The notes below the pieces were generated by a model. It was not told the origin of the DNA, searched no databases, and was given only the letters and a program-made list of their open reading frames with translations. Below are positions 1-64,000 of a DNA stretch of 64,000 nucleotides, one piece after another (the first letter of the stretch is position 1; each line of letters begins with the position of its first letter). The position numbers and the translations under genes are program-made. The stretch comes from Thermoanaerobaculia bacterium. Lineage in GTDB: Bacteria; Acidobacteriota; Thermoanaerobaculia; Thermoanaerobaculales; Sulfomarinibacteraceae. The stretch is taken from the NCBI GenBank assembly GCA_027061805.1, contig JAMOWA010000059.1, forward strand, positions 186,001-250,000, written 5' to 3'.

Positions 1-55
1 GAGCAAGGGACTCTTAATCCCTAGGTTGGAGGTTCGATTCCTCCACGGCTCACCA
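1..55 (+). tRNA. tRNA-Lys (CTT), 5' truncated by window edge
   Basis: The anticodon stem pairs 6-10 with 18-22. The seven-base loop 11-17 carries CTT at 13-15, which reads the lysine codon AAG. The T arm (GGAGG, TTCGATT loop, CCTCC) follows, then the 3' acceptor half and an encoded CCA at 53-55. The acceptor 5' strand and D arm lie outside the window. It sits 17 bases upstream of a tRNA-Leu, so the two are probably cotranscribed. Confidence 0.9.
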
Positions 56-72
56 TCACGTTCTCTTTCGCT

Positions 73-157
73 GCGAAAGTGGCGGAACTGGTAGACGCGC
101 GAGACTTAGGATCTCGTGGGGACACCCGTGGGGGTTCGAGTCCCCCCTTTCGCACCA
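73..157 (+). tRNA. tRNA-Leu (TAG)
   Basis: A complete class II tRNA of 85 bases. The acceptor GCGAAAG (73-79) pairs with CTTTCGC (147-153), followed by discriminator A and an encoded CCA (155-157). The anticodon stem CGAGA/TCTCG (100-104/112-116) encloses a loop with TAG at 107-109, a leucine anticodon. An extra variable-arm hairpin, expected for leucine tRNAs, precedes the T arm. Confidence 0.95.
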
Positions 158-182
158 GTTCGCACCAGCCGGAGTGCCATCC

Positions 183-1460
183 ATGCCCTACAAGCTCAAC
201 CGTCGTCCCGACCACACCGTCGAGGTGGAGGCCCATCTGGACCCCGAGGTGGTCGAAGCCGAACGTCAGAAGATCCTGAAGGCCTACCGGAACAGGGCCC
301 GCATCCCGGGGTTCCGTCCGGGCAAGGCGCCGCTGTCGCTCGTCCGGACCCACTTCGCGGCGGAGGTGGAGGACGACCTCATGGAGGAGCTGTCACGGCG
401 GGCCTGGGCCGAGGTGATGGAGGGCGAGGAGGCTCTGGAGCCCCTCACGCCCTTCCGGGTGTCGGAGACCCGGGTGGACGAGGACGGGACCTTCCACATC
501 AGCGGCGACCTGGAGGTCCGGCCGGACTTCGAGCTCAAGGATCCCTCCGAGCTCGACCTCCCGGAGATCCCGGTGGAGGTCACCGAGGAGGACGTGGACG
601 AGGAGATCGAGAAGATCCTCGCCGAGCATGCCGCCTGGGAGCCCGCCGACGACACGCCGGCGGAGGACGGCATGCTCGTGGAGCTGGACATCCACGGTGA
701 GCCCGAGGAGGGCGAACCTTTCGACAGCGAGGGCGTCCGGTTCGTCCTGGGCGAGGAGGGGGTCTTCCCGGAGATCCAGGAGGCGCTCCAGGGCGCGAAG
801 GCGGGGGACGAGCGCACGGCGGAACGCCGCTTTCCCGATGACCACGCCGACGAGGCCATGGCGGGGAAGAAGGTGGTCTACACCCTCAAGGTCGGCGCCA
901 TCAAGCGCCGGGTGCTCCCCGAGCTCGACGAGGAGTTCGTCAGGGGCCTGGGCTTCGACGACGTGGACGCGCTGAGGGCCCGGGTACGGGAGGTCCTGGA
1001 GCGGACGAAGCACAAGGAACGGCGGGACCGCTGGCGGCGGGCCCTGCTCGACCAGCTGGAGGAGGGCCTGGACGCCAACCAGCTCCCCTCCGCCCTGGTC
1101 CAGGCGGGCCTCAAGGAGGACCTGGAGCGCTACGCCTACATGCTGGCCATGCAGGGGAAGAACCCCACCGAGGAGGAGATCGACTGGCAGGAGGTCTCGG
1201 CCCGCATGGAGCCCGAGGTCCGCAAGCGCGTCCTGGACAGCCTGGTCCTCGAGCAGCTGGCCCGCGAGTGGGAGATCGGCGTGCCCGAGGACGAGGTGGA
1301 GGCCTACGTGGAGGGCGATGCCCGCCAGAAGGGGCTCCCGCCCGCGGAGCACCGGGCCAACCTGGAGAAGGAGGGCCGCCTGGACGAGATCCGGCACGCG
1401 GCCCGTGTCGCCGCCACGGTGGACGAGCTGATCCGCCGGGCCGGCGGGGAGGTGGAGTGA
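183..1460 (+). CDS. tig: Trigger factor, ribosome-bound chaperone and prolyl isomerase
   Basis: The product (about 425 aa) binds ribosomal protein L23 at the exit tunnel and shields nascent chains. The N-terminal ribosome-binding domain carries the family signature GFRPGKAP at residues 43-50. A FKBP-like PPIase domain follows in the middle, then a helical, charged C-terminal domain. Length is typical. A GTG at 174 is also in frame, but ATG 183 has GGAG eight bases upstream and gives the usual N-terminus, so I chose it. It is the first gene of a tig-clpP-clpX-lon quality-control run, and its TGA overlaps the clpP ATG (TGATG). Confidence 0.95.
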
Positions 1461-2044
1461 TGCTGGTACCCGTCGTCGTGGAGCAGACCAGCCGCGGTGA
1501 GAGGGCGTACGACATCTTCTCGCGGCTCCTGAAGGACAACGTGATCTTCCTGGGGTCCGCAGTGGACGACCAGGTGGCGTCCCTGGTGATCGCCCAGCTC
1601 CTCTTCCTGGAGGCGGAGAACCCCGAGAAGGACATCTTCCTCTACATCAACTCGCCGGGAGGCTCCATCACGGCGGGTCTGGCCATCTACGACACCATGC
1701 AGTACGTGAAGCCCGACGTGTGCACCATCTGCATGGGGCAGGCCGCCTCCATGGGAGCGGTCCTCCTGGCGGGTGGCGCCGCGGGGAAGCGGTACGCGCT
1801 GCCCCATGCCCGCGTCCTGCTCCACCAGCCGCTGATGTACGGCCTCCAGGGCCAGGCCACCGACATCGACATCCACGCCAAGGACCTCATGCGCCTCAGG
1901 GAGCGGCTCAACGCTATCCTCTCGAAGCACACGGGTCAGCCCGAGGACAAGATCCACGCGGACACCGAGCGGGACTTCATCCTGGAGGCCGAGGCCGCCA
2001 GGGAGTACGGGGTGATCGACAAGGTCATCTCGGCCAGGGAATAA
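1460..2044 (+). CDS. clpP: ATP-dependent Clp protease proteolytic subunit
   Basis: The serine peptidase barrel of the ClpXP/ClpAP proteases (194 aa). The catalytic triad is visible as Ser97 in the GQAASMGA block, His122 in the LLHQPLMYG block and Asp172 in the TERD block. The oxyanion-forming SPGGS motif lies near residue 65. Translation starts one base into the tig stop codon, so the two are coupled. clpX follows after 46 bases, giving the classic chaperone-protease pairing. Confidence 0.97.
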
Positions 2045-2090
2045 TGGCTTGCGAGGCAACGTGGTATACAATGGACTGAGGAGGACCTGA

Positions 2091-3326
2091 ATGTCGCATC
2101 GGGACGGTGACGTGTTGCGCTGCAGCTTCTGTGGCAAGAGCCAGCACGAGGTCCGCAAGCTCATTGCGGGGCCCACCGTCTACATCTGCAACGAGTGCGT
2201 GGAGGTCTGCCTCGACATCATCGCCGAGGACCGGGCCTCCGAGACCGCCTCGCGGCAGCAGGTCCTGCCCAAGCCCCACGAGATCAAGGCCAACCTGGAC
2301 GAGTACGTGATCGGCCAGGAGGCGGCCAAGAAGAAGCTCGCGGTGGCGGTCTACAACCACTACCGGCGGATCGAGTACCAGGGGGGCCGCGGCCAGGACG
2401 ACGTGGAGCTGGCCAAGTCCAACATCCTGCTCATCGGACCCACGGGCACGGGCAAGACCCTGCTGGCCCAGACGCTGGCCCGCCAGCTCCAGGTGCCGTT
2501 CACCATCGTGGACGCCACCACGCTGACCGAGGCCGGCTACGTGGGCGAGGACGTGGAGAACATCCTGCTCCGGCTCTACCAGTCCGCCGGTGGCGACCGG
2601 GAGGCCGCGGAGCGGGGGATCGTCTACATCGACGAGATCGACAAGGTGGCCCGCAAGTCGGAGAACCCGTCCATCACCAGGGACGTCTCCGGCGAGGGCG
2701 TCCAGCAGGCCCTGCTGAAGATCCTGGAGGGGACCGTGGCCAACGTCCCGCCACAGGGCGGTCGGAAGCACCCCCACCAGGAGTTCCTCCAGATCGACAC
2801 CACGAACATCCTGTTCATCTGCGGTGGGGCCTTCGTGGGGCTGGAGGACGTGATCGCGGACCGGTTGAACCAGAAGCGCATGGGGTTCGGCGTGGACCTG
2901 GGCGGGAACGAGGCCCGGGCCCCCGAGCTGCTGGAAAAGGTCCACCCCGAGGACCTGATCCGTTACGGCATGATCCCCGAGTTCGTGGGCCGGATCCCCG
3001 TGGTGGCGACCCTCCACGACCTGGACCACGAGGCCCTCGTCAGGATCCTCACGGAGCCGAAGAACTGCCTGGTCCGCCAGTACCAGACCATCCTCGGCTT
3101 CGAGGGCGTGGAGCTCTCCTTCACCAGGGAGGCTCTGGACGCGGTGGCCGAGGAGGCCATCAAGCGGAAGGTCGGGGCCCGGGGCCTCCGGATCATCCTC
3201 GAGGAGCTGATGCTGGAGATCATGTACCAGGTGCCGTCGGTGCCGGACATCAACGAGCTGGTGATCTCCAGAGAGGTGGTGGAGCGGCGGGTTCCGCCGT
3301 TGACCGCTTTCCGGAAGGTCGGATAA
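2091..3326 (+). CDS. clpX: ClpX, AAA+ unfoldase of ClpXP
   Basis: The ATP-driven unfoldase that feeds ClpP (411 aa). The N-terminal zinc-binding domain uses Cys11, Cys14, Cys33 and Cys36. The AAA+ core has Walker A GPTGTGKT at 116-123 and a Walker B IVYIDEID block. The Clp C-terminal domain follows. The ATG at 2091 has a good GAGGAGG ribosome-binding site. TATACA/TACAAT at 2065-2072 in the short clpP-clpX gap could be a -10 element, but I see no matching -35. Confidence 0.97.
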
Positions 3327-3359
3327 TCCTCCGACCCGCACACAATGGCAAAGGACATC

Positions 3360-5756
<2,397 letters not shown>

Positions 5757-5760
5757 GATC

Positions 5761-6363
5761 GTGGAGATCAGGAATGTCACGTTCGAGCGGTCGGCCCTGG
5801 ACGGGGGGAGCAGGCCGAGGCGTTGGCTGCCCCACCTGGCGGTGGCCGGCCGGTCGAACGTCGGAAAATCGAGCCTGCTGAACTGGCTCTGCCGGCGCCA
5901 GATCGCCAGGGTGGCGAAGGCGCCGGGCAAGACACGGATGCTGAACTTCTTCCTGGTCAACGAGAGCTTCTATCTCGTTGATCTTCCGGGGTACGGATAT
6001 GCGAAGGTCCGCCAGGAGCTGAGGGAGCAGTGGGGAAGGGAATTGGGGAACTATCTGACCACCGAGGAGAGGCTGGCCGGGGTGATGACGCTCATCGACA
6101 TCCGGCACGGCCCCACGCCGCTGGACCTGGAGCTCCAGGAGATGCTCCTGGCCGCTGGCCGGGAACGGCTGGTGGTGCTGACCAAGGCGGACAAGGTGAA
6201 CCGGTCCCACCGGGTGAAGATGCAGCGGGACGTCCAGTTCCAGCTGGGTCTTCCCAGGCCTCCGGTGGTCACGAGCGTGGCGAAGGGCGAGGGACGGAAA
6301 CTCCTGCTCGAACAGATGGAAGAGCTGATCGATCTGTGGAAGGCATCAGAACGGGGAGCATGA
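5761..6363 (+). CDS. engB: Ribosome biogenesis GTPase YsxC/EngB
   Basis: A small essential GTPase involved in 50S subunit assembly (200 aa). The G1 motif GRSNVGKSS is at residues 30-38, G3 appears as DLPGYGYAK, and G4 as TKADK. The only plausible start is GTG 5761, five bases after the lon stop, and its Shine-Dalgarno is weak, suggesting coupling to lon translation. Its stop almost abuts the rho start (one base between). Confidence 0.95.
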
Positions 6364-6364
6364 C

Positions 6365-7756
6365 ATGGCACGGAAGAAGAAGAACAATGGCGGCAACGGC
6401 AATGGCAACGGGACGGCCAACGGCGAGCCCGTGGTGATCCCCCTGGATCTCGACGACGAGATCGAGAAGTACGAGGCCCAGGCTGCCGAGGCGGCCAAGA
6501 ACGGCCGCCTGGACCTCACCCAGCTCAAGGAGATGACCATCGGCGAGCTGAGCAGCATCGCCAGGGCCATCGGGGTGGAGAACCCCGCCGGCCTGCGGCG
6601 TCAGGACCTCATCTTCCGGATCCTCCAGCGCCAGACGGAGCGTGAGGGGCTGATCTTCGGCGAGGGTGTGCTCGAGGTGCTCCCCGAGGGCTTCGGGTTC
6701 CTCAGGGCGCCGGAGTACAACTACCTCCCCGGGCCGGACGACATCTACGTCTCGCCCTCCCAGATCCGGCGGTTCAACCTCCGGACGGGCGACACCATCT
6801 CCGGCCAGATCCGCCCCCCCAAGGAGGGCGAGCGCTACTTCGCGCTCATCAAGGTGGAGGCGGTGAACTTCGAGCCCCCCGAGGTGGCCATGGAGAAGGT
6901 CCACTTCGACAACCTGACGCCGCTTTACCCCGAGGAGAGGATCCGCCTGGAGGTTCCCGGCAACATGACCTGCCGCGTCATGGACCTCATGACCCCCATC
7001 GGCAAGGGCCAGCGCGGCCTCCTGGTGGCGCCCCCCCGCACCGGCAAGACCATGATGCTCCAGGCCATCGCCAACGCCATCACCGAGAACCACCCGGAGA
7101 TCACCCTCATCGTGCTGCTCATCGACGAGCGGCCCGAGGAGGTCACGGACATGCAGCGCTCGGTGAACGGCGAGGTGATCTCCTCCACCTTCGACGAGCC
7201 CGCCACGCGCCACGTGCAGGTGGCCGAGATGGTCATCGAGAAGGCCAAGCGCCTGGTGGAGCACAAGCGGGACGTGGTGATCCTGCTGGACTCCATCACA
7301 CGGCTGGCCCGCGCCTACAACACCGTGGTGCCCCCCTCGGGCAAGGTGCTGTCGGGCGGCGTGGACTCCAACGCCCTCCAGAAGCCCAAGCGCTTCTTCG
7401 GTGCGGCGCGGAACATCGAGGAGGGCGGCAGCCTGACCATCATCGGCACGGCCCTCATCGACACGGGCTCCCGCATGGACGACGTGATCTTCGAGGAGTT
7501 CAAGGGCACCGGCAACATGGAGGTCCACCTGGACCGCAAGCTGGTGGAGAAGCGGGTCTTCCCCTCCATCGACATCCACAAGTCGGGCACCCGCAAGGAG
7601 GAGCTCCTCATCGACGAGTGGGAGCTCCGCCGCATCTGGGTGCTCCGCAAGGTGCTCTCGCCGCTGTCTCCCGTGGAGGCCATGGAGCTCATGCTGGACC
7701 GGCTCTCCAAGACGGAGACCAACCGCGAGTTCCTCGAGGCCATGTCCCAGGGGTAG
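6365..7756 (+). CDS. rho: Transcription termination factor Rho
   Basis: Hexameric RNA-dependent ATPase that ends transcription (463 aa). The start is followed by a lysine-rich, Gly/Asn repeat linker (residues 1-20), an N-terminal Rho helical domain, the RNA-binding cold-shock-like fold with GFGFLR near 109-114, and the ATPase core with Walker [10 protein letters not shown] near 221-229. The Asn/Gly linker is a lineage-specific extension of the kind that often varies in Rho proteins. Few clear U-tract terminators are visible in this window, so Rho-dependent termination probably matters here. Confidence 0.97.
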
Positions 7757-7780
7757 GGCCGGGGCGGGCGGAGCGGCACC

Positions 7781-8857
7781 GTGGGCACGGGCGGCGTGGA
7801 GGCGGCCCTCCGGAGGGCGGAGAGCGGCCGGCGGCTGGACCGGGCGGAGCTGCTCCTGCTCTTCTCGGAGGGGGAGCTCCTGGAGCTGGGGCAGGCCGCA
7901 CGCACCGTTCGCGACCGGCTGACCGACCCCGGCGTGGCCACCTACATCATCGACCGCAACATCAACTACACCAACGTCTGCGTCTACCGCTGCCGCTTCT
8001 GCGCCTTCTACCGGAAGCCGGACGCTGCCGACGCCTGGGTCCTTCCCATGGATGAGATCGTGGAGAAGGTGGCCGAGACGGTGGCGGCGGGGGGCACCGG
8101 GATCCTCCTCCAGGGGGGCGTCCACCCCTCCCTGCGGCTGGACTTCTACGAGGACCTGCTCCGAACGCTCAGGGCGACCTTCCCCCACGTGCACCTCCAC
8201 GCCTTCTCCGCCCCCGAGATCTGGTACGTGGCCAGGCTCGAGCGCCTCCCGCTGGCCACGGTCATCGAACGGCTGGTGGCCGCGGGGCTCGACTCCATCC
8301 CGGGTGGTGGCGCCGAGATCCTGGAGGACGCCACGCGCCGCCGCATCTGGTCTCGGGCCAAGGCCTCCACGGAGCAGTGGCTCGAGGTCCACCGCGAGGC
8401 CCACCGCCAGGGCCTCCGCACCACGGCCACCATGATGTTCGGCGTGGGCGAACCCTTCTCGGCCCGGGTGGAGCACCTGCTGGCCGTCCGGGAGCTCCAG
8501 GACGCCACGGGCGGCTTCACGGCCTTCATCCCCTGGACCTTCCAGGAGGAGAACACCGACCTCGAGCGCGAGGTGGAGCCCGTCGGCGGGTTCGACTACC
8601 TCCGGACCCTGGCCATCTCCCGGCTGGCCCTGGACAACGTTGTCCACGTGCAGGGGTCCTGGGTCACCCAGGGCCCGAAGGTGGGACAGGTCTCCCTCTT
8701 CTTCGGGGCGGACGACCTGGGGTCCATCATGCTGGAGGAGAACGTGGTGGCCGCGGCCGGCGCCACCTTCCGCATGACCCAGGCCGACATGGAGCGCACC
8801 ATCTCGGGGGCGGGACTCGAGCCCCGTCAGCGCAGGACGCTCTACGAGCCGCTCTGA
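7781..8857 (+). CDS. mqnC: Cyclic dehypoxanthinyl futalosine synthase (radical SAM)
   Basis: A radical SAM enzyme of the futalosine route to menaquinone; it cyclises dehypoxanthinyl futalosine. The [4Fe-4S]/SAM motif CX3CX2C is Cys67, Cys71 and Cys74, within an [14 protein letters not shown] block typical of MqnC. The related MqnE is less likely because its motif region differs. Length 358 aa is normal. It starts at GTG 7781. Its last 16 bases overlap the 3' end of the convergent membrane-protein gene. No other mqn gene is in the window, so the rest of the pathway must lie elsewhere. Confidence 0.9.
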
Positions 8858-10857
8858 GGTCCCGGAGGCTCCAGGGCGTAGAGGGTCGACCGCCCGTCCG
8901 ACCACACGGGACGGAGCCACCGCTCGAAGAAGCGGTCGAGCCGCTGACGGGCCGCCCGGGACGCCTCCCCGAAGTACTCCGCCCGGCCGTTCATCCTGGC
9001 GATCCTCCGGGCCTCCACACCGTTGAAGTAGACGTGGGTCACACCGAGGGCCCGCAGGCCGCGGGCCATCTCCCCCACCGAGGAGCTCTCCTCTGCCAGC
9101 TCCACCACCAGCGGCGTGTGGAAGGGGTCCTCCACCACCACGTCCCGTGCCCAGTACATGGGACGGGACTCGGCCACCAGCAGGATGGTGGACCCGTCGG
9201 GGAGATCGCGGGATGCCGCCACGGCCGGCCAGGAGCTGGCGTACCGCTCCAGGAGGACCTCCGGGTTCTCCTGGCCCAGGGCCACGGCCATCCTCCGGGG
9301 CCAGTCGGGACCGAGCGAGCCGGTCACGTACCAGAGCCCCACGAAGAGCAGGGCCGCGGCACCCATCACCGCCACGCCCCGGGAGGTCCTCGCGAGGGCG
9401 GCCGCCACGGCGAGGCCGGTCAGGGCGGCCAGGGGAACCAGGCCCCCGAGAAGGTACCGGCCGAGGGGCGGTCCCGCGAGCCATCCCGCCCAGGCCAGGA
9501 GGGAGCCCACGGCGAGGGCCCTGACGCGGGCGTCGGCCCGCCACCTCGTGACGGCGAACCACACCGTTGCGGGAAGCAGCGCCAGGTACAGCGACCCCAC
9601 CAGGCCGCCGTGGCCGGGGATGCCCAACGCCCCCAGGGAGAGGACCCGTTCCAGGGAGGGCAGGGGACCGGGGAAGGACCCGAGCCCGCTGGAGACCGCG
9701 GCGGAGCCCGGGGAGCCCAGGCCCACGGTGGCCCACAGGCGATCCAGGTAGGGGTAGATGGGGTTGCCCGTCACCACCAGGTTCCGGATGGCCCACGGCG
9801 AGAAGGCCACCAGGGTTCCGGCCAGGACGCGGCACCCGTCCAGGAGGCGGGCCACCACCCGCCGGCCGGCGGGCCCGGCCAGCACGGCGGCCCCCAGCAG
9901 GGGGACCACAACGGTGGGCCCCGCCGTGTACTTGCAGCCGAGCGCGAGCCCTGCCATGGTCCCGGCGACCACGAGGAGGGTCCCTCGCATGGGGGGACCC
10001 GCTGCGGCGTGGACCAGCAGGAGCCATCCGGCGGCCGCGAAGGCGGTCACACCCAGGTCCGAGTACGCCAGGGTGGCGACCATGAGGAAGGCGGGCGTGG
10101 TGGCCAGCAGCGCCGCGGTCCACCATGGAGCGGCCTCCGGACCCCCGTCACCGCCGGCGAGGGCCGCGGTCCCCGCAAGGGTCAGGCCGCCCAACCACCA
10201 GTGCACCGCCTGGGCGGCCCAGGGTCCCGCCAGGGCCAGGGCCCAGGTGGCGAGGAGGCCGACGTTGGAGGGCTGGAGCGAGTAGACGTCCCGGGGGAAC
10301 ACCACGAGGGTCCCGGCCCTCAGCCACTGCCACGGCATGCCCAGGTGGTAGTTGAGGGTGTCGTAGGCGGGCAGGAAGGCGGCGAGGACGGGGAGGGTCA
10401 CGGCGCCGGCCAGCACCACCAGCGCGGAGGGCACCGGTGGTGCGTTCCGGATGATCGGGGCGACCCCGGGGGGATGGCGGCGCAGGACCCACAGGCCCGA
10501 GAGGACCGCCGCGGCACCCGCCACTGCAAGGGGCAGTGGGGCGAGGAGCCCCCCGGCGGCCAGCATCCCGGCGCAGGCCATGAGGCCGGCGGCACCCACG
10601 GCAAGGACCGCCGGCCATCGTGCCGGGCCCTCCAACTCCCGGAGCCCGGGCAGGAGGCGTGCCACGGGGTCCCCCAGGCCCACGGCTGCAAGGCCGAGGG
10701 CCAGCAGCACCAGGACCGTGGCCAGCTGCAGCGCCAGCGGCGCGAGCGGGACGGTCCCGCGGGAGAGCCAGAGGGCAGCGCCCCCGAGGGCCACGGCGGC
10801 CAGGGTGGCCGGACCGGGCCGGGACCGCGGCTCCGGGATCCCTGCGGGTGGGCTCAT
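8842..10857 (-). CDS. Polytopic membrane protein, probable GT-C-type glycosyltransferase
   Basis: About 671 aa with a dozen or more hydrophobic segments. A loop around the AYDTLNYHLGMPWQW block resembles the acidic first periplasmic loop of GT-C transferases (PMT/ArnT-like), which move sugars from polyprenyl-phosphate donors. The C-terminal ~150 residues are soluble and look periplasmic. It is the last gene of the mre/rodA operon and overlaps the upstream GT2 gene by ATGA. A polyprenyl-phosphate sugar synthase next to a GT-C enzyme is a logical pair: one charges the lipid, the other uses it. The acceptor cannot be read from sequence. Confidence 0.7.
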   Translation of the reverse strand: MSPPAGIPEPRSRPGPATLAAVALGGAALWLSRGTVPLAPLALQLATVLVLLALGLAAVGLGDPVARLLPGLRELEGPARWPAVLAVGAAGLMACAGMLAAGGLLAPLPLAVAGAAAVLSGLWVLRRHPPGVAPIIRNAPPVPSALVVLAGAVTLPVLAAFLPAYDTLNYHLGMPWQWLRAGTLVVFPRDVYSLQPSNVGLLATWALALAGPWAAQAVHWWLGGLTLAGTAALAGGDGGPEAAPWWTAALLATTPAFLMVATLAYSDLGVTAFAAAGWLLLVHAAAGPPMRGTLLVVAGTMAGLALGCKYTAGPTVVVPLLGAAVLAGPAGRRVVARLLDGCRVLAGTLVAFSPWAIRNLVVTGNPIYPYLDRLWATVGLGSPGSAAVSSGLGSFPGPLPSLERVLSLGALGIPGHGGLVGSLYLALLPATVWFAVTRWRADARVRALAVGSLLAWAGWLAGPPLGRYLLGGLVPLAALTGLAVAAALARTSRGVAVMGAAALLFVGLWYVTGSLGPDWPRRMAVALGQENPEVLLERYASSWPAVAASRDLPDGSTILLVAESRPMYWARDVVVEDPFHTPLVVELAEESSSVGEMARGLRALGVTHVYFNGVEARRIARMNGRAEYFGEASRAARQRLDRFFERWLRPVWSDGRSTLYALEPPGPQSGS

Positions 10858-11744
10858 CCGCTCCTCTTGTCGATCATGTCGGCGAGCAGGGCGAAGAGCG
10901 TGACGTTGAGCGAGGTCACCAGCAGGATGACGGTCTTGTCGGTGAGGTTGGCCAGGACGAAGGTGTCGTAGAGGCCGCTCGCGGCGGTGGCGGCGAAGAG
11001 CAGCACGAGGAAGGGCCCGAAGATCCGGAGGGGGGCAAAGTGGATCCCGCACCGGAAGGCCAGCTGGAAGAAGCGCAGGGTGTCGAGAACCGGCCGGATC
11101 TTGGACCGGCCCACCCGGGCGGCGTAGTCGATGGGGAGGAAGACCACCTCGTAGCCGCCCCGCAGCATGGCGATGGTGATGGTTGTGGTGAGGCTGAAGC
11201 CGTCGGGGAGGATGCTCCGGTAGCGGGAGAAGACCTCCCGCCGGAACGCCCGCAACCCCGAGTTGACGTCGGGGATGGCCTCGCCCACCAGCCACGAGGC
11301 GAAGCGCCGGAGGACCTCCTTGGGGAGCCTTCGCATGGGGGGGATGGCCACGTTGGCCCCCGTGCGCGCCCCCACCGCCATGTCTGCGGTCTCCATGGCG
11401 GCCAGGAGGTCCGGGATGCGGTCGGCCGGGTAGGTGCCGTCGGCGTCGAGGATGACGATCACCTCGGCACGGACGTGGCGGATCCCCGTCTTGATGGCCG
11501 CTCCGTACCCCCGCCGCCGGGTGTGGTGCACCACCGTGAGGCCGGGCACCCGGCCCTCTCCCGCCAGCCGGTCCAGGAGCTCCCCGGAGCCGTCGGTGGA
11601 GCCGTCGTCCACCACCACGATGGCCTCGGGCGGCGAGGCGGCCGTGGCGGCGGCGAGACCGCGGAGCGTGTCCTCCAATGCCCCCGCCTCGTTGAAGCAG
11701 GGGATCACGGCGGCCCAGGTCCCGGGGGTGGCGGCGCTGTCCAT
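10854..11744 (-). CDS. Family 2 glycosyltransferase, polyprenyl-phosphate sugar synthase type
   Basis: A 296-aa GT-A fold enzyme. It has an N-terminal VIPCFNEAGAL block, the nucleotide-sugar motif VVVDDGSTDGS and a catalytic metal-binding LDADGTYP block, followed by two C-terminal membrane helices (roughly 225-290). This layout is typical of dolichyl/undecaprenyl-phosphate mannose or glucose synthases. Both ends overlap neighbours (ATGA with rng and with the GT-C gene), so it is cotranscribed and coupled. The sugar cannot be predicted. Confidence 0.85.
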   Translation of the reverse strand: MDSAATPGTWAAVIPCFNEAGALEDTLRGLAAATAASPPEAIVVVDDGSTDGSGELLDRLAGEGRVPGLTVVHHTRRRGYGAAIKTGIRHVRAEVIVILDADGTYPADRIPDLLAAMETADMAVGARTGANVAIPPMRRLPKEVLRRFASWLVGEAIPDVNSGLRAFRREVFSRYRSILPDGFSLTTTITIAMLRGGYEVVFLPIDYAARVGRSKIRPVLDTLRFFQLAFRCGIHFAPLRIFGPFLVLLFAATAASGLYDTFVLANLTDKTVILLVTSLNVTLFALLADMIDKRSG

Positions 11745-13228
11745 CACTCCACGATCTCGTACTGTTCCTGGTGGAAGAGCGGGTTCTCGCGGAGGATCAC
11801 CTCGATGCCGTGGATCTCCTCCAGCTCCCGGAGCAGCTCGCGGAAGGAGCCCTGGAGGTAGTGGGAGATCTCGGGGTGGACCACCAGTGTGATCTGGCGG
11901 GCGCCGGCCTCGGCGTAGCCCAGGATGGCGCGCCGGATCTCCAGGCACACGGTCTGGAAGGACTTGATCCTTCCCGAACCATGGCAGTAGGGGCACTCCC
12001 TGCTCAGGGTCCGGTCCAGGCTGGGGCGGGTCCGCTTGCGGGTCAGCTGGACCAGGCCGATGTCGCTCATGGGGAGGAGCTGGGACCTCGCCGGGTCGCT
12101 CTTGAGCTCGCGCTCCAGGGCCTCGTAGACCACCGCCCGGTTCTGGCGGTCCTCCATGTCGATGAAGTCGATCACGACGATCCCGCCCAGGTCCCGGAGG
12201 CGCAGCTGGCGGACGATCTCCTTCACGGCTTCCAGGTTGATGCGGGTGACGGTGTCCTCCAGGCTCGAGTTCCCCACGAACCGGCCGGTGTTCACGTCGA
12301 TGGCCACCAGGGCCTCGGTCTGGTTCACCACCAGGTAGCCACCCGACTTGAGCCAGACCTTGGGGCGGAGCGCCTTCTCCAGCTCCGCCTCGATGCCGAA
12401 GGCGGCCATGAGGTCGGCGGAGCGCCGGTAGAGCTTCACACGGCCCACCAGGGTGGGGTCCCGCTGCTCCAGGAACTCCACGATCTCCCGGTAGGCCTCC
12501 ACGTCGTCCACCCAGCACTCCCTGACGGACTCCGTGAGGAGATCGCGCACGGCGCGGAGGAGGGGGCTCAGCTCCCGGTGGAGCAGGGCCGGGGCGCGGC
12601 TGCGCTCGGCCGCCTCACGGATCCGGTGCCAGGCCCCGGCCAGGTCGCGCCGGTCGGCCTCCAGCTCCGCCGGCCCCTGGCCCTCCCCCGCCGTCCGGAC
12701 GATCCAGCCCCCCGGCTCGTCGAAGGCCTCGACGATGGCGCGGAGGCGCTCCCGCTCCTCCTCGTCCGTGATCCGGCGGGAGACGCCCCGCTGCTGCACG
12801 GTGGGGAGGTAGACCAGGAAGCGGCCCGGGAGGGAGATGTGGCTGGTGAGGCGGGCTCCCTTGGAGCCCAGGCCGTCCTTCACCACCTGGACCAGGATCT
12901 CCTGCCCCTCCCTGAGAAGGTCGTCGATGGCCGGGGGGGGCGAGGGGGGAGCGAGCTCCTCGTCCTCGTCGAGGAAGAGCTCGGCGTAGTCGTCGGCAAC
13001 GGCCCCGGCCTCGCGCACGTAGAGGAAGCCGTCGCGGCCCTCTCCGATGTCGATGAAGGCTGCCTGCATGCCGGGGAGCAGGCGGGTGACCCGGCCCTTG
13101 TAGAGGTTGCCCACGCGGGAGGAGGAGCGGTGGCGCTCCACCCGGTAGGTCACCAGCCGGCCGTTCTCCCGGAGGGCCACGCGGGTCTCGAAGGGGTTCA
13201 CGCCGAGGTAGAGTGCAGCCTCGCTCAC
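11744..13228 (-). CDS. rng: Ribonuclease G
   Basis: An endoribonuclease of the RNase E/G family (494 aa). It has an N-terminal S1 RNA-binding domain (VGNLYKGRVTRLLPGMQAAF block), a 5'-sensor/RNase H-like region and a DNase I-like catalytic domain containing VAIDVNTGRF and VVIDFIDM with their metal-binding aspartates. The zinc-link CPYCHGSGR follows. There is no long disordered degradosome tail, so RNase G rather than RNase E. The GTG start overlaps the rodA stop (GTGA). The mre-rng arrangement is also known from proteobacteria. Confidence 0.93.
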   Translation of the reverse strand: MSEAALYLGVNPFETRVALRENGRLVTYRVERHRSSSRVGNLYKGRVTRLLPGMQAAFIDIGEGRDGFLYVREAGAVADDYAELFLDEDEELAPPSPPPAIDDLLREGQEILVQVVKDGLGSKGARLTSHISLPGRFLVYLPTVQQRGVSRRITDEEERERLRAIVEAFDEPGGWIVRTAGEGQGPAELEADRRDLAGAWHRIREAAERSRAPALLHRELSPLLRAVRDLLTESVRECWVDDVEAYREIVEFLEQRDPTLVGRVKLYRRSADLMAAFGIEAELEKALRPKVWLKSGGYLVVNQTEALVAIDVNTGRFVGNSSLEDTVTRINLEAVKEIVRQLRLRDLGGIVVIDFIDMEDRQNRAVVYEALERELKSDPARSQLLPMSDIGLVQLTRKRTRPSLDRTLSRECPYCHGSGRIKSFQTVCLEIRRAILGYAEAGARQITLVVHPEISHYLQGSFRELLRELEEIHGIEVILRENPLFHQEQYEIVE

Positions 13229-14301
13229 AGGTTCACCAGCCGTTCCCGGCCCACGGAGATCACCATCCCCAGGGCCGCGCAGGTGGTCAGGAGGGACGAT
13301 CCCCCGTAGCTGAACAGGGGGAGCGTGATGCCGGTGGTGGGCAGCCAGCCCACCACCATGCCCAGGTTCACCACCACCTGGAAGGCGATCCAGGCCCCGA
13401 TCATGGTGGCCAGGGCCAGGCCGAAGCGGGTGGTGGCGTGGAGGGCCGCCAGCAGGATCCTCCAGAGAAGCAGGGCGTAGATCCCCAGCAGGAGGGAGGA
13501 GCCCACGAAGCCCGTGGCCTCGCCCCAGGTGGCGAAGATGAAGTCCGTGTGCTGCGCCGGAAGGAAGCGGAGCAGCGACTGGGGTCCGCGCCCGAAACCC
13601 CGTCCGGTGGCCATGCCCGACCCGATGGCGATCTTGGACTGGCGGACCTGGTACCCGGCGCCGTAGGGGTCCCGGGAGGGGTCCAGCACCGTCAGGACCC
13701 GTTCCTTCTGGTACGGCCTGAGCCCCCAGGTCCAGGCACCCGCCGCCCCCAGCACCACCAGGACCACGAGGGTCGCCCACGCCTTCCCGGGCAGGCCGGC
13801 GAGCCAGAGCACGGCGCCCCAGAGGGGAAGGTAGGTGAGCGCGACTCCGAGGTCCGGCTCCAGCAGGATCAGCCCCACGGGCAGGCCGGCCAGGGCCGAG
13901 AGCGCCAGGAACCCCCTCACCGACAGGACCTCGCCGGTCCGGTTGGCGAACCACAGGGCCAGGATCAGGACGGTACCCAGCCGGGCCAGCTCGCTGGGCT
14001 GGAAGGTGAAGGGGCCTGCGGCGAACCATCCCCGCGTGCCGCTCCGTGTCTCGCCGAAGGCGAGCACCGCCACGAGGAGCAGGATGGAGCCCGCATAGGC
14101 GGGGACCGCCAGGCGGAGCAGCGTGGTGGTCCGGATGCGCGAGACGATCCACAGGACCACGAGGCCGATGGCGCCCCAGATGGCCTGGCGCAGGAGCAGG
14201 CGCCCCCCCAGCACCCTGTCCAGCACGCTGAGCTGGATCAGCGAGGCGCCGAGGATGCCGAGGACGCCGAGCACGAGCCACGGATCGAGGCGATGCTCCA
14301 T
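13225..14301 (-). CDS. rodA: RodA, SEDS peptidoglycan glycosyltransferase
   Basis: An integral membrane peptidoglycan polymerase of the elongasome (358 aa, about ten membrane helices). The SEDS signatures are visible: a TRGWFAAGPFTFQPSE block in the first large loop and the C-terminal LPLFSYGGSSLL. It works with the PBP2 transpeptidase encoded immediately upstream. ATG 14301 is preceded by TACACT six bases away, inside the end of mrdA, so an internal leaderless promoter is possible besides read-through. Confidence 0.95.
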   Translation of the reverse strand: MEHRLDPWLVLGVLGILGASLIQLSVLDRVLGGRLLLRQAIWGAIGLVVLWIVSRIRTTTLLRLAVPAYAGSILLLVAVLAFGETRSGTRGWFAAGPFTFQPSELARLGTVLILALWFANRTGEVLSVRGFLALSALAGLPVGLILLEPDLGVALTYLPLWGAVLWLAGLPGKAWATLVVLVVLGAAGAWTWGLRPYQKERVLTVLDPSRDPYGAGYQVRQSKIAIGSGMATGRGFGRGPQSLLRFLPAQHTDFIFATWGEATGFVGSSLLLGIYALLLWRILLAALHATTRFGLALATMIGAWIAFQVVVNLGMVVGWLPTTGITLPLFSYGGSSLLTTCAALGMVISVGRERLVNL

Positions 14302-14305
14302 GGCC

Positions 14306-16123
14306 TCAGTGTATCCCGGAAGGCGGAGGGAAAGACGCCTCCCCTCCCGCTGTCTCGCCCATGTGGGGGTCGGCCTCGAGGCCCGCGGCGAAGACCAGGC
14401 CTGCTGCGGGGGCCGCCCGTCCGCCCCCGCTCGCACCGTGCTCCACCACCACGGCCACCACCAGGGAGGGAGCGTCGAGTGGCTCCCACCCCACGAAGAG
14501 CGCGTGGTGCCGCAGCCGGCGGTCGAGCTCCTCCACCTTCCTGCCCTCCTGGAGGCGTGCCACCTGGGCGGTGCCCGTCTTGCCGGCCACGGGGAGCCTG
14601 GAGAGGGAACGGGCGGTTCCCTCGGGGCCGTGGACCACCTCGGTGAGGCCCCGGACGACCCTGTGGAGCAGGTCGGGGTCGAGGTCGAGCCGGAGCGGGC
14701 CTCGTTCCTCGCCGGTGTCGAACAGGTGTGGGATCACCAGCGTGCCGCCGTTGGCCAGGGCGGCGTAGGCACGCGCCAGCTGCAGGGGGGTCACGAGCAG
14801 GGGGCCCTGGCCGATGGCCACCGATACTGTGGTGCCCGGGTACCACGACCTGTGGCGGACCGTGCGGGCCCATTCGGGAGTCCCCACCAGTCCCCTCCTC
14901 TCGGACGGAAGGTGGATCCCCGTGGGGTGGCCGAAGCCGAAGCTGCCGAGCCAGGAGGCCATGGTCTCGATCCCGAGCCGGACACCCAGCGTGTAGTAGT
15001 AGACGTCGCAGGACACCTCCAGCGACCGTTCGAGGGCGACCCTGCCGTGGCCGCCCCGCCTCCAGCACCGGAAGGTGTGGCCGAAGAGCTGGACGGCCCC
15101 GCGGCAGGAGACGCTCCACGAGGGCGTCGTGGCCCCCGTGGAGAGGCCGGCCAGGGCATAGAAGGGCTTGATGGTGGATCCCGGGGGGTACAGCCCCTGG
15201 ATGCACCGGTCCTGGAGGGGGTGTGCGGGATCGTTGCGGAGGGTGTTCCACGCTGCGGGGGAAAGCCTTCCGGAGAAGAGGTTGGGATCGAAGCCGGGCG
15301 ATGAGTAGTAGGCACGGATGGCGCCGTTGCGCGGGTCCAGCGCCACCACACCGCCCGTGTCCTCCCCCAGGGCCTCGGCCGCGGCCCTCTGGAGGTCGAG
15401 GTCCAGCGTGAGCGTGAGGTCGCTGCCGGGAACGGGTGGGATCTCCTCCACCACGCCCAGCTGCCGTCCCACGGCGTTCACCACGACCTTCCGTTCGCCG
15501 TCCCGCCCCGCCAGGACCGGCTCGGCGAGGGCCTCCACGCCCACGGCACCCACCAGCATGGTGGCACGGCGCCCGCCGGCCTCCTCGAGCTCTTCCCTGC
15601 GCACCGGCCTGAGGTGGCCCACGGCGTGGGAGGTCAGCGGCCCGTGCGGGTAGTGGCGCCGGAATCCCCCCACCACCACGAGCTCCGGATGGTCACTCTG
15701 GTGCGCCCGGATCCGGGTGACCTGCTCCCAGGAGAGGTCCTCGCCCACCACGATGGGTGCGAGGGAGGTGCGTGTGATGGACCGGATGCGCCCGTCGAGC
15801 TCGGCGGCGGGGCCCAGGCCCAGCCGGGCCAGGAAGAGGATCGTCTCGTCGAGCCGGCGGGGCTCATTGGGGAAGAGGAGGAGGTTGTAGGCGGCCGTGT
15901 TCTCGGCGAGGATCCTCCCGGCCCGGTCGTAGATCCGGCCCCGCTCGGCGGGGACGGGGATCCTCCGGAGCCTGTTGTTCAGGGCCAGCTGCCGCCAGTG
16001 TGGTGCGGTTCGCAGCTGGAGGTCGGCCAGGCGCAGGTACAGCCCGAGAAGGGACACGGTGATCACCAGGGCCAGGGCGACGGTCCGGCGCCTGAGACCG
16101 CAGAGATCCTCCCGAACCCGCAT
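14306..16123 (-). CDS. mrdA: Penicillin-binding protein 2 (elongasome transpeptidase)
   Basis: Peptidoglycan D,D-transpeptidase, 605 aa. A single N-terminal membrane helix is followed by the PBP dimerisation domain and the transpeptidase domain, with SxxK in PPGSTIKPF, SxD in EVSCDVYYY and KTG in AGKTGTAQ. The SxN motif therefore reads Ser-Cys-Asp, as in known PBP2 proteins. Start ATG 16123 overlaps the mreD stop. Its gene position between mreD and rodA is the standard elongasome order. Confidence 0.95.
   Translation of the reverse strand: MRVREDLCGLRRRTVALALVITVSLLGLYLRLADLQLRTAPHWRQLALNNRLRRIPVPAERGRIYDRAGRILAENTAAYNLLLFPNEPRRLDETILFLARLGLGPAAELDGRIRSITRTSLAPIVVGEDLSWEQVTRIRAHQSDHPELVVVGGFRRHYPHGPLTSHAVGHLRPVRREELEEAGGRRATMLVGAVGVEALAEPVLAGRDGERKVVVNAVGRQLGVVEEIPPVPGSDLTLTLDLDLQRAAAEALGEDTGGVVALDPRNGAIRAYYSSPGFDPNLFSGRLSPAAWNTLRNDPAHPLQDRCIQGLYPPGSTIKPFYALAGLSTGATTPSWSVSCRGAVQLFGHTFRCWRRGGHGRVALERSLEVSCDVYYYTLGVRLGIETMASWLGSFGFGHPTGIHLPSERRGLVGTPEWARTVRHRSWYPGTTVSVAIGQGPLLVTPLQLARAYAALANGGTLVIPHLFDTGEERGPLRLDLDPDLLHRVVRGLTEVVHGPEGTARSLSRLPVAGKTGTAQVARLQEGRKVEELDRRLRHHALFVGWEPLDAPSLVVAVVVEHGASGGGRAAPAAGLVFAAGLEADPHMGETAGGEASFPPPSGIH
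14308..14313 (-). promoter_or_regulatory. Candidate -10 box for a leaderless rodA transcript
   Basis: TACACT on the minus strand ends six bases before the rodA ATG (14301), the same spacing as other candidate leaderless starts in this window. It lies in the mrdA-rodA junction, so it would be an internal promoter. A GAGG just before the ATG is too close to serve as a normal ribosome-binding site. Confidence 0.3.
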
Positions 16124-16617
16124 CAGTGGAGACGCCGTGTCCTGAAACGCCGCCAGCGGACGGGAAGGTCGGCGGTCACGAGCCATCCGGCGAGACTGCA
16201 CCAGAGTCCCGTGGCCAGGGCCTGGAGGGCCACGGTGACCGGAGATGGAAGGGCGGCACCGCCCAGGGGTAGCGCCGCCAGGTGGTCCAGGCCCGTCACC
16301 ACCAGTGCTCCCAGGGTTCCGATGGCACCCCAGGCCTTTGGCGACCGGTCGGCGATCCTTCCCGCGACCCAGACCACCACGAGGGCCGTTCCGCTCCAGG
16401 CGATGCCCCCGGGCCCGATGACAGGTTCCAGGAGGAGATCCCAGCCGAGGCCGGTCAGGAGCCCCAGGACCAGCGGATTGTCCCGCCGATGGAGCATGGG
16501 AGGTGCCACGAGCCAGACCATGGGCAGCAGGGCGAGGGAGAGCCACGGCGGGATCCCCGGAGCCCCCAGGAGGCGCTGGACCAGAAGGGTCGCGGTCACC
16601 GCCGCGGCGAGCTTCAC
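16123..16617 (-). CDS. mreD: Rod shape-determining protein MreD
   Basis: A small hydrophobic protein of 164 aa with four to five predicted membrane helices and little else. Identification rests on its position between mreC and mrdA, its size and its hydrophobic pattern. The GTG start overlaps the mreC stop (GTGA). It links MreC to the cytoplasmic MreB filament in the elongasome. Confidence 0.85.
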   Translation of the reverse strand: MKLAAAVTATLLVQRLLGAPGIPPWLSLALLPMVWLVAPPMLHRRDNPLVLGLLTGLGWDLLLEPVIGPGGIAWSGTALVVVWVAGRIADRSPKAWGAIGTLGALVVTGLDHLAALPLGGAALPSPVTVALQALATGLWCSLAGWLVTADLPVRWRRFRTRRLH

Positions 16618-17450
16618 GGTGGGCCTCCCACCGGTGATCCCGCGGTCCAGCCCGGGACCAGGAGGACCAGCTCCAGGTGGGAGAAGTCGGTCAGCGGCCG
16701 GGCCTCCACGGCCAGGAGGGGGCCGGGAGTCTCCCGGACGCGCGTGACCCGGGCCACGGGGAGGCCGGGGGGGTAGATGCCGTCGGTGCCACTCGTCACC
16801 ACGAGGTCCCCGGTCACGAGCCGGGCCCTCCGGGGGATGTACTCCAGCCGGAGCATTCCGGTTCCCGTTCCCGTGGCCAGCCCCGGGATGCCCGCCTCGC
16901 CCGCGAGGACGGCGACCGCGGCGTTGGCCTTCCGGATGGTCTCGACCCAGGAGGAGCGGGCGCCGACCCGGAACACCCGCCCGACGACGCCCGCCGAGCT
17001 CAGGACGGGAGTGTCCACATGGATGCCATCCGTGTCTCCGGCATCCACCTCGAGCGTCCCACCGGCTGTCACGCGGAAGACGCACGAGGCCACGCGCGAG
17101 GTGTCCGTCAGGGAGGGGAAGGCCGCGGAGAGCAGGGCGGCCTGCCGGAGGAGCCGGGCCTCGGAGGCCAGGATCAGGTTCCTGGCCCGCTCCTCGTCCA
17201 GGCGGCGCTTCAGGACGGCGTTCTCGGAGACGAGGCGCTGCAGGTCACGGAGGCCCGACGAGGCGTCCCGGACGGTGGTGACCGTCGCGGTGACGGCCAC
17301 CTGCAGGGGCCGGACCGCCGTGCGGAGCCAGGAGGTCAGGAGGCGTTCCCTGCCGTCGTGGACCTGCGCCGCGGCGGCGAGCTCCAGCATGATCCAGATG
17401 AGCAGGACCGTCCGGGTCCGGAAGCGGGTGGCGACACCGAGCCTGCCCAT
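16614..17450 (-). CDS. mreC: Rod shape-determining protein MreC
   Basis: A bitopic periplasmic protein (278 aa). It has an N-terminal membrane helix at about 12-28, a coiled-coil near residues 65-105 (SENAVLKRRLDEERARN) and a two-lobed beta-barrel domain typical of MreC. No good ribosome-binding site precedes ATG 17450. The 96-base gap to mreB is GC-rich and could form hairpins, so MreC may be made at a lower level than MreB. Confidence 0.92.
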   Translation of the reverse strand: MGRLGVATRFRTRTVLLIWIMLELAAAAQVHDGRERLLTSWLRTAVRPLQVAVTATVTTVRDASSGLRDLQRLVSENAVLKRRLDEERARNLILASEARLLRQAALLSAAFPSLTDTSRVASCVFRVTAGGTLEVDAGDTDGIHVDTPVLSSAGVVGRVFRVGARSSWVETIRKANAAVAVLAGEAGIPGLATGTGTGMLRLEYIPRRARLVTGDLVVTSGTDGIYPPGLPVARVTRVRETPGPLLAVEARPLTDFSHLELVLLVPGWTAGSPVGGPP

Positions 17451-17546
17451 GGCGGGTCAGGGCGTGCCGGCCCGGCCCGGGCATGGCCGGGGATCCCTCC
17501 GGGGACGTCGTGCCACTGTGCCGGAGAGGGGTCGGGCCATGGCTCC

Positions 17547-18572
17547 TCAGGCGATGGCGATCTTGCGGAGGAGATCGATGTTGGTGAGCATCATGCCGGT
17601 CCCCCGGACCACCGCGGAGCCCGGGTCCTCGGCGTGGGCCACGGGGAGCCCCGTCTCCTCGCGGAGGCGCTTGTCCAGGTTCTTGAGCAGGGAGCCGCCA
17701 CCCGCCAGGATGATCCCCTTGTCCATGATGTCCGCGGAGAGCTCGGGGGGGGTGCGTTCCAGGGCGTTCCGGACCGCGTCCACGATGGTGGAGATGGTCT
17801 CCGCCAGCGCCTCGCGGATCTCCTCGTCGGAGATGGTGAGGTTCTTGGGGACCCCCTCCACCAGGTCCCGTCCCTTGATCTCCATGGTGAGGGGCTCGTC
17901 CAGGGGGTAGGCCGAACCGATCTCCATCTTGATCTGCTCCGCCGAGCGCTCCCCGATCAGCAGGTTGTACTTCTTCTTGATGTACTGGGTGATGGCCTCG
18001 TCCATCTCGTTGCCGGCCACCCGGACCGATCGGGAGTAGACGACCCCTGCCAGCGAGATGACCGCCACGTCGCTGGTGCCCCCCCCGATGTCCACGATCA
18101 TGTTGCCGGACGGCTCGGTGATGGGCAGGCCGGCGCCGATGGCCGCCGCCATGGCCTGCTCGATGAGGTAGACCTCGCTGGCCCCGGCCTTGAGCGCCGT
18201 GTCCTTGACGGCGCGCTTCTCCACCTGGGTGATCTCGGAGGGCACGGAGATGACGATCCGCGGCCGCACGAGGAACGAACGCCCGTGGGCCTTCTTGATG
18301 AAGTAGTCGAGCATGCGCTCGGTGACCTCGAAGTCCGCGATGACGCCGTCCTTCATGGGACGGATGGCCTCGATGTTGCCGGGGGTCTTCCCGAGCATCT
18401 CCTTGGCCTTGGAGCCCACGGCCTCCACACGGTTGGTGACACGGTTCACCGCCACGATGGAGGGCTCCACCACCACGATGCCCCGCCCCCGGATGTAGAC
18501 CAGGGTGGTGGCGGTCCCGAGATCGATGGCCAGGTCGGAAGAGAACAGCCCCAGCAGACTGGAGAAACCCAT
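17547..18572 (-). CDS. mreB: Actin-like cell shape protein MreB
   Basis: Bacterial actin that directs lateral wall synthesis (341 aa). It starts with an amphipathic MGFSSLLGLFSSDLAID region that can bind the membrane, then the phosphate-1 loop AIDLGTATT, phosphate-2 VDIGGGTSD and adenosine motif ILAGGGSLL. ATG 18572 has a strong GGAGG eight bases upstream that lies inside the 3' end of the FecR-like gene, whose TGA shares a base with this ATG. Confidence 0.97.
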   Translation of the reverse strand: MGFSSLLGLFSSDLAIDLGTATTLVYIRGRGIVVVEPSIVAVNRVTNRVEAVGSKAKEMLGKTPGNIEAIRPMKDGVIADFEVTERMLDYFIKKAHGRSFLVRPRIVISVPSEITQVEKRAVKDTALKAGASEVYLIEQAMAAAIGAGLPITEPSGNMIVDIGGGTSDVAVISLAGVVYSRSVRVAGNEMDEAITQYIKKKYNLLIGERSAEQIKMEIGSAYPLDEPLTMEIKGRDLVEGVPKNLTISDEEIREALAETISTIVDAVRNALERTPPELSADIMDKGIILAGGGSLLKNLDKRLREETGLPVAHAEDPGSAVVRGTGMMLTNIDLLRKIAIA

Positions 18573-19993
18573 CAAAAAACCTCCACGAACACGCGTTGCC
18601 GTCGCTCGGTCCGGTTGCCCGCGGGGTCGACGGCCGCCACCACGAGTTCGTTCCATCCGTCGTCCAGGACCTCGATGGCCTTCCGGAAGTGGCCGGTGGC
18701 GTCCACGTCGACCGGCTCCCCGTTGATGGTCACCGTGGCGCCCGGCTCGGTGGTGCCCTCCACGATGAACAGCTGGCCCATCTGCCGGGCCGGCTCCACC
18801 TTCAGGTCCGGAGGGGTGTGGTCCTCAAGGGGGAAGCGATGGCCGGACGTGGTGAGCCGGAAGCGCCGGACCGGGCTCCATTCCGAGGAGACCCCGTCCT
18901 CGTCGATGGCGGCCACCCGCCAGTAGTAGGTGCCCCGGAGAACCCCCTTGAGACGGGCGGAGCTCTTCGTCCTGGCAGGATCGTCGACGTCCAGCCCGCT
19001 GGCGGTGAAACGGCTCGACCGGCCGACCTGCAGGTGGCTGGCCACCGCACCGGGGGGCAGCTCCCACTCCAGGGTGATGACCGGGTCCGTGCCGAGGTCG
19101 AAGGACACGTTGTTCTCGGGGCTGATCGGCCGTGGCGGCGAGGGGATCTTGCCCCTGGCCCCCAGCTCGCCGTCCGGTGCGGCCGCCACCCGTTCCTGGG
19201 AGTGGAGCACCAGGGAGGCCCCCCCACGGCCCTTCACCCGGGCCTGGCCCGCATAGGTCGCCACCACGGTCCGCCTGTCGGTGCCGTCGACATCCACGGC
19301 GACCCGGCTGTCCCGCTCCACCGAGGTCTCCACGGCATCGGTGGCCACGGTGGAGGTGTTGGAGGTGGTGAACACCTTCAGGCGTCCCACCATCATCTTG
19401 ACCTTCCCCTCGGCGGCGGTCCGGGACCGCTGGTGGATCTCCAGCAGCGAGTCGGGGGCGATCCGGTAGATGGTGCCGTCGGCGAGCAGGATCTCGGCGG
19501 ACCCGTCGCTCCCGGTCCGGACGAAGTCACCGTTGAACAGGGGCATCCTCTCCCGTGCCGGTTCCCAGGCGGTCTTGCCGGCACGCTGCACGCTGACCCG
19601 GCCCTTGAGGCTGAAGATCTGCCCTGCCCCTGCCACCTCTCCCGGTTCCGCCCCGAGGATCGCCTCGAACCGCTGACGGGCCTGGCGGGCAAGCCTGGCG
19701 GCCTCGTCCCACTGCTCCCCGGCGTAGGCAGAGCGGGCGTCGTCCAGCTCGGTGGTCCCGAGGCTGGCCTCCTCCCTCCAGGCGGCGGGAACACCCCTGT
19801 CCCTGAGAACCGACTGGCTCTGCTCGGCCTGCTCGATGGCCTTCCGTGCCCGGGCCTGCGGTGGGAGGTGCATCCGGCTGTACGCGAACGCCAGCAGGAC
19901 CGTCGCGAGGACGGCGGTCACCACGATGGCGATGACCCTCCGGATCGTGTGGACCCGGACCACCACCCAGTCGATCTCGATGCCCCGTGCCAC
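18572..19993 (-). CDS. FecR-domain envelope protein cotranscribed with mreB
   Basis: About 473 aa. A short cytoplasmic start is followed by one membrane helix (roughly residues 16-36), a coiled or TPR-like stretch, a FecR domain (IFSLKGRVSVQRAG through the DGTIYRIAPDSLLEIHQ region), a fibronectin-like domain with YYWRVAAIDEDG, and a C-terminal Ig-like domain (GTTEPGATVTINGEPV). The protein should sit in the periplasm on a single anchor. GTG 19993 was chosen because GGAGG lies nine bases upstream; longer readings lack a start signal. It is the first gene of the mre operon. Its function is unknown; a wall or envelope scaffolding role is inference. Confidence 0.8.
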   Translation of the reverse strand: MARGIEIDWVVVRVHTIRRVIAIVVTAVLATVLLAFAYSRMHLPPQARARKAIEQAEQSQSVLRDRGVPAAWREEASLGTTELDDARSAYAGEQWDEAARLARQARQRFEAILGAEPGEVAGAGQIFSLKGRVSVQRAGKTAWEPARERMPLFNGDFVRTGSDGSAEILLADGTIYRIAPDSLLEIHQRSRTAAEGKVKMMVGRLKVFTTSNTSTVATDAVETSVERDSRVAVDVDGTDRRTVVATYAGQARVKGRGGASLVLHSQERVAAAPDGELGARGKIPSPPRPISPENNVSFDLGTDPVITLEWELPPGAVASHLQVGRSSRFTASGLDVDDPARTKSSARLKGVLRGTYYWRVAAIDEDGVSSEWSPVRRFRLTTSGHRFPLEDHTPPDLKVEPARQMGQLFIVEGTTEPGATVTINGEPVDVDATGHFRKAIEVLDDGWNELVVAAVDPAGNRTERRQRVFVEVF

Positions 19994-20013
19994 GTTCTGA
20001 CACCTCCGGGCCC

Positions 20014-20043
20014 ACGGTACCACGGCGTCTCGGGGTGCGGCAA
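20014..20043 (-). promoter_or_regulatory. Possible promoter of the FecR-mre-rodA operon
   Basis: On the minus strand TTGCCG (20043-20038) is followed after 18 bases by TACCGT (20019-20014), about 20 bases before the GTG of the FecR-like gene. The match to the sigma-70 consensus is moderate. Confidence 0.45.
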
Positions 20044-20219
20044 GCGCAAGAGACGCCACGGCAAGCCTTTGGGGCTCCGGTCCCCACCCCGGAGCGTGAG
20101 GGGGGTCACCGGTGGCCACGTCACGGGTTCCGGCAGCGGCGGAGCGGCTTCGGGGGCAGCCGACGGCGACGGGGATCGGCGGCGCAGAGCCGCGACGGAA
20201 AACGGTGGTCGTGTGGGAA

Positions 20220-20292
20220 TCGGTGACCGTGGTCATGTGCCCGACCGTGCCCCTGATCCTGGCCGTGACCGTGGCCGTGACCGTGATTGTGC
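20220..20292. repeat. Six-base-period low-complexity tract
   Basis: The stretch reads as consecutive hexamers close to CCGTGA or CCGTGG (for example CCGTGACCGTGGCCGTGACC). Read on the minus strand it would encode a His/Gly-rich string, but no gene context supports translation. Confidence 0.7.
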
Positions 20293-20927
20293 GGCGCGCG
20301 GGGCGCGGCCCTCTGCGCGCCGCCCGCCAGGGCCTCCGTGCGAGGTGCGACGCCCCCCACCCACCCGTGCGGGGATTGCCGCATTGGCGTTCGCCGAGGG
20401 GAGGTCGCGGGGGGAGCGCCGCTCGAAAGTCGCGGCCTCGTGCATGGGGCGAGTGGAGGCGAGGTGGCTCGCCGGGAGAATGTCGCCCGGGTTCTGCGGG
20501 AGCACGATGCCGGCCTGGAGGCCGGCGCTCCCTGTGGCCGCGTACCCTCTTCGGATGTCCGGTTGTGTTCCGGGTTGGGAGGCCTCGTGTTTCCCGGGGC
20601 GGATGGCGGCGTCGGGGATCGGGGACGGCGGCCGCGTCCGGTGGTCCTCCCGGGCGCGTCCCCCGCTTCATCCGGTTGCCGAAGCGCACCGGGCCGAGAT
20701 GTTCTCCCCCTCGCCCCTGCGCCCCTGCTCCCGGGCGGGCGGGGGCCGCCTCCCACGATGGCGGGCCACTTCGCCGGATGTTCATCCCGTGCGTTACTCG
20801 CCCACTTCGTGGTCGGTGTGTCGTGGAAAGCTCGGTGGGCGTAGGGCCGGCCTTCCCCCTCTCCGGCCCTTTGGGCCTTCGACCCCCCCGGCCACGCCCG
20901 CGGCGTGCTTTCCACAGACAATGCACC

Positions 20928-20983
20928 GGCACGGCGTTTTCCTCCTGTTCGGATCTGGAGGACGTCATGGAAAACGCCGTGCC
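20928..20983. repeat. Perfect 15-bp inverted repeat
   Basis: GGCACGGCGTTTTCC at 20928-20942 is exactly reverse-complementary to GGAAAACGCCGTGCC at 20969-20983, with a 26-base loop. There is no T tract after either arm, so a simple terminator is unlikely; it could be a small repeat element, a protein-binding site or a structured RNA. Confidence 0.85.
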
Positions 20984-21028
20984 CGGCACGCGCCGCCGGG
21001 TGCGCCCTTCTCCGGAGGGGCGGGGGAC

Positions 21029-21058
21029 GTCTTCACTTCTTCACGTCTTCACTCTTCA
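21029..21058. repeat. Short CTTCAC repeats
   Basis: Four copies of CTTCAC occur at spacings of seven to eight bases. It is a short pyrimidine-rich tract with no associated gene. Confidence 0.6.
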
Positions 21059-21093
21059 CCGGGTGGGTGGGGGATGGTGGTGTCGGGCATGGT

Positions 21094-21229
21094 CACCTCC
21101 GGGTCGTTCATGGAGGCCCTTCAGCTTCCGGGCGCCCCGGTGTCAGGGGCCGCGCAGCGGCCGGAGGTTCACCCTTGACGCCGGGGCGCCCGGAAGCTAG
21201 GCCTCCCATGACAGAACGACCCGGAGGTG
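21094..21229. repeat. Long imperfect inverted repeat (~56-bp arms)
   Basis: The left arm is 21094-21149 and the right arm 21172-21229, with a 22-base loop. They match almost throughout, including a perfect 18-bp core (AGCTTCCGGGCGCCCCGG at 21123-21140 against 21181-21198) and perfect outer ends (CACCTCCGGGTCGTTC). Differences are small gaps and two mismatches. This looks like a MITE-like or REP-like element or a very stable RNA hairpin upstream of ppiD. Confidence 0.85.
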
Positions 21230-21275
21230 GCTGCCGCACCCCGCTGCCGCACCCCGCTGCCGCCTTTCCCGGAAC

Positions 21276-21304
21276 TTGCGCCAACATGGCCGCTCGGCTA
21301 CACT
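21276..21304 (+). promoter_or_regulatory. Sigma-70-type promoter of ppiD
   Basis: TTGCGC (21276-21281), 17-base spacer, TACACT (21299-21304). The start point would fall near 21311, leaving about 30 bases before the ATG with its GGAGG site. Confidence 0.6.
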
Positions 21305-21340
21305 TTGCCGTCCGAACGCTGGACCGATCTGGAGGCGACG

Positions 21341-23296
21341 ATGGCCCTCAAGCTGATGCGTGACAATCTCAAGCACCTCAAGTGGGTGCTGTGGTTCGTG
21401 GTGATCGTGTTCGTGCTGCTGGTCTTCGTGGACTGGGGCTCGGGCCGTGGTCAGCAGGGGCCTTCCAACGTGGCGGTCCAGGTGGGTGATCACGTGGTCA
21501 CGGAACAGCAGTTCCTGCGGGAGGTCCGCGAGAACGAGCAGCGGCTCCGCAACCTGTACGGGGACCAGTGGGAGCAGTTCCGGAGCATGGTGAACATCGC
21601 GGAGCAGACCGCCCAGCAGATCATCCAGCGCGAGCTCCTCATGGAGGAGGCGCGGAAGGCCGGGCTGGTGGTCTCGGAGCGGGAGCTCCAGGACCAGATC
21701 CTCTCCTACCAGGCGTTCCGGCGGAAGGACGGGAGCTTCGTGGGCCAGGACATCTACGCCAGGATCCTGCGGGCCAACCAGACGACCCCCGAGCAGTTCG
21801 AGGCCCGCCTGAGGGAGGACCTCCTGATCCAGAAGCTCCAGAACACCGTCCGCCAGGCGGTGCTCCTCAGCGACGAGGAGGTGGAGCAGGAGATCCGGAA
21901 GCGGCGGGAGACCGCCGACCTGGACGTGATCGTCATACCGGTCCGGCAGTTCCTCGGAGAGGTCACGGCCGGGGATGCCGAGGTCCAGGCCTACTACGAG
22001 GCGCACCGCGACGAGTTCACGCGGCCGGAGCAGCGGGTGATCCGCTACCTGGTGGTGGAGACCAACACCCTGCGGCGCCTCCTTCCCGTGAACGATGCCG
22101 AGATCAAGAGCTACTACGAGGACCACATCGACGAGTTCAAGGAGAGCGAGCAGGCCCACGCCCGTCACATCCTGATCCGCGTGGTCCCGGGAGCGGGTCC
22201 CGACGCCGACGCCGAGGCGAAGGTCAGGGCCGAGCAGGTGGCGAAACTCGCCCGTTCGGGCGTGGACTTCGCCACGCTGGCCGAGAAGCATTCCGAGGAC
22301 CCGGGCTCGAGGTCCAGGGGCGGCGACCTGGGCTGGTTCGGCCGCGGCAGCATGGTGAAGGAATTCGAGGACGCGGTCTTCGGTGCCAAGCCGGGCGATA
22401 TCGTGGGTCCGGTGAAGTCCCAGTTCGGGTACCACATCATCAGGGTGGAGGGTTTCCGCCCCGCCCGGGTCAAGCCCCTGGACGAGGTGAAGGACGAGGT
22501 GAGGTTCCGGCTCCTGGAGAGCCGCGCGGCGGCCGAGGCGGAGAGGCGCGCTGCGGAGCTGGCCCGCGCCATCGAGCGCGAGAGGCCCGACACCGATGAG
22601 GCGTGGCAGAAGATCGCCGACGAGGACGAGGCCGTGGCCTCCTTCGTGTCGCCGCCCTTCGGCGCCGACGAGGTGATTCCGGGCATCGGACAGAACCCGG
22701 AGCTCAGGAGTGCGGTGTTCGAGGCCAGGGTCGGTGACATCGGCGGTCCGGTGCCCATCTCCCGGGGCTGGATGGTGTGGCAGCTCAAGGAGATCAGGCC
22801 TGCCGGCGTGCCCCCCCTGGACGAGATCCGGGACAGGGTCGCCGCGAAGGTGATGGGTGAGAAGGCGCTGGCCGCGGCGAAGGCGAAGGGCGAGGAGCTG
22901 GCGCGCCGGTGGCGCGAGGGAGCCGAGGCAGCGGAGCTCGCCAGGGAGGTCGGCGGTACCGTGAGCCCTGTCCGGGCCCACCGGCGGGGGCAGCCGATCC
23001 CCGGCGTGGGACCATCGGCCGCACTGGACCAGCTGGTCTTCGAGGCGGCCAACGGCGACGTGGTGGGCCCCGTGGCGCTCGACGAGAACACCGTGGCCGT
23101 GGCGAAGGTCATCGCGCTGACCACGCTGTCCCCCGAGGAGGTCCGGAGCGCCCTGGCCTCCACGCGGGCGAGCCTGGAGACCGAGCGCGCCAACGAGATC
23201 CTTGGAGCTCTCCTGGAGAGGCGCCGGAAGGAGACCGTCATCACGGTGGACCAGCGGCTCATCGAACGCTTCACCCCCAACGGGAAGGCCGGCTGA
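21341..23296 (+). CDS. ppiD: PpiD/SurA-like periplasmic peptidyl-prolyl isomerase
   Basis: A 651-aa envelope chaperone anchored by one N-terminal membrane helix (about residues 14-32). An N-terminal SurA_N-like chaperone region is followed by a parvulin domain (ARHILIRVVPG through LGWFGRGSMVKEFEDAVF and FGYHIIRVEG), and a second, degenerate parvulin-like region toward the C-terminus. GGAGG lies six bases before ATG 21341. It begins the run ppiD-ruvA-ruvB; the single-helix anchor distinguishes it from soluble SurA. Confidence 0.9.
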   Translation: MALKLMRDNLKHLKWVLWFVVIVFVLLVFVDWGSGRGQQGPSNVAVQVGDHVVTEQQFLREVRENEQRLRNLYGDQWEQFRSMVNIAEQTAQQIIQRELLMEEARKAGLVVSERELQDQILSYQAFRRKDGSFVGQDIYARILRANQTTPEQFEARLREDLLIQKLQNTVRQAVLLSDEEVEQEIRKRRETADLDVIVIPVRQFLGEVTAGDAEVQAYYEAHRDEFTRPEQRVIRYLVVETNTLRRLLPVNDAEIKSYYEDHIDEFKESEQAHARHILIRVVPGAGPDADAEAKVRAEQVAKLARSGVDFATLAEKHSEDPGSRSRGGDLGWFGRGSMVKEFEDAVFGAKPGDIVGPVKSQFGYHIIRVEGFRPARVKPLDEVKDEVRFRLLESRAAAEAERRAAELARAIERERPDTDEAWQKIADEDEAVASFVSPPFGADEVIPGIGQNPELRSAVFEARVGDIGGPVPISRGWMVWQLKEIRPAGVPPLDEIRDRVAAKVMGEKALAAAKAKGEELARRWREGAEAAELAREVGGTVSPVRAHRRGQPIPGVGPSAALDQLVFEAANGDVVGPVALDENTVAVAKVIALTTLSPEEVRSALASTRASLETERANEILGALLERRRKETVITVDQRLIERFTPNGKAG

Positions 23297-23300
23297 CACC

Positions 23301-23876
23301 ATGATCGGCCGCCTCGAGGGACGCCTGCACCAGCTCCGGCCGGGGGAGGTGATCCTCGAGACCGGCGGTGTGGGCTGGCTCGTGCAGATCGGCCTGAGGA
23401 CCTTCCAGGAGCTCGCGGGGAAGGAGCGGGCCGCCCTGTGGATCCACACCGTCGTCCGGTCCGATGCCATCACCCTGTTCGGCTTCCCGACCCCGGAGGA
23501 GCTGGAGCTCTTCCAGAGGCTCATCGCCGTGGCGGGAGTGGGACCGCGGACGGCGCTTGCAGTGCTCTCGGGCATGGCCCCGGAGCAGTTCCTCGCGACC
23601 GTCTCCAGCGGTGATGCCGCGCTGCTGCGCAAGGTGCCCGGCGTGGGCAAGAAGACCGCCGACCGGATCATCCTGGAGCTCCAGGGCCTGCTGCCTGCGG
23701 TGGAGGAGGGTGAGGCGACGGGCGTCGCCGAGGATGCGGTCTCCGCGCTGGTGAACCTGGGCTACTCCGCGCGGGAGGCGGAGAAGGCCGTGAAGGTCGC
23801 GGTGTCCGAGAGCCCGGACGGGGACCTCGCCCACCTGCTCCGTGAGGCCCTCCGGATCCTGAACCCGGCACCATGA
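23301..23876 (+). CDS. ruvA: Holliday junction branch migration protein RuvA
   Basis: A 191-aa junction-binding subunit. Domain I is an OB fold (MIGRLEGRL start), domain II contains two helix-hairpin-helix motifs ([16 protein letters not shown] and [17 protein letters not shown]), and domain III is the C-terminal RuvB-contacting three-helix bundle. It follows ppiD by four bases and overlaps ruvB by ATGA. Confidence 0.96.
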
Positions 23877-24898
23877 GCGACGAGGTCCTGCAACCCGACG
23901 TCCAGCCCGGCGAGGATGCCCTCGAGGAGACCCTCCGGCCGCGGCGGCTCGGGGAGTTCGTGGGCCAGGAGCGCCTGCGGTCCAACCTGGAGGTGTTCAT
24001 CGGGGCGGCCAGGGATCGCGGGGAGCCGCTGGACCACGTGCTCTTCGCCGGTCCCCCGGGCCTGGGCAAGACCACCCTGGCCCAGATCATCGCCGCGGAG
24101 ATGGGGGCCGAGATCCACCACACCTCGGGGCCAGTGCTCGAGAGGGCGGGCGATCTGGCCGCCATGCTGACGAACCTCCAGGAGGGTGACGTCCTGTTCA
24201 TCGACGAGATCCACCGCCTGGGTGCCTCGGTGGAGGAGATCCTGTACCCCGCCATGGAGGACTTCGAGCTGGACCTGGTGATCGGCCAGGGCCCCGCGGC
24301 ACGCTCCGTTCGCCTGACCCTGCCCCCCTTCACCCTGGTGGCGGCCACCACGCGGATGGGGCTGCTGACAGCTCCCTTGAGGGACCGCTTCGGCATCGTC
24401 CATCGCCTGGGGTTCTACGGGGCCGGCGACCTCACCACCATCGTCCACCGGTCGGCGCGGATCCTCTCGATCCCCGTGGAGGACGACGCCGCCGAGGAGA
24501 TCGCCCGGCGATCCCGGGGCACGCCTCGGATCGCCAACCGGCTCCTGCGGCGCGTCCGGGACTTCGCCCACCACATGGGCAGCGAGAGGGTCACGCTGGA
24601 GGCTGCCCGATGGGGTCTGGAGCAGATGGAGGTGGACGGTGTGGGGCTGGACCAGGTGGACCGCCTCCTCCTGACCACCATCGCCGAGGTGTACGACGGC
24701 GGGCCGGTGGGCCTCAAGGCCCTGGCCGCCTCCCTGGGCGAGGACCAGGGCACCCTGGAGGACATCCACGAGCCGTACCTCCTCCAGATCGGCTTTCTCC
24801 GGAGGACCTCCCGCGGACGGATGCTGACCCCCAGGGCCGTCCGTCACCTGGGCCTGGAGCCGCTCGTGGGCGATTCCCTGTTCCCGGAGGAGGGGTGA
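23873..24898 (+). CDS. ruvB: Holliday junction ATP-dependent helicase RuvB
   Basis: A hexameric AAA+ motor (341 aa) that drives branch migration with RuvA. Walker A GPPGLGKT is at residues 60-67, Walker B is FIDEIHRL, sensor 1 ATTRMG and the arginine-finger region APLRDRFG. The winged-helix C-terminal domain ends the protein. RuvC is not encoded nearby. Confidence 0.97.
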
Positions 24899-25803
24899 GC
24901 CGGGAGATCCCCGTCATCTTCAACCCCGTGGCCGGACGGGGACGCCTCCTCGCGCGGCGTCCCCGGCTGGACCGCCGGGCGGCGGAGCTCGGCGTGACCC
25001 TGAGGTGGCTGGGCACCGAGCGCCCCGGCCACGCCACCCTCCTGGCCCGGGAGTGTGTGGAGCGGGACGGGCCGCTCGTGCTCGCGTACGGGGGGGACGG
25101 GACCTACAATGAGGCGGCGCAGGGTCTGCTGGGGTCCTCCACCTCCCTGGGGATGCTGCCCGGAGGCACCTCGTCGGTGCTGGCCCACGAGCTGGAGGTC
25201 CCGCGCCCCGCGGAGGAGGCCCTGGAGCCCCTGCTGGCCGGAGAGGACCGGCTCATGGCGGTCGGCCGTACCGACCATGACCAGCTCTTCCTCATGATGG
25301 TGTCCTCGGGGCCGGACGCCGTGGTCCTCGAGCGCCTGAGCCCCGGCCTGAAGCTCAGGGGGGGCAAGGCCGGGATCGCGGCGCAGGCGGTGGTCGAGCT
25401 CGCCCGGGGACGCCTCCCGCGGATCACGGTGGTCGACGGGGAGTGGAGGGAGACGGGCGGGTGGGTGATCGTGGGGAACATCCAGTGCTACGGCGGGCCG
25501 TTCCGGGCCACGCCCGGTGCGGACCCCTTCGGGGAGTTCCTCGAGGTGGTGATCCAGCGGTCGGTGGGCCGGGCGGCTGCCGTCCCCTTCTTCTTTGCGA
25601 TCCCACTGGGGCGTCACCTTCGCCGGAGGGACGTGGTCCGCCGCACGGTCCGGCGGGTCCGGTTGGAACCCGCACCCGGGCAGGAACGGGTCCCCTACCA
25701 GCTGGACGGCGACCCCGCCGGCCACCTTCCCGTGGAGGTGTGGGTCGCTCCGGAGCGCCTGCGGGTTCGCGTGCCGCGCCGCGCCCCCGGCGCCTCGCGC
25801 TGA
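24895..25803 (+). CDS. Diacylglycerol/sphingosine-type lipid kinase
   Basis: A 302-aa DAGK-catalytic-domain protein of the YegS/DgkB type. The nucleotide-binding motif GGDGT is at 66-70 and the following loop reads GMLPGGTSS (86-94), where many relatives have Asn instead of the second Ser. A beta-sandwich lipid-binding domain completes it. The GTG start overlaps ruvB (GTGA). It probably phosphorylates a membrane lipid or lipid-like alcohol; the substrate cannot be told. Confidence 0.8.
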
Positions 25804-25848
25804 GTCAGGCCCCCTCGTCGTCGAGCAGGGTGACGCGGGTCTCCGGTC

Positions 25849-25899
25849 AGATGAGATGCTCCCACTGCAGAGCCAACACGGGCTTGCAGTGTCTCATTT
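25849..25899 (+). terminator. Stem-loop after the lipid-kinase gene, possible terminator
   Basis: An imperfect hairpin with ATGAGA and CACTGCA pairing to TGCAGTG and TCTCAT across an inner GCAGAGCC/GGGCTTGC stem, followed by a short TTTT. It lies between the lipid-kinase stop and pta. It could instead be a regulatory 5' structure of pta. Confidence 0.45.
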
Positions 25900-25933
25900 T
25901 GATCCGGGAGTGTGGGCCGTCCGGCCCCTGGGT

Positions 25934-25939
25934 TACAAT
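25934..25939 (+). promoter_or_regulatory. Possible -10 box upstream of pta
   Basis: TACAAT lies eight bases before an in-frame ATG (25948) and 20 bases before the preferred start (25960). No good -35 is present at 17 bases. Confidence 0.35.
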
Positions 25940-25959
25940 GGCGGCGCATGGAGGTTGAC

Positions 25960-26958
25960 ATGGGTTTCCTCGAGGAGCTGGAGTCGAGGGCTCGGGCGGT
26001 GGACGGTCATGTGGTGCTTCCCGAGGGCGAGGATCCCCGGGTCATCGAGGCGGCGTCGGAGCTTGTGCGACGTGGGGCCTGCAGGGTGACGTTGATCTGC
26101 CCCCGGCCCTCCCGCACGGCCGCCCACGATCCACTGCCCGGCCTGGGCGTGGAGATGGTGGATCCATCCGAGGATCCCCGCAGGGAACGGCTGGCCGCCC
26201 ACCTCCTGGAGCGGCGGCGGGCGAAGGGAATGACCCCGGAGGGCGCGGCCGAGGCGGTGCTGGATCCCCTCTACTTTGCGGCCTGCCTCGTGGCGGTGGG
26301 CGAGGCCTCGGGTTCCGTGGGTGGGGCCGTGCGGACCACGGCGGACTCGGTGAGGGCGGCGCTGCACTGTATCGGTGCACGGCCGGGCCTGGCGACGGTC
26401 TCCTCGTGCTTCGTGATGGTGCACCCCGATCCGGCCTGGGGACATGAAGGGGTGATGGTCTTCTCCGACTGCGCGGTGGTGCCGGACCCCGACCCCGTCC
26501 AGCTGGCGGACATCGCCGTGGCGGCTGCCGGGAGCTTCCGGTCCATCGTGGGCGTGGAGCCGCGGGTCGCCCTGCTGTCCTTCGCCACCAAGGGAAGCGC
26601 CGAGCATCCCATGGTCGACAAGGTCCGGGCTGCCGCCGTGGAGCTCGACCGGAGGAACCCGGGCTTTGCCTTCGATGGCGAGCTCCAGCTGGACGCTGCC
26701 CTCGTTCCCGCCATCGGAAAGCGGAAGGCCCCCGCCTCCCCCGTGGCGGGCCGGGCCAACGTCCTGGTGTTCCCCGACCTCGACGCCGGCAACATCTGCT
26801 ACAAGGCCACCGAACGCCTCGGTGGAGCCCGTGCCCTGGGGCCCCTGCTCCAGGGCCTGGACCGTCCGGCCAACGACCTCAGCCGGGGTTGCTCCGCGGC
26901 GGACATCGTCCAGACATCGTTCCTGACCCTGCTCCAGGCTGGAGGTGGCGACGCATGA
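25960..26958 (+). CDS. pta: Phosphate acetyltransferase
   Basis: Interconverts acetyl-CoA and acetyl phosphate (332 aa, the short single-domain PTA_PTB form). Family blocks are visible: [14 protein letters not shown] at the start, [18 protein letters not shown] in the middle, [11 protein letters not shown], and the C-terminal [22 protein letters not shown] 25960 was chosen because GGAGG precedes it by five bases; ATG 25948 is an in-frame alternative next to a -10-like TACAAT. No acetate kinase gene is adjacent. The stop overlaps purD. Confidence 0.92.
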
Positions 26959-28238
26959 AGGTTCTCGTCATCGGTTCGGGCGCCCGGGAGCACGCCATGG
27001 TGCATGCCCTGCGCCGTTCGTCCAGCGTGGAGGAGATCTACGCGGCGCCGGGCAACCCCGGTATCGGGCAGGCGGCGGATCTCCTCCCCATCAGTGTGGA
27101 CGACCTGCCGGCGCTGGCGGAGGCGGCCTCGGATCTCCGGATCGACCTGACGGTGGTGGGACCGGAGCTTCCCCTCGCCCTCGGCATCGGTGACGACTTC
27201 GCGCGGTGCGGGCTCCGGCTCTTCGGCCCGAACCAGAGGGCTGCCGAGCTCGAGTCCAGCAAGGTCTTCGCCAAGGAGTTCTGTCAGCGGAACGGCATCC
27301 CGGCACCGGAGGCGGAGGTCGTGGGCTCCAGGGACGAGGCCGTTGTCGCCGCCCGGCGCCTCGGGCTCCCCGTGGTGCTCAAGGCGGATGGCCTGGCCGC
27401 CGGGAAGGGTGTTCTCGTGGTGAAGGACGAGGATGACCTGGAGCAGGCGCTCACGGTCTTCTTCGAGGAGCGGCGCTTCGGCGATGCGGGCGACCGTGTG
27501 CTGGTGGAGCGATTCCTGGTGGGCGAGGAGCTCTCGTTCATGGTGATCAGTGACGGCCACACCTTCGTGCCCCTGGCGACCTCGCACGACTACAAGCGTG
27601 CGCTGGACGGTGACCGGGGCCCCAACACGGGAGGCATGGGTTCCCACTCGCCCGCCGTGCTCCCCTCGGGGACGGGCAAGGAGGTGGTGGACCGGATCAT
27701 CCGCCCCGCCATTGCAGCCATGGAGGCCGAGGGACGGCCCTACTGTGGTGTTCTCTACGCGGGACTGATGCTGACCGAGGATGGTCCGCAGCTCCTCGAG
27801 TTCAACTGTCGCCTGGGAGACCCCGAGGCCCAGTCCATCCTCCTCCGCCTGGAGGACGACTTCGGGCTGGTCCTCCGGGATGCCGCCGACGGCCGGCTGG
27901 CCCGGAAGGCCTTCAACTGGAGGAGGGAGGCGGTGGCCTGTGTGGTGCTCGCCTCCCGCGGGTATCCCGGATCGATCCACCGCGGCGACGTGATCCACGG
28001 TGTGGAGGAGGCACTGGCGCTGCCCCGGGTGACCGTCTACCACGCCGGAACGGCCCTGGACAACGAGGGACGGCTGGTGACCGCCGGCGGGCGGGTGCTG
28101 TCGGTCTGCGGCCGGGGGGCCAATCTGGGGGAGGCCCTGACGGTGGCGTACGAGGGGGTGGAGAAGATCCACTTCGAGGGCATGCAGTACCGCACCGACA
28201 TCGGGGTGGACAGCCTGGCCCTGCTGGGAGGTGCCTGA
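26955..28238 (+). CDS. purD: Phosphoribosylamine--glycine ligase
   Basis: The second step of purine synthesis, making GAR from phosphoribosylamine, glycine and ATP. A 427-aa ATP-grasp enzyme: N-domain [17 protein letters not shown]-grasp core [14 protein letters not shown], and [20 protein letters not shown] substrate and metal blocks. It overlaps pta (ATGA) and purE (one base), forming a pta-purD-purE-ricT run. Confidence 0.97.
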
Positions 28239-28750
28239 TGGCCGGCCCCGACGTGGTGGTGCTCATGGGGTCGCCCTCGGACTGGCCGGCGATCCGACCG
28301 GCCACCGACGTGCTCCGGGACCTGGGAATCGCCTTCCGTGTCCACGTGACCTCGGCCCACCGGACGCCGGAGCGCACGGTGGAGCTCGTCCACCGTGCCG
28401 AGGCGGAGGGGTGCCGGGTCTTCCTGTGTGCCGCGGGCATGGCCGCGCACCTGGCCGGGGTGGTGGCGGCCCACACCCTGCGGCCGGTCCTGGGCGTGCC
28501 CCTGCCCGGTGGTGTGCTGGATGGGATGGATGCCCTGCTGTCCACGGTCCAGATGCCCCCCGGCATCCCCGTGGCCACCTTCGCGGTGGGGTCGGCAGGG
28601 GCGCGGAACGCCGCCTACTTCGCGGCGCAGGTGGTGGCGGCGGACAGGCCCGAGGTGACGGAGGCGCTCGCAGCCCACCGGCGAAGGGCGGCCGGGCGTG
28701 TGGAGGCCGGGGAGCGCCGGATCGCGGACGAGCTCGGGACGGACCGGTGA
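28238..28750 (+). CDS. purE: N5-carboxyaminoimidazole ribonucleotide mutase
   Basis: A purine enzyme that rearranges N5-CAIR to CAIR (170 aa). GSPSDW at residues 11-16, SAHRTPE at 39-45 and AAGMAAHLAG at 65-74 are the nucleotide-binding loops. The SAHRTPE form suggests the class I (PurK-coupled) type. purK is not adjacent. Confidence 0.95.
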   Translation: MAGPDVVVLMGSPSDWPAIRPATDVLRDLGIAFRVHVTSAHRTPERTVELVHRAEAEGCRVFLCAAGMAAHLAGVVAAHTLRPVLGVPLPGGVLDGMDALLSTVQMPPGIPVATFAVGSAGARNAAYFAAQVVAADRPEVTEALAAHRRRAAGRVEAGERRIADELGTDR

Positions 28751-29451
28751 CCTGCGCGCTCTGTGGCTGTACCGTGGTCTCCCTGCAGGAGGACTGGATC
28801 CGCGTGGTGGTGGATCCGGACCGGCTGCCCCTGGCCTGCCGGAGGGGCGACCTGGACGTCCGTCACGGTGACGCCGTGGTGACCGAGACATCAGACGGCC
28901 TGTTCGTGGGACGGGTCACCCTCTTCGCGCCCCCCGTCCTGAGGACCCCCCAGAGCCGCTCCGGCCGGATCCTCCGGCGGGCCACCGAGGAGGACCTGGC
29001 CAGGGAACGGGAGTGCAAGGCCATCGCGGAGCAGATGGAGACCTACCTCAGGCGGCGGATCCGGGACCTGGGCCTCGAGATGCGCCCGCTGAAGGTGCGG
29101 ATTCCCCTGGAGTCCTCCAAGGCCCTCGTGTCGTTCACCTCGGAGCACCGGGTCGACTTCCGCCGCCTGGTCCGGGAGCTGGCCAGGCGGTTTCACCGGC
29201 GCGTGGAGATGCGCCCGCTGGGGGTCCGGGACGGTGCCAGGGAGATCGGGGCCCTGGGCCCCTGCGGGCGCTCGCTGTGCTGCGTGACCTTCATGGGGCG
29301 CTTCCACTCGGTGACGGTCCGCATGGTGAAGCGGCAGAACCTGAGCCTGAACCCCACCAAGATCTCCGGCATGTGCGGGCGGCTCATGTGCTGCCTCGCG
29401 CACGAGGTGGAGCAGTATCCCAGGCCCGACAGGAACAAGAAGAAGGGATGA
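28747..29451 (+). CDS. ricT: PSP1-domain protein RicT (YaaT)
   Basis: A 234-aa PSP1 protein. In Bacillus, RicT (YaaT) with RicA and RicF binds [4Fe-4S] clusters and influences RNase Y-dependent mRNA maturation. The conserved cysteine-rich C-terminal half is present ([11 protein letters not shown] and [12 protein letters not shown]), and there are extra N-terminal cysteines at 3, 6 and 8. The basic NKKKG tail ends the protein. It overlaps purE (GTGA). The RNA-processing link to the next gene, hfq, is suggestive only. Confidence 0.88.
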
Positions 29452-29633
29452 TCGGTTCCGGCCGGGGGTTTCCGGAACGACGGGTCCCGCCCGGCCCACG
29501 AATGGGGTATCATGGTTGCCACGATTCCTGTGGAGCTCGCAGACAGTGGCGCGGGAGTTGCATGACTGCGGGACGAAAACCCAGACCCGTGCCATGGTGG
29601 CCTTCGCCGGACCGGGACCTCAAGGAGATGACC

Positions 29634-29972
29634 ATGTCCGACCGCAAACTGATTCGGCCGTCACTCAATGAAATGATGGAGCGATTCCCTGCGCGGACGA
29701 CCGGCCGGCGGAAGCAGGTTCCAGCAGAGCAGACGAACGCAGAGAACTTCTATTACCTCAAGCAGATGCAGTCCAGAACTCCCATGGTGATCGTGTTGCT
29801 CGACGGCACCGAGCTCACCGGCTGGATCGAGTGGTACGACAAGAACTGCATCAAGCTCAACCGGACGGATGCACCCAATCTCCTGCTCTTCAAGCATTCC
29901 ATCAAGTTCATGTTCAAGGAGGAGGACCTGCACTCCCGGCGCCGCAGGAGGCCCTCGGGCACCCGGCGCTGA
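29634..29972 (+). CDS. hfq: Hfq-family RNA chaperone with long N-terminal extension
   Basis: Sm-fold protein for small-RNA pairing (112 aa). Sm1 spans about residues 52-79 and Sm2 about 83-93, with FKHSI in place of the classical YKHAI. Unlike E. coli Hfq there are about 48 residues before Sm1 and an Arg-rich C-terminal tail ([11 protein letters not shown]). ATG 29634 has AAGGAG six bases upstream. An in-frame ATG at 29562 with a weaker GGGAG would extend it by 24 residues. Confidence 0.85.
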
Positions 29973-30017
29973 CACCCCTCGTGCCGAATTGACATGGCCG
30001 GGGTACGGCTCCCGGTC

Positions 30018-31292
30018 TCAGCGGTACCCGGGTTTTCGCCCGAAGACGTGCTCCTGGATCTCCTCCGGGGGCACCAGCCGCGGCTGGCCGAAGGTTCCCT
30101 GGGGGAGGTCACGCAGGAGATGATGCGCCCGGCGGGTGATGTAGGCGAAGTTCTCGCGGACCTGTGCGGTGCCCCGGCTCCGGTACATCCTGCGGAGGAC
30201 CTCCAGCTGCCCCGAGAGAGGATCGTCGCGCCCCAGGAGCGCGATCTCGTCCCTCGGAGCGCTCCGCGGAGGAGCCGTGAGGTCCCGGGGAGAGGGCAGG
30301 CCAAGCACATCCGCCTCGAGCCGGTCCAGCTCCATGAGCACAGGATCCCGGGTCCTGTCCCCCAGCCGGCTCCCTTCGCCGCTGGCCTCCAGGAGGATCG
30401 GGCGCCGCCGGCAGTTGGCGTCGTGCACCTTGGGGTCCTCCACGATCCACCCCAGGTTGGTCATGGTGAGACTGTCGGAGATGGTGTTCTTGAGGTGGGT
30501 GCCGAAGGGCCGGATCGCGTTCTCCCAGGACTCCTCCACGCCGTTGAACATGTTGAGGACGAAGTAGACCCCGAAGCTGTGGACCACGTCCTCGATGGCG
30601 GTCACCCACTCGGTGTCACCCAGCGAGGCGTGGAGGTCCTCCAGGAAGGCGTCCAGGTTGGGCAGTCCCTCCTGGTAGACATCCTCCACCTGGTCGAGCA
30701 GGTCGTTGACGAGACGGTGCTGGAGGTGTCCCTCGGTTCCCCGGAAGAGGGGAGAGGTCTCGGAGAAGACGATGCGGAGCTTGCGAAAGAGGAGGCTCCG
30801 GACGATGTCGCCGGCCGCCAGTGTCGCCGCCGGATGGCGCGGTGTGAAGACGAGGATGCCCGAGTTCGACAGGGGGAGGAAGTCGATGACCGTGGCGTCC
30901 AGCCCGGCCCGGAGGTCCAGGACGGTGAAGGTGGCGGGAAGCCGGTTGATGGCCTCCATCAGCCGTCGCCGGGCATCCGGCCCCATGGTGGCGATCTCCT
31001 CGATGGAATGCCGGGGAGCGGCCACCAGGGCGAAGTTTTCGAAGAGTCCTTCGGGGTCCAGGTGTGCGTCGAGGGTCGTGAGGCACTGATCGAGCGGCGT
31101 GTTCCTCCGGAAGAAGTGGTAGAGATCCCGCTGGATCGAGACATCCAGCGTGTTCCTGATGGAGGAGGTTCCCGTATCCAGGTCCACCAGGACGGTGGGG
31201 GCGATCCGGGAGAGGGCCAGGGCAAAGTTGATGGCGAAGGTTGTCTTCCCCACGCCCCCTTTCCCCGAGGCGACGGTGATGATGCGACGCAT
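30018..31292 (-). CDS. MinD/ParA-family ATPase with C-terminal extension
   Basis: A 424-aa P-loop ATPase. The deviant Walker A is GKGGVGKTT near residues 10-18, VLVDLDTGTSS and VLDLRAGLDATV follow, and it lacks the amphipathic MinD membrane tail. The C-terminal 170 residues are not a recognisable partition domain. Long MinD-like proteins of this kind occur in Acidobacteria and deltaproteobacteria, where some relatives affect flagella or cell polarity, but no flagellar gene is here. It is transcribed with udk (TGATG overlap) and converges on hfq. Confidence 0.75.
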   Translation of the reverse strand: MRRIITVASGKGGVGKTTFAINFALALSRIAPTVLVDLDTGTSSIRNTLDVSIQRDLYHFFRRNTPLDQCLTTLDAHLDPEGLFENFALVAAPRHSIEEIATMGPDARRRLMEAINRLPATFTVLDLRAGLDATVIDFLPLSNSGILVFTPRHPAATLAAGDIVRSLLFRKLRIVFSETSPLFRGTEGHLQHRLVNDLLDQVEDVYQEGLPNLDAFLEDLHASLGDTEWVTAIEDVVHSFGVYFVLNMFNGVEESWENAIRPFGTHLKNTISDSLTMTNLGWIVEDPKVHDANCRRRPILLEASGEGSRLGDRTRDPVLMELDRLEADVLGLPSPRDLTAPPRSAPRDEIALLGRDDPLSGQLEVLRRMYRSRGTAQVRENFAYITRRAHHLLRDLPQGTFGQPRLVPPEEIQEHVFGRKPGYR

Positions 31293-32011
31293 CAGCTGCC
31301 TCGCTCCGGCGGCCGTGCCGCCGCTCCATCCGCCCCGAGGGTCTGGAGGATGTGGCTGATCACCAGGTCCAGCGCCGCCTCGTTGAACCCACCCTCGGGG
31401 ATGATGACATCGGCCCACCTCCTGGACGGCTCCACGAATTCCAGGTGCATGGGGCGGACCGTTCCCAGGTACTGGTGCACCACGCTCTCCACGGTGCGCC
31501 CGCGCTCCCGGAGGTCCCGGTCCAGGCGGCGGATGAATCGGATGTCGGGATCGGTGTCCACGAAGATCTTGAGGTCCATGAGCTCTCGGAGCCCGGGTTC
31601 CGCCAGCACCAGGATCCCCTCCACGAGGACGATGGGACGGGGCTCCATCCACTCCGCATCGGGGAGGCGAACGTGGCGGGCGTAGTCGTAGACGGGAACC
31701 GGGGCGGGCCTGCCGGACTTGAGGAGCCCGAGGTGCGCCACCATCAGGGGGGTCTCCAGGGCGTCCGGGTGGTCGAAGTTGTGGTGGATCAGCTTCTCGG
31801 ATGGGAGCCCGGAGAGGTCCCGGTAGTACCGGTCGTGGGTGATCACCACCACCCGGTCCGATCCGACCCGCCGGACGATCTCCGCCGCCACGGTGCTCTT
31901 GCCCGAACCGCTGCCGCCGGCGACCCCGATGACCAGCGTTCCCGTGTCTTCCCCCGGTGTGGAGCGCTCGTGCTCCGCCGGAACCTCCCGAAGGGGCGAG
32001 GGGAACGTCAT
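31292..32011 (-). CDS. udk: Uridine kinase-like P-loop kinase
   Basis: A 239-aa kinase of the PRK/Udk family. The P-loop AGGSGSGKS spans residues 31-39; THDRYYRDL, NFDHPDAL and VLVEGILVLAEPGLRELMDLKIFVDTD match uridine kinase blocks. It phosphorylates uridine and cytidine in pyrimidine salvage. A 25-residue polar N-terminal extension precedes the core. The ATG lies 16 bases downstream of the TPR-gene stop and has no strong Shine-Dalgarno. Confidence 0.88.
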   Translation of the reverse strand: MTFPSPLREVPAEHERSTPGEDTGTLVIGVAGGSGSGKSTVAAEIVRRVGSDRVVVITHDRYYRDLSGLPSEKLIHHNFDHPDALETPLMVAHLGLLKSGRPAPVPVYDYARHVRLPDAEWMEPRPIVLVEGILVLAEPGLRELMDLKIFVDTDPDIRFIRRLDRDLRERGRTVESVVHQYLGTVRPMHLEFVEPSRRWADVIIPEGGFNEAALDLVISHILQTLGADGAAARPPERGS

Positions 32012-32027
32012 GGTCCGCAGCCAGCCG

Positions 32028-32969
32028 TCACAGGTACTTGAGCGTCTCGGTGACGGTGGCCGCGTCGGGGCCGTCCGGGGCCACCTCCAGGTACCGCTGG
32101 AGCTTCTCCCTGGCACCCGCCATGTCACCGCTCCGGAGCAGGAGCATGCCGTACTCGTAGAGGCACTTGGGAAAGTCGGGATCGACCTCCAGGCACTTCT
32201 CCAGGAGAGGCCTGGCATGCTCGTCGTCCATCTTGTTCAGGTACCCCGCCGCCTCGTTGAAGATGGTGGCCGGATCGTCCGGGTTCAGCTGCTGGTAGAG
32301 GGCGAGGTACTTCTGGTGCGCCTCCATGTCCCCCAGCTCCCTGGAGGCGTTGGCGGCCACGGCGGCGCACTTGACGGCCTCGTCGTCGAGCTCGAGGCAT
32401 TTCCTGGCGTCGGCCATGGCGGCCGTGTGGTCACCGGCCTGGAAATCGAGCTCGGCCAGGGCCGTCCAGGCCCCCAGCAGGTCCGGCATGATGGAGACGG
32501 CCTCGCGGAGCCTGGCCCGCGCCCCCTCCTTGTCGCCCTTCTCCAGGAGCTCCCGTCCCTCCATCAGCTCCCTGTAGCCGGGCTGCTCCATGAGCTTCTG
32601 CTGCTCCTGCACCTGCATCTCCTGCGGGGTCTTGAGCACCCAGTCGAACTCGTTGTCCGTGCTGCCCACGGACACCTTGAATTCCTCGAGGAGGTAGGGA
32701 ACGAAGCCCGGGGCCTCCACCTTCACCTGGTAGTGCCGGGTGGCGTCGAGGATGACGAAGCTGAAGGTCCCGTCGTCCCTGACGTCCACCACCTTCTTGT
32801 AACCCTCGATGGCCTTGGAGGTGAGCGTGATGGTGGCGTCCTTGATGGGGTTGCCCTTGCTGTCCTTCACCGTGCCCCTGACCCTGGCCTGCGCGCCTGC
32901 CAGGACTGTCACGGCCACGGCCAGGCCAAGGATGGTCATCAATGTCGATGTGATCGCGATTCGCTTCAT
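32028..32969 (-). CDS. Exported protein with carboxypeptidase-regulatory-like and TPR domains
   Basis: A 313-aa secreted or lipoprotein-like protein. The signal peptide is about residues 1-27 (MKRIAI start, cleavage near AGAQA). A carboxypeptidase D-regulatory-like beta domain follows (RVRGTVKDSKGNPIKDATITL), then at least four TPR-like helical hairpins to the C-terminus. GGAGG precedes the ATG by six bases. It probably mediates protein interactions in the periplasm; the partner is unknown. Confidence 0.8.
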   Translation of the reverse strand: MKRIAITSTLMTILGLAVAVTVLAGAQARVRGTVKDSKGNPIKDATITLTSKAIEGYKKVVDVRDDGTFSFVILDATRHYQVKVEAPGFVPYLLEEFKVSVGSTDNEFDWVLKTPQEMQVQEQQKLMEQPGYRELMEGRELLEKGDKEGARARLREAVSIMPDLLGAWTALAELDFQAGDHTAAMADARKCLELDDEAVKCAAVAANASRELGDMEAHQKYLALYQQLNPDDPATIFNEAAGYLNKMDDEHARPLLEKCLEVDPDFPKCLYEYGMLLLRSGDMAGAREKLQRYLEVAPDGPDAATVTETLKYL

Positions 32970-33005
32970 GGAGTACCTCCGGATTGCGGTTGAACACCGC
33001 TTCCA

Positions 33006-33034
33006 AGCATACCGTTGTTCCGCAAGACCCTCAA
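33006..33034 (-). promoter_or_regulatory. Promoter of the TPR-udk-MinD operon
   Basis: On the minus strand TTGAGG (33034-33029), a 17-base spacer and TATGCT (33011-33006). The predicted start lies about 30 bases before the TPR-gene ATG. Good sigma-70-type match. Confidence 0.65.
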
Positions 33035-33046
33035 TCCTTGCGGGAA

Positions 33047-33955
33047 TCATTCTGCTGCACCGAGTCCGAGCATGCCCCGGATCACGTGGCGGGCCACGGT
33101 GGGGTTCTCCCTGAGGCGCCGGACGGAGTAGGGATACCAGTCACGGCCGTAGGGAACGTAGACCCGGAGTCGGTGACCGTGATCCAGGATGATCTTCCGG
33201 AGCTGGGGATCGACCCCCAGGAGCATCTGGAACTCGTACCGGTCGGGGGAGACCCCGAGCCTGTCCACCAGCATCATGCCGGCCCAGACCAGGTGCTCGT
33301 CGTGGGTGGCGATGCCCACGTGGGCCTCCCCCGCCAGGAGCTTTTCCAGGCCGGCGATGAAGTTGGCCCGGATCGTGTGGAAGTCCTTCCAGGCGATCTC
33401 GCGGGGCTCCCTGTAGATACCCTTGCACAGCCGGACGTTCGGGTTCATGGGGAGGAGGTCCCCGATGTCGGACAGGGTCCGGCGCATGTAGGCCTGGAGC
33501 ACCACCCCCACGTTGCCGTACCGCTCCTGGAGGTCGCGGTAGATGCGGAGCGTGGCATCGGTGCAGCTGTGGTCCTCCATGTCGATCCGGACGAAGTTGC
33601 CGTGGGAGGCGGCCAGCTTCACGATCTTCTCGGCGTTGGCCCGGCAGTACTCCTCGTCGATCCTCAGGCCCAGGAGTGTGAGCTTGATGGAGACGTTGCA
33701 ATCCAGCCCGAGCTCCTCGATGGTGTCGAAGATGCGGATGTACTCGGCCACGGCGGCCTCCGCCTTCTCCCGTTCCTGGACCTCCTCGCCCAGGACGTCC
33801 ACGGTGGCCATGGCCCCCTCGGCGTTGAGCTCGCGGATGGTCCGGACGGCATCCTCGAGGGTCTCGCCCGCCACGTACCGCCGGGCCACGGCGCCCACCA
33901 CGAACTTCGGTACCAGCGGCAGCCCGTGCCTGACCATGGAATCGAATACGCTCAC
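33047..33955 (-). CDS. Proline dehydrogenase
   Basis: A monofunctional PRODH (302 aa), the FAD enzyme that oxidises proline to pyrroline-5-carboxylate and passes electrons to quinone. Core barrel blocks are visible: VSIKLTLLG, FVRIDMEDHS, VGVVLQAYMRRT, RLCKGIYREP, GIATHDEHLV and the C-terminal VPYGRDWYPYSVRRLRENP. GTG 33955 is preceded by GGAGG. No P5C dehydrogenase gene is nearby. The preceding comF gene ends 15 bases upstream, so the two are probably cotranscribed. Confidence 0.93.
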   Translation of the reverse strand: MSVFDSMVRHGLPLVPKFVVGAVARRYVAGETLEDAVRTIRELNAEGAMATVDVLGEEVQEREKAEAAVAEYIRIFDTIEELGLDCNVSIKLTLLGLRIDEEYCRANAEKIVKLAASHGNFVRIDMEDHSCTDATLRIYRDLQERYGNVGVVLQAYMRRTLSDIGDLLPMNPNVRLCKGIYREPREIAWKDFHTIRANFIAGLEKLLAGEAHVGIATHDEHLVWAGMMLVDRLGVSPDRYEFQMLLGVDPQLRKIILDHGHRLRVYVPYGRDWYPYSVRRLRENPTVARHVIRGMLGLGAAE

Positions 33956-33970
33956 ACCGACCTCCCGAGA

Positions 33971-34699
33971 TCACGAAGCTGCGGCCAGCACGGCCACGTA
34001 GACGGTTTCGATACCGGCCCCCCGGAGGGCCTCCGAGGCCCTTCGCAGCGTGGCGCCGGTGGCCATCACGTCATCCACCAGGAGAACGGGGCCCGCGGGG
34101 ACCCTCGTCCGGACGGAGAAGGCTCTCGCGGGAAGGGAACGGCGCCGGGCACGGCTCCGCGTGGCCTGCCGGCCCAGGCCGTGACGGCGGAGCACCCCGT
34201 GGTGCGGCAGGCCCAGGGAGGCCGCCACCTCCCGTGCGAGCAGCCCGGCGGTGGACCAGCCGCGGCGGAGGCGGTGCCAGGGGTGGGTCGGCACGGGGAC
34301 CACGCACGTGGGTTCCTCCGGCCACGGTGCCGAGGCCACTCTGGCGGCGAGCCGTCGCCCCAGGGGCCGGGCCACCTCGTCGTGGCCGTGGTGCTTCAGC
34401 GCCAGGATCGCCCTCCGGAGGTTGCCCTCGTACGAGCCCCACACCACGGTCCCGTCCTGGGGGGGTGGCGCATCGCCGCACGCGAGACAGTGGGGCTCGG
34501 AGGGATCCATGGGCGCCCCGCACCAGGGACAGCGGCCCTCCGGGTCCGGGACCACCGCAGACCAGCATGTGCCGCACAGCCCCCGGCCGGGACCCCGCAG
34601 GGGTTCGGCACAGATGGCACAGGTCCCGGGAAGCAGCGCGTCACGCAGCCCGGCGGCGAGGGTCAGGCCCGACACGGAGTGTATCGTACCAGAATTCAC
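33971..34699 (-). CDS. comF: ComF-family amidophosphoribosyltransferase-like protein
   Basis: A 242-aa protein with an N-terminal double zinc finger (CAIC, CGTC, CPWCG, CLACG) and a phosphoribosyltransferase domain with the PRPP loop VLLVDDVMATGATL. ComF supports uptake of transforming DNA, and dprA is also in this window. The start is uncertain: GTG 34699 is the longest reading, while GTG 34675 gives a more typical N-terminus (VSGLTLAAGLRDALLPG) and lies seven bases after a TACGAT. Confidence 0.85.
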   Translation of the reverse strand: MNSGTIHSVSGLTLAAGLRDALLPGTCAICAEPLRGPGRGLCGTCWSAVVPDPEGRCPWCGAPMDPSEPHCLACGDAPPPQDGTVVWGSYEGNLRRAILALKHHGHDEVARPLGRRLAARVASAPWPEEPTCVVPVPTHPWHRLRRGWSTAGLLAREVAASLGLPHHGVLRRHGLGRQATRSRARRRSLPARAFSVRTRVPAGPVLLVDDVMATGATLRRASEALRGAGIETVYVAVLAAAS

Positions 34700-34715
34700 A
34701 AGCCCGGAAGCCCGC

Positions 34716-34721
34716 TATACT
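34716..34721 (+). promoter_or_regulatory. -10 box of a leaderless yjbQ transcript
   Basis: TATACT ends six bases before the yjbQ ATG. TTCACA at 34695-34700 is a possible -35 with a short 15-base spacer. There is no Shine-Dalgarno, so the mRNA probably starts at or next to the ATG. Confidence 0.5.
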
Positions 34722-34727
34722 GGCCCC

Positions 34728-35156
34728 ATGACGGTGTGTCACACGAACCTGCGGATCCGGACCTCGGGCCACGGGGACGTCCACGACCTGACACCCTCCC
34801 TCGTGGAGTGGCTCGCCGGGAACGGCGCCCGGGAGGGACTGGTGACGGTCTTCGTCCCGGGATCGACGGCGGCCGTCACCACCATCGAGTTCGAACCGGG
34901 CGCGCTGGAGGACCTGGAGGAGGCCCTGGAGCGGGTGGCGCCGTCGGACAGGTCCTACCACCACGACCGTCGCTGGGGGGACGGCAACGGCTTCTCCCAC
35001 CTCCGGGCCGCACTGCTGGGGCCGTCGGTGACCGTGCCCGTGACGGACGGGAGGCCGGTGACCGGCACCTGGCAGCAGGTGGTGCTCGTGGAGTGCGACA
35101 ACCGCCCCAGGGACCGCAGCGTGGTGCTGACCTTCGTGGGGGAGGCCGGGAGCTGA
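34728..35156 (+). CDS. yjbQ: YjbQ-family (UPF0047) protein
   Basis: A 142-aa single-domain protein of the YjbQ family, whose E. coli member has weak thiamine-phosphate synthase activity. Family blocks seen: FVPGSTAAVTTIE, YHHDRRWGDGNGFSHLRAALLGPSVTVPV and GTWQQVVLVECDNRPRDR. Its physiological role remains unclear in the family. It has no Shine-Dalgarno and a -10 box six bases away (see the promoter at 34716). The next gene starts in its stop codon. Confidence 0.9.
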   Translation: MTVCHTNLRIRTSGHGDVHDLTPSLVEWLAGNGAREGLVTVFVPGSTAAVTTIEFEPGALEDLEEALERVAPSDRSYHHDRRWGDGNGFSHLRAALLGPSVTVPVTDGRPVTGTWQQVVLVECDNRPRDRSVVLTFVGEAGS

Positions 35157-35551
35157 TGCCCCATCTCGTGCTCGATGGCTGGGAGCGGCCCACGCGGTGG
35201 ACGGGAGGGCTCGGCCCCTCGGTCCACCGGTGGGGCCGGGCGGTGCTCAAGACCTCCGGCTGGTGGCGCCGTCACGACGACGAGGCCCTCCTGGTGGAGG
35301 GGGTGGTGGTGGAGTACGCCCGGCCGCTGCACCCGGTGGCCCTGGTGGCCGCCCACCACGGCCAGACCATCGTGCGCCTGTGGCCCGCCGTGACGGTGGA
35401 GCGGACCCGGGCCGTGCAGCGGTGGCTGGCCGTGATCGCCCGGGCGCTCCAGGACCACGGGGCCGGGGAGCTCGTCGCCACCAACATCCCCCGGGAGCTG
35501 TGGGAGGATCTCGGTCTCCGGGAGGGCGGAGGGGCCGGGCCGGGCTCCTGA
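35156..35551 (+). CDS. Hypothetical protein coupled to yjbQ
   Basis: 131 aa, not recognised. It begins one base inside the yjbQ stop (TGATG), so it is cotranslated with yjbQ. It is soluble, rich in Trp, Arg and His, and contains VEGVVVEYARPLHPVALVAA and a C-terminal helix ERTRAVQRWLAVIARALQ. No signal peptide, membrane helix or metal motif is apparent. It converges with the WcaJ-type gene, with six bases between stops. Confidence 0.6.
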   Translation: MPHLVLDGWERPTRWTGGLGPSVHRWGRAVLKTSGWWRRHDDEALLVEGVVVEYARPLHPVALVAAHHGQTIVRLWPAVTVERTRAVQRWLAVIARALQDHGAGELVATNIPRELWEDLGLREGGGAGPGS

Positions 35552-35557
35552 GCCGTC

Positions 35558-36970
35558 TCAGCCCGTCTGGGGGGAGCGCCGCCGGCGCCACGTGGAGGCC
35601 ACGGTCAGCCAGATGATGCGCAGGTCCAGCGCCAGGCTCCAGTTCTCGATGTAGTAGAGGTCGGCCGCCATGCGCTTGCGGATGGAGGTGTCGCCCCGGA
35701 GCCCGTTGACCTGGGCCCAGCCGGTGAGCCCGGCCCGGACCCAGTGGCGGGCCATGTACTCGGGGTAGCGGTTGCGGAAACGCTCCACGAACTCCGGCCG
35801 CTCCGGCCGGGGCCCCACCAGGGACATGTCGCCCTTGAGGATGTTGAACAGCTGGGGGAGCTCGTCCAGGTTGGTGCGCCGCAGGAAGGCGCCGATCCGG
35901 GTGACCCTGGGGTCCCTGTTCCGGGTCCACTGGGCCTCCCCGTCGGGCTCGGCGTCCACCCGCATGGAGCGGAACTTGTACATGCGGAAGGAACGGCCGT
36001 CCAGGCCCATGCGGACCTGGCTGTAGAAGACCGGACCACCGTCCTCGCGCCTGATGAGCAGCGCGATCACGGGAAACAGGGGTGCCGTCAGGGCCAGGCC
36101 CAGAAGCGCCCCGGCGATGTCCATGGCCCTCTTGACGAGCCGGTTGAAGCCCTCCAGCGGAATCTGGGTCAGGTTGATGACGGGGATGCCGTCCAGGTCC
36201 TCCACCCCGGCCCGCAGCACGTAGTACTGGAGCAGGTCGGGGACCACCTTGATCTCCACCAGGAGCTGGCCCGCCCGCCGGATGAGCTGGACCGTCTTGT
36301 GGTGGGCGGACAGGGGCAGGGCGAGCAGCACCTGGTCCACGCTCCGCTCGCGGACCACCCGCTCCAGGTCCTGGGTGGTGCCGAGCACGGGGACGCCGTC
36401 CAGCTCCCTCTGCTGCTTGCCGGGGTCGTCGTCCAGGAAGCCCACCACGCGGAAGCCGTACTCCCGGTGCTCCTCCAGCCGCTCCACCACCTGGCGCCCC
36501 AGCTCCCCGGCTCCCACCACGAGGACGTTCTGGAGGTTGCCGCCGGAGCGCCGGATGCGCTTGAGCGCCGCGGCGATGGCCCAGCGCACCAGGGCCACCA
36601 GGATCACGTCCACCACGGCGAAGATGCCCAGCACCATCCGGGAGTAGGAGAAGTCGCGGTAGAAGCTGAGGCCCGCGGTCAGGAGGGCCGTGGCCAGCGC
36701 CACGCCCACCACCACCCGGACGGACTCGTCGAAGCGGGAACGCGCCCTGCGTCGCTGGTAGAGCCCCTGGAAGTAGAAGACCACGGGCCACAGGATGGTG
36801 GTCACGGGGATGAGCCGCAGGTAGGGGCCCAGCTCGGGCACCCCCTTGGTCACCGGGACGATCTCCACGGCGAACCGCAGCCAGTACGCCAGGAGCATGG
36901 CCACCGCGGTGGCCAGCACGTCGCCCACCAGCTGGAGGACCACCTGGAGCTGGCGGCGGCGGGCGATCAT
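35558..36970 (-). CDS. Undecaprenyl-phosphate sugar-1-phosphate transferase (WcaJ/PssY type)
   Basis: Initiating enzyme of surface-polysaccharide assembly (470 aa). Four to five N-terminal membrane helices are followed by a Rossmann-like domain (NVLVVGAGELGRQV) and the C-terminal bacterial sugar transferase domain: a VKRAMDIAGALLGL re-entrant helix, VGPRPERPEFVERF and GLTGWAQVNGLRGDTS. It loads hexose-1-phosphate onto undecaprenyl phosphate. It is the third gene of a minus-strand run with two GT4 genes and overlaps the preceding one (ATGA). Confidence 0.92.
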   Translation of the reverse strand: MIARRRQLQVVLQLVGDVLATAVAMLLAYWLRFAVEIVPVTKGVPELGPYLRLIPVTTILWPVVFYFQGLYQRRRARSRFDESVRVVVGVALATALLTAGLSFYRDFSYSRMVLGIFAVVDVILVALVRWAIAAALKRIRRSGGNLQNVLVVGAGELGRQVVERLEEHREYGFRVVGFLDDDPGKQQRELDGVPVLGTTQDLERVVRERSVDQVLLALPLSAHHKTVQLIRRAGQLLVEIKVVPDLLQYYVLRAGVEDLDGIPVINLTQIPLEGFNRLVKRAMDIAGALLGLALTAPLFPVIALLIRREDGGPVFYSQVRMGLDGRSFRMYKFRSMRVDAEPDGEAQWTRNRDPRVTRIGAFLRRTNLDELPQLFNILKGDMSLVGPRPERPEFVERFRNRYPEYMARHWVRAGLTGWAQVNGLRGDTSIRKRMAADLYYIENWSLALDLRIIWLTVASTWRRRRSPQTG

Positions 36971-38061
36971 CCGGAGATCTCCCGGAACCCGAGCCGGTCG
37001 AGAAGGAAACGGAAGCGCAGCAGGAAGGCCTCCCGGGAGAAGACCCGGGCGCGGTCGCGGAGCTCCGCCGGGTCCCACCGGCGCCCGAGTACCTGGAGTG
37101 CCGCCTCGGAGAGGCTCTCCACGGTGGGCTCGGCGGCCAGGGCCCCCTCCCGTCCGGGGCGGACGATGTCCTCGGTGCCCGAGGCGCGAAGTCCGACCAC
37201 CGGTGTGCCGGAGGCCAGGGCCTCCACGGTGACCATGCCGAAGTCCTCCACGTTGGGCACCAGGAGGGCCGCGGCGCTCCGGTAGGCCTCCCGGAGCTCC
37301 TCCCGGGTCACCCAGCCCAGGAATGTGACGTCGGGTGGCGCCATGTGCCGCAACCTGGATTCCATGGGTCCTGCTCCCACGATCCGGAGCGGCCTGCCGA
37401 TGGTGTGGGCGACCTGCATCGCGAGCTCCACCCTCTTGTACGGAACGAGGGCGGCCACCGTCAGGAGGTGGTCGCCCCGCTCGCCTCCCGGGGTGAAGAA
37501 CTCCGTGTCCACCGGTGGCGGCACCACCTCGGCCGGGCGGTTCCAGTAGTGGCGGATCCGCCAGGCCACCAGGCGGGAGTTGGCCATGAGGCGGTCCACC
37601 CGGGCCGAGGAGACCATGTCCCACTGGCGCAGATGGGCCAGCTCCATCTGGATGAGCGGGCGGAGTGGCCTTGGAAACCCGTGGAGATACCGCTCGCGCT
37701 GGTCCCAGGCGTAGCGCATGGGGGTGTGGATGTAGCTCAGGTGGAAGGCCCCGGGAGGCGGGATGACCCCCTTGGCCACGGCGTGGCTCGTGGAGATCAC
37801 GAGGTCGGCGTTGGGGAAGGTGAAGGACTCGATGGCGGCGGGCATGAAGGGCAGGAGGTGGCGCCACCTCCGCCCCCCGAAGGAGAGCGCCTGGAGCCAG
37901 GAGGTCCGGATGGGGTGTTCCTCCAGCTCCCGCGAGACGCTTCCGGGGCGATGCACCAGCGTGTAGATGGGAGCCCCGGGAAAGAGCCGGGCGATCTCGT
38001 GGAGCACCCACTCGCCGCCCCGCATCCCCGTGAGCCAGTCGTGGACCAGCGCCACCCTCAT
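36967..38061 (-). CDS. Family 4 glycosyltransferase
   Basis: A 364-aa GT-B enzyme. It has an N-terminal Rossmann half starting MRVALVHDWLTGMRGGE and a C-terminal nucleotide-sugar-binding half with VPPPVDTEFF, VAALVPYKRVELA and the E-X7-E type VPNVEDFGMVTVEALASGTPVV. It lacks membrane helices and should act at the inner face of the membrane on the lipid-linked glycan. Both ends overlap neighbouring genes. Confidence 0.9.
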   Translation of the reverse strand: MRVALVHDWLTGMRGGEWVLHEIARLFPGAPIYTLVHRPGSVSRELEEHPIRTSWLQALSFGGRRWRHLLPFMPAAIESFTFPNADLVISTSHAVAKGVIPPPGAFHLSYIHTPMRYAWDQRERYLHGFPRPLRPLIQMELAHLRQWDMVSSARVDRLMANSRLVAWRIRHYWNRPAEVVPPPVDTEFFTPGGERGDHLLTVAALVPYKRVELAMQVAHTIGRPLRIVGAGPMESRLRHMAPPDVTFLGWVTREELREAYRSAAALLVPNVEDFGMVTVEALASGTPVVGLRASGTEDIVRPGREGALAAEPTVESLSEAALQVLGRRWDPAELRDRARVFSREAFLLRFRFLLDRLGFREISG

Positions 38062-39179
38062 GACACCACCTCCCCCAGGGCCTGACGGTACACGTTCACG
38101 GTGGCCTCCACCGTGGCGCCCCAGGTCATGGATTCCGCCCGCCGGCGTCCCGCCTCCACCATCAGCCTCCGGAGGGGGTCGTCCACCAGCACGCGCTGCA
38201 TGGCCTCGGCCACCTCCTCGGCGCTCAGCGGGTCCACCAGCCTGGCCACCCCCTCCCCCAGCTCCCGGAGCGCCCCCACGTTGGAGGTCACCACCGGAAG
38301 GCCGGCGCACATGGCCTCCAGCACGGGCAGGCCGAACCCCTCGTAGAGGGCCACGTGCACCAGGACCGACGACAGATGATACAGCCCCACCAGATCGCGG
38401 CGGGGCACCCGCCCCAGGAAACGGGTCCGGTCGGCGAGGCCCAGCCGGGCGGCCCGACGGGCCAGCGGCGAGTCCGGACCACCCCCGCCCACCACCACCA
38501 GCTGGCCCGGCAGACGGTGGCGCGTGACCGCCAGGTGGAAGGCCCGCAGCAGCACGTCCAGGTTCTTGTGCGGCTTGTCGTTGCTCACGGCGAGGAAGAC
38601 GGGGGGGCGGATGCCGTACCGCTCCCGGAGCGCGTCGAGCTCCTCCCGCGGCGGGCGGTCGCCCAGGGAGGGGTCCACCCCGTTGGGGACCACCTGGATC
38701 CGCTCGGGGTCGGCACCGAAGAGCTGGACCAGGTCGTTCCGGGAGGCCCGGGACACCGTGATGACCCTGCGGGCCCGCGTGAGGGCGAGCCGCATCATGG
38801 TCCGCAGGTACCAGAGGCCGGCCTGGTACCGCCGCCGCGGGGGGTAGAACAGCTGGATCACGTCGTGGATGGTGACCACCACGGGGCGGTGGAGGAGCAC
38901 GGGGACCACGTAGTGGGGGATGTGGACCAGGTCGGCCCGCTCGCGCAGGAGGGCCGCGGGAACCCTGAGGTGCTCGGCCACGGAGTAGCCCGGTGCCGCC
39001 ACCTCCAGGATCCGCGCCCCCGGGGCCAGTTTCCTGGCCCTGGGCTCGTGCCCCGTCCGGACCAGGAGCACGAGCTCCAGATCGCTCCGGGCATCCAGCC
39101 CCTCCACCAGGTGGGTGAGGTAGGTCCCGATCCCGTAGTCGGTCAGCTTCCGGGCGTCCAGCGCGAGTCTCATGGGCAC
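38058..39179 (-). CDS. Family 4 glycosyltransferase
   Basis: A 373-aa GT-B glycosyltransferase. It shows LVHIPHYVVPV, VVPNGVDPSLG, FLAVSNDKPHKNLDVLLRAF and the donor-site block VALYEGFGLPVLEAMCAGLPVV. GTG 39179 is used because a TAGAAT box ends six bases before it; ATG 39173 lies two codons inside. It is the first gene of the minus-strand polysaccharide run and is divergent from the giant membrane protein. Confidence 0.9.
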   Translation of the reverse strand: MPMRLALDARKLTDYGIGTYLTHLVEGLDARSDLELVLLVRTGHEPRARKLAPGARILEVAAPGYSVAEHLRVPAALLRERADLVHIPHYVVPVLLHRPVVVTIHDVIQLFYPPRRRYQAGLWYLRTMMRLALTRARRVITVSRASRNDLVQLFGADPERIQVVPNGVDPSLGDRPPREELDALRERYGIRPPVFLAVSNDKPHKNLDVLLRAFHLAVTRHRLPGQLVVVGGGGPDSPLARRAARLGLADRTRFLGRVPRRDLVGLYHLSSVLVHVALYEGFGLPVLEAMCAGLPVVTSNVGALRELGEGVARLVDPLSAEEVAEAMQRVLVDDPLRRLMVEAGRRRAESMTWGATVEATVNVYRQALGEVVS

Positions 39180-39185
39180 GGCGCC

Positions 39186-39191
39186 ATTCTA
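39186..39191 (-). promoter_or_regulatory. -10 box of a leaderless GT4 transcript
   Basis: TAGAAT on the minus strand, six bases before GTG 39179. No Shine-Dalgarno and no clear -35. Confidence 0.45.
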
Positions 39192-39210
39192 CGCTGTGGA
39201 GGCCGGTGGG

Positions 39211-39216
39211 TATACT
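39211..39216 (+). promoter_or_regulatory. -10 box upstream of the giant membrane protein
   Basis: TATACT lies nine bases before ATG 39226, divergent from the TAGAAT at 39186. The transcript would have a leader of only a few bases. Confidence 0.4.
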
Positions 39217-39225
39217 GGAACCCCG

Positions 39226-42200
39226 ATGGGCCCTCGTTTCCCCGCCGTGATCGCCTGGGCGGCTCCCCTGGGGTGGGCCGCCGTGACCGCGGCGTCGTGG
39301 AGGGTGGGACGGGCCGACGCGTGGACCGCCGTGGCCTCGGTCCTCGTGGTGGTGCTGGGCCTGGGAGGGCCGCGCCGGGCCGTCCGGAGCCGGGGGGGCG
39401 CCGCGGGTGCGGCCGCCGACCTGTTGCTGGTGGGCGGTGCCGTGGCGTGGCTGCTGGCGGGCCCCGCCTCGCACCGTACCGTGATCGCCCTGGGGATCCC
39501 GCTGGCCGCCGCGGGCCTGGGCCTGGCCGGCTGCTGGCGTGGCACGGGCGGGGCGGGGCGGGGCCGGCTGGCGGTCCTGGGTGCGGCGGCCGCAGGGGTG
39601 GTGCTGGCCACCGGGGTGGCCGGCGCTCCGGCCTGGCCCCTCAAGGCGGCCCTGGTGGCCCTGGCCCCCCCCGTGACGGCCGCCCTGCTGGTGCCCCTCG
39701 CCGGGCCCCTGCTGGCCCTGGCGGGGTCCGTGGCCCTGGCGGCGGCGGTGGGACCGGCCCACGCCGCGGCCTGGCTCCTCCCGCCCCTGATGGCCACCGG
39801 GCTCCTGGCACTGGCGCGGGGCCGGGTGGCCCCTGCACTGCTCCTTGCGGTCGCCGCCGCCCTCCTGCCGCCGGCGGGGCTGGCCGTGGCGGCGGGGCTC
39901 GCCGCCGGTGCCGCCCGCCGCCGGCGGTCCCCGATCCCCCTCCTGGTGATGCTTCCCGCGCTGGGCCTCGCCCTCTGGAGGCTCCCGGCGGGCGTGCCGC
40001 TCCTGGCCACGCCCTCGCTGGCCTCGCTCGCTGCTGCCCTTCCCCTGACCACCGCGTCCCTGCCGTGGCTCCTGCCGGTGGCGGTCCTGGGCCTGGGGGC
40101 CCGGGGACCCGTGGCGGGCGAGGGCCGGGAGGTGCTGGGAGCGGGCCTCCTGGTGCTTCCGTTCCTGGCCGCGGGGCCGTGGACGGCCGCCGCTGTGGCC
40201 TCCCTGTGGCTCGGGGCGTTGCCGGCGGCGTCGGACCTTCCGCCCCACAGGCTCCGGGTGTCGCTGCCCTGGACGGCGGGGGCGGCGCTGGTCCTGCTGC
40301 TGGGGTCCCCCTGGGGGCTCCCGGCCCCGCTCGCCGGCTCCGGCACGCTCCTGGCGGGGGGATGGGCCGCGGCCCTGCTGCTGGGCCTGGTGCCCCACCC
40401 CGCGGCCGCCCTCGCGTGGGTGCTCGCCGCCGCGGGGCTCGTGTGGACCGTGCCGGTGGAGGGGGCGGACCGGGTCCTCGGGCCGGGCGAGGCGCTCCGC
40501 CTGGAGGAGGCGCCGGCGGGGTGGGCGCTGCAGGCGGGTCTCCGGGGCGCCGTGCCTCCGGGTGCACCGGTCCTGGGCCCCTCCGGCGGGGGTGGGGGCG
40601 CCCTCCTGGCCGGGGCCCACCTTCCGGTCCCGGGGGCGGGGGGGCGCCACCCCATGCTGGTTCCCCTGGGACGGGGCCGGAGCACGCGGCTCGAGAGACG
40701 GGGGGTGGAGACCCGGAGGTGGGACGGAACGGTGACGCTGGTGGCGGGGGCCCCGGTGGTGGTCCGCGCCGAGCCCGCCTCCCGCTGGAAGGCCAGGAAA
40801 CGGCGGTTCGCCGTGCTCATGGGTGGTGCCCTCCTGCTCCTGCTGGCAGCGCTGGCCGCGCCCCGGGCGGGACCGTGGCCGGCCACCGTGGGGCTTGTCG
40901 TGGTGCTGGGGGGCCTCGTGGCGGCCGGGAGCGGCTTCTCCCCCCTCGCGGGTGTGGCGTGGCGTCACGCGGCCGATCTGGCCGCGGTGGGCTGGCTTGC
41001 GGCCGCGCTGTCCCTCCGCCACCTGTCGCGCCGTCGCCTGCTCGCCGGCTTCCTGCTCCTCGCCCCGCTGGCGCTGGCCCAGCCGGTGCTGCGCCACCCG
41101 GCCGGGGACGAGGTCTACTCCCTGCTGCTGGACCGGAGCCTGATGGCCGACGGAGACCTGGACATCTCCAACAACATCGATCCCGGGGATCCCTCGGAAC
41201 GCATCTACCTTCCCCATGCGGGGGACCTGATCCACTCGCCCCTGCCCGCCGTGGCGGCGCTTCTCCTCTACGCCGTGGCGGGGCACGCGGGGGCCCTGCT
41301 GCTGACCTCCCTCCTCATGGCCCTGGCCGCCTGGGCCGCGGCCCGGAGGGCGGAGGCCGTGGGCGTGCCGCGCCGGGCCGTGGATGCAGCGTGGGCCGCC
41401 ACGCTCCTCGGGGCACCCTGTCTCCTCTTCGCCACCCAGCTGTGGCCGGCGGCCTTCGGGGCGGCGGCGGCGGGGGTGCTGCTCCTGCTGGCGGCCCGCC
41501 CGGCCCCGGGCGCCGCGGCGGTCATGGCGGCGGCCTCGCTGGTGGTGAAGGTGAGGCTCGGGCTCCTCACCCTGCCCCTGGCCGGTGCGGCCCTCCTGAA
41601 GGGCCGCCGGGCGAGGGCGGCGGCGCTCCTGGCGGGCGCCGTGGCCGGGGCGGTCACGCTGGTGGTGCTCCTGCTGGGGGGACCGCTGGGACGCCACTCC
41701 CTCGCGGAGCTGCTGCCGGGGAGCGCCACCCCTGTGCTGGTGGCGGCGTGGGGTCTCCTGTGGGACGCCGCGGGTGGCCTGGCCTTCGCCGCACCCCTCT
41801 GGCTGGTGGCCCTGGTCTTCCTGCCGCGGGTGTGGCGGCGGGGCGGGACTGGCGAGAGGGCGCTGGTGGTGGGCGCGGTGCTCACGGTGGCCGCGCTGCT
41901 GCCGCGGGGCGAGTGGTACGGCGGGGGCTCGCCCCCGGCCCGCTATCTCGTGCCGCTGCTCCCGCTGGCGCTCCTGGGGCTGGCCGAGGCGCTGCGGAGC
42001 TCCACCGGCCGCCGGCTGGCCGCGCTGGCCCTCCCCCTGGCCGCCGTCTCGGCGTGGGTGGCGGTCACGCGGCCGCTGTGGTGGTTCAACCCCGTGGACG
42101 GGGGCTGGTGGCTCGCCGACCGCCTGGCCCGGGCCCTGGGGGCCAACGCGCTCCGGCTCTTCCCCTCCTTGATCCGGCCGGACCCGGCGGCCCTGGTCGT

Positions 42201-42696
42201 TCCGGTGGCCATCCTCCTCCTGGCGTCCTGGTGGGCGCGTGGGCGCCGCGCCGGGGCCGGTGCGGTGGCCCTGGCGGCGCTGGCCGTGACCGTGGGGTGG
42301 GCCGCGGGGATGCCCGAATGGACGGTGGACCTGGAGGACCCCCAGGTGCACCACGACGCGGGCCGCGCGGAGCCCCCTCCCGGCACCTTCTTCCGGGCGG
42401 CCCGGGGAATCGCCTGGCGGCTGGGCCCGGGCGAGTCCATCCGGGTGCCCTGGCGGCCCGCCGCGGGGGGACGGCTCACCGTGCGGGTCCGCGTGCCCCG
42501 GAGCGCGCCGGGACCGGGCCGCCTGCTGGCCTCGTGGGACGGAGGACCGGTGGGGACGCGCCGGGTGGCGGGCCCCACCTGGCGGCGCGTACCCCTGCCG
42601 GAGCCCCCGGGCTTCGGCAGGCGCGTGCTGCGGCTCGCCTGGGAGGGACCGGAGGGCTCGGCCGTGCTGCTCGACAGGGTGGAGTCGTGCCGGTGA
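39226..42696 (+). CDS. Giant polytopic membrane protein, GT-C-like with C-terminal beta domain
   Basis: About 1156 aa. The first ~480 residues are almost entirely hydrophobic helices. A soluble stretch follows (about 430-530), then a second membrane half that starts with a loop containing DRSLMADGDLDISNN, reminiscent of GT-C acidic loops. The last ~120 residues look like a beta-sandwich (LTVRVRVPRS, RRVLRLAWEGPEGSAVLLDRVE). Composition is extreme in Ala, Leu and Gly. It heads a run of three glycosyltransferase genes (GTGA overlap), so a role in polysaccharide or glycolipid building is likely. I do not recognise a named family. Confidence 0.7.
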   Translation: MGPRFPAVIAWAAPLGWAAVTAASWRVGRADAWTAVASVLVVVLGLGGPRRAVRSRGGAAGAAADLLLVGGAVAWLLAGPASHRTVIALGIPLAAAGLGLAGCWRGTGGAGRGRLAVLGAAAAGVVLATGVAGAPAWPLKAALVALAPPVTAALLVPLAGPLLALAGSVALAAAVGPAHAAAWLLPPLMATGLLALARGRVAPALLLAVAAALLPPAGLAVAAGLAAGAARRRRSPIPLLVMLPALGLALWRLPAGVPLLATPSLASLAAALPLTTASLPWLLPVAVLGLGARGPVAGEGREVLGAGLLVLPFLAAGPWTAAAVASLWLGALPAASDLPPHRLRVSLPWTAGAALVLLLGSPWGLPAPLAGSGTLLAGGWAAALLLGLVPHPAAALAWVLAAAGLVWTVPVEGADRVLGPGEALRLEEAPAGWALQAGLRGAVPPGAPVLGPSGGGGGALLAGAHLPVPGAGGRHPMLVPLGRGRSTRLERRGVETRRWDGTVTLVAGAPVVVRAEPASRWKARKRRFAVLMGGALLLLLAALAAPRAGPWPATVGLVVVLGGLVAAGSGFSPLAGVAWRHAADLAAVGWLAAALSLRHLSRRRLLAGFLLLAPLALAQPVLRHPAGDEVYSLLLDRSLMADGDLDISNNIDPGDPSERIYLPHAGDLIHSPLPAVAALLLYAVAGHAGALLLTSLLMALAAWAAARRAEAVGVPRRAVDAAWAATLLGAPCLLFATQLWPAAFGAAAAGVLLLLAARPAPGAAAVMAAASLVVKVRLGLLTLPLAGAALLKGRRARAAALLAGAVAGAVTLVVLLLGGPLGRHSLAELLPGSATPVLVAAWGLLWDAAGGLAFAAPLWLVALVFLPRVWRRGGTGERALVVGAVLTVAALLPRGEWYGGGSPPARYLVPLLPLALLGLAEALRSSTGRRLAALALPLAAVSAWVAVTRPLWWFNPVDGGWWLADRLARALGANALRLFPSLIRPDPAALVVPVAILLLASWWARGRRAGAGAVALAALAVTVGWAAGMPEWTVDLEDPQVHHDAGRAEPPPGTFFRAARGIAWRLGPGESIRVPWRPAAGGRLTVRVRVPRSAPGPGRLLASWDGGPVGTRRVAGPTWRRVPLPEPPGFGRRVLRLAWEGPEGSAVLLDRVESCR

Positions 42697-43619
42697 GGGC
42701 GCCCGCCGTGATCGTACCCTCCCTGGGCTCGCCCACGTTGACGGGCTGCCTGGAGGCCCTGGCGGCCCAGGAGCTCCCACCGGCCCGCACCATCGTCGTG
42801 CTGAGCGGGGAGGCGTCGGGAATCGAGCTTCCGCTCCAGGTGGAGGCCGTGCGGCGCCCGGCCCGGCTGGGGTTCGCCGCCGCGGTCAACGCGGGGCTCG
42901 ACGCCCTGGGGGACGGCGCCGGGTCCGTGGCCCTGCTCAACGACGACGCGGAGCCCTCCCCCGCGTGGCTCGGCACGCTGGCCGCAGCGCTGGAGGACCA
43001 TCCCCTCACCGGGGCGGTCCAGGGCACGGTGACCGATGCGGCCGGGGAGCTGGTGGACGGGCGGGGCATCGCCCTGGACCGCTGGGGCCTTCCCGTCCAG
43101 GTGGACCGCGGCCTCCCCGCCACCCCGGAACCCACGACGGCGAGACCCCTGGTGGCCGCCTCGGCCACGGCGGCCCTCTACAGGGCCGGGGCCCTCCGGG
43201 AGGCGGCCCTGCGCGGCGGTGGGGTGCTGGATCCGCGGTTCGGGAGCTACCACGAGGACCTGGACCTCGGGCTGCGGCTGGCCCGCGCCGGGTGGCGGGC
43301 CCTGTGGGTTCCCGGAGCCCGGTGCCGCCACCTGGGGTCGGCCACGGGACGGAGCCTTCCCTGGCGCCACCCCTGGTGGATCCTGGCCAACCGCTGGCGG
43401 GCGCTGGCCGGGAACCTCACCACCGGAGCCCTGCTCCTGGCCCTGCCACGGCTTCTCCGCGGCGAGGTCCGGGCGGTGCGGGCCCTGGCACGGGACAACC
43501 CGCGGACGTGGCCGGTGGCGGTGGCCGTGGAGGCCGCCCTGCCGTTCCTGGTGGCCGGGGGGCTCCTCCGGCAGGGCCCCCGGCGGCGCCTCGGTGGGCT
43601 ACCCTGGGGGACGACATGA
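42693..43619 (+). CDS. Family 2 glycosyltransferase
   Basis: A 308-aa GT-A enzyme resembling rhamnosyl-type transferases. It has an N-terminal VIVPSLGSPTLTGCLEAL block, a LLNDDAEPSPAWL aspartate motif (DXD-like) and SYHEDLDLGLRLARAGWRALWVPGA with the ED general-base region. GTG 42693 gives a GTGA overlap with the upstream gene and has GGAG eight bases before it; GTG 42687 is an alternative. A hydrophobic C-terminal segment could touch the membrane. Confidence 0.85.
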   Translation: MRAPAVIVPSLGSPTLTGCLEALAAQELPPARTIVVLSGEASGIELPLQVEAVRRPARLGFAAAVNAGLDALGDGAGSVALLNDDAEPSPAWLGTLAAALEDHPLTGAVQGTVTDAAGELVDGRGIALDRWGLPVQVDRGLPATPEPTTARPLVAASATAALYRAGALREAALRGGGVLDPRFGSYHEDLDLGLRLARAGWRALWVPGARCRHLGSATGRSLPWRHPWWILANRWRALAGNLTTGALLLALPRLLRGEVRAVRALARDNPRTWPVAVAVEAALPFLVAGGLLRQGPRRRLGGLPWGTT

Positions 43620-44788
43620 GGATCACCGTGCTCACCGACGACCGGCTGGGCCCCGTCATGGCGGGTTCGGCGCTCCGCGCGTGGGAGCTGGGCCGGGTGC
43701 TGGAGGCGGCCGGCCATGAGGTGACGGTGTGCGGCGCGTCCGGGTCCGTCACCCCCGGTGGGGATGGACCTCCGGTGAGCGCGAGGCCCGGGCGGGCGGA
43801 GGTGGTGCTCTCCCCCCCGTGGAACCTTCCCCCGGCGGGTTTCCTGGGCAGGGCCCTCCTGGTGCTGGACGGGGTGACGCCGCTGCCCGCCGAGCTCGAT
43901 GCCATGCCCGCCTCGCCCGTGGTGCGCCGCCGGCGCCGCACGGCCCTGGCCCGCCTTCCGCTGGCCCTGGCCCGGGCTGACGCGGTGCTGGCCGCGGGGC
44001 CCCATCAGGAGGCGTGGTGGCGGGAGGCCCTCGTCCGCGCCGGGCGACCCGGCGTGCCGGTGATCCAGGTGCCCTTCGGTGTTCCGGTGGGCGATCCGCC
44101 CGTGGAGCGCGACGAGGTGGAGGGCGTGCCCCGGGACTGGGCCGTGGTCCTGTGGTGGGGCGGCGTGTGGCCGTGGCTGGACCTGGAGACGCTCCTCGAG
44201 GCCCGGGCACGCCTGGGGAGGGTCCCGGTGAGCGTGGTGGTGCCCACCGCCGCCCGGCCGGGGGGGCCGGCGCCGGGCGTCGACCGGGAGGCGCTCGGGC
44301 TCATGGCCGGGCGCCACGGCCTGGAGGTGCCGGAGGTCGTGGCCATGGACCGGTGGGTCCCCTACGCCGAGCGGCACCGTCTGCTCAACAGGGCCTCCCT
44401 GCTGGTGGTGCTCCATCATCCGGGGGAGGAGGCGCGGCTGGCCTTCAGGACCCGGGCGCTGGACGGCGTCTGGGCCGGGGTGCCCCTGGTGGTGACCGAG
44501 GGCGGCGCCGTGGCCGACCTGACCCGCGAGCGGGGATGGGGGGCCGTGGTACCCGCCCACCGCCCCAAGGCCGTGGCCGCGGCGCTGGAGCTCATGCTCA
44601 CCGAGCGGGAGCAGATGCGCTGCCGGGGGGCCCTCGCGGAGGATCGGGAGAGCTGGCGGTGGTCGCGCGTGGCGGCCCCGCTGGTGGAGCTGCTGCCCGA
44701 TCTTCCCCGGGTGCCACGGCGGGGGCTGCTGGTTCCGGGCCTCCGGGCCGCGGCGGCCATCGCCGGATTGGGGGGCGGCTCGTCGTGA
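43616..44788 (+). CDS. Family 4-like glycosyltransferase
   Basis: A 390-aa GT-B-type protein. The N-terminal half starts MRITVLTDDRLGPVMAGSALRAWELG, a typical GT4 acceptor-domain opening. The C-terminal half has VLWWGGVWPWLDLETLLEA and VWAGVPLVVTEGGAVADL, but the usual E-X7-E is weak. It overlaps the neighbours at both ends (ATGA, GTGA). Confidence 0.8.
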   Translation: MRITVLTDDRLGPVMAGSALRAWELGRVLEAAGHEVTVCGASGSVTPGGDGPPVSARPGRAEVVLSPPWNLPPAGFLGRALLVLDGVTPLPAELDAMPASPVVRRRRRTALARLPLALARADAVLAAGPHQEAWWREALVRAGRPGVPVIQVPFGVPVGDPPVERDEVEGVPRDWAVVLWWGGVWPWLDLETLLEARARLGRVPVSVVVPTAARPGGPAPGVDREALGLMAGRHGLEVPEVVAMDRWVPYAERHRLLNRASLLVVLHHPGEEARLAFRTRALDGVWAGVPLVVTEGGAVADLTRERGWGAVVPAHRPKAVAAALELMLTEREQMRCRGALAEDRESWRWSRVAAPLVELLPDLPRVPRRGLLVPGLRAAAAIAGLGGGSS

Positions 44789-45675
44789 CGGTCCCGGTGG
44801 GCGCCGTGGTGGTGCGGTACCGGGGCGGGGAGGAGGTGGCGCGCTGCCTGGCTTCCCTCCTGGGGCACGGCGGAGGGGTGCCGGAGCGGATCGTCCTGGT
44901 GGACTCGGGCTCCGGCGACGGGGGGGCGGCGGCGCTGGCCGGGCGTTTCCCCGAGGTGCGTGTGGTGGAGCTCGGGGAGAACCGCTCCTTCGCGCACGCT
45001 GCCAACCGGGGCGCGCGGGAGGCCGGCGGGGGGTTCGTGCTGCTCCTCAACCCCGACGCGGAGGTGGAGGCGGGCGCCCTGGCGCCGCTGGTGGACCACC
45101 TGGAGCGGAACCCGGAGCTCACGGGGGTGGTGCCCCTCCTGGTGGGGCCGGACGGGCGCCCCCAGCACCGCTGGCAGCTCCGCCGCCTCCCCACGGAGCG
45201 GGACCTGGCCCGGGGCCGCCCGGGCCGGCCCGCCTACCCGGCTCCCCCGCGTGCTCCCGGCCCGGTGGCACAGCCGGCGGCAGCGGCCTGGCTCCTCCGG
45301 CGGGAGGCCTGGGAGGCCCTCGGCGGCTTCGACGAGGCCTACGCCCCGGCCTGGTGGGAGGACGTGGACCTCTGCGCCCGCCGGGCCGCCCGGCGGGCGG
45401 CGGGGGACGCCCGGGTGGGGGACGGGTTCCGGGTCCTTCCCGCGTCCCGGGTGCGCCACCTGGGGGGGGTGTCGGCCTCGGAGCTGGGCCCGGAGGCCTT
45501 CCTGCCCCTCTACTTCCGCAACCTGGTCCGCTACGCGCGGCGTCATCACCCGGAGCGGGCGGACGGAATCCAGAGGTCGCTGGAGCGGACCCTCCTGCTG
45601 CGGGCTCTGGTGCGCCCCGGTCGCGCCCGGGCCTACCTGGCCGCCCGCCGGGCGCTACGGACCGCGGGGGAGTAG
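44785..45675 (+). CDS. Family 2 glycosyltransferase
   Basis: A 296-aa GT-A enzyme. It has VVVRYRGGEEVARCLASL at the start, VLVDSGSGDGGAAAL, NRSFAHAANRGARE, a LLNPDAEVEAGAL aspartate block and GFDEAYAPAWWEDVDLCARRA. Best compared with rhamnosyltransferases of O-antigen and exopolysaccharide clusters. Its TAG stop forms part of the candidate -10 box of the following xer gene. Confidence 0.87.
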   Translation: MTVPVGAVVVRYRGGEEVARCLASLLGHGGGVPERIVLVDSGSGDGGAAALAGRFPEVRVVELGENRSFAHAANRGAREAGGGFVLLLNPDAEVEAGALAPLVDHLERNPELTGVVPLLVGPDGRPQHRWQLRRLPTERDLARGRPGRPAYPAPPRAPGPVAQPAAAAWLLRREAWEALGGFDEAYAPAWWEDVDLCARRAARRAAGDARVGDGFRVLPASRVRHLGGVSASELGPEAFLPLYFRNLVRYARRHHPERADGIQRSLERTLLLRALVRPGRARAYLAARRALRTAGE

Positions 45676-45678
45676 ACT
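45673..45678 (+). promoter_or_regulatory. -10 box of a leaderless xerC transcript
   Basis: TAGACT ends six bases before ATG 45685 and its first three bases are the stop codon of the upstream gene. The following CCTCCC is not a ribosome-binding site. Confidence 0.45.
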
Positions 45679-45684
45679 CCTCCC

Positions 45685-46596
45685 ATGGGGGGACCCGCCC
45701 GCGATCCGTGGCACCTGGAGCCGTTCTTCGAGCACCTGGAGTGGGAGCGGAACCTCGCGCCCCGGACCCTGGCGGCCTACCGGCGGGAGGTGGAGGGGTT
45801 CCGGGACTTCGCGACCGGGGAGCTGGCCCGCGGGGGTGTGGCCGAGGTGGAGGCCGTGGACGTGCGGGCGTGGCTCGCCCACCTCAGGAGCCGCGGGCTG
45901 GCGCCACGATCCCTCCAGCGTTCCCTGGCCGCCCTGAGGACCTGGTTCCGCTTCCTGGCCGCGGAGGGCCTCGTCGCCGCGAACCCCGCCGAGCTGGTGC
46001 CCCACCCGCGGGTGGAGCGGCGGCTTCCGCCCACCCTGCCCGCCGACGCCGTGGGGCGCATGCTGGACGGCATCCCCGACACCCCGGCGGGGCGGCGGGA
46101 CCGGGCCGTCCTGGAGCTGCTCTACGGGGCCGGGCTCCGGGTGGGGGAGCTCGTGGGCATCGGCCTGGACGACCTCCGGCTGTCCGAGCGCCTGGTGCGG
46201 GTGGCGGGCAAGGGGCGCAAGGAGCGCATCGTGCCCTTCGGCGGCAAGGCGGAGGCCGCGATCCGGGCCTACCTCCCCGAGCGGGCCCGGTGGCGCGCGG
46301 GCGGGCCCCGGGACGACGGCGATCCGCTCTTCGTCAACCAGCGGGGCGGGCGGCTCACCGACCGGTCCGTCCGGAGGATCCTGGACGGCGCCGTCCGGCG
46401 CACCGCGGACCTCTACAACGTCCACCCCCACGCCCTCCGCCACGCCTTCGCCACCCACCTCCTGGAGGCGGGCATGGACCTCAGGGCCATCCAGGAGCTC
46501 CTGGGGCACGCCTCCCTGGCCACCACACAGATCTACACCCACGTGGACCTCGCCCGCCTGATGGAGGTCTACCGGAACAGCCACCCCAAGGCGTAG
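45685..46596 (+). CDS. xerC: Tyrosine recombinase XerC/XerD
   Basis: A 303-aa tyrosine recombinase of normal Xer length. An N-terminal SAM-like core-binding domain is followed by a catalytic domain with all active-site residues: Arg152, Lys176, His249, Arg252, His275 and the nucleophile Tyr284 in QIYTHVD. Full conservation and no neighbouring att-like repeats argue for the housekeeping chromosome-dimer-resolution enzyme rather than a phage integrase. C versus D cannot be settled from sequence alone. Confidence 0.9.
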   Translation: MGGPARDPWHLEPFFEHLEWERNLAPRTLAAYRREVEGFRDFATGELARGGVAEVEAVDVRAWLAHLRSRGLAPRSLQRSLAALRTWFRFLAAEGLVAANPAELVPHPRVERRLPPTLPADAVGRMLDGIPDTPAGRRDRAVLELLYGAGLRVGELVGIGLDDLRLSERLVRVAGKGRKERIVPFGGKAEAAIRAYLPERARWRAGGPRDDGDPLFVNQRGGRLTDRSVRRILDGAVRRTADLYNVHPHALRHAFATHLLEAGMDLRAIQELLGHASLATTQIYTHVDLARLMEVYRNSHPKA

Positions 46597-46598
46597 AT

Positions 46599-46626
46599 GG
46601 CTCGGCCTCCAGGCGGAGGCCGAGCC
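46599..46626. terminator. Bidirectional hairpin between convergent xerC and hydrolase genes
   Basis: A perfect 12-bp stem, GGCTCGGCCTCC (46599-46610) with GGAGGCCGAGCC (46615-46626), and a four-base loop. There is no T tract. It lies just after the xerC stop and before the end of the convergent gene. Confidence 0.65.
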
Positions 46627-46663
46627 GCAGCGGCGTCCCCCGTTCCGGTCCCGGCCGGGGGCC

Positions 46664-47443
46664 TCAGAACTCGTACACGCGGTCCTGCTCGAGCTCCCGG
46701 ACGTCCTGGCGGAAGGAGAGGGTGGCCAGCTCGGCGCGGAGGTCGTCCACGTAGGGGGGCTTGAAGTGGTAGAGCAGGACGGGGATCGAGGCGTCCAGCT
46801 TCTCGAGCTCCGCGGCCAGGGTCGTGGGCGTGAGGTGGAGGCTCACGTCGGCGATCCGCTGGAGGGAGGAGGGGAAGGAGCACTCGGTGATGACGGCGGC
46901 GATGTCCTCCTGGGCGTTGGCCACCCGCCACACCTCGTCGGTGGGGCCCGTGTCGGAGGTGAAGAGGACGCTCCGGCCGGCCTGGCGCAGGAGAAAACCC
47001 ACCGTGGGGACGATGTGGTTGACGGGAATGGCCGTGACCTCCACCGGGTCGCCCGGCAGGTCGTCGATGACGAAGGGCTGCCCGGGCTCCACCTCCACGA
47101 AGCGGATGGAGGGGTAGAGCCGGTCCGGGATCCGGGAGAAGTCGGGCCAGGTGTCGTTGTTGAAGAGGTGGCGCCGGACGTTGGCGAGGACCCTCGCCGT
47201 GCAGTAGATGTTGATGCTGCGCTCCCCGTTGGAGAAGCTGTTCTCGATGAGGAAGGGCAGCGAGGCCGTGTGGTCCATGTGGGAGTGGCTGAGCAGGATG
47301 TGGCGGACCCCGGCCTGCTCCTCGATGGTCAGCACCCGTGTCAGGGCCCCCGCATCCACGGCGAGGGCACCGTCCACGAGGAACGACGTCATCCGCAAGC
47401 CCGGAGCGTCACCCCCGAAGCTCCCGATCACACGGAACCTCAT
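46664..47443 (-). CDS. Metallo-beta-lactamase-fold hydrolase
   Basis: A 259-aa MBL-fold protein. The zinc motif is HSHMDH at residues 53-58, with a further His in IPVNHIVP and Asp in LFTSDTGPTDE, and a late His in LLYHFKPPY. The overall shape recalls class II cyclic-nucleotide phosphodiesterases and RNase Z-like hydrolases. No signal peptide. Its ATG follows a TATACT box by six bases with no Shine-Dalgarno. Confidence 0.82.
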   Translation of the reverse strand: MRFRVIGSFGGDAPGLRMTSFLVDGALAVDAGALTRVLTIEEQAGVRHILLSHSHMDHTASLPFLIENSFSNGERSINIYCTARVLANVRRHLFNNDTWPDFSRIPDRLYPSIRFVEVEPGQPFVIDDLPGDPVEVTAIPVNHIVPTVGFLLRQAGRSVLFTSDTGPTDEVWRVANAQEDIAAVITECSFPSSLQRIADVSLHLTPTTLAAELEKLDASIPVLLYHFKPPYVDDLRAELATLSFRQDVRELEQDRVYEF

Positions 47444-47449
47444 GGACCG

Positions 47450-47455
47450 AGTATA
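47450..47455 (-). promoter_or_regulatory. -10 box of a leaderless hydrolase transcript
   Basis: TATACT on the minus strand, exactly six bases before ATG 47443. No matching -35 and no Shine-Dalgarno. Confidence 0.5.
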
Positions 47456-47479
47456 CCCCGGTCTCCGGCCGGGAGCCGG

Positions 47480-47485
47480 TACCAT
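47480..47485 (+). promoter_or_regulatory. -10 box of dprA
   Basis: TACCAT ends six bases before ATG 47492; the intervening GGAGAC could also act as a very close Shine-Dalgarno. Divergent from the TATACT at 47450. Confidence 0.35.
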
Positions 47486-47491
47486 GGAGAC

Positions 47492-48517
47492 ATGGATCAC
47501 ATTCCCCCGGAGGCGGCCCAGCGCCTGGCCCTGGTGGTGGCCGGTGGCGGCGTTCGGATCCGGCGCGCCGTGGCCGCGCTGCCCGCGGGGCGGGAGCCCT
47601 TCGCGGCGGCCGGCGGGGCGCTCGCGGCGGCGCGGGACGCCCTGGCTGCGGAGGTGCCGCGCATCCTGGAGGCCGTGGCGGCGCGTGGGTGGCGCTGGAC
47701 CGTCCCCGGAATGGACGGGTACCCTGCCACGCTCGGGGAGCTCTCGGACCCGCCCCTGGGCCTGTTCGTGGCCGGCCGGGTTCCCCCGGAGGCCTCGGTG
47801 GCCGTGGTGGGTTCCCGGCGGGCGACGGCCTACGGACTCCAGGTGGCCGAGATGCTCGGGGGGGAGCTCGGGCGGGCCGGGATTCCCGTGATCTCCGGGA
47901 TGGCCCGCGGTGTGGACGGTGCGGCGCACCGCGGGTGCCTCGAGGGCGGCGGGAGGACCGTGGCGGTGTGGGGGACCGGGCCGGACCGGGTCTATCCCGC
48001 GGAGCACCGGCGGCTCGCGGAGGCGATCCGGGAACGGGGCGCCCTGGTGACCGAGTTCCTGCCGGGGACCACACCCCGGCGCCACCACTTCCCCCAGAGG
48101 AACCGCATCATCGCCGGGCTCGCGCGGGTCACGGTGGTGGTGGAGGCGGGCGCGCGGTCCGGGGCGCTGGTGACGGCCCGGCTCGCGCTGGAGGAGGGAC
48201 GCGAGGTCTTCGCCGTGCCGGGAAGCATCCTCTCCAGCCAGTCGGTGGGCCCCAACACGCTCCTGGGGCTCGGCGCCCGGCCGCTGCTGAGCCCCGCGGG
48301 GCTCCTGGAGGAGCTTGGCATGGAGCGGCCGGCGGACCGGGCGGAGCCGGACGACCCGCTCGCCGGCGGCCTGCCGCCGGGGGAGGCGCTCGGCGCCGAC
48401 GAGATCGCGGCCCGGGCGGGTCTTGGGGTGGACCGGGTGGGCGCCCTCCTGGTGGAGCTGGAGGTGGAGGGTGTCGTGGAACGGCTCGGGGACGGCCGCT
48501 ACCGCCGGCGGGGGTAA
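47492..48517 (+). CDS. dprA: DNA-processing protein DprA (Smf)
   Basis: Loads RecA onto incoming single-stranded DNA during transformation (341 aa). The Rossmann-like core is present: VAVVGSRRATAYG, ISGMARGVDGAAHRG, VWGTGPDRVYPAEHR, PRRHHFPQRNRIIAGL, EAGARSGALVTARLA and AVPGSILSSQSVGPNTLL. An N-terminal SAM-like region and a C-terminal winged-helix region flank it. With comF in the same window, natural competence is possible. Confidence 0.93.
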   Translation: MDHIPPEAAQRLALVVAGGGVRIRRAVAALPAGREPFAAAGGALAAARDALAAEVPRILEAVAARGWRWTVPGMDGYPATLGELSDPPLGLFVAGRVPPEASVAVVGSRRATAYGLQVAEMLGGELGRAGIPVISGMARGVDGAAHRGCLEGGGRTVAVWGTGPDRVYPAEHRRLAEAIRERGALVTEFLPGTTPRRHHFPQRNRIIAGLARVTVVVEAGARSGALVTARLALEEGREVFAVPGSILSSQSVGPNTLLGLGARPLLSPAGLLEELGMERPADRAEPDDPLAGGLPPGEALGADEIAARAGLGVDRVGALLVELEVEGVVERLGDGRYRRRG

Positions 48518-48545
48518 CCCGGCCGGGTCCGGGCATCGCCCGGCG

Positions 48546-49442
48546 TCAGCTCTGGCGGCGGCAGACGAAGGAGGCCACGGCGCCCAGGGCCCCGTCGGGC
48601 CCCTCGAGCTCGCGGGCCAGGAGGCCGAGCTCCGCCTCGAGCTCCTCGAGGATCCGGCGGGTCCGGTCCAGTCCGTAGAGCGTCACGTAGGTGAGCTTGC
48701 CCGCGGCCTCGTCCTTGCCGGGGGACTTGCCCATCTCCCCGGCCGTGGCCGTGGCGTCCAGGAGGTCGTCGGCCACCTGGAAGGCCAGCCCCAGCCGCTC
48801 CCCGAACCGTGCGAACCGCTCCCGCCCGGACCCCTCGACCCCGGCGAGCACCGCCCCGAGCTCCACCGAGGCCTGCAGGAGGCACCCGGTCTTGTGGCGG
48901 TGGATCCTCTGGAGACGCTCCGCGGCATCGGGGCCGTCCACGCCGCCCGTGGCCTCCAGGTCCTCCATCTGCCCGCCCACCATGCCCAGCGCTCCGGCGG
49001 CGGCGGCCACCAGGGCCACCGCCCTGGCCCGCCCCGGCGCCCAGGAGGCCCCCTCGGGGTACCGGGCGATGGCGCCCAGCCCCTCCGTGAGCAGGGCATC
49101 CCCCACCAGGATGGCGGTGGCCTCGTCGAAGGCCACGTGGACGGTGGGACGTCCCCGGCGGAGGTCGTCGTCGTCCAGGGCGGGGAGGTCGTCGTGGACC
49201 AGCGAGTAGGTGTGGATCAGCTCCAGCCCGCAGGCGGCGAGGGTGATCGCGTCGGGGTCACCCCCCGCGGCGGCGTGGGCCAGGCGCGCCAGGATGGGCC
49301 GGATTCGCTTGCCGCCCGCGAAGACGGCGTGGCGCATGGCCCGGTTCAGCCGGCGGTGCCAGGCGTCCCCGGGGGGCAGCAGCCGCTCCAGGCCGGCCTC
49401 CACGGCGGCCCGTTCGCTCTCGAGGAGGCGGCCCACGTTCAC
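48546..49442 (-). CDS. ispA: Short-chain polyprenyl (farnesyl/geranyl) diphosphate synthase
   Basis: A 298-aa trans-prenyltransferase. GGKRIRP, the first aspartate-rich motif in HDDLPALDDDDLRRGRP and the second in FQVADDLLD are intact. The length and the motif pattern fit an FPP/GGPP-size product. GTG 49442 overlaps the xseB stop (GTGA), giving the common xseA-xseB-ispA order. It would supply undecaprenyl and menaquinone side-chain precursors. Confidence 0.93.
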   Translation of the reverse strand: MNVGRLLESERAAVEAGLERLLPPGDAWHRRLNRAMRHAVFAGGKRIRPILARLAHAAAGGDPDAITLAACGLELIHTYSLVHDDLPALDDDDLRRGRPTVHVAFDEATAILVGDALLTEGLGAIARYPEGASWAPGRARAVALVAAAAGALGMVGGQMEDLEATGGVDGPDAAERLQRIHRHKTGCLLQASVELGAVLAGVEGSGRERFARFGERLGLAFQVADDLLDATATAGEMGKSPGKDEAAGKLTYVTLYGLDRTRRILEELEAELGLLARELEGPDGALGAVASFVCRRQS

Positions 49443-49690
49443 CGGTCGCCCGCCTCCAGGGGCTCGGTGGCCGGCCCGTCGTCGCCGGCCTCGGCCAGGA
49501 GCCGTTCCACCCGCTGCTCCACGGCCTCGAGCCTGGCCCTGCAGGCCCGGGCCAGCTCCATCCCCTTCTCGAAGAGGTCCAGGGCCTCCTCGAGGCCCAC
49601 GGACTCGTCCTCCAGGCGCCCCACGATCTCCTCCAGCCGGGCCAGCTGGTCCTCGAAACGGTCCTGCTCTTCTCGAGAGGGCTCGTTCAT
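49439..49690 (-). CDS. xseB: Exodeoxyribonuclease VII small subunit
   Basis: An 83-aa helical protein with the family pattern FEDQLARLEEIVGRLE...LEEALDLFEKGMELARACRARL. Several copies bind one XseA. It overlaps xseA (ATGA) and ispA (GTGA). Confidence 0.95.
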   Translation of the reverse strand: MNEPSREEQDRFEDQLARLEEIVGRLEDESVGLEEALDLFEKGMELARACRARLEAVEQRVERLLAEAGDDGPATEPLEAGDR

Positions 49691-51093
49691 GGCTCTCCTC
49701 CATCGTCTCCGAACAGTGTAGGCTGGACGTCCTCCGGAGGGTCCGGTGTCCGCCGCCTCTCCGGAGCCTTGCCGGTTCCCGTGGCCACCGACCGCAGGAC
49801 GCCCCCCGCCAGCATGGTGACCAGGCGCTGGCCCGCCCGCACCCCTGAGGGATCGCGCAGCGGCGAGCTGGACCCTTCCAGCGTGGTGATGGAATACCCC
49901 CGCTGGAGCACGGCGCGGGGGCTCAGGTGTCCCAGGCTCCGCTCGTGCGAGACGAGGGTGGTCCGGGCCCTGGCGAGGACCGACCGCATGGCCAGCCCGA
50001 GGCGGTGGGTCTGGCTCTCCAGGAGCCTGCGGTGTCCGCCGGCCGCCACCCGCCCGGGGACCCTGCGCAGCGCGGCCTCCAGGTGCTCGAGGCGGGTGCG
50101 GCTGCGCTCGTGGTGCCGGAGCAGGAGGGGAACCAGCCGATCGGCCCGGTCCAGCCTCGACCTGAGCAGGCGGATCCTGTGGGGGAGCCGGGCCAGGCCC
50201 GCGGACCCCTCCAGCGCCTCCAGCCGGCGCCGGGCCAGGACCACGTGGCGCTCGAGCTCGCGGACCAGCCGGTCGCGGGCGTGGTCCAGCCGGCGCAGCT
50301 GCTCCTCGAGCCGGGTCACCACGAGCTCCGCACCGTGGGTCGGCGTCGCCGCGCGGAGGTCCGCCGCGAAGTCGGCGATGGTGAAGTCCACCTCGTGCCC
50401 CACGGCGGAGATCACGGGCACCGGGCTGGCCACGATGGCCCGGGCCACCGGCTCCTCGTTGAAGGCCCAGAGGTCCTCGAGGCTGCCTCCGCCCCGGCCG
50501 ACGATGATCACGTCCACGAGGCCCGAGGCACCGAGGCGCTCGAGCGCCCCGGCGATCTCAGCGGCCGCACCCTCGCCCTGGACCGTTGCGGGTGCCACCA
50601 CCACCCGCAGCCAGGGGAAGCGGCGGAGGATCTTCAGCATGTCCCGGAGCGCCGCCCCGGTGGGCGAGGTGACGATTCCCACCCGCTGGGGGAGCGCCGG
50701 GAGGGGCCGCTTCCGGGACTCGTCGAAGAGCCCCTCCTCGGCCAGTCGGGCCTTGAGCTGCTCGAAGGCGAGCTGGAGGGCCCCGAGCCCCTGGGGCTGG
50801 AGCTCCTGCACCACCATCTGGAAGCGCCCCCGCTGCCGGTAGACGGTGAGGTCACCCAGGGCCACCACGGCGAGACCGTCCTCCAGGCGGAACCGGAGGC
50901 GTTGGGCCCTCGAGGCCCACATGACGCAGTCCAGGGAGGCGTCCTCGTCCTTGAGCGTGAAGTAGAGGTGGCCCCTCCCGGAGGTGGTGCTGCCCGTGAC
51001 CTCCCCCTCCACCCAGACCCCGGCGAAACCCTGCCGGAGGATCTGGTTGACCTCGGCGATGAGCTCGCCCACGCGCCAGATCCTGCGGGTCAC
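49687..51093 (-). CDS. xseA: Exodeoxyribonuclease VII large subunit
   Basis: The catalytic subunit of the ssDNA exonuclease (468 aa). It has an N-terminal OB fold (WVEGEVTGSTTSGRGHLYFTLKD) and a catalytic core with VGIVTSPTGAALRDML, IIVGRGGGSLEDLWAFNEE and SAVGHEVDFTIADFAADLRAATPT. A long coiled-coil and a C-terminal RGYSITTLEG segment follow. GTG 51093 overlaps the upstream gene's stop (GTGA). Confidence 0.96.
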   Translation of the reverse strand: MTRRIWRVGELIAEVNQILRQGFAGVWVEGEVTGSTTSGRGHLYFTLKDEDASLDCVMWASRAQRLRFRLEDGLAVVALGDLTVYRQRGRFQMVVQELQPQGLGALQLAFEQLKARLAEEGLFDESRKRPLPALPQRVGIVTSPTGAALRDMLKILRRFPWLRVVVAPATVQGEGAAAEIAGALERLGASGLVDVIIVGRGGGSLEDLWAFNEEPVARAIVASPVPVISAVGHEVDFTIADFAADLRAATPTHGAELVVTRLEEQLRRLDHARDRLVRELERHVVLARRRLEALEGSAGLARLPHRIRLLRSRLDRADRLVPLLLRHHERSRTRLEHLEAALRRVPGRVAAGGHRRLLESQTHRLGLAMRSVLARARTTLVSHERSLGHLSPRAVLQRGYSITTLEGSSSPLRDPSGVRAGQRLVTMLAGGVLRSVATGTGKAPERRRTPDPPEDVQPTLFGDDGGEP

Positions 51094-52229
51094 GCCGCCT
51101 CCCGTCCCAGCGCGAAGGGCGCGGCCAGGCAGAGCAGGGTCACGATCCACACCTCCGCATCGCCCCAGTTGTACTCGAAGAACCCAGCCACCGTCACCCC
51201 GGCCACGGCCAGGAAGCACCCGGCGAGGGCCGGGAAGGCGGGGTGGTCCCTGTGCTGCAGCATGCGCCAGGTGGACACGAAGAAGGTGAGGAGGATCCCC
51301 AGGTAGCTCGCGAGGCCGAACAGGCCCCGCTCCGCGGCGATCTGGAGCACGTTGTTGTGCAGGTGGGGGACGTGCCAGCGGGGGGCGTCGTCCCTGCGGT
51401 AGAGGGGGTAGCGGCGTTCCACCATGCCCAGGCCCACACCGAAGACGGGGTGGTCCTGGATCATCTCCACCGCCGAGGTCACCATGCAGAGCCGGTCGTA
51501 GTTGGCGGGCTGGCGGAGGTCCACGATGGAGACGGCGCGTTCCACCACGGGCCCGGGCAGGATCACCAGCGCCACGCCGGCGATCACGGGGTAGAGGAGG
51601 ATCACCCGCGGCTTCCAGACCGCGGCCGCCAGCACGAGGCCCGCCGCCAGCCCCACCCAGGCGTTCCTGCTGTAGGAGAGGATCAGGGCCGTGGTTCCCG
51701 TCAGCGCCGGGGGGAGCGTCCAGAGAAGCCGCTTCCGGTCCCGGGCGAAGGCCATGTCCCCCACCAGGAGCAGCACCACCACGAGGGTCCAGCCGGAGAA
51801 GGTCATGTAGTGGGTGGTGAGGCCGCGGAGGCGGTGGGCGAGGCTGGAGGCACCGTGGGCGTACTGCCACAGCCCGACGACGGACGACGCCGCCAGGGTC
51901 AGTGCGAGAAGACGGATCAGGCGTTCCCATCCGGACCGGTCGAGCAGCGAGACGGTCATCGGGATCACGAAGAGCGTGGCCAGCTCCCCCAGCTCCCCCA
52001 GGCTGTAGAGGGGCTCCTGGGAGAAGACCACGGAACCGAATGAGGCCGCCACGTAGAGCCATACGGCCACGTGGACGGGTGCGGAACGCCACCGCGCCTC
52101 GCCACGCCAGATGGCGGCGGTCCACAGGAGGAATGCGAGCCCCAGGAGGATGTTGGCGAGCGCGATCTTCACGCTCGTGGCCACCCCCAGTGTCAGGGCC
52201 AGCGAGGCGAGACCGGAGAGATCGATCAG
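51090..52229 (-). CDS. O-antigen ligase-like membrane protein, probable CTG start
   Basis: About 379 aa with ten or more membrane helices and a large periplasmic loop containing HNNVLQIAAERGLFGLASY, the Wzy_C/WaaL-type signature; a second block is LSYSRNAWVGLAAGLVLA. It ligates or polymerises lipid-linked glycans. No ATG, GTG or TTG lies at a sensible position. CTG 52229 has GGAGG seven bases upstream and forms a CTGA overlap with the preceding gene, matching the overlap style of this genome; the next choice, a GTG about 20 codons inside, would remove part of the first helix. Confidence 0.8.
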   Translation of the reverse strand: MIDLSGLASLALTLGVATSVKIALANILLGLAFLLWTAAIWRGEARWRSAPVHVAVWLYVAASFGSVVFSQEPLYSLGELGELATLFVIPMTVSLLDRSGWERLIRLLALTLAASSVVGLWQYAHGASSLAHRLRGLTTHYMTFSGWTLVVVLLLVGDMAFARDRKRLLWTLPPALTGTTALILSYSRNAWVGLAAGLVLAAAVWKPRVILLYPVIAGVALVILPGPVVERAVSIVDLRQPANYDRLCMVTSAVEMIQDHPVFGVGLGMVERRYPLYRRDDAPRWHVPHLHNNVLQIAAERGLFGLASYLGILLTFFVSTWRMLQHRDHPAFPALAGCFLAVAGVTVAGFFEYNWGDAEVWIVTLLCLAAPFALGREAA

Positions 52230-52477
52230 TCGCCCACCTCCTGCCGTGAGAGCGCCTCGTCCACCAGCATCACCGGGATGTCCGAGACCACGGGATAGAC
52301 ACGGCCGCAGGTGGAGCACCGGAGGCCTGCAGCCACCACGGGCTCCTCGTCCCCGAGCTGGTCGCGATACTTCGCCACCAGGCGCTGACAGACGTCGGCC
52401 GGAAGGTCCACCGGTGTGAGGGTGCCGTGGTCCGCGGGGCACACCAGGATGTCCAGGAGCTCGGGATCCACCGCCAT
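52226..52477 (-). CDS. Trm112/UPF0434-family small zinc-ribbon-like protein
   Basis: 83 aa. It starts MAVDPELLDILVCP, a typical Trm112-like opening, and ends with RCSTCGRVYPVVSDIPVMLVDEAL. Cys54 and Cys57 form the second knuckle, but the first is Cys13 with His17 rather than CXXC. AAGGAGG precedes ATG 52477. Bacterial members can partner methyltransferases; here it is coupled to the O-antigen ligase-like gene. Confidence 0.85.
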   Translation of the reverse strand: MAVDPELLDILVCPADHGTLTPVDLPADVCQRLVAKYRDQLGDEEPVVAAGLRCSTCGRVYPVVSDIPVMLVDEALSRQEVGD

Positions 52478-52883
52478 GAACGGCCTCCTTCCGGCGCCAA
52501 GTCTAGCAGTACCGAGCCGTTGACCGGACACCGGGGACCGCCTTCCCACCAGGCCCCCGGGGCACTGTCTTCCCCGCCCGACCGCCGGCCTCGCCGTGTC
52601 CCTCCGGGGCCCGGTCCACGGGTGGTCCTCCGGCGGAGCGGAGCGGTGGCGTGCGGGAGAACCCGTTCGCCGGCTGGCTTTCGGGCCATGTGCTGAGAAG
52701 TCCATCACCCGCGTGTTGGATCTCGCAACAGCAGGAACCCATTGAAATACAGGGATGTTGCGTGAATGGCCCTCCGTTCCGCCCGGGATATCGTGGAGAA
52801 ACTCGGCGTCCCTCGGGCCCTGCGGGGTGTTGTGATATTCACAAACTATTGAACAGACGCACCTTGCAGGATGCAGGCCGGGG
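52478..52883. promoter_or_regulatory. Regulatory stretch upstream of the sigma-54 promoter
   Basis: No gene is supported here. The first 200 bases are featureless GC-rich DNA. The AT-richer second half has TGTTG-N7-CAACA at 52714-52730, another TGTTGCG at 52756-52762 and the palindrome TTGTGATATTCACAA at 52830-52844. The first site lies about 155-170 bases upstream of the -24 box, a usual distance for NtrC-type activator sites. Confidence 0.5.
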
Positions 52884-52899
52884 TGGCACGGGGGATGCA
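52884..52899 (+). promoter_or_regulatory. Sigma-54 (-24/-12) promoter
   Basis: TGGCAC, five bases, ATGCA: the invariant GG (52885-52886) and GC (52897-52898) are separated by exactly ten bases. It lies 24 bases before a small ORF and about 135 before the GcvH-like gene. Confidence 0.75.
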
Positions 52900-52922
52900 C
52901 TGCCCCGGGGTGGAGGTCGAAC

Positions 52923-53030
52923 ATGAACGCATACCAGCCACATCACGGTCCGGAGGGGATCGGGGTGGTGTTCGTCCCCGAGACCACACGGTACCGGGTC
53001 ACCACAGGTGGAGAGACCCGGGGGAGGTAA
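52923..53030 (+). CDS. Small ORF, 35 codons, between sigma-54 promoter and GcvH-like gene
   Basis: Begins with ATG six bases after a GGAGG and ends with TAA three bases before the ATG of the GcvH-like gene. The peptide starts MNAYQPHHGPEGIGVVF and ends TTGGETRGR, with no hydrophobic helix. The next gene's ribosome-binding site (GGGGGAGG) lies inside its last codons, so it may be a translated leader that couples the two, or a small protein in its own right. Confidence 0.5.
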   Translation: MNAYQPHHGPEGIGVVFVPETTRYRVTTGGETRGR

Positions 53031-53032
53031 TC

Positions 53033-53701
53033 ATGGCCGCTGTCATCGTGCTCGTTTCGCTGTTCTTCTTCCTTTCCATCGAGGCCATCGGGCTCATGCT
53101 GAAGCGCCGGCGTGGCGAGGCTCCCGAGCCTTCGCCGGTGAGGGCGTTCGCCCAGGTCCACATTCCCCAGGGGCTCTTCCTGAGCGACGGGCACACCTGG
53201 GCGCGGCTCACCGAGTCCGGAGAGCTCAGGGTTGGTGCCGACGAGTTCCTCGCTGAGGCCCTGGGAGGCGCGGACCGGGTGGAGCTGCCCGCCGTCGGTG
53301 CGCAGGTGAAGAAGGGCGAGCCGCTGGCCACCATCCGGCGCCTGGGCCGGACGCTGGTGGTGCCGGCACCCGTGGACGGGACCGTGGTCGCCACCAACGG
53401 GACCGTGGACCGCCATCCTGCCGCCATCGAGGCGGACCCCTACGGGAGCGGCTGGCTCGCCTCGGTCTGGCCCGTCGAGCATGCCGAGGCCCTTCGGGGG
53501 CTCCGGGTGGGTCAGCGCGCCGTGAAATGGCTGGACAGGGAGATCCAGCGTTTCACCGAGTTCCTCGCGAGACACACGTCCCCGGAGCTCCTGGGGGCAA
53601 CGCTTCCCGACGGGGCACGTCCCGTGGTGGGCTCGGCCCTGGTCCTCGACGACGAGGCATGGGGCGAGTTCCAGAAGGAGTTCACGGGCATCACCGGGTA
53701 G
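53033..53701 (+). CDS. Membrane-anchored GcvH-like protein lacking the lipoyl lysine
   Basis: 222 aa. The N-terminal helix (about 3-22) anchors it, followed by a basic KRRR stop, then a glycine-cleavage-H-like domain: GHTWARLTESGELRVG, ELPAVGAQVKKGEPL, PAPVDGTVVATNGTV and DPYGSGWLASV. In real H proteins ESVKA carries lipoate; here the aligned residues are IRRLG with Gly105 at the lysine position, so it cannot be lipoylated there. A C-terminal extension of about 80 residues follows. It is under the sigma-54 promoter and ends in a clear terminator. Confidence 0.8.
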   Translation: MAAVIVLVSLFFFLSIEAIGLMLKRRRGEAPEPSPVRAFAQVHIPQGLFLSDGHTWARLTESGELRVGADEFLAEALGGADRVELPAVGAQVKKGEPLATIRRLGRTLVVPAPVDGTVVATNGTVDRHPAAIEADPYGSGWLASVWPVEHAEALRGLRVGQRAVKWLDREIQRFTEFLARHTSPELLGATLPDGARPVVGSALVLDDEAWGEFQKEFTGITG

Positions 53702-53726
53702 TCCGCGGTTCGACGGAATCCTCTTT

Positions 53727-53753
53727 GGGGGGAGGTCCGGCCTCCCCCCTTTT
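53727..53753 (+). terminator. Rho-independent terminator of the GcvH-like unit
   Basis: A perfect 9-bp stem GGGGGGAGG (53727-53735) with CCTCCCCCC (53741-53749), five-base loop and TTTT. Confidence 0.85.
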
Positions 53754-54090
53754 CGTGTGCCCGGCTCTCGGCCCGTCGATGGCCGGGAAGCGTGTGGGGT
53801 GGTTCGTCGCGGAGGATCGACGGGCCGTCGGGCGGGAGCGGTCGGGGTCCCTGTCCCCCGGGAGGGTTGGCGGGGCCGGAGCCACCCCGTGCCGCGGCCG
53901 GGTGGCACCGGCCGGTGGAGGATGGTCACCGGGATCCGGGGGTTCTCCGGCTGCCGCGGCGCCACCCCGCCCCGGGAGGTGCCGCACCCGAGGCGTCGGG
54001 CCGGGGTCGGGGGAAGCGAGGAAGGCCCGGCCGCGTGCGGCGGCCGGGCAGGAGGATCGCCGGGTCACCGGCGAGGCTCGGCGGTGCCGG
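53754..54090. other. Gene-free stretch between converging units
   Basis: No supported ORF. It holds a 9-bp hairpin GCCCGGCCG/CGGCCGGGC at 54025-54033 and 54041-54049, just beyond the end of the minus-strand operon, which could help end that transcript although no T tract follows. Confidence 0.5.
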
Positions 54091-54342
54091 TCACTCCCTC
54101 CTGGGGTGGGATCCGTCGCTGCCGGAGCCTCCGGGCGAGCCGGGTGTCGGGGTGTCTTCAGGGGCCACGGTCACCGGTCCGCCCGGTGTGGAGGCGATGA
54201 CGTTTCCAGGGCCGCTTCCGCCTCTTCTGGGCGGGGCCTCCAGCCGCCGCACGAAGAGGACGAAGGTCACGAGGAAGCAGATCACGAGGATGTATTCGAG
54301 GCCCTTGGTCTCGAAGATGTTGACGTAGTGGTAGTACTCCAT
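54091..54342 (-). CDS. Small single-helix membrane protein of the redox operon
   Basis: 83 aa. One membrane helix at about 15-31 (EYILVICFLVTFVLFV) and a disordered Pro/Gly/Ser-rich tail. Small one-helix subunits accompany NrfD-type complexes (for example HmcD of the Hmc complex), so I infer a subunit role. It follows the NrfD-like gene by 11 bases. Confidence 0.6.
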   Translation of the reverse strand: MEYYHYVNIFETKGLEYILVICFLVTFVLFVRRLEAPPRRGGSGPGNVIASTPGGPVTVAPEDTPTPGSPGGSGSDGSHPRRE

Positions 54343-54353
54343 GGTGTCCCCCC

Positions 54354-55568
54354 TCACGCCGGACGCGGGCCGGGCTTCTCGCGGAGCACCGGCATCCTGA
54401 GGACCACCCAGCGGAACACCCAGATCTCGCAGAAGACCACCATGAAGGTGATCCAGATCTCGGGAATGGACGGAACGTAGGTGGCCGGGTTGTTCCAGTT
54501 GAAGGCGATCATCGAGACGTTCAGCCGGTTGAGGATGATCCCCACCAGCGTCATCACGGCCGCCCAGCGGATGAGGCCCATGCGCCGCTCCCGGTGGCCG
54601 TGTGTGAAGAGTGCGCAGGGGACCAGGGTGAAGATGAGCACCTCCACGAGGAACCATGCACCCCACTTCGTTCCCAGGTAGTCCCAGTGCTGCCCGTGGA
54701 CGAAGATCACGAACTTCACGAAGAGGTAGACGTACATGCTGACCGCCGCACCCTTGGCGAGCCCGAAGACGATGTCCTCGAAGGTGTGGTGGTGTTCGGG
54801 ATCGATCTGGTCGGCGAAGACCCTGTGGCTGATGGTTCCCTCGAAGATGATCATGGAGATCCCGGCGAAGATGGAGGAGACCAGGAAGAGGACCGGCAGG
54901 AACTCGGTGTACCAGAGGGGGTGCAGCTTGGGTTTCGAGAACAGGAAGAGGGCGCCCAGGCCCGACTGGTGGAGGGAGGACAGGGTCACCCCGAAGATCA
55001 CCACACCGAGCGTCATCCTGTTGAGGAACCGCCGGGCGGCCTCCAGGTTCAGCCACTCGGCCACCACGGGGGAGAACTCCAGGAACTCGCTGGCCATGTA
55101 GAGGAGGAAGTGCCATGCCACGAGGAAGAGGATGGAGTTGTAGCCGAACTTGTTCCCGATGATGGGATTGATGATGTGCCACGGCCGCCCCAGGTCGAGG
55201 GTGAGGGCTCCGGCGTAGAACAGGTAGCTCAGGAATCCGTTGAGGACGGTGGCCCGGACGATGGGATGGTACTTCTCGGCGTGCAGCACGTGGACGGTGA
55301 AGGTGATGATGTACGCCCCTCCCGCAAAGGCCACGCCCGTCATCACGTCGAAGCCGATCCACAGTCCCCAGGGGTAGGCCTGGTTGAGATTGGTGACCGA
55401 GCCGAGCCCCCTGGCGAAGCGGATCACCACGAGCACGAGCCCCACCAGGATCACCGGAATCGAGATGATGTTGAAGGGTGTGAGCAGGGGCCCCTTGGGC
55501 CTGAGCTCCTCGCGGAGGAACTCCCAGAGGGACCGCTGCCGTTCGAGGCTCTGGGTTGTGCTGGCCAT
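54354..55568 (-). CDS. HybB/NrfD-like integral membrane subunit
   Basis: A 404-aa protein with about ten membrane helices, related to the polysulfide-reductase NrfD / HybB family that exchanges electrons with membrane quinone. Blocks include YPWGLWIGFDVMTGVAFAGGAY, LNGFLSYLFYAGALTLDLGRPWH and LNVSMIAFNW. Two ATGs are adjacent (55571 and 55568); the second has GGAGG at a workable four-base spacing and shares a base with the upstream stop. It should pair with the ferredoxin-like subunit encoded upstream. Confidence 0.9.
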   Translation of the reverse strand: MASTTQSLERQRSLWEFLREELRPKGPLLTPFNIISIPVILVGLVLVVIRFARGLGSVTNLNQAYPWGLWIGFDVMTGVAFAGGAYIITFTVHVLHAEKYHPIVRATVLNGFLSYLFYAGALTLDLGRPWHIINPIIGNKFGYNSILFLVAWHFLLYMASEFLEFSPVVAEWLNLEAARRFLNRMTLGVVIFGVTLSSLHQSGLGALFLFSKPKLHPLWYTEFLPVLFLVSSIFAGISMIIFEGTISHRVFADQIDPEHHHTFEDIVFGLAKGAAVSMYVYLFVKFVIFVHGQHWDYLGTKWGAWFLVEVLIFTLVPCALFTHGHRERRMGLIRWAAVMTLVGIILNRLNVSMIAFNWNNPATYVPSIPEIWITFMVVFCEIWVFRWVVLRMPVLREKPGPRPA

Positions 55569-56428
55569 CATTCCTCCCCTCCCTCACGCCGTCTCGTGAG
55601 CTCGCTCAGGCCGTAGAGGAGCGGCGGGAACCCGAGGAACACCAGGGGTACCGCGTAGAGGAACTCCCGCGTGTAGTCCGGGTAGGTGTCGGATCCCAGG
55701 TCCGTCCGGAACCCGATCTGATCGAAGGGGACGGCTGCGAGGTAGAGCCAGTCGGTACCGCCGGCCTCGAACTCGCCGTAGATGTGATGGACGTAGTCGT
55801 CGGGGTGGTTGTAGATCCTGGTGCGGGCCTCCTCCATGAGCTCCCGCTTGGTGCCGAAGGTCAGCGCGTCCATGGGGCAGGCCTCCACGCATGCGGGAAG
55901 CTTGCCCTCCTGGAGCCTGTCGTGGCACATGATGCACTTCTGGATGCGCGGGTTGGGGCTCATGTACTCGAACTTCGGGATGTCAAAGGGGCAGGCGACC
56001 ATGCAGTACCGGCACCCCATGCACCGGTCGCCATGCCAGATGATCGGACCCTCGTGGGTCTTCTCCATGGCGTTGGTGGGGCAGGCCGCCGCACAGGCAG
56101 GCTGTCCGCAGTGCATGCACTGCTTCTTGACGAACACCTCGCCCCTGTCGGTGTCGAACCTGTTGACCACGGTCCACTGCGTGGTGGTGGTGTCGCGGTG
56201 CTCCGCGAGCGCCTCGTCGGTCCTGGGGTCCGGGACCGGAAGACCGTGAGCCTCGGCGCAGGCCACCTCGCACTGGCGGCATCCGATGCACCGGGTGGTG
56301 TCCACGAGGATGCCGACGAACTCGGGGGCCCCGGCCGATGTGCCTGTGGAGCCGGACGCCGCGGCCGTGCCGGTGGCGGCCAGTGCCGTGGCTGCCCCGG
56401 CCAGGCCCAGGAATTCTCTTCGATCCAT
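55568..56428 (-). CDS. Tat-exported HybA-like ferredoxin with C-terminal membrane anchor
   Basis: 286 aa. It begins MDRREFLGLAGAA, a twin-arginine signal. Sixteen cysteines in four groups (47/50/53/57, 104/107/112/116, 136/139/142/146, 165/168/180/184) should hold four [4Fe-4S] clusters. A membrane helix at about 256-275 anchors the C-terminus, as in HybA. It would carry electrons between the NrfD-like quinone site and the periplasmic cytochrome. GGAGG precedes ATG 56428. Confidence 0.93.
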   Translation of the reverse strand: MDRREFLGLAGAATALAATGTAAASGSTGTSAGAPEFVGILVDTTRCIGCRQCEVACAEAHGLPVPDPRTDEALAEHRDTTTTQWTVVNRFDTDRGEVFVKKQCMHCGQPACAAACPTNAMEKTHEGPIIWHGDRCMGCRYCMVACPFDIPKFEYMSPNPRIQKCIMCHDRLQEGKLPACVEACPMDALTFGTKRELMEEARTRIYNHPDDYVHHIYGEFEAGGTDWLYLAAVPFDQIGFRTDLGSDTYPDYTREFLYAVPLVFLGFPPLLYGLSELTRRREGGEE

Positions 56429-56448
56429 GACAGACCTCCCTTCAGGCC

Positions 56449-56949
56449 TCACCAGGGCCGGTGCGGGCCCGTGTGGCAGTTCTCGCAGCTCCGAGAGGCC
56501 TCGGAGCCGGTCCCGATCTCGTGGCATCCGCTGCACATGCGATGGACGGCCACCTTCGTCGAGACGTGATCGCATCGATGCTGCGTGGTGGGCCCGTGGC
56601 AGGCCTGGCATCGATGGGCGGTTGCGGTGGCCAGCTTTCCACGGTGGCAGGTGTCGCAGTCGACGCCGCATTCGCGGAGGTACCGGGGGTGCGGCGTCGA
56701 GAGCTCCGGGGCCTCCACGGGGTGGTGGCAGTCCTCGCACGCGATCTCGAGGTCATCGATGTGGAAGGCGTGCGGGAAGTGCACCTCCCCCACCGTCGAG
56801 AGATAGGAGATCTCCTCGGGTGGGTCCTGGGTGTCCGCCGTGCCGTCACCGGCTCCGCCGGGCGGGGCCACGGCAGCCACGGCGACGACGGCCGCCGCAA
56901 GGACGAGTCGGACCGCGACACGCCGGGGTCTCTCGACCTTTCCGGGCAT
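56449..56949 (-). CDS. Periplasmic pentahaem c-type cytochrome
   Basis: 166 aa with an N-terminal signal segment (about 1-35). Five CXXCH motifs are at residues 71-75, 98-102, 114-118, 139-143 and 155-159. Short spacing and extra histidines near the motifs suggest bis-His ligation of the cytochrome c3/c7 type. AGGAG lies seven bases before ATG 56949. It is the likely periplasmic electron carrier or subunit for the FeS/NrfD pair. Confidence 0.9.
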   Translation of the reverse strand: MPGKVERPRRVAVRLVLAAAVVAVAAVAPPGGAGDGTADTQDPPEEISYLSTVGEVHFPHAFHIDDLEIACEDCHHPVEAPELSTPHPRYLRECGVDCDTCHRGKLATATAHRCQACHGPTTQHRCDHVSTKVAVHRMCSGCHEIGTGSEASRSCENCHTGPHRPW

Positions 56950-56985
56950 GGTATTGCTCCTTTCGGTTCGGGTCGGGCTTCGGTT

Positions 56986-57561
56986 CTACGGTGGGTCCTG
57001 CTCATCCAGGTGGTACGGGATCTCCTCGGGAACACCCACGCGCACGGCACACGCGGTGCAGTAGGCGGCATCTTTGAGATCCACCTCCTCGGGAAGACGT
57101 GAAGGGCTCATGGCGCACCAGGGCACCCGGCAGTGCACGAGACCGAAGGTGTGCCCCAGCTCGTGGAGCACCTCCTTGAGGAGTCGGTGCCGGAGAACCT
57201 CCGGATCGACGGTGCCGGCAACCGCATCCGGGTGGAGCCGGAAGGTGGAGGCCACACCTACCGGACCGTCCAGCTGTGCCGAACCGAACACGTGGGTGAA
57301 CACCGGCAGGAAGAGGTCCACGTCGGTCACGGCGATGCGGCGGACGCCAGGGGGGGGCGGGGGCACCAGAAGCATCTCCAGGAGCGCCGAGGCCAGGTAC
57401 TGCTGGCGATGGTGGTCGAAGGCAGGAACCGGGCTGATGGAGGCCTCCGCGATCCAGACGGCGTGGGAGAGCCTGCTGACCAGGTCCTCCCGGAGGAGAC
57501 GCATCACGACCGGCGCCACCGCGCCGATGGATACGAGCTCCAGCTGCCAGGAGAGCGTCAC
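56986..57561 (-). CDS. Archaemetzincin-family zinc metalloprotease
   Basis: 191 aa without signal peptide. The extended motif HELGHTFGLVHC (His133, Glu134, His137, His143, Cys144) and the later cysteines 149, 168 and 171 give both the catalytic zinc and the structural Cys4 zinc of archaemetzincins. GTG 57561 is preceded by GGGGAG. It lies between the regulator and cytochrome genes in one run, so it is probably coexpressed with them. No substrate is known for bacterial members. Confidence 0.88.
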   Translation of the reverse strand: MTLSWQLELVSIGAVAPVVMRLLREDLVSRLSHAVWIAEASISPVPAFDHHRQQYLASALLEMLLVPPPPPGVRRIAVTDVDLFLPVFTHVFGSAQLDGPVGVASTFRLHPDAVAGTVDPEVLRHRLLKEVLHELGHTFGLVHCRVPWCAMSPSRLPEEVDLKDAAYCTACAVRVGVPEEIPYHLDEQDPP

Positions 57562-57577
57562 GCCGCATCTCCCCGCC

Positions 57578-58930
57578 TCACGGCCTTTCGATCCCGTATT
57601 TCTTCATCTTGTTGTACAGCGTGACCCGGTCGATCCCCAGCATCTTCGCGGCCCGGGTGATGTTGAACTCGTTCAGCCTGAGGACCTTGAGGATATGACG
57701 GTGTTCCATGGCCTGGAGCGAGAGGTCATCCTCGTCCGCTCCCGCCTCCCTGGTGGTCCGCCCGACGATGGGAAGGTGCCCGGGCTCGATCTGTCCCTCG
57801 GGACAGACCACGAGCGCCCGCTCGATGGCGTTGGCGAGCTCCCGCACGTTTCCGGGCCAGGGGTACCGCAGCAGCAGCTCTCTGGCTGCGGAGGAGAACC
57901 CCGTCACCCGCCGGCCCATGGCCGCGGCGTACTTCTTCAGGAAGTGCTCCGCGATGGCCATGGTGTCCTCGGGCCTCTCGCGGAGGGGGGGAATGTGGAT
58001 CTGGAAGACGTTGATCCTGTAGTAGAGGTCCTCACGGAAGGTGCCCTCCCTGACGGCCTTCTCCAGGTCCCTGTTCGTGGCGCAGACCACCCTGAAGTCC
58101 ACCGGGATCTCCTGGGTTCCTCCCACACGGGTGATCTTCCGGTCCTCGAGCGCCCGCAGGAGGTCCACCTGCACCCTTGGCGTGATCTCGCCGATCTCGT
58201 CCAGGAAGAGCGTACCGCCGTCGGCGAGCTCGAGCTTGCCCTTCCGCCTGGAGGCGGCGCCTGTGAAGGCTCCCTTCTCGTGACCGAAGAGCTCGGATTC
58301 CAGGATTCCCTCCGAAAGGGCGCCGCAGTTGACGGCCACCATGGGGCCGAAGGAGCGGGGGCTCCTGGCGTGGATCAGCCGCGCGATCAGCTCCTTGCCG
58401 GTTCCGGATTCACCACGGATCAGGACCGTGGCATCGGTGGGGGCCACGGAGTCCACGAGCTCCAGCACCCGCTTCATGGCGGCGCTGGACCCCGTCACGA
58501 TCTCGTGACCGATGCCGGCGAGGCGCTGCTTGAGGGCCACGTTCTCCTCCCTGAGACGGACCTTCTCGCACGCCTTCTCCACCACCCGGGACAGCTCCTC
58601 GGGATCGAAGGGCTTGACCAGGTAGTCGTAGGCACCCTCCTTGAGCGCCTGGACGGCGGTGGAGACCGAGGCGTAGGCCGTGACCAGGATGATCGCCACC
58701 TCCGGATCCACCTCGTGGATCCGCTTCTGGAGCTCGAGACCGTCCATCCCCGGCATCCGGATGTCGGTGATCACCACGTCGAAGTGCTGGCGTCCCAGGA
58801 GTGCCAGCGCCTCCTTGCCGCCGGATGCGGTGCTGACCTCATAGCCGTCCTCGATGAACCAGTGGGAGAGCGATTCACGGACGTGGAGCTCGTCATCCAC
58901 GATGAGAAGGTGGGGGGTTCTGGGTGTCAT
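57578..58930 (-). CDS. NtrC-type sigma-54-dependent response regulator
   Basis: 450 aa. The receiver domain has Asp56 in VVITDIRMPGMDG and the switch Lys in LVKPFD. The AAA+ domain has Walker A GESGTGKE and the sigma-54-contacting GAFTGA loop. The C-terminal Fis-type helix-turn-helix (NITRAAKMLGIDRVTLYNKMKKYGI) binds DNA. It overlaps the kinase gene (ATGA) and is the obvious activator of the sigma-54 promoters at 52884 and 60630. Confidence 0.95.
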   Translation of the reverse strand: MTPRTPHLLIVDDELHVRESLSHWFIEDGYEVSTASGGKEALALLGRQHFDVVITDIRMPGMDGLELQKRIHEVDPEVAIILVTAYASVSTAVQALKEGAYDYLVKPFDPEELSRVVEKACEKVRLREENVALKQRLAGIGHEIVTGSSAAMKRVLELVDSVAPTDATVLIRGESGTGKELIARLIHARSPRSFGPMVAVNCGALSEGILESELFGHEKGAFTGAASRRKGKLELADGGTLFLDEIGEITPRVQVDLLRALEDRKITRVGGTQEIPVDFRVVCATNRDLEKAVREGTFREDLYYRINVFQIHIPPLRERPEDTMAIAEHFLKKYAAAMGRRVTGFSSAARELLLRYPWPGNVRELANAIERALVVCPEGQIEPGHLPIVGRTTREAGADEDDLSLQAMEHRHILKVLRLNEFNITRAAKMLGIDRVTLYNKMKKYGIERP

Positions 58931-60528
58931 GCGTCGGTCTCCTCTTCCGCGGACCGGTGCGGAGTCTCCGGGAGATGGATGGTGAAGCGGCACCCCTTTC
59001 CGGGCCGGGTCTCCAGATCGATCGACCCTCCGTGCCGTTCCACGATGCCGTACACCACGGACAGGCCCAGGCCCACGCCCTCCCCCTGCTCCTTGGTGGT
59101 GAAGAAGGGCTCGAAGGCGTGGAGGGCCACCTCCGGCGGCATGCCGGGGCCGGTGTCCGCGACCTCGATCTCCACACCCCCGTCCGGGCTCCGCCGGGTG
59201 GTGATGCGGACCTCGCCGCCCTCCTCCATGGCCTGGCTCGCGTTGATGAGCAGCGCCATGAGTGCCTGCTGGATCTGGCCGGGGTCCGCCACGATCGTGG
59301 GGAGGTCCTCGCCAAGCTCGGTCGTCGCCTCCACGTTGCCGAGCTCCAGCTTGTGGTGGACGAGGAAGAGGGACTTCTCGACCACATCGTTGACGTCGGT
59401 GGGGGTGAACTCGCCCCCGCGGCGGCGGGCAAAGGACAGGAGCTGCGAGACGATCTCCCCGCAGCGGGTGGCCTCCGAGGCGATGGACTCCAGGTACCCG
59501 AGGTTCTCCCGGCAGTCCTCGGTGAGCTCCTGGCCCCTCAGGCGGCGGACCAGGATCCTGGCGTAGGTCACCACGCTGGAGAGCGGATTGTTGATCTCGT
59601 GGGCCACCACCGCGGCGAGCTTCCCCAGGGAGGCCATCTTCTCCACCTGGAGGATCTGGCTCTGGGCCCTCTCGAGCTCGTCCGTCTTCTGCCGTACCCG
59701 TTCCTCCAGCGTCCGGCCCCAGTCCAGGAGCTCGCTGTGGGCCGCCTCCAGGTCCCGGGCCATCCTGTTGAACGCACGGGCGAGCACACCGATCTCGTCG
59801 TCGGTGAGCTCCGGGACGCGGGCAGAGAGATCGCCCGATGCCAGCTTCTCCGTCTCCCGGATGAGCTTCCTCACCGGGCGGTGGACCATCCGCTGGGTGG
59901 CCACCGTGGTGACCGCCACCACCAGGAGGATGCCGATCACGCTCGCGATCAGGAGCTCCACGGCACTCTCGTGGAGCACGGCGTCGTAGGGCCCCAGCGC
60001 CAGGTTCACGTCCAGGACCCCCAGCAGGCGCTCCCTCGGGTCGTGGACGTGGCACGAGGCCGTCGAGCAGTCCGGTGCGTTGCGGATGGTCTGGGTGATC
60101 CCCAGGATCCTGTGGTCGCCCCGCCGCAGCACGCGGGCCCGCTCCTCGGTGGGCAGCGAGTCGGGTGGCGTGTGGCTCTGGTGGCAGGCAACGCACTGCT
60201 CCGCATGACGGTCGATCTCGGTCCCGATCTCCGTGGGATCGGTGGAGTAGGCGATGCGGCCGCCCTTCTGGATGATCCGGATCCTCTCGATGTCCCGCTG
60301 GCGGGCCAGCGTGTCGATGGTCTTCTGGATCCGGGCCCTGTCGTTGTGGAGCATGGCCTCGCGGGTGGCCGCCGCCACCAGGTCCGCCAGCTGGGCCCCG
60401 TTGAGCCGGAGGATCCGCATGGCCCCCTTCTCCTGGATCTTCAGGTTCAGCGCGGCCGCAGCCCCGAAGATGACGATCAGGAAGGCGGTGATGATCAGGA
60501 CCAGCTTGGCGGCGATGCTCTTCTGCAT
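58927..60528 (-). CDS. Sensor histidine kinase with haem-c binding periplasmic domain
   Basis: 533 aa. Membrane helices at about 8-28 and 189-210 enclose a periplasmic sensor of 160 residues. That sensor holds CVACH (112-116) and a CX4CH at 154-160 (CSTASCH), both forms known to attach haem c. A HAMP domain, a coiled coil, the HisKA H-box with His310 (AHEINNPLSS) and an HATPase_c domain (DTGPGMPP, GVGLGLSVV) follow. It begins the redox operon behind a sigma-54 promoter. It may read the redox state or a gaseous ligand through haem. Confidence 0.88.
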   Translation of the reverse strand: MQKSIAAKLVLIITAFLIVIFGAAAALNLKIQEKGAMRILRLNGAQLADLVAAATREAMLHNDRARIQKTIDTLARQRDIERIRIIQKGGRIAYSTDPTEIGTEIDRHAEQCVACHQSHTPPDSLPTEERARVLRRGDHRILGITQTIRNAPDCSTASCHVHDPRERLLGVLDVNLALGPYDAVLHESAVELLIASVIGILLVVAVTTVATQRMVHRPVRKLIRETEKLASGDLSARVPELTDDEIGVLARAFNRMARDLEAAHSELLDWGRTLEERVRQKTDELERAQSQILQVEKMASLGKLAAVVAHEINNPLSSVVTYARILVRRLRGQELTEDCRENLGYLESIASEATRCGEIVSQLLSFARRRGGEFTPTDVNDVVEKSLFLVHHKLELGNVEATTELGEDLPTIVADPGQIQQALMALLINASQAMEEGGEVRITTRRSPDGGVEIEVADTGPGMPPEVALHAFEPFFTTKEQGEGVGLGLSVVYGIVERHGGSIDLETRPGKGCRFTIHLPETPHRSAEEETDA

Positions 60529-60629
60529 GCCCTACCCCCTCAGTTTCCGCCAGGATGGGACGGAATCCGCGCGTCCTCCCTGCGGGACCCTACCCCTCCC
60601 GTTGCGGAGTACCGCGGCACCCGAGGTGT

Positions 60630-60645
60630 TGCAACGCACGTGCCG
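60630..60645 (-). promoter_or_regulatory. Sigma-54 promoter of the sensor/redox operon
   Basis: Read on the minus strand: CGGCAC, five bases, TTGCA; GG and GC are ten bases apart, only the first base differs from the TGGCAC consensus. Start point about 90 bases before the kinase ATG. Confidence 0.75.
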
Positions 60646-60863
60646 ATCTTCACAGGACACAACAATGTGTTCTGTCACAGCAGTTCTGGGAGTGGCCATG
60701 TCGACAGTATGGGGTGGCATGCTGGCATCTTCAACAGTCAGTGAGGACCGGAGGGTCGGGCCGCCAGGTATCTCTCCGGTGTTGAACACCTTGGCAGCGT
60801 CGTGTTTTTCAACACCCGACCGCTGTGATTCTCCACGCCCCGACCGTGCACCGGCCGGACAGG
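60646..60863. promoter_or_regulatory. Upstream regulatory stretch of the redox operon
   Basis: No gene is supported. Next to the -24 box lies an imperfect palindrome, CACAGGACACA/TGTGTTCTGTC (60651-60676, 9 of 11 paired). About 135-170 bases upstream are GGTGTTGAACACC (60778-60790) and GTGTTTTTCAACACC (60802-60816), good candidates for NtrC-type activator sites. Confidence 0.5.
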
Positions 60864-62864
60864 TCACTCCGGCCGTGCGGTGCTCCGGGCTCCCCGAACC
60901 CCGGGCGGTCCGGTGTTCGCGAGCTCCGGGCCCCACACCGCACGGTAGGCCTCGGCGAGGTAGGTCACCCGCCGGACGTAGGTGTAGGTCTCCGGAATGG
61001 GGATCGCCTCGGTGAACCGGTGCCGGTCCGGCCAGGCCCTCCACCACCTCCGGACACGGCTTTCCCCCGCGTTGTAGGCCGCGAGGGCCGGCTCCACCGC
61101 GCCGAACACCTCCAGGAGGCGGGCGAGCTCCCGGGCGCCCACGCGGAGGTTCACTTCGGGATCCCGGAGGTCCGGGTTGCGCCCGAGCCCCAGTGCCACA
61201 CCGTGGGGGCGCGCCGTGGAGGGAATGAGCTGGACCACACCCACGGCCCCCCTCGAGGATCGGGCGTGGGCGTTGAAGGTGCTCTCCTGCCGGGCGAGGG
61301 CAGCCAGGACGGACGCCTCCACTCCCGCCTCGGCGGCGGCAGCTGTCACCGACCGCTTCCAGCGGAGGGGGAGGTAGGCCCGGACCGCGTCCTCGGGACA
61401 TCCCGAGAGGTCGGCCTGGCCCAGGCAGGGGATGGTCCGCCGCAACCAACGGATCGCCTCCTCCTTCCGGGGTCCGGAGGCCTCGAGGGCCGCGGCGGCC
61501 ATGCCCTCGGCAGGCGTGGCTCCGCGGATGCTCCGGAGCCGGCGCCACTCCCGGCGGGCACCGGCCGCGTCACCCCACTCCAGGAGGAGCCGGACCGGCT
61601 CGGGGGCAACGCCGAGACCCGCGGGTGGTCCCAGGGCGAGGACGGTGGTCCCCCGGACTCCGAGGTCCTCGCGGGACCACCTGGCGTAGAGGTCGCCGGG
61701 TGCCGTGGAGGCCAGCTCGCGGAGGGTCCCGGTGCCCTCGGGGTCTCCGACGGTGCTCCAGTAGCTGAGGCACCGGGAATGCCCGGGGAGCTCGGCGGCG
61801 AGCAGACGGACGTGATCCGACCGGCCTCCCCGCCGGGCCAGGGCCACCCCGAGACGCCGCCCGAGCCAGCCTCGCCGGGATCCATGCCATCCCCCGGCGG
61901 CCAGCTCCCGCCAGGCGGCCCAGGCCAGTTCGAGACGGCCCGTTTCCGTGGCCGTCTCCAGCACGATCTCCAGGGCCTGGAGCCGGAGGTCCCGCGGAGT
62001 CTTCCTGTGGGCGACACACCGCCTGGCGGCGCCAAGGCTCCTGGCGAAGTGACGGCGGGAGGAGAGGCGTGGGACGAGGCTCCACGCCAGCCGGCGTTCG
62101 GCCTCCGCCCGGAGTTGGAGAGCCGCAGGGCCCGACCGGGAGAGCCCGGGGAGCCGTGCCAGGGCACGCCGTGGGCTGCCTTCGGCGATCCATGACCGGG
62201 CGGCGTCCTCGCGGCGGAGCAGTTCGAGGTATCCCTTCCAGCGAAGCCTGTCCAGCTCGCGGGCGGCCGTCCGGGGGTACCCCGCCCGCCTCCAGGCCTG
62301 CGCCCGAAGGAGCCGCTCGGCGGGAGTCAGGGCGGCCAGGACGGGTTTTTCGAGCGGGCTCCCGGCCCGGCGCAGGCGTCGGGGATGCCGCACCGCCAGG
62401 CGGCGGGCGGCGCGGCGCGCCACATGGGGATCGGAATCCTCGAGGAGCAGCATGTCCGCCTCGAGGCTCCCGGCGGCGGAGGCCTCCTCCAGGCGGATCC
62501 TCGCGGTCTCGATGTCTCCCTCACCACGCAAGACCCGCCCCAGCTCCACGAGAGACTCCCGCTCCATGGTAAGGGGCAGACGCTCCTCCAGCAGGCGTTC
62601 CCAGGCCTCCGATCCCGCTCCGGACTGTCTCAGAGCATCCCGCCACAGCTCCAGCCTGTGGCGTTCCAGCACGGTTCCCGTCCCCGCGCGCTCGGCGAGC
62701 GAGGCAGCGGCTCGGGGATCCTCCCCGCGAACCCGGACAGCCTCCTCCAGGAGCTCCAGGCGTGGGTCGCCCTCCGGCCGGGTGCGGTCGTCCACGACCC
62801 CCACAACGCAGGCGACGGCCCCGAGGGCCGCCGCTGCTCCCGACACTATCCGGAGGATCCTCAC
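60864..62864 (-). CDS. slt: Slt70-like soluble lytic murein transglycosylase
   Basis: 666 aa. An N-terminal export signal or anchor (about 5-25) precedes a long Ala/Arg/Leu-rich alpha-solenoid of about 450 residues. The C-terminal SLT domain has catalytic Glu527 in ALARQESTFN, then GAVGVVQLIPSTA and AAYNAGESRVRRW. It cleaves peptidoglycan to anhydro products. The GTG start overlaps the upstream gene (GTGA). Confidence 0.9.
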   Translation of the reverse strand: MRILRIVSGAAAALGAVACVVGVVDDRTRPEGDPRLELLEEAVRVRGEDPRAAASLAERAGTGTVLERHRLELWRDALRQSGAGSEAWERLLEERLPLTMERESLVELGRVLRGEGDIETARIRLEEASAAGSLEADMLLLEDSDPHVARRAARRLAVRHPRRLRRAGSPLEKPVLAALTPAERLLRAQAWRRAGYPRTAARELDRLRWKGYLELLRREDAARSWIAEGSPRRALARLPGLSRSGPAALQLRAEAERRLAWSLVPRLSSRRHFARSLGAARRCVAHRKTPRDLRLQALEIVLETATETGRLELAWAAWRELAAGGWHGSRRGWLGRRLGVALARRGGRSDHVRLLAAELPGHSRCLSYWSTVGDPEGTGTLRELASTAPGDLYARWSREDLGVRGTTVLALGPPAGLGVAPEPVRLLLEWGDAAGARREWRRLRSIRGATPAEGMAAAALEASGPRKEEAIRWLRRTIPCLGQADLSGCPEDAVRAYLPLRWKRSVTAAAAEAGVEASVLAALARQESTFNAHARSSRGAVGVVQLIPSTARPHGVALGLGRNPDLRDPEVNLRVGARELARLLEVFGAVEPALAAYNAGESRVRRWWRAWPDRHRFTEAIPIPETYTYVRRVTYLAEAYRAVWGPELANTGPPGVRGARSTARPE

Positions 62865-63999
62865 ATGCCCAGGGCGTCCTCGTCACCGTCGGCCAGGATC
62901 CGGACGAGCTCCTCGCGGAAGTAGTCCCGCGACGACCGGATGGACTCGGGAATCCGCCGTTCGAACATCTCCCGGCTGCGGTCGATGTCCTCCTTCAGTC
63001 TCTGATAGAGATCGTTGTTGGCGCGGCCCCGCTCCACCTCCTCGGGGTTGTACAGCTTGATCTCGGAGACGAGCAGCCGGGCAAACCTCCGCGCCTCCTC
63101 GTGCTGTGCCTGTTCCCCGGACTCCGGACTCTCGTCATCCCCGGACACCTCGGGTGGTGTGATCGGCTCGACCGGGGGCGGTGGCGTGACGGGTACCGCG
63201 GGGGGCGGCGCGATCGGCTCGACCGGGGGCGGTGACGTGACGGGTACCGCCGGAGACGATGCCGCCTCCGTCTCCCCGGCCGGTGCGCCACCTTCGGCCT
63301 CGGGAACGGTCTCCTTCTCGGGAGGGGCAACGGGTGGGATCACGCCGGCCGTGTCCACACGCATGGTGACCGCCGGGTCGAAGCCGGCCGGTGCAGGGAC
63401 CTCGTCCGCGGCCTTCTCCCCGGCCTCCTCCACGCCGGCGGCCTGGCCGGCCGCCTCCTCAGGGGCCTCCTCCGGAGATGCCGCGGTCTCCCCGGCGACG
63501 GGCTCCTCCTCGAGATCGGGTTTCTCCGGGGCCCCTCCCCCGGAGGCCCGGACGGGCTCCACGGGGACGTGCCCGGCCATTGGTGTTGGTTCCTCGAGCC
63601 TGGAGGACGACTCCCCGGCCACGGAGGACCGGAGATCCTTCTGCTCCGCAAGCGCAGGTGAGGGCACCGTCGTCCTGTGCGCCAGGGTGTCGATCAGCCA
63701 GCACGCGACAGCGGTGAGCGCCCGCGCGGCCTCGAGATCCCACGGGCCGCCTTCCAGGCGGTCCACGTAGATGGCACCCACCGTGCGCCCACGGAGCGTC
63801 ACGGGGATCAGCGCGGCCTCCTCGGCCGGCTGTTCACCGTCCAGCCATCGCGAGAAGAGCCCGTCCTCCCCGGGCGTGAACACCACGCCGGTGTTTGCGG
63901 TCATGAGCTCGTTGAACGCCGGAGAGGCGCTCACCTCGCCCTGCCACGACCGGAGCCGTTCGCCCTCAGGAAAGCCGATGCCGCTCCAGGCGCTCACCG
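62861..63999 (-). CDS. GAF-like domain protein with Pro-rich linker, 5' end outside window
   Basis: At least 378 aa; the frame remains open to the window edge, so the true start is unknown. The N-terminal visible part (SPAFNELMTANTGVVF through GRTVGAIYVDRLEGGPW) resembles a GAF domain. A Pro/Glu/Ala-rich linker of about 170 residues with a duplicated segment follows, then a conserved, charged C-terminal helical domain (ARRFARLLVSEIKLYNPEEV, then RGRANNDLYQRLKEDIDRSR). Such linker-separated proteins are common in Acidobacteria; function unknown. Confidence 0.7.
   Translation of the reverse strand, partial: VSAWSGIGFPEGERLRSWQGEVSASPAFNELMTANTGVVFTPGEDGLFSRWLDGEQPAEEAALIPVTLRGRTVGAIYVDRLEGGPWDLEAARALTAVACWLIDTLAHRTTVPSPALAEQKDLRSSVAGESSSRLEEPTPMAGHVPVEPVRASGGGAPEKPDLEEEPVAGETAASPEEAPEEAAGQAAGVEEAGEKAADEVPAPAGFDPAVTMRVDTAGVIPPVAPPEKETVPEAEGGAPAGETEAASSPAVPVTSPPPVEPIAPPPAVPVTPPPPVEPITPPEVSGDDESPESGEQAQHEEARRFARLLVSEIKLYNPEEVERGRANNDLYQRLKEDIDRSREMFERRIPESIRSSRDYFREELVRILADGDEDALGM
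63161..63262. repeat. Two 51-bp tandem units inside the linker
   Basis: Each unit is 17 codons, encoding a PVxPIxPP/PAVPVTxPP pattern in the Pro-rich linker. The two copies differ by a few bases. Confidence 0.75.
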
Positions 64000-64000
64000 T

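Follow-up and report, generated by a model that had tools for sequence, protein, structure and literature searches.

A lysine-less, GcvH-like protein family encoded beside heme-c kinase, archaemetzincin and Hmc-like redox genes

The window, by which we mean the whole 64,000-nucleotide stretch of Thermoanaerobaculia DNA that was analysed, carries at 53033–53701 a gene for a 222-residue GcvH-like protein. Its ATG at 53033 is preceded by a GGGGGAGG ribosome-binding site and its stop is at 53701. A run of genes on the opposite strand encodes a sensor kinase, an NtrC-type regulator, an M54 metalloprotease, a small multiheme cytochrome and HybA/HmcB-, NrfD/HmcC- and HmcD-like proteins. The features of this region, with the evidence for each, are as follows.

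52884–52899, plus strand: sigma54-type –24/–12 site TGGCACGGGGGATGCA (TGGCACG-N4-ATGCA), 149 nt before the ATG (motif scan; conserved in homologues)
53033–53701, plus strand: GcvH-like, lysine-less protein of 222 residues, predicted to be membrane anchored (open reading frame, ribosome-binding site, Pfam GCV_H, AlphaFold2 model)
53036–53110, plus strand: predicted N-terminal transmembrane helix, residues 2–26, with KRRR at its end (hydropathy 2.53, charge rule, model helix)
53156–53560, plus strand: H-protein fold, residues 42–176 (VIA-align to 1htp; Foldseek)
53345–53347, plus strand: Gly105 codon (GGC) at the lipoyl lysine position (alignments; model hairpin)
53561–53698, plus strand: C-terminal helical extension, residues 177–222, with family-wide DG (193–194) and F217 (model, conservation)
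54091–54342, minus strand: HmcD-like small membrane protein (NF045712, 15.4 bits, below the cut-off of 34)
54354–55571, minus strand: NrfD/HmcC-like integral membrane protein (NF045714, 410.7 bits, cut-off 550; PF03916)
55568–56428, minus strand: HybA/HmcB-like Tat-exported [4Fe-4S] protein (NF045715, 348.6 bits, cut-off 420)
56449–56949, minus strand: small c7/c3-type multiheme cytochrome, 166 residues (PF14522, PF02085; TIGR04257 just under cut-off)
56986–57561, minus strand: M54 archaemetzincin-type metalloprotease (PF07998, 66.5 bits; HELGHTFGLVHC motif)
57578–58930, minus strand: NtrC-type response regulator with receiver, sigma54 activator and Fis HTH (Pfam domains)
58927–60528, minus strand: sensor histidine kinase whose periplasmic region holds CXXCH and CX4CH (Pfam, motif scan)
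60630–60645, minus strand: sigma54-type site CGGCACGTGCGTTGCA upstream of the kinase operon (motif scan)

We compared the GcvH-like protein with H proteins by profile, sequence and structure. Pfam GCV_H covers residues 52–166 with 71.4 bits (E 8e-20, cut-off 22.2). In a PDB sequence search the Thermus H protein was matched at E 1.3e-15, and glycine cleavage system H proteins ranked best among the solved relatives. The AlphaFold2 model, made with 24 sequences, has a pLDDT of 89.7. Aligned to the pea H protein (1htp) with VIA-align, it gave Z 18.9 and an rmsd of 1.6 over 131 residues, and Foldseek gave TMt values of 0.91–0.93 for the H fold. An earlier note on this DNA had claimed that the GcvH fold is intact, and the superposed model does contain a complete H fold. 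The same model gave no significant match in a viral structure library. Like GcvH (PF01597, TIGR00527), the protein has the complete fold (Z 15–19 to solved H proteins, with 22–33% identity) and the DPYG.GW and P..G core motifs. Unlike GcvH, it has neither the lipoyl lysine nor ESxK, it has a membrane anchor, a C-terminal extension and other neighbours, and its 222 residues with a predicted transmembrane helix compare with a soluble protein of about 130. A second, ordinary GcvH encoded in the same genome keeps ESVKA. That the open reading frame is a chance or artefact was ruled out by the ribosome-binding site, the homologous family and dN/dS.

Scores against curated NCBIfam models were 68.9 bits for TIGR00527 (the GcvH equivalog, cut-off 115.85), 40.9 bits for TIGR03077 (not_gcvH, cut-off 144.05) and 28.9 bits for NF045810 (GcvH-related protein, cut-off 150). 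The lysine-less family falls within Pfam GCV_H and reaches the cut-off of no curated NCBIfam equivalog, and the protein differs from the GcvH-like proteins outside glycine cleavage that the last two models describe in scoring far under their cut-offs. As a comparison, GcvH-L (5a35; Z 12.3) also uses the H fold outside glycine cleavage, and LbpA of the sHdr system is a GcvH-like protein of this kind. H proteins are the textbook lipoyl carriers, defined by their lipoyl lysine, and GcvH-L and LbpA both keep that lysine and carry lipoate.

In alignments with the Thermus H protein and with the genome's own GcvH, the ESVKA segment falls on RRLGR, placing Gly105 at the lipoyl lysine position. The earlier note had proposed this replacement by glycine and had named a lysine within the modelled hairpin as evidence that would speak against it. 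The model has a hairpin with strands at residues 97–103 and 106–111 joined by a turn, and there is no lysine in residues 95–112; the nearest are K93 and K94, which precede the hairpin. A lysine missed through a register shift is thereby also ruled out.

The earlier note had also suggested looking at homologues for the same loss, and it extends to essentially the whole family. At the lysine column K occurs in 1 of 87 C-extended homologues (from Acidobacteriota and from phylum samples of a Deltaproteobacteria MAG, L112, and Corallococcus, L145) as compared with 63 of 66 short canonical GcvH proteins from the same search; these column counts, like the promoter counts below, are drawn from related sequences and overstate independence. 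The single K stands beside a second K. Among 56 aligned Acidobacteriota homologues the lysine is absent from all except one with a K of uncertain register, and the two family lysines at or adjoining the column (L054, L171) appear to reflect the alignment register, neither standing in an ESxK. Seven pairs of family members gave dN/dS values of about 0.07–0.2, and the lysine-less family is thus under purifying selection. Together, these data indicate that the absence of the lysine is more than chance.

Of the 119 Acidobacteriota genomes sampled, 28 have the family, which is also present in the other two phylum samples. In a tree of the H domain only, one branch parted all 45 lysine-less sequences from the canonical ones with a support of 91, a value that was not starred and that comes from few alignment columns. 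Residues conserved in the family are H54, W56, G68, D70, P113, G116, DPY.GW, R173, DG193–194 and F217.

The added N-terminal helix noticed earlier is present in the model at residues 2–26, where hydropathy reaches 2.53. Among the 46 family members whose helix is clear, 41 are more positively charged behind it than ahead of it. The KRRR at the helix end and the positive-inside rule place the H domain in the cytoplasm, and we predict from this that the protein is anchored in the inner membrane with its H domain on the cytoplasmic side. The C-terminal extension is shorter than first thought. It had been put at 80 residues; the H fold aligns to residues 42–176 of the model, which leaves about 46 residues (177–222), or 56 if everything past the Pfam match is included.

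The redox genes of the opposite-strand run resemble those of the Hmc complex of Desulfovibrio in that they are closest to the HmcB and HmcC models and, weakly, to the HmcD model. They differ in that all fall below the equivalog cut-offs and in that there is no 16-heme HmcA at the locus; the adjacent 166-residue cytochrome scored 14.3 bits against the HmcA model, under the cut-off of 400. Judged by these scores, the HmcB-like and HmcC-like neighbours are relatives of Hmc proteins and not equivalogs. We know of no H-domain protein in described Hmc operons.

Heme-c Cache sensor kinases (DUF3365/sCache_heme) carry a periplasmic CXXCH in a histidine kinase (PMC12889525). The kinase in the window shares the periplasmic CXXCH and differs by an added CX4CH; in a sequence-level search of one library, run up to E 1, DUF3365 did not match it. 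At least one heme-c motif was present in 31 of 32 homologues of this kinase, and CXXCH plus CX4CH in nearly all. The M54 neighbour has an active site of the HEXXHXXGXXHC type, which is the archaemetzincin consensus given in PMC3427221.

We then compared the neighbourhoods of family genes and canonical gcvH genes. HybA/HmcB-like and NrfD/HmcC-like genes occurred at 27 of 41 family loci, and M54 with a regulator and a kinase at 20 of 41, as compared with 0 of 61 canonical gcvH loci for either set, although the canonical loci comprised more total sequence. Among 20 loci from the Deltaproteobacteria MAG and Corallococcus phylum samples, which were chosen among the better matches and not at random, 14 had M54, regulator and kinase, 11 had HybA and NrfD, and five had M54, regulator and kinase but lacked HybA and NrfD. 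Seven loci (L037, L038, L040, L064, L066, L069, L071) had no redox or signalling genes within the locus stretch examined. Across the 119 Acidobacteriota genomes, an HmcC-like gene was found in 25 of 28 with the family and 19 of 91 without it (Fisher p 7e-11), and M54 in 19 of 28 and 21 of 91 (p 2e-5). The tie to heme-c kinase, NtrC-type regulator and M54, which the earlier note had overlooked, is at least as close as the tie to redox genes. Because the signalling and M54 tie persists where redox genes are absent, a pure structural redox subunit is not the sole reading. The earlier suggestion that the protein is part of the redox complex gains from these associations, and from the HmcD–H fusions described below, and does not stand as the only account.

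Fusions give further examples of linkage. HmcD-like helices are fused N-terminally to lysine-less H domains in other genomes, and the N-terminus of the HmcD-like protein at 54091–54342 is of the same type. A receiver domain (PF00072) precedes the H domain in L055:4247–5062 and L058:7932–8693 (minus strand), and both genes adjoin kinase, HybA and NrfD genes. Some members have Cys-rich CxWMxAG...KLC...CxxC segments ahead of the H domain. Proteins with HdrA, FlpD and molybdopterin-binding domains end in a lysine-less H domain at L181 and L207, the latter in a frame of 977 codons with an HdrA-type part (L207:8607–11537, minus strand), and a HoxU-like FeS protein does so at L195. The soluble fusions are cytoplasmic contexts linked to redox or signalling. 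What recurs most often is an H domain that lacks the lysine, lies on the cytoplasmic side and is physically or genetically linked to redox and signalling proteins. Gene association and fusion are evidence of linkage and not of mechanism.

Sigma54-type matches in the window numbered three, with 0.31 expected. A match scoring at least 10 of 12 lies upstream of 34 of 72 family genes; none of the 64 canonical gcvH genes has one, and random stretches gave 16 in 1120. The 72 family regions are from related sequences and a few are one locus fetched twice. The gene at 53033–53701 is a separate transcription unit with such a site before it, and thus it is probably part of the regulon that the neighbouring sigma54 activator controls. 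Inverted repeats lay upstream of 13 of 29 sigma54 sites (6 expected) and had no common sequence, and TGTTGA/TCAACA, present at 15 of the 29, is no more than a lead. Between the site and the H-domain gene there is a possible 35-codon open reading frame (52923–53030, plus strand; MNAYQPHHGPEG...).

The intact fold, the family-wide loss of the lysine under selection, the membrane anchor and the scores below the equivalog cut-offs bear out the earlier idea of a re-purposed H protein. We favour, with moderate confidence, the reading that it is a non-lipoylated, membrane-anchored H-fold adaptor with a cytoplasmic H domain in a conserved redox-linked signalling module; the docking and its partners are what we infer. 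The module would comprise the heme-c sensor kinase, the NtrC-type sigma54 activator, the M54 metalloprotease and an HmcB/C/D-like membrane electron-transfer unit. The kinase hemes may sense the redox or ligand state of the periplasm, and the regulator would turn on the sigma54 promoters of its own operon and of the H-domain gene, a direction of signal flow that we also infer. The H domain, having no swinging lipoyl arm, could serve as a rigid cytoplasmic docking surface between the NrfD/HmcD-like membrane redox unit and the regulator, the protease or FeS proteins. Such a role would account for the loss of the arm with the fold kept. Counting against this reading are the seven loci with no redox or signalling genes in the stretch examined and the sampled genomes of family f33, which have no M54. 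A broader proposal, which is less likely than not, is that H domains without the lysine form a general docking output module under phospho- or redox control, which arose by one ancestral loss of lipoylation and acts as the cytoplasmic hub of a hitherto undescribed system of heme-c kinase, sigma54 regulator, archaemetzincin and HmcBCD-like unit in at least three bacterial phyla, with receiver–H proteins as the direct phospho-switched form.

Alternatively, the protein could simply belong to a quinone/FeS membrane complex of the Hmc type as an accessory structural subunit, with the two-component genes and the protease only regulating or maturing that complex and making no contact with the H protein. 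The HybA and NrfD genes at 27 loci and the HmcC-like gene in 25 of 28 genomes fit this, as do the HmcD-like N-termini fused to the H domain directly after NrfD. However, L202, L209, L210, L214 and L215 have the H domain with M54, response regulator and histidine kinase and lack HybA and NrfD, and genomes G022, G035 and G048 have the family without an HmcC-like NrfD, with M54 about 2 kb away in G022. We consider this account rather unlikely. An improbable alternative is that the H domain is a regulated target or partner of M54, which would bind or cut it to end or start a signal. M54 adjoins the lysine-less H gene across three phylum samples and is present in 19 of 19 family-bearing genomes once family f33 is left out, an exclusion decided after the data were seen. 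By contrast, M54 is absent from the sampled f33 genomes, which include a receiver–H fusion, and it also occurs in 21 of the 91 genomes lacking the family.

It seems very improbable that the protein is still a carrier, with a cofactor held non-covalently or by another residue. In its favour, the H fold and hairpin are intact and redox proteins are fused or linked to many family members, but the hairpin tip has no conserved Cys, Lys or Ser. The residue there varies across the family (G, S, A, N, E, R, Q and others), which is unlike a modified residue. A decaying gcvH copy with no function has only the lipoyl lysine loss in its favour and is hardly credible, since dN/dS is low and the C-terminal motif, promoter and neighbours are all conserved; the ribosome-binding site and the family likewise rule it out.

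The H fold was known already. We found no published description of the lysine-less family in the open-licence literature, which likewise gave no description of GcvH-like proteins with NrfD, Hmc, response regulators, Geobacter or archaemetzincin and no H-domain/M54 gene partnership. The family has kept the H fold and lost the lipoyl chemistry. In several bacterial phyla the genes of this large family occur alongside those for heme-sensing regulators, a metalloprotease and electron-transfer proteins, and thus many genes annotated as gcvH probably have another function. The data offer a testable role for extra 'gcvH' genes, place bacterial archaemetzincins in a functional context for the first time, and would link periplasmic heme sensing to sigma54 control of an HmcBC-like complex.

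Tandem H-domain genes were seen in two settings. Close relatives at L077:5367–6733 and L078:9266–10633 carry two lysine-less H proteins of the window type in tandem. A Chloroflexi MAG (L123:8782–10387, plus strand) has three tandem short H-like proteins that have the lysine, in ESGK, ESAK and EAAK.
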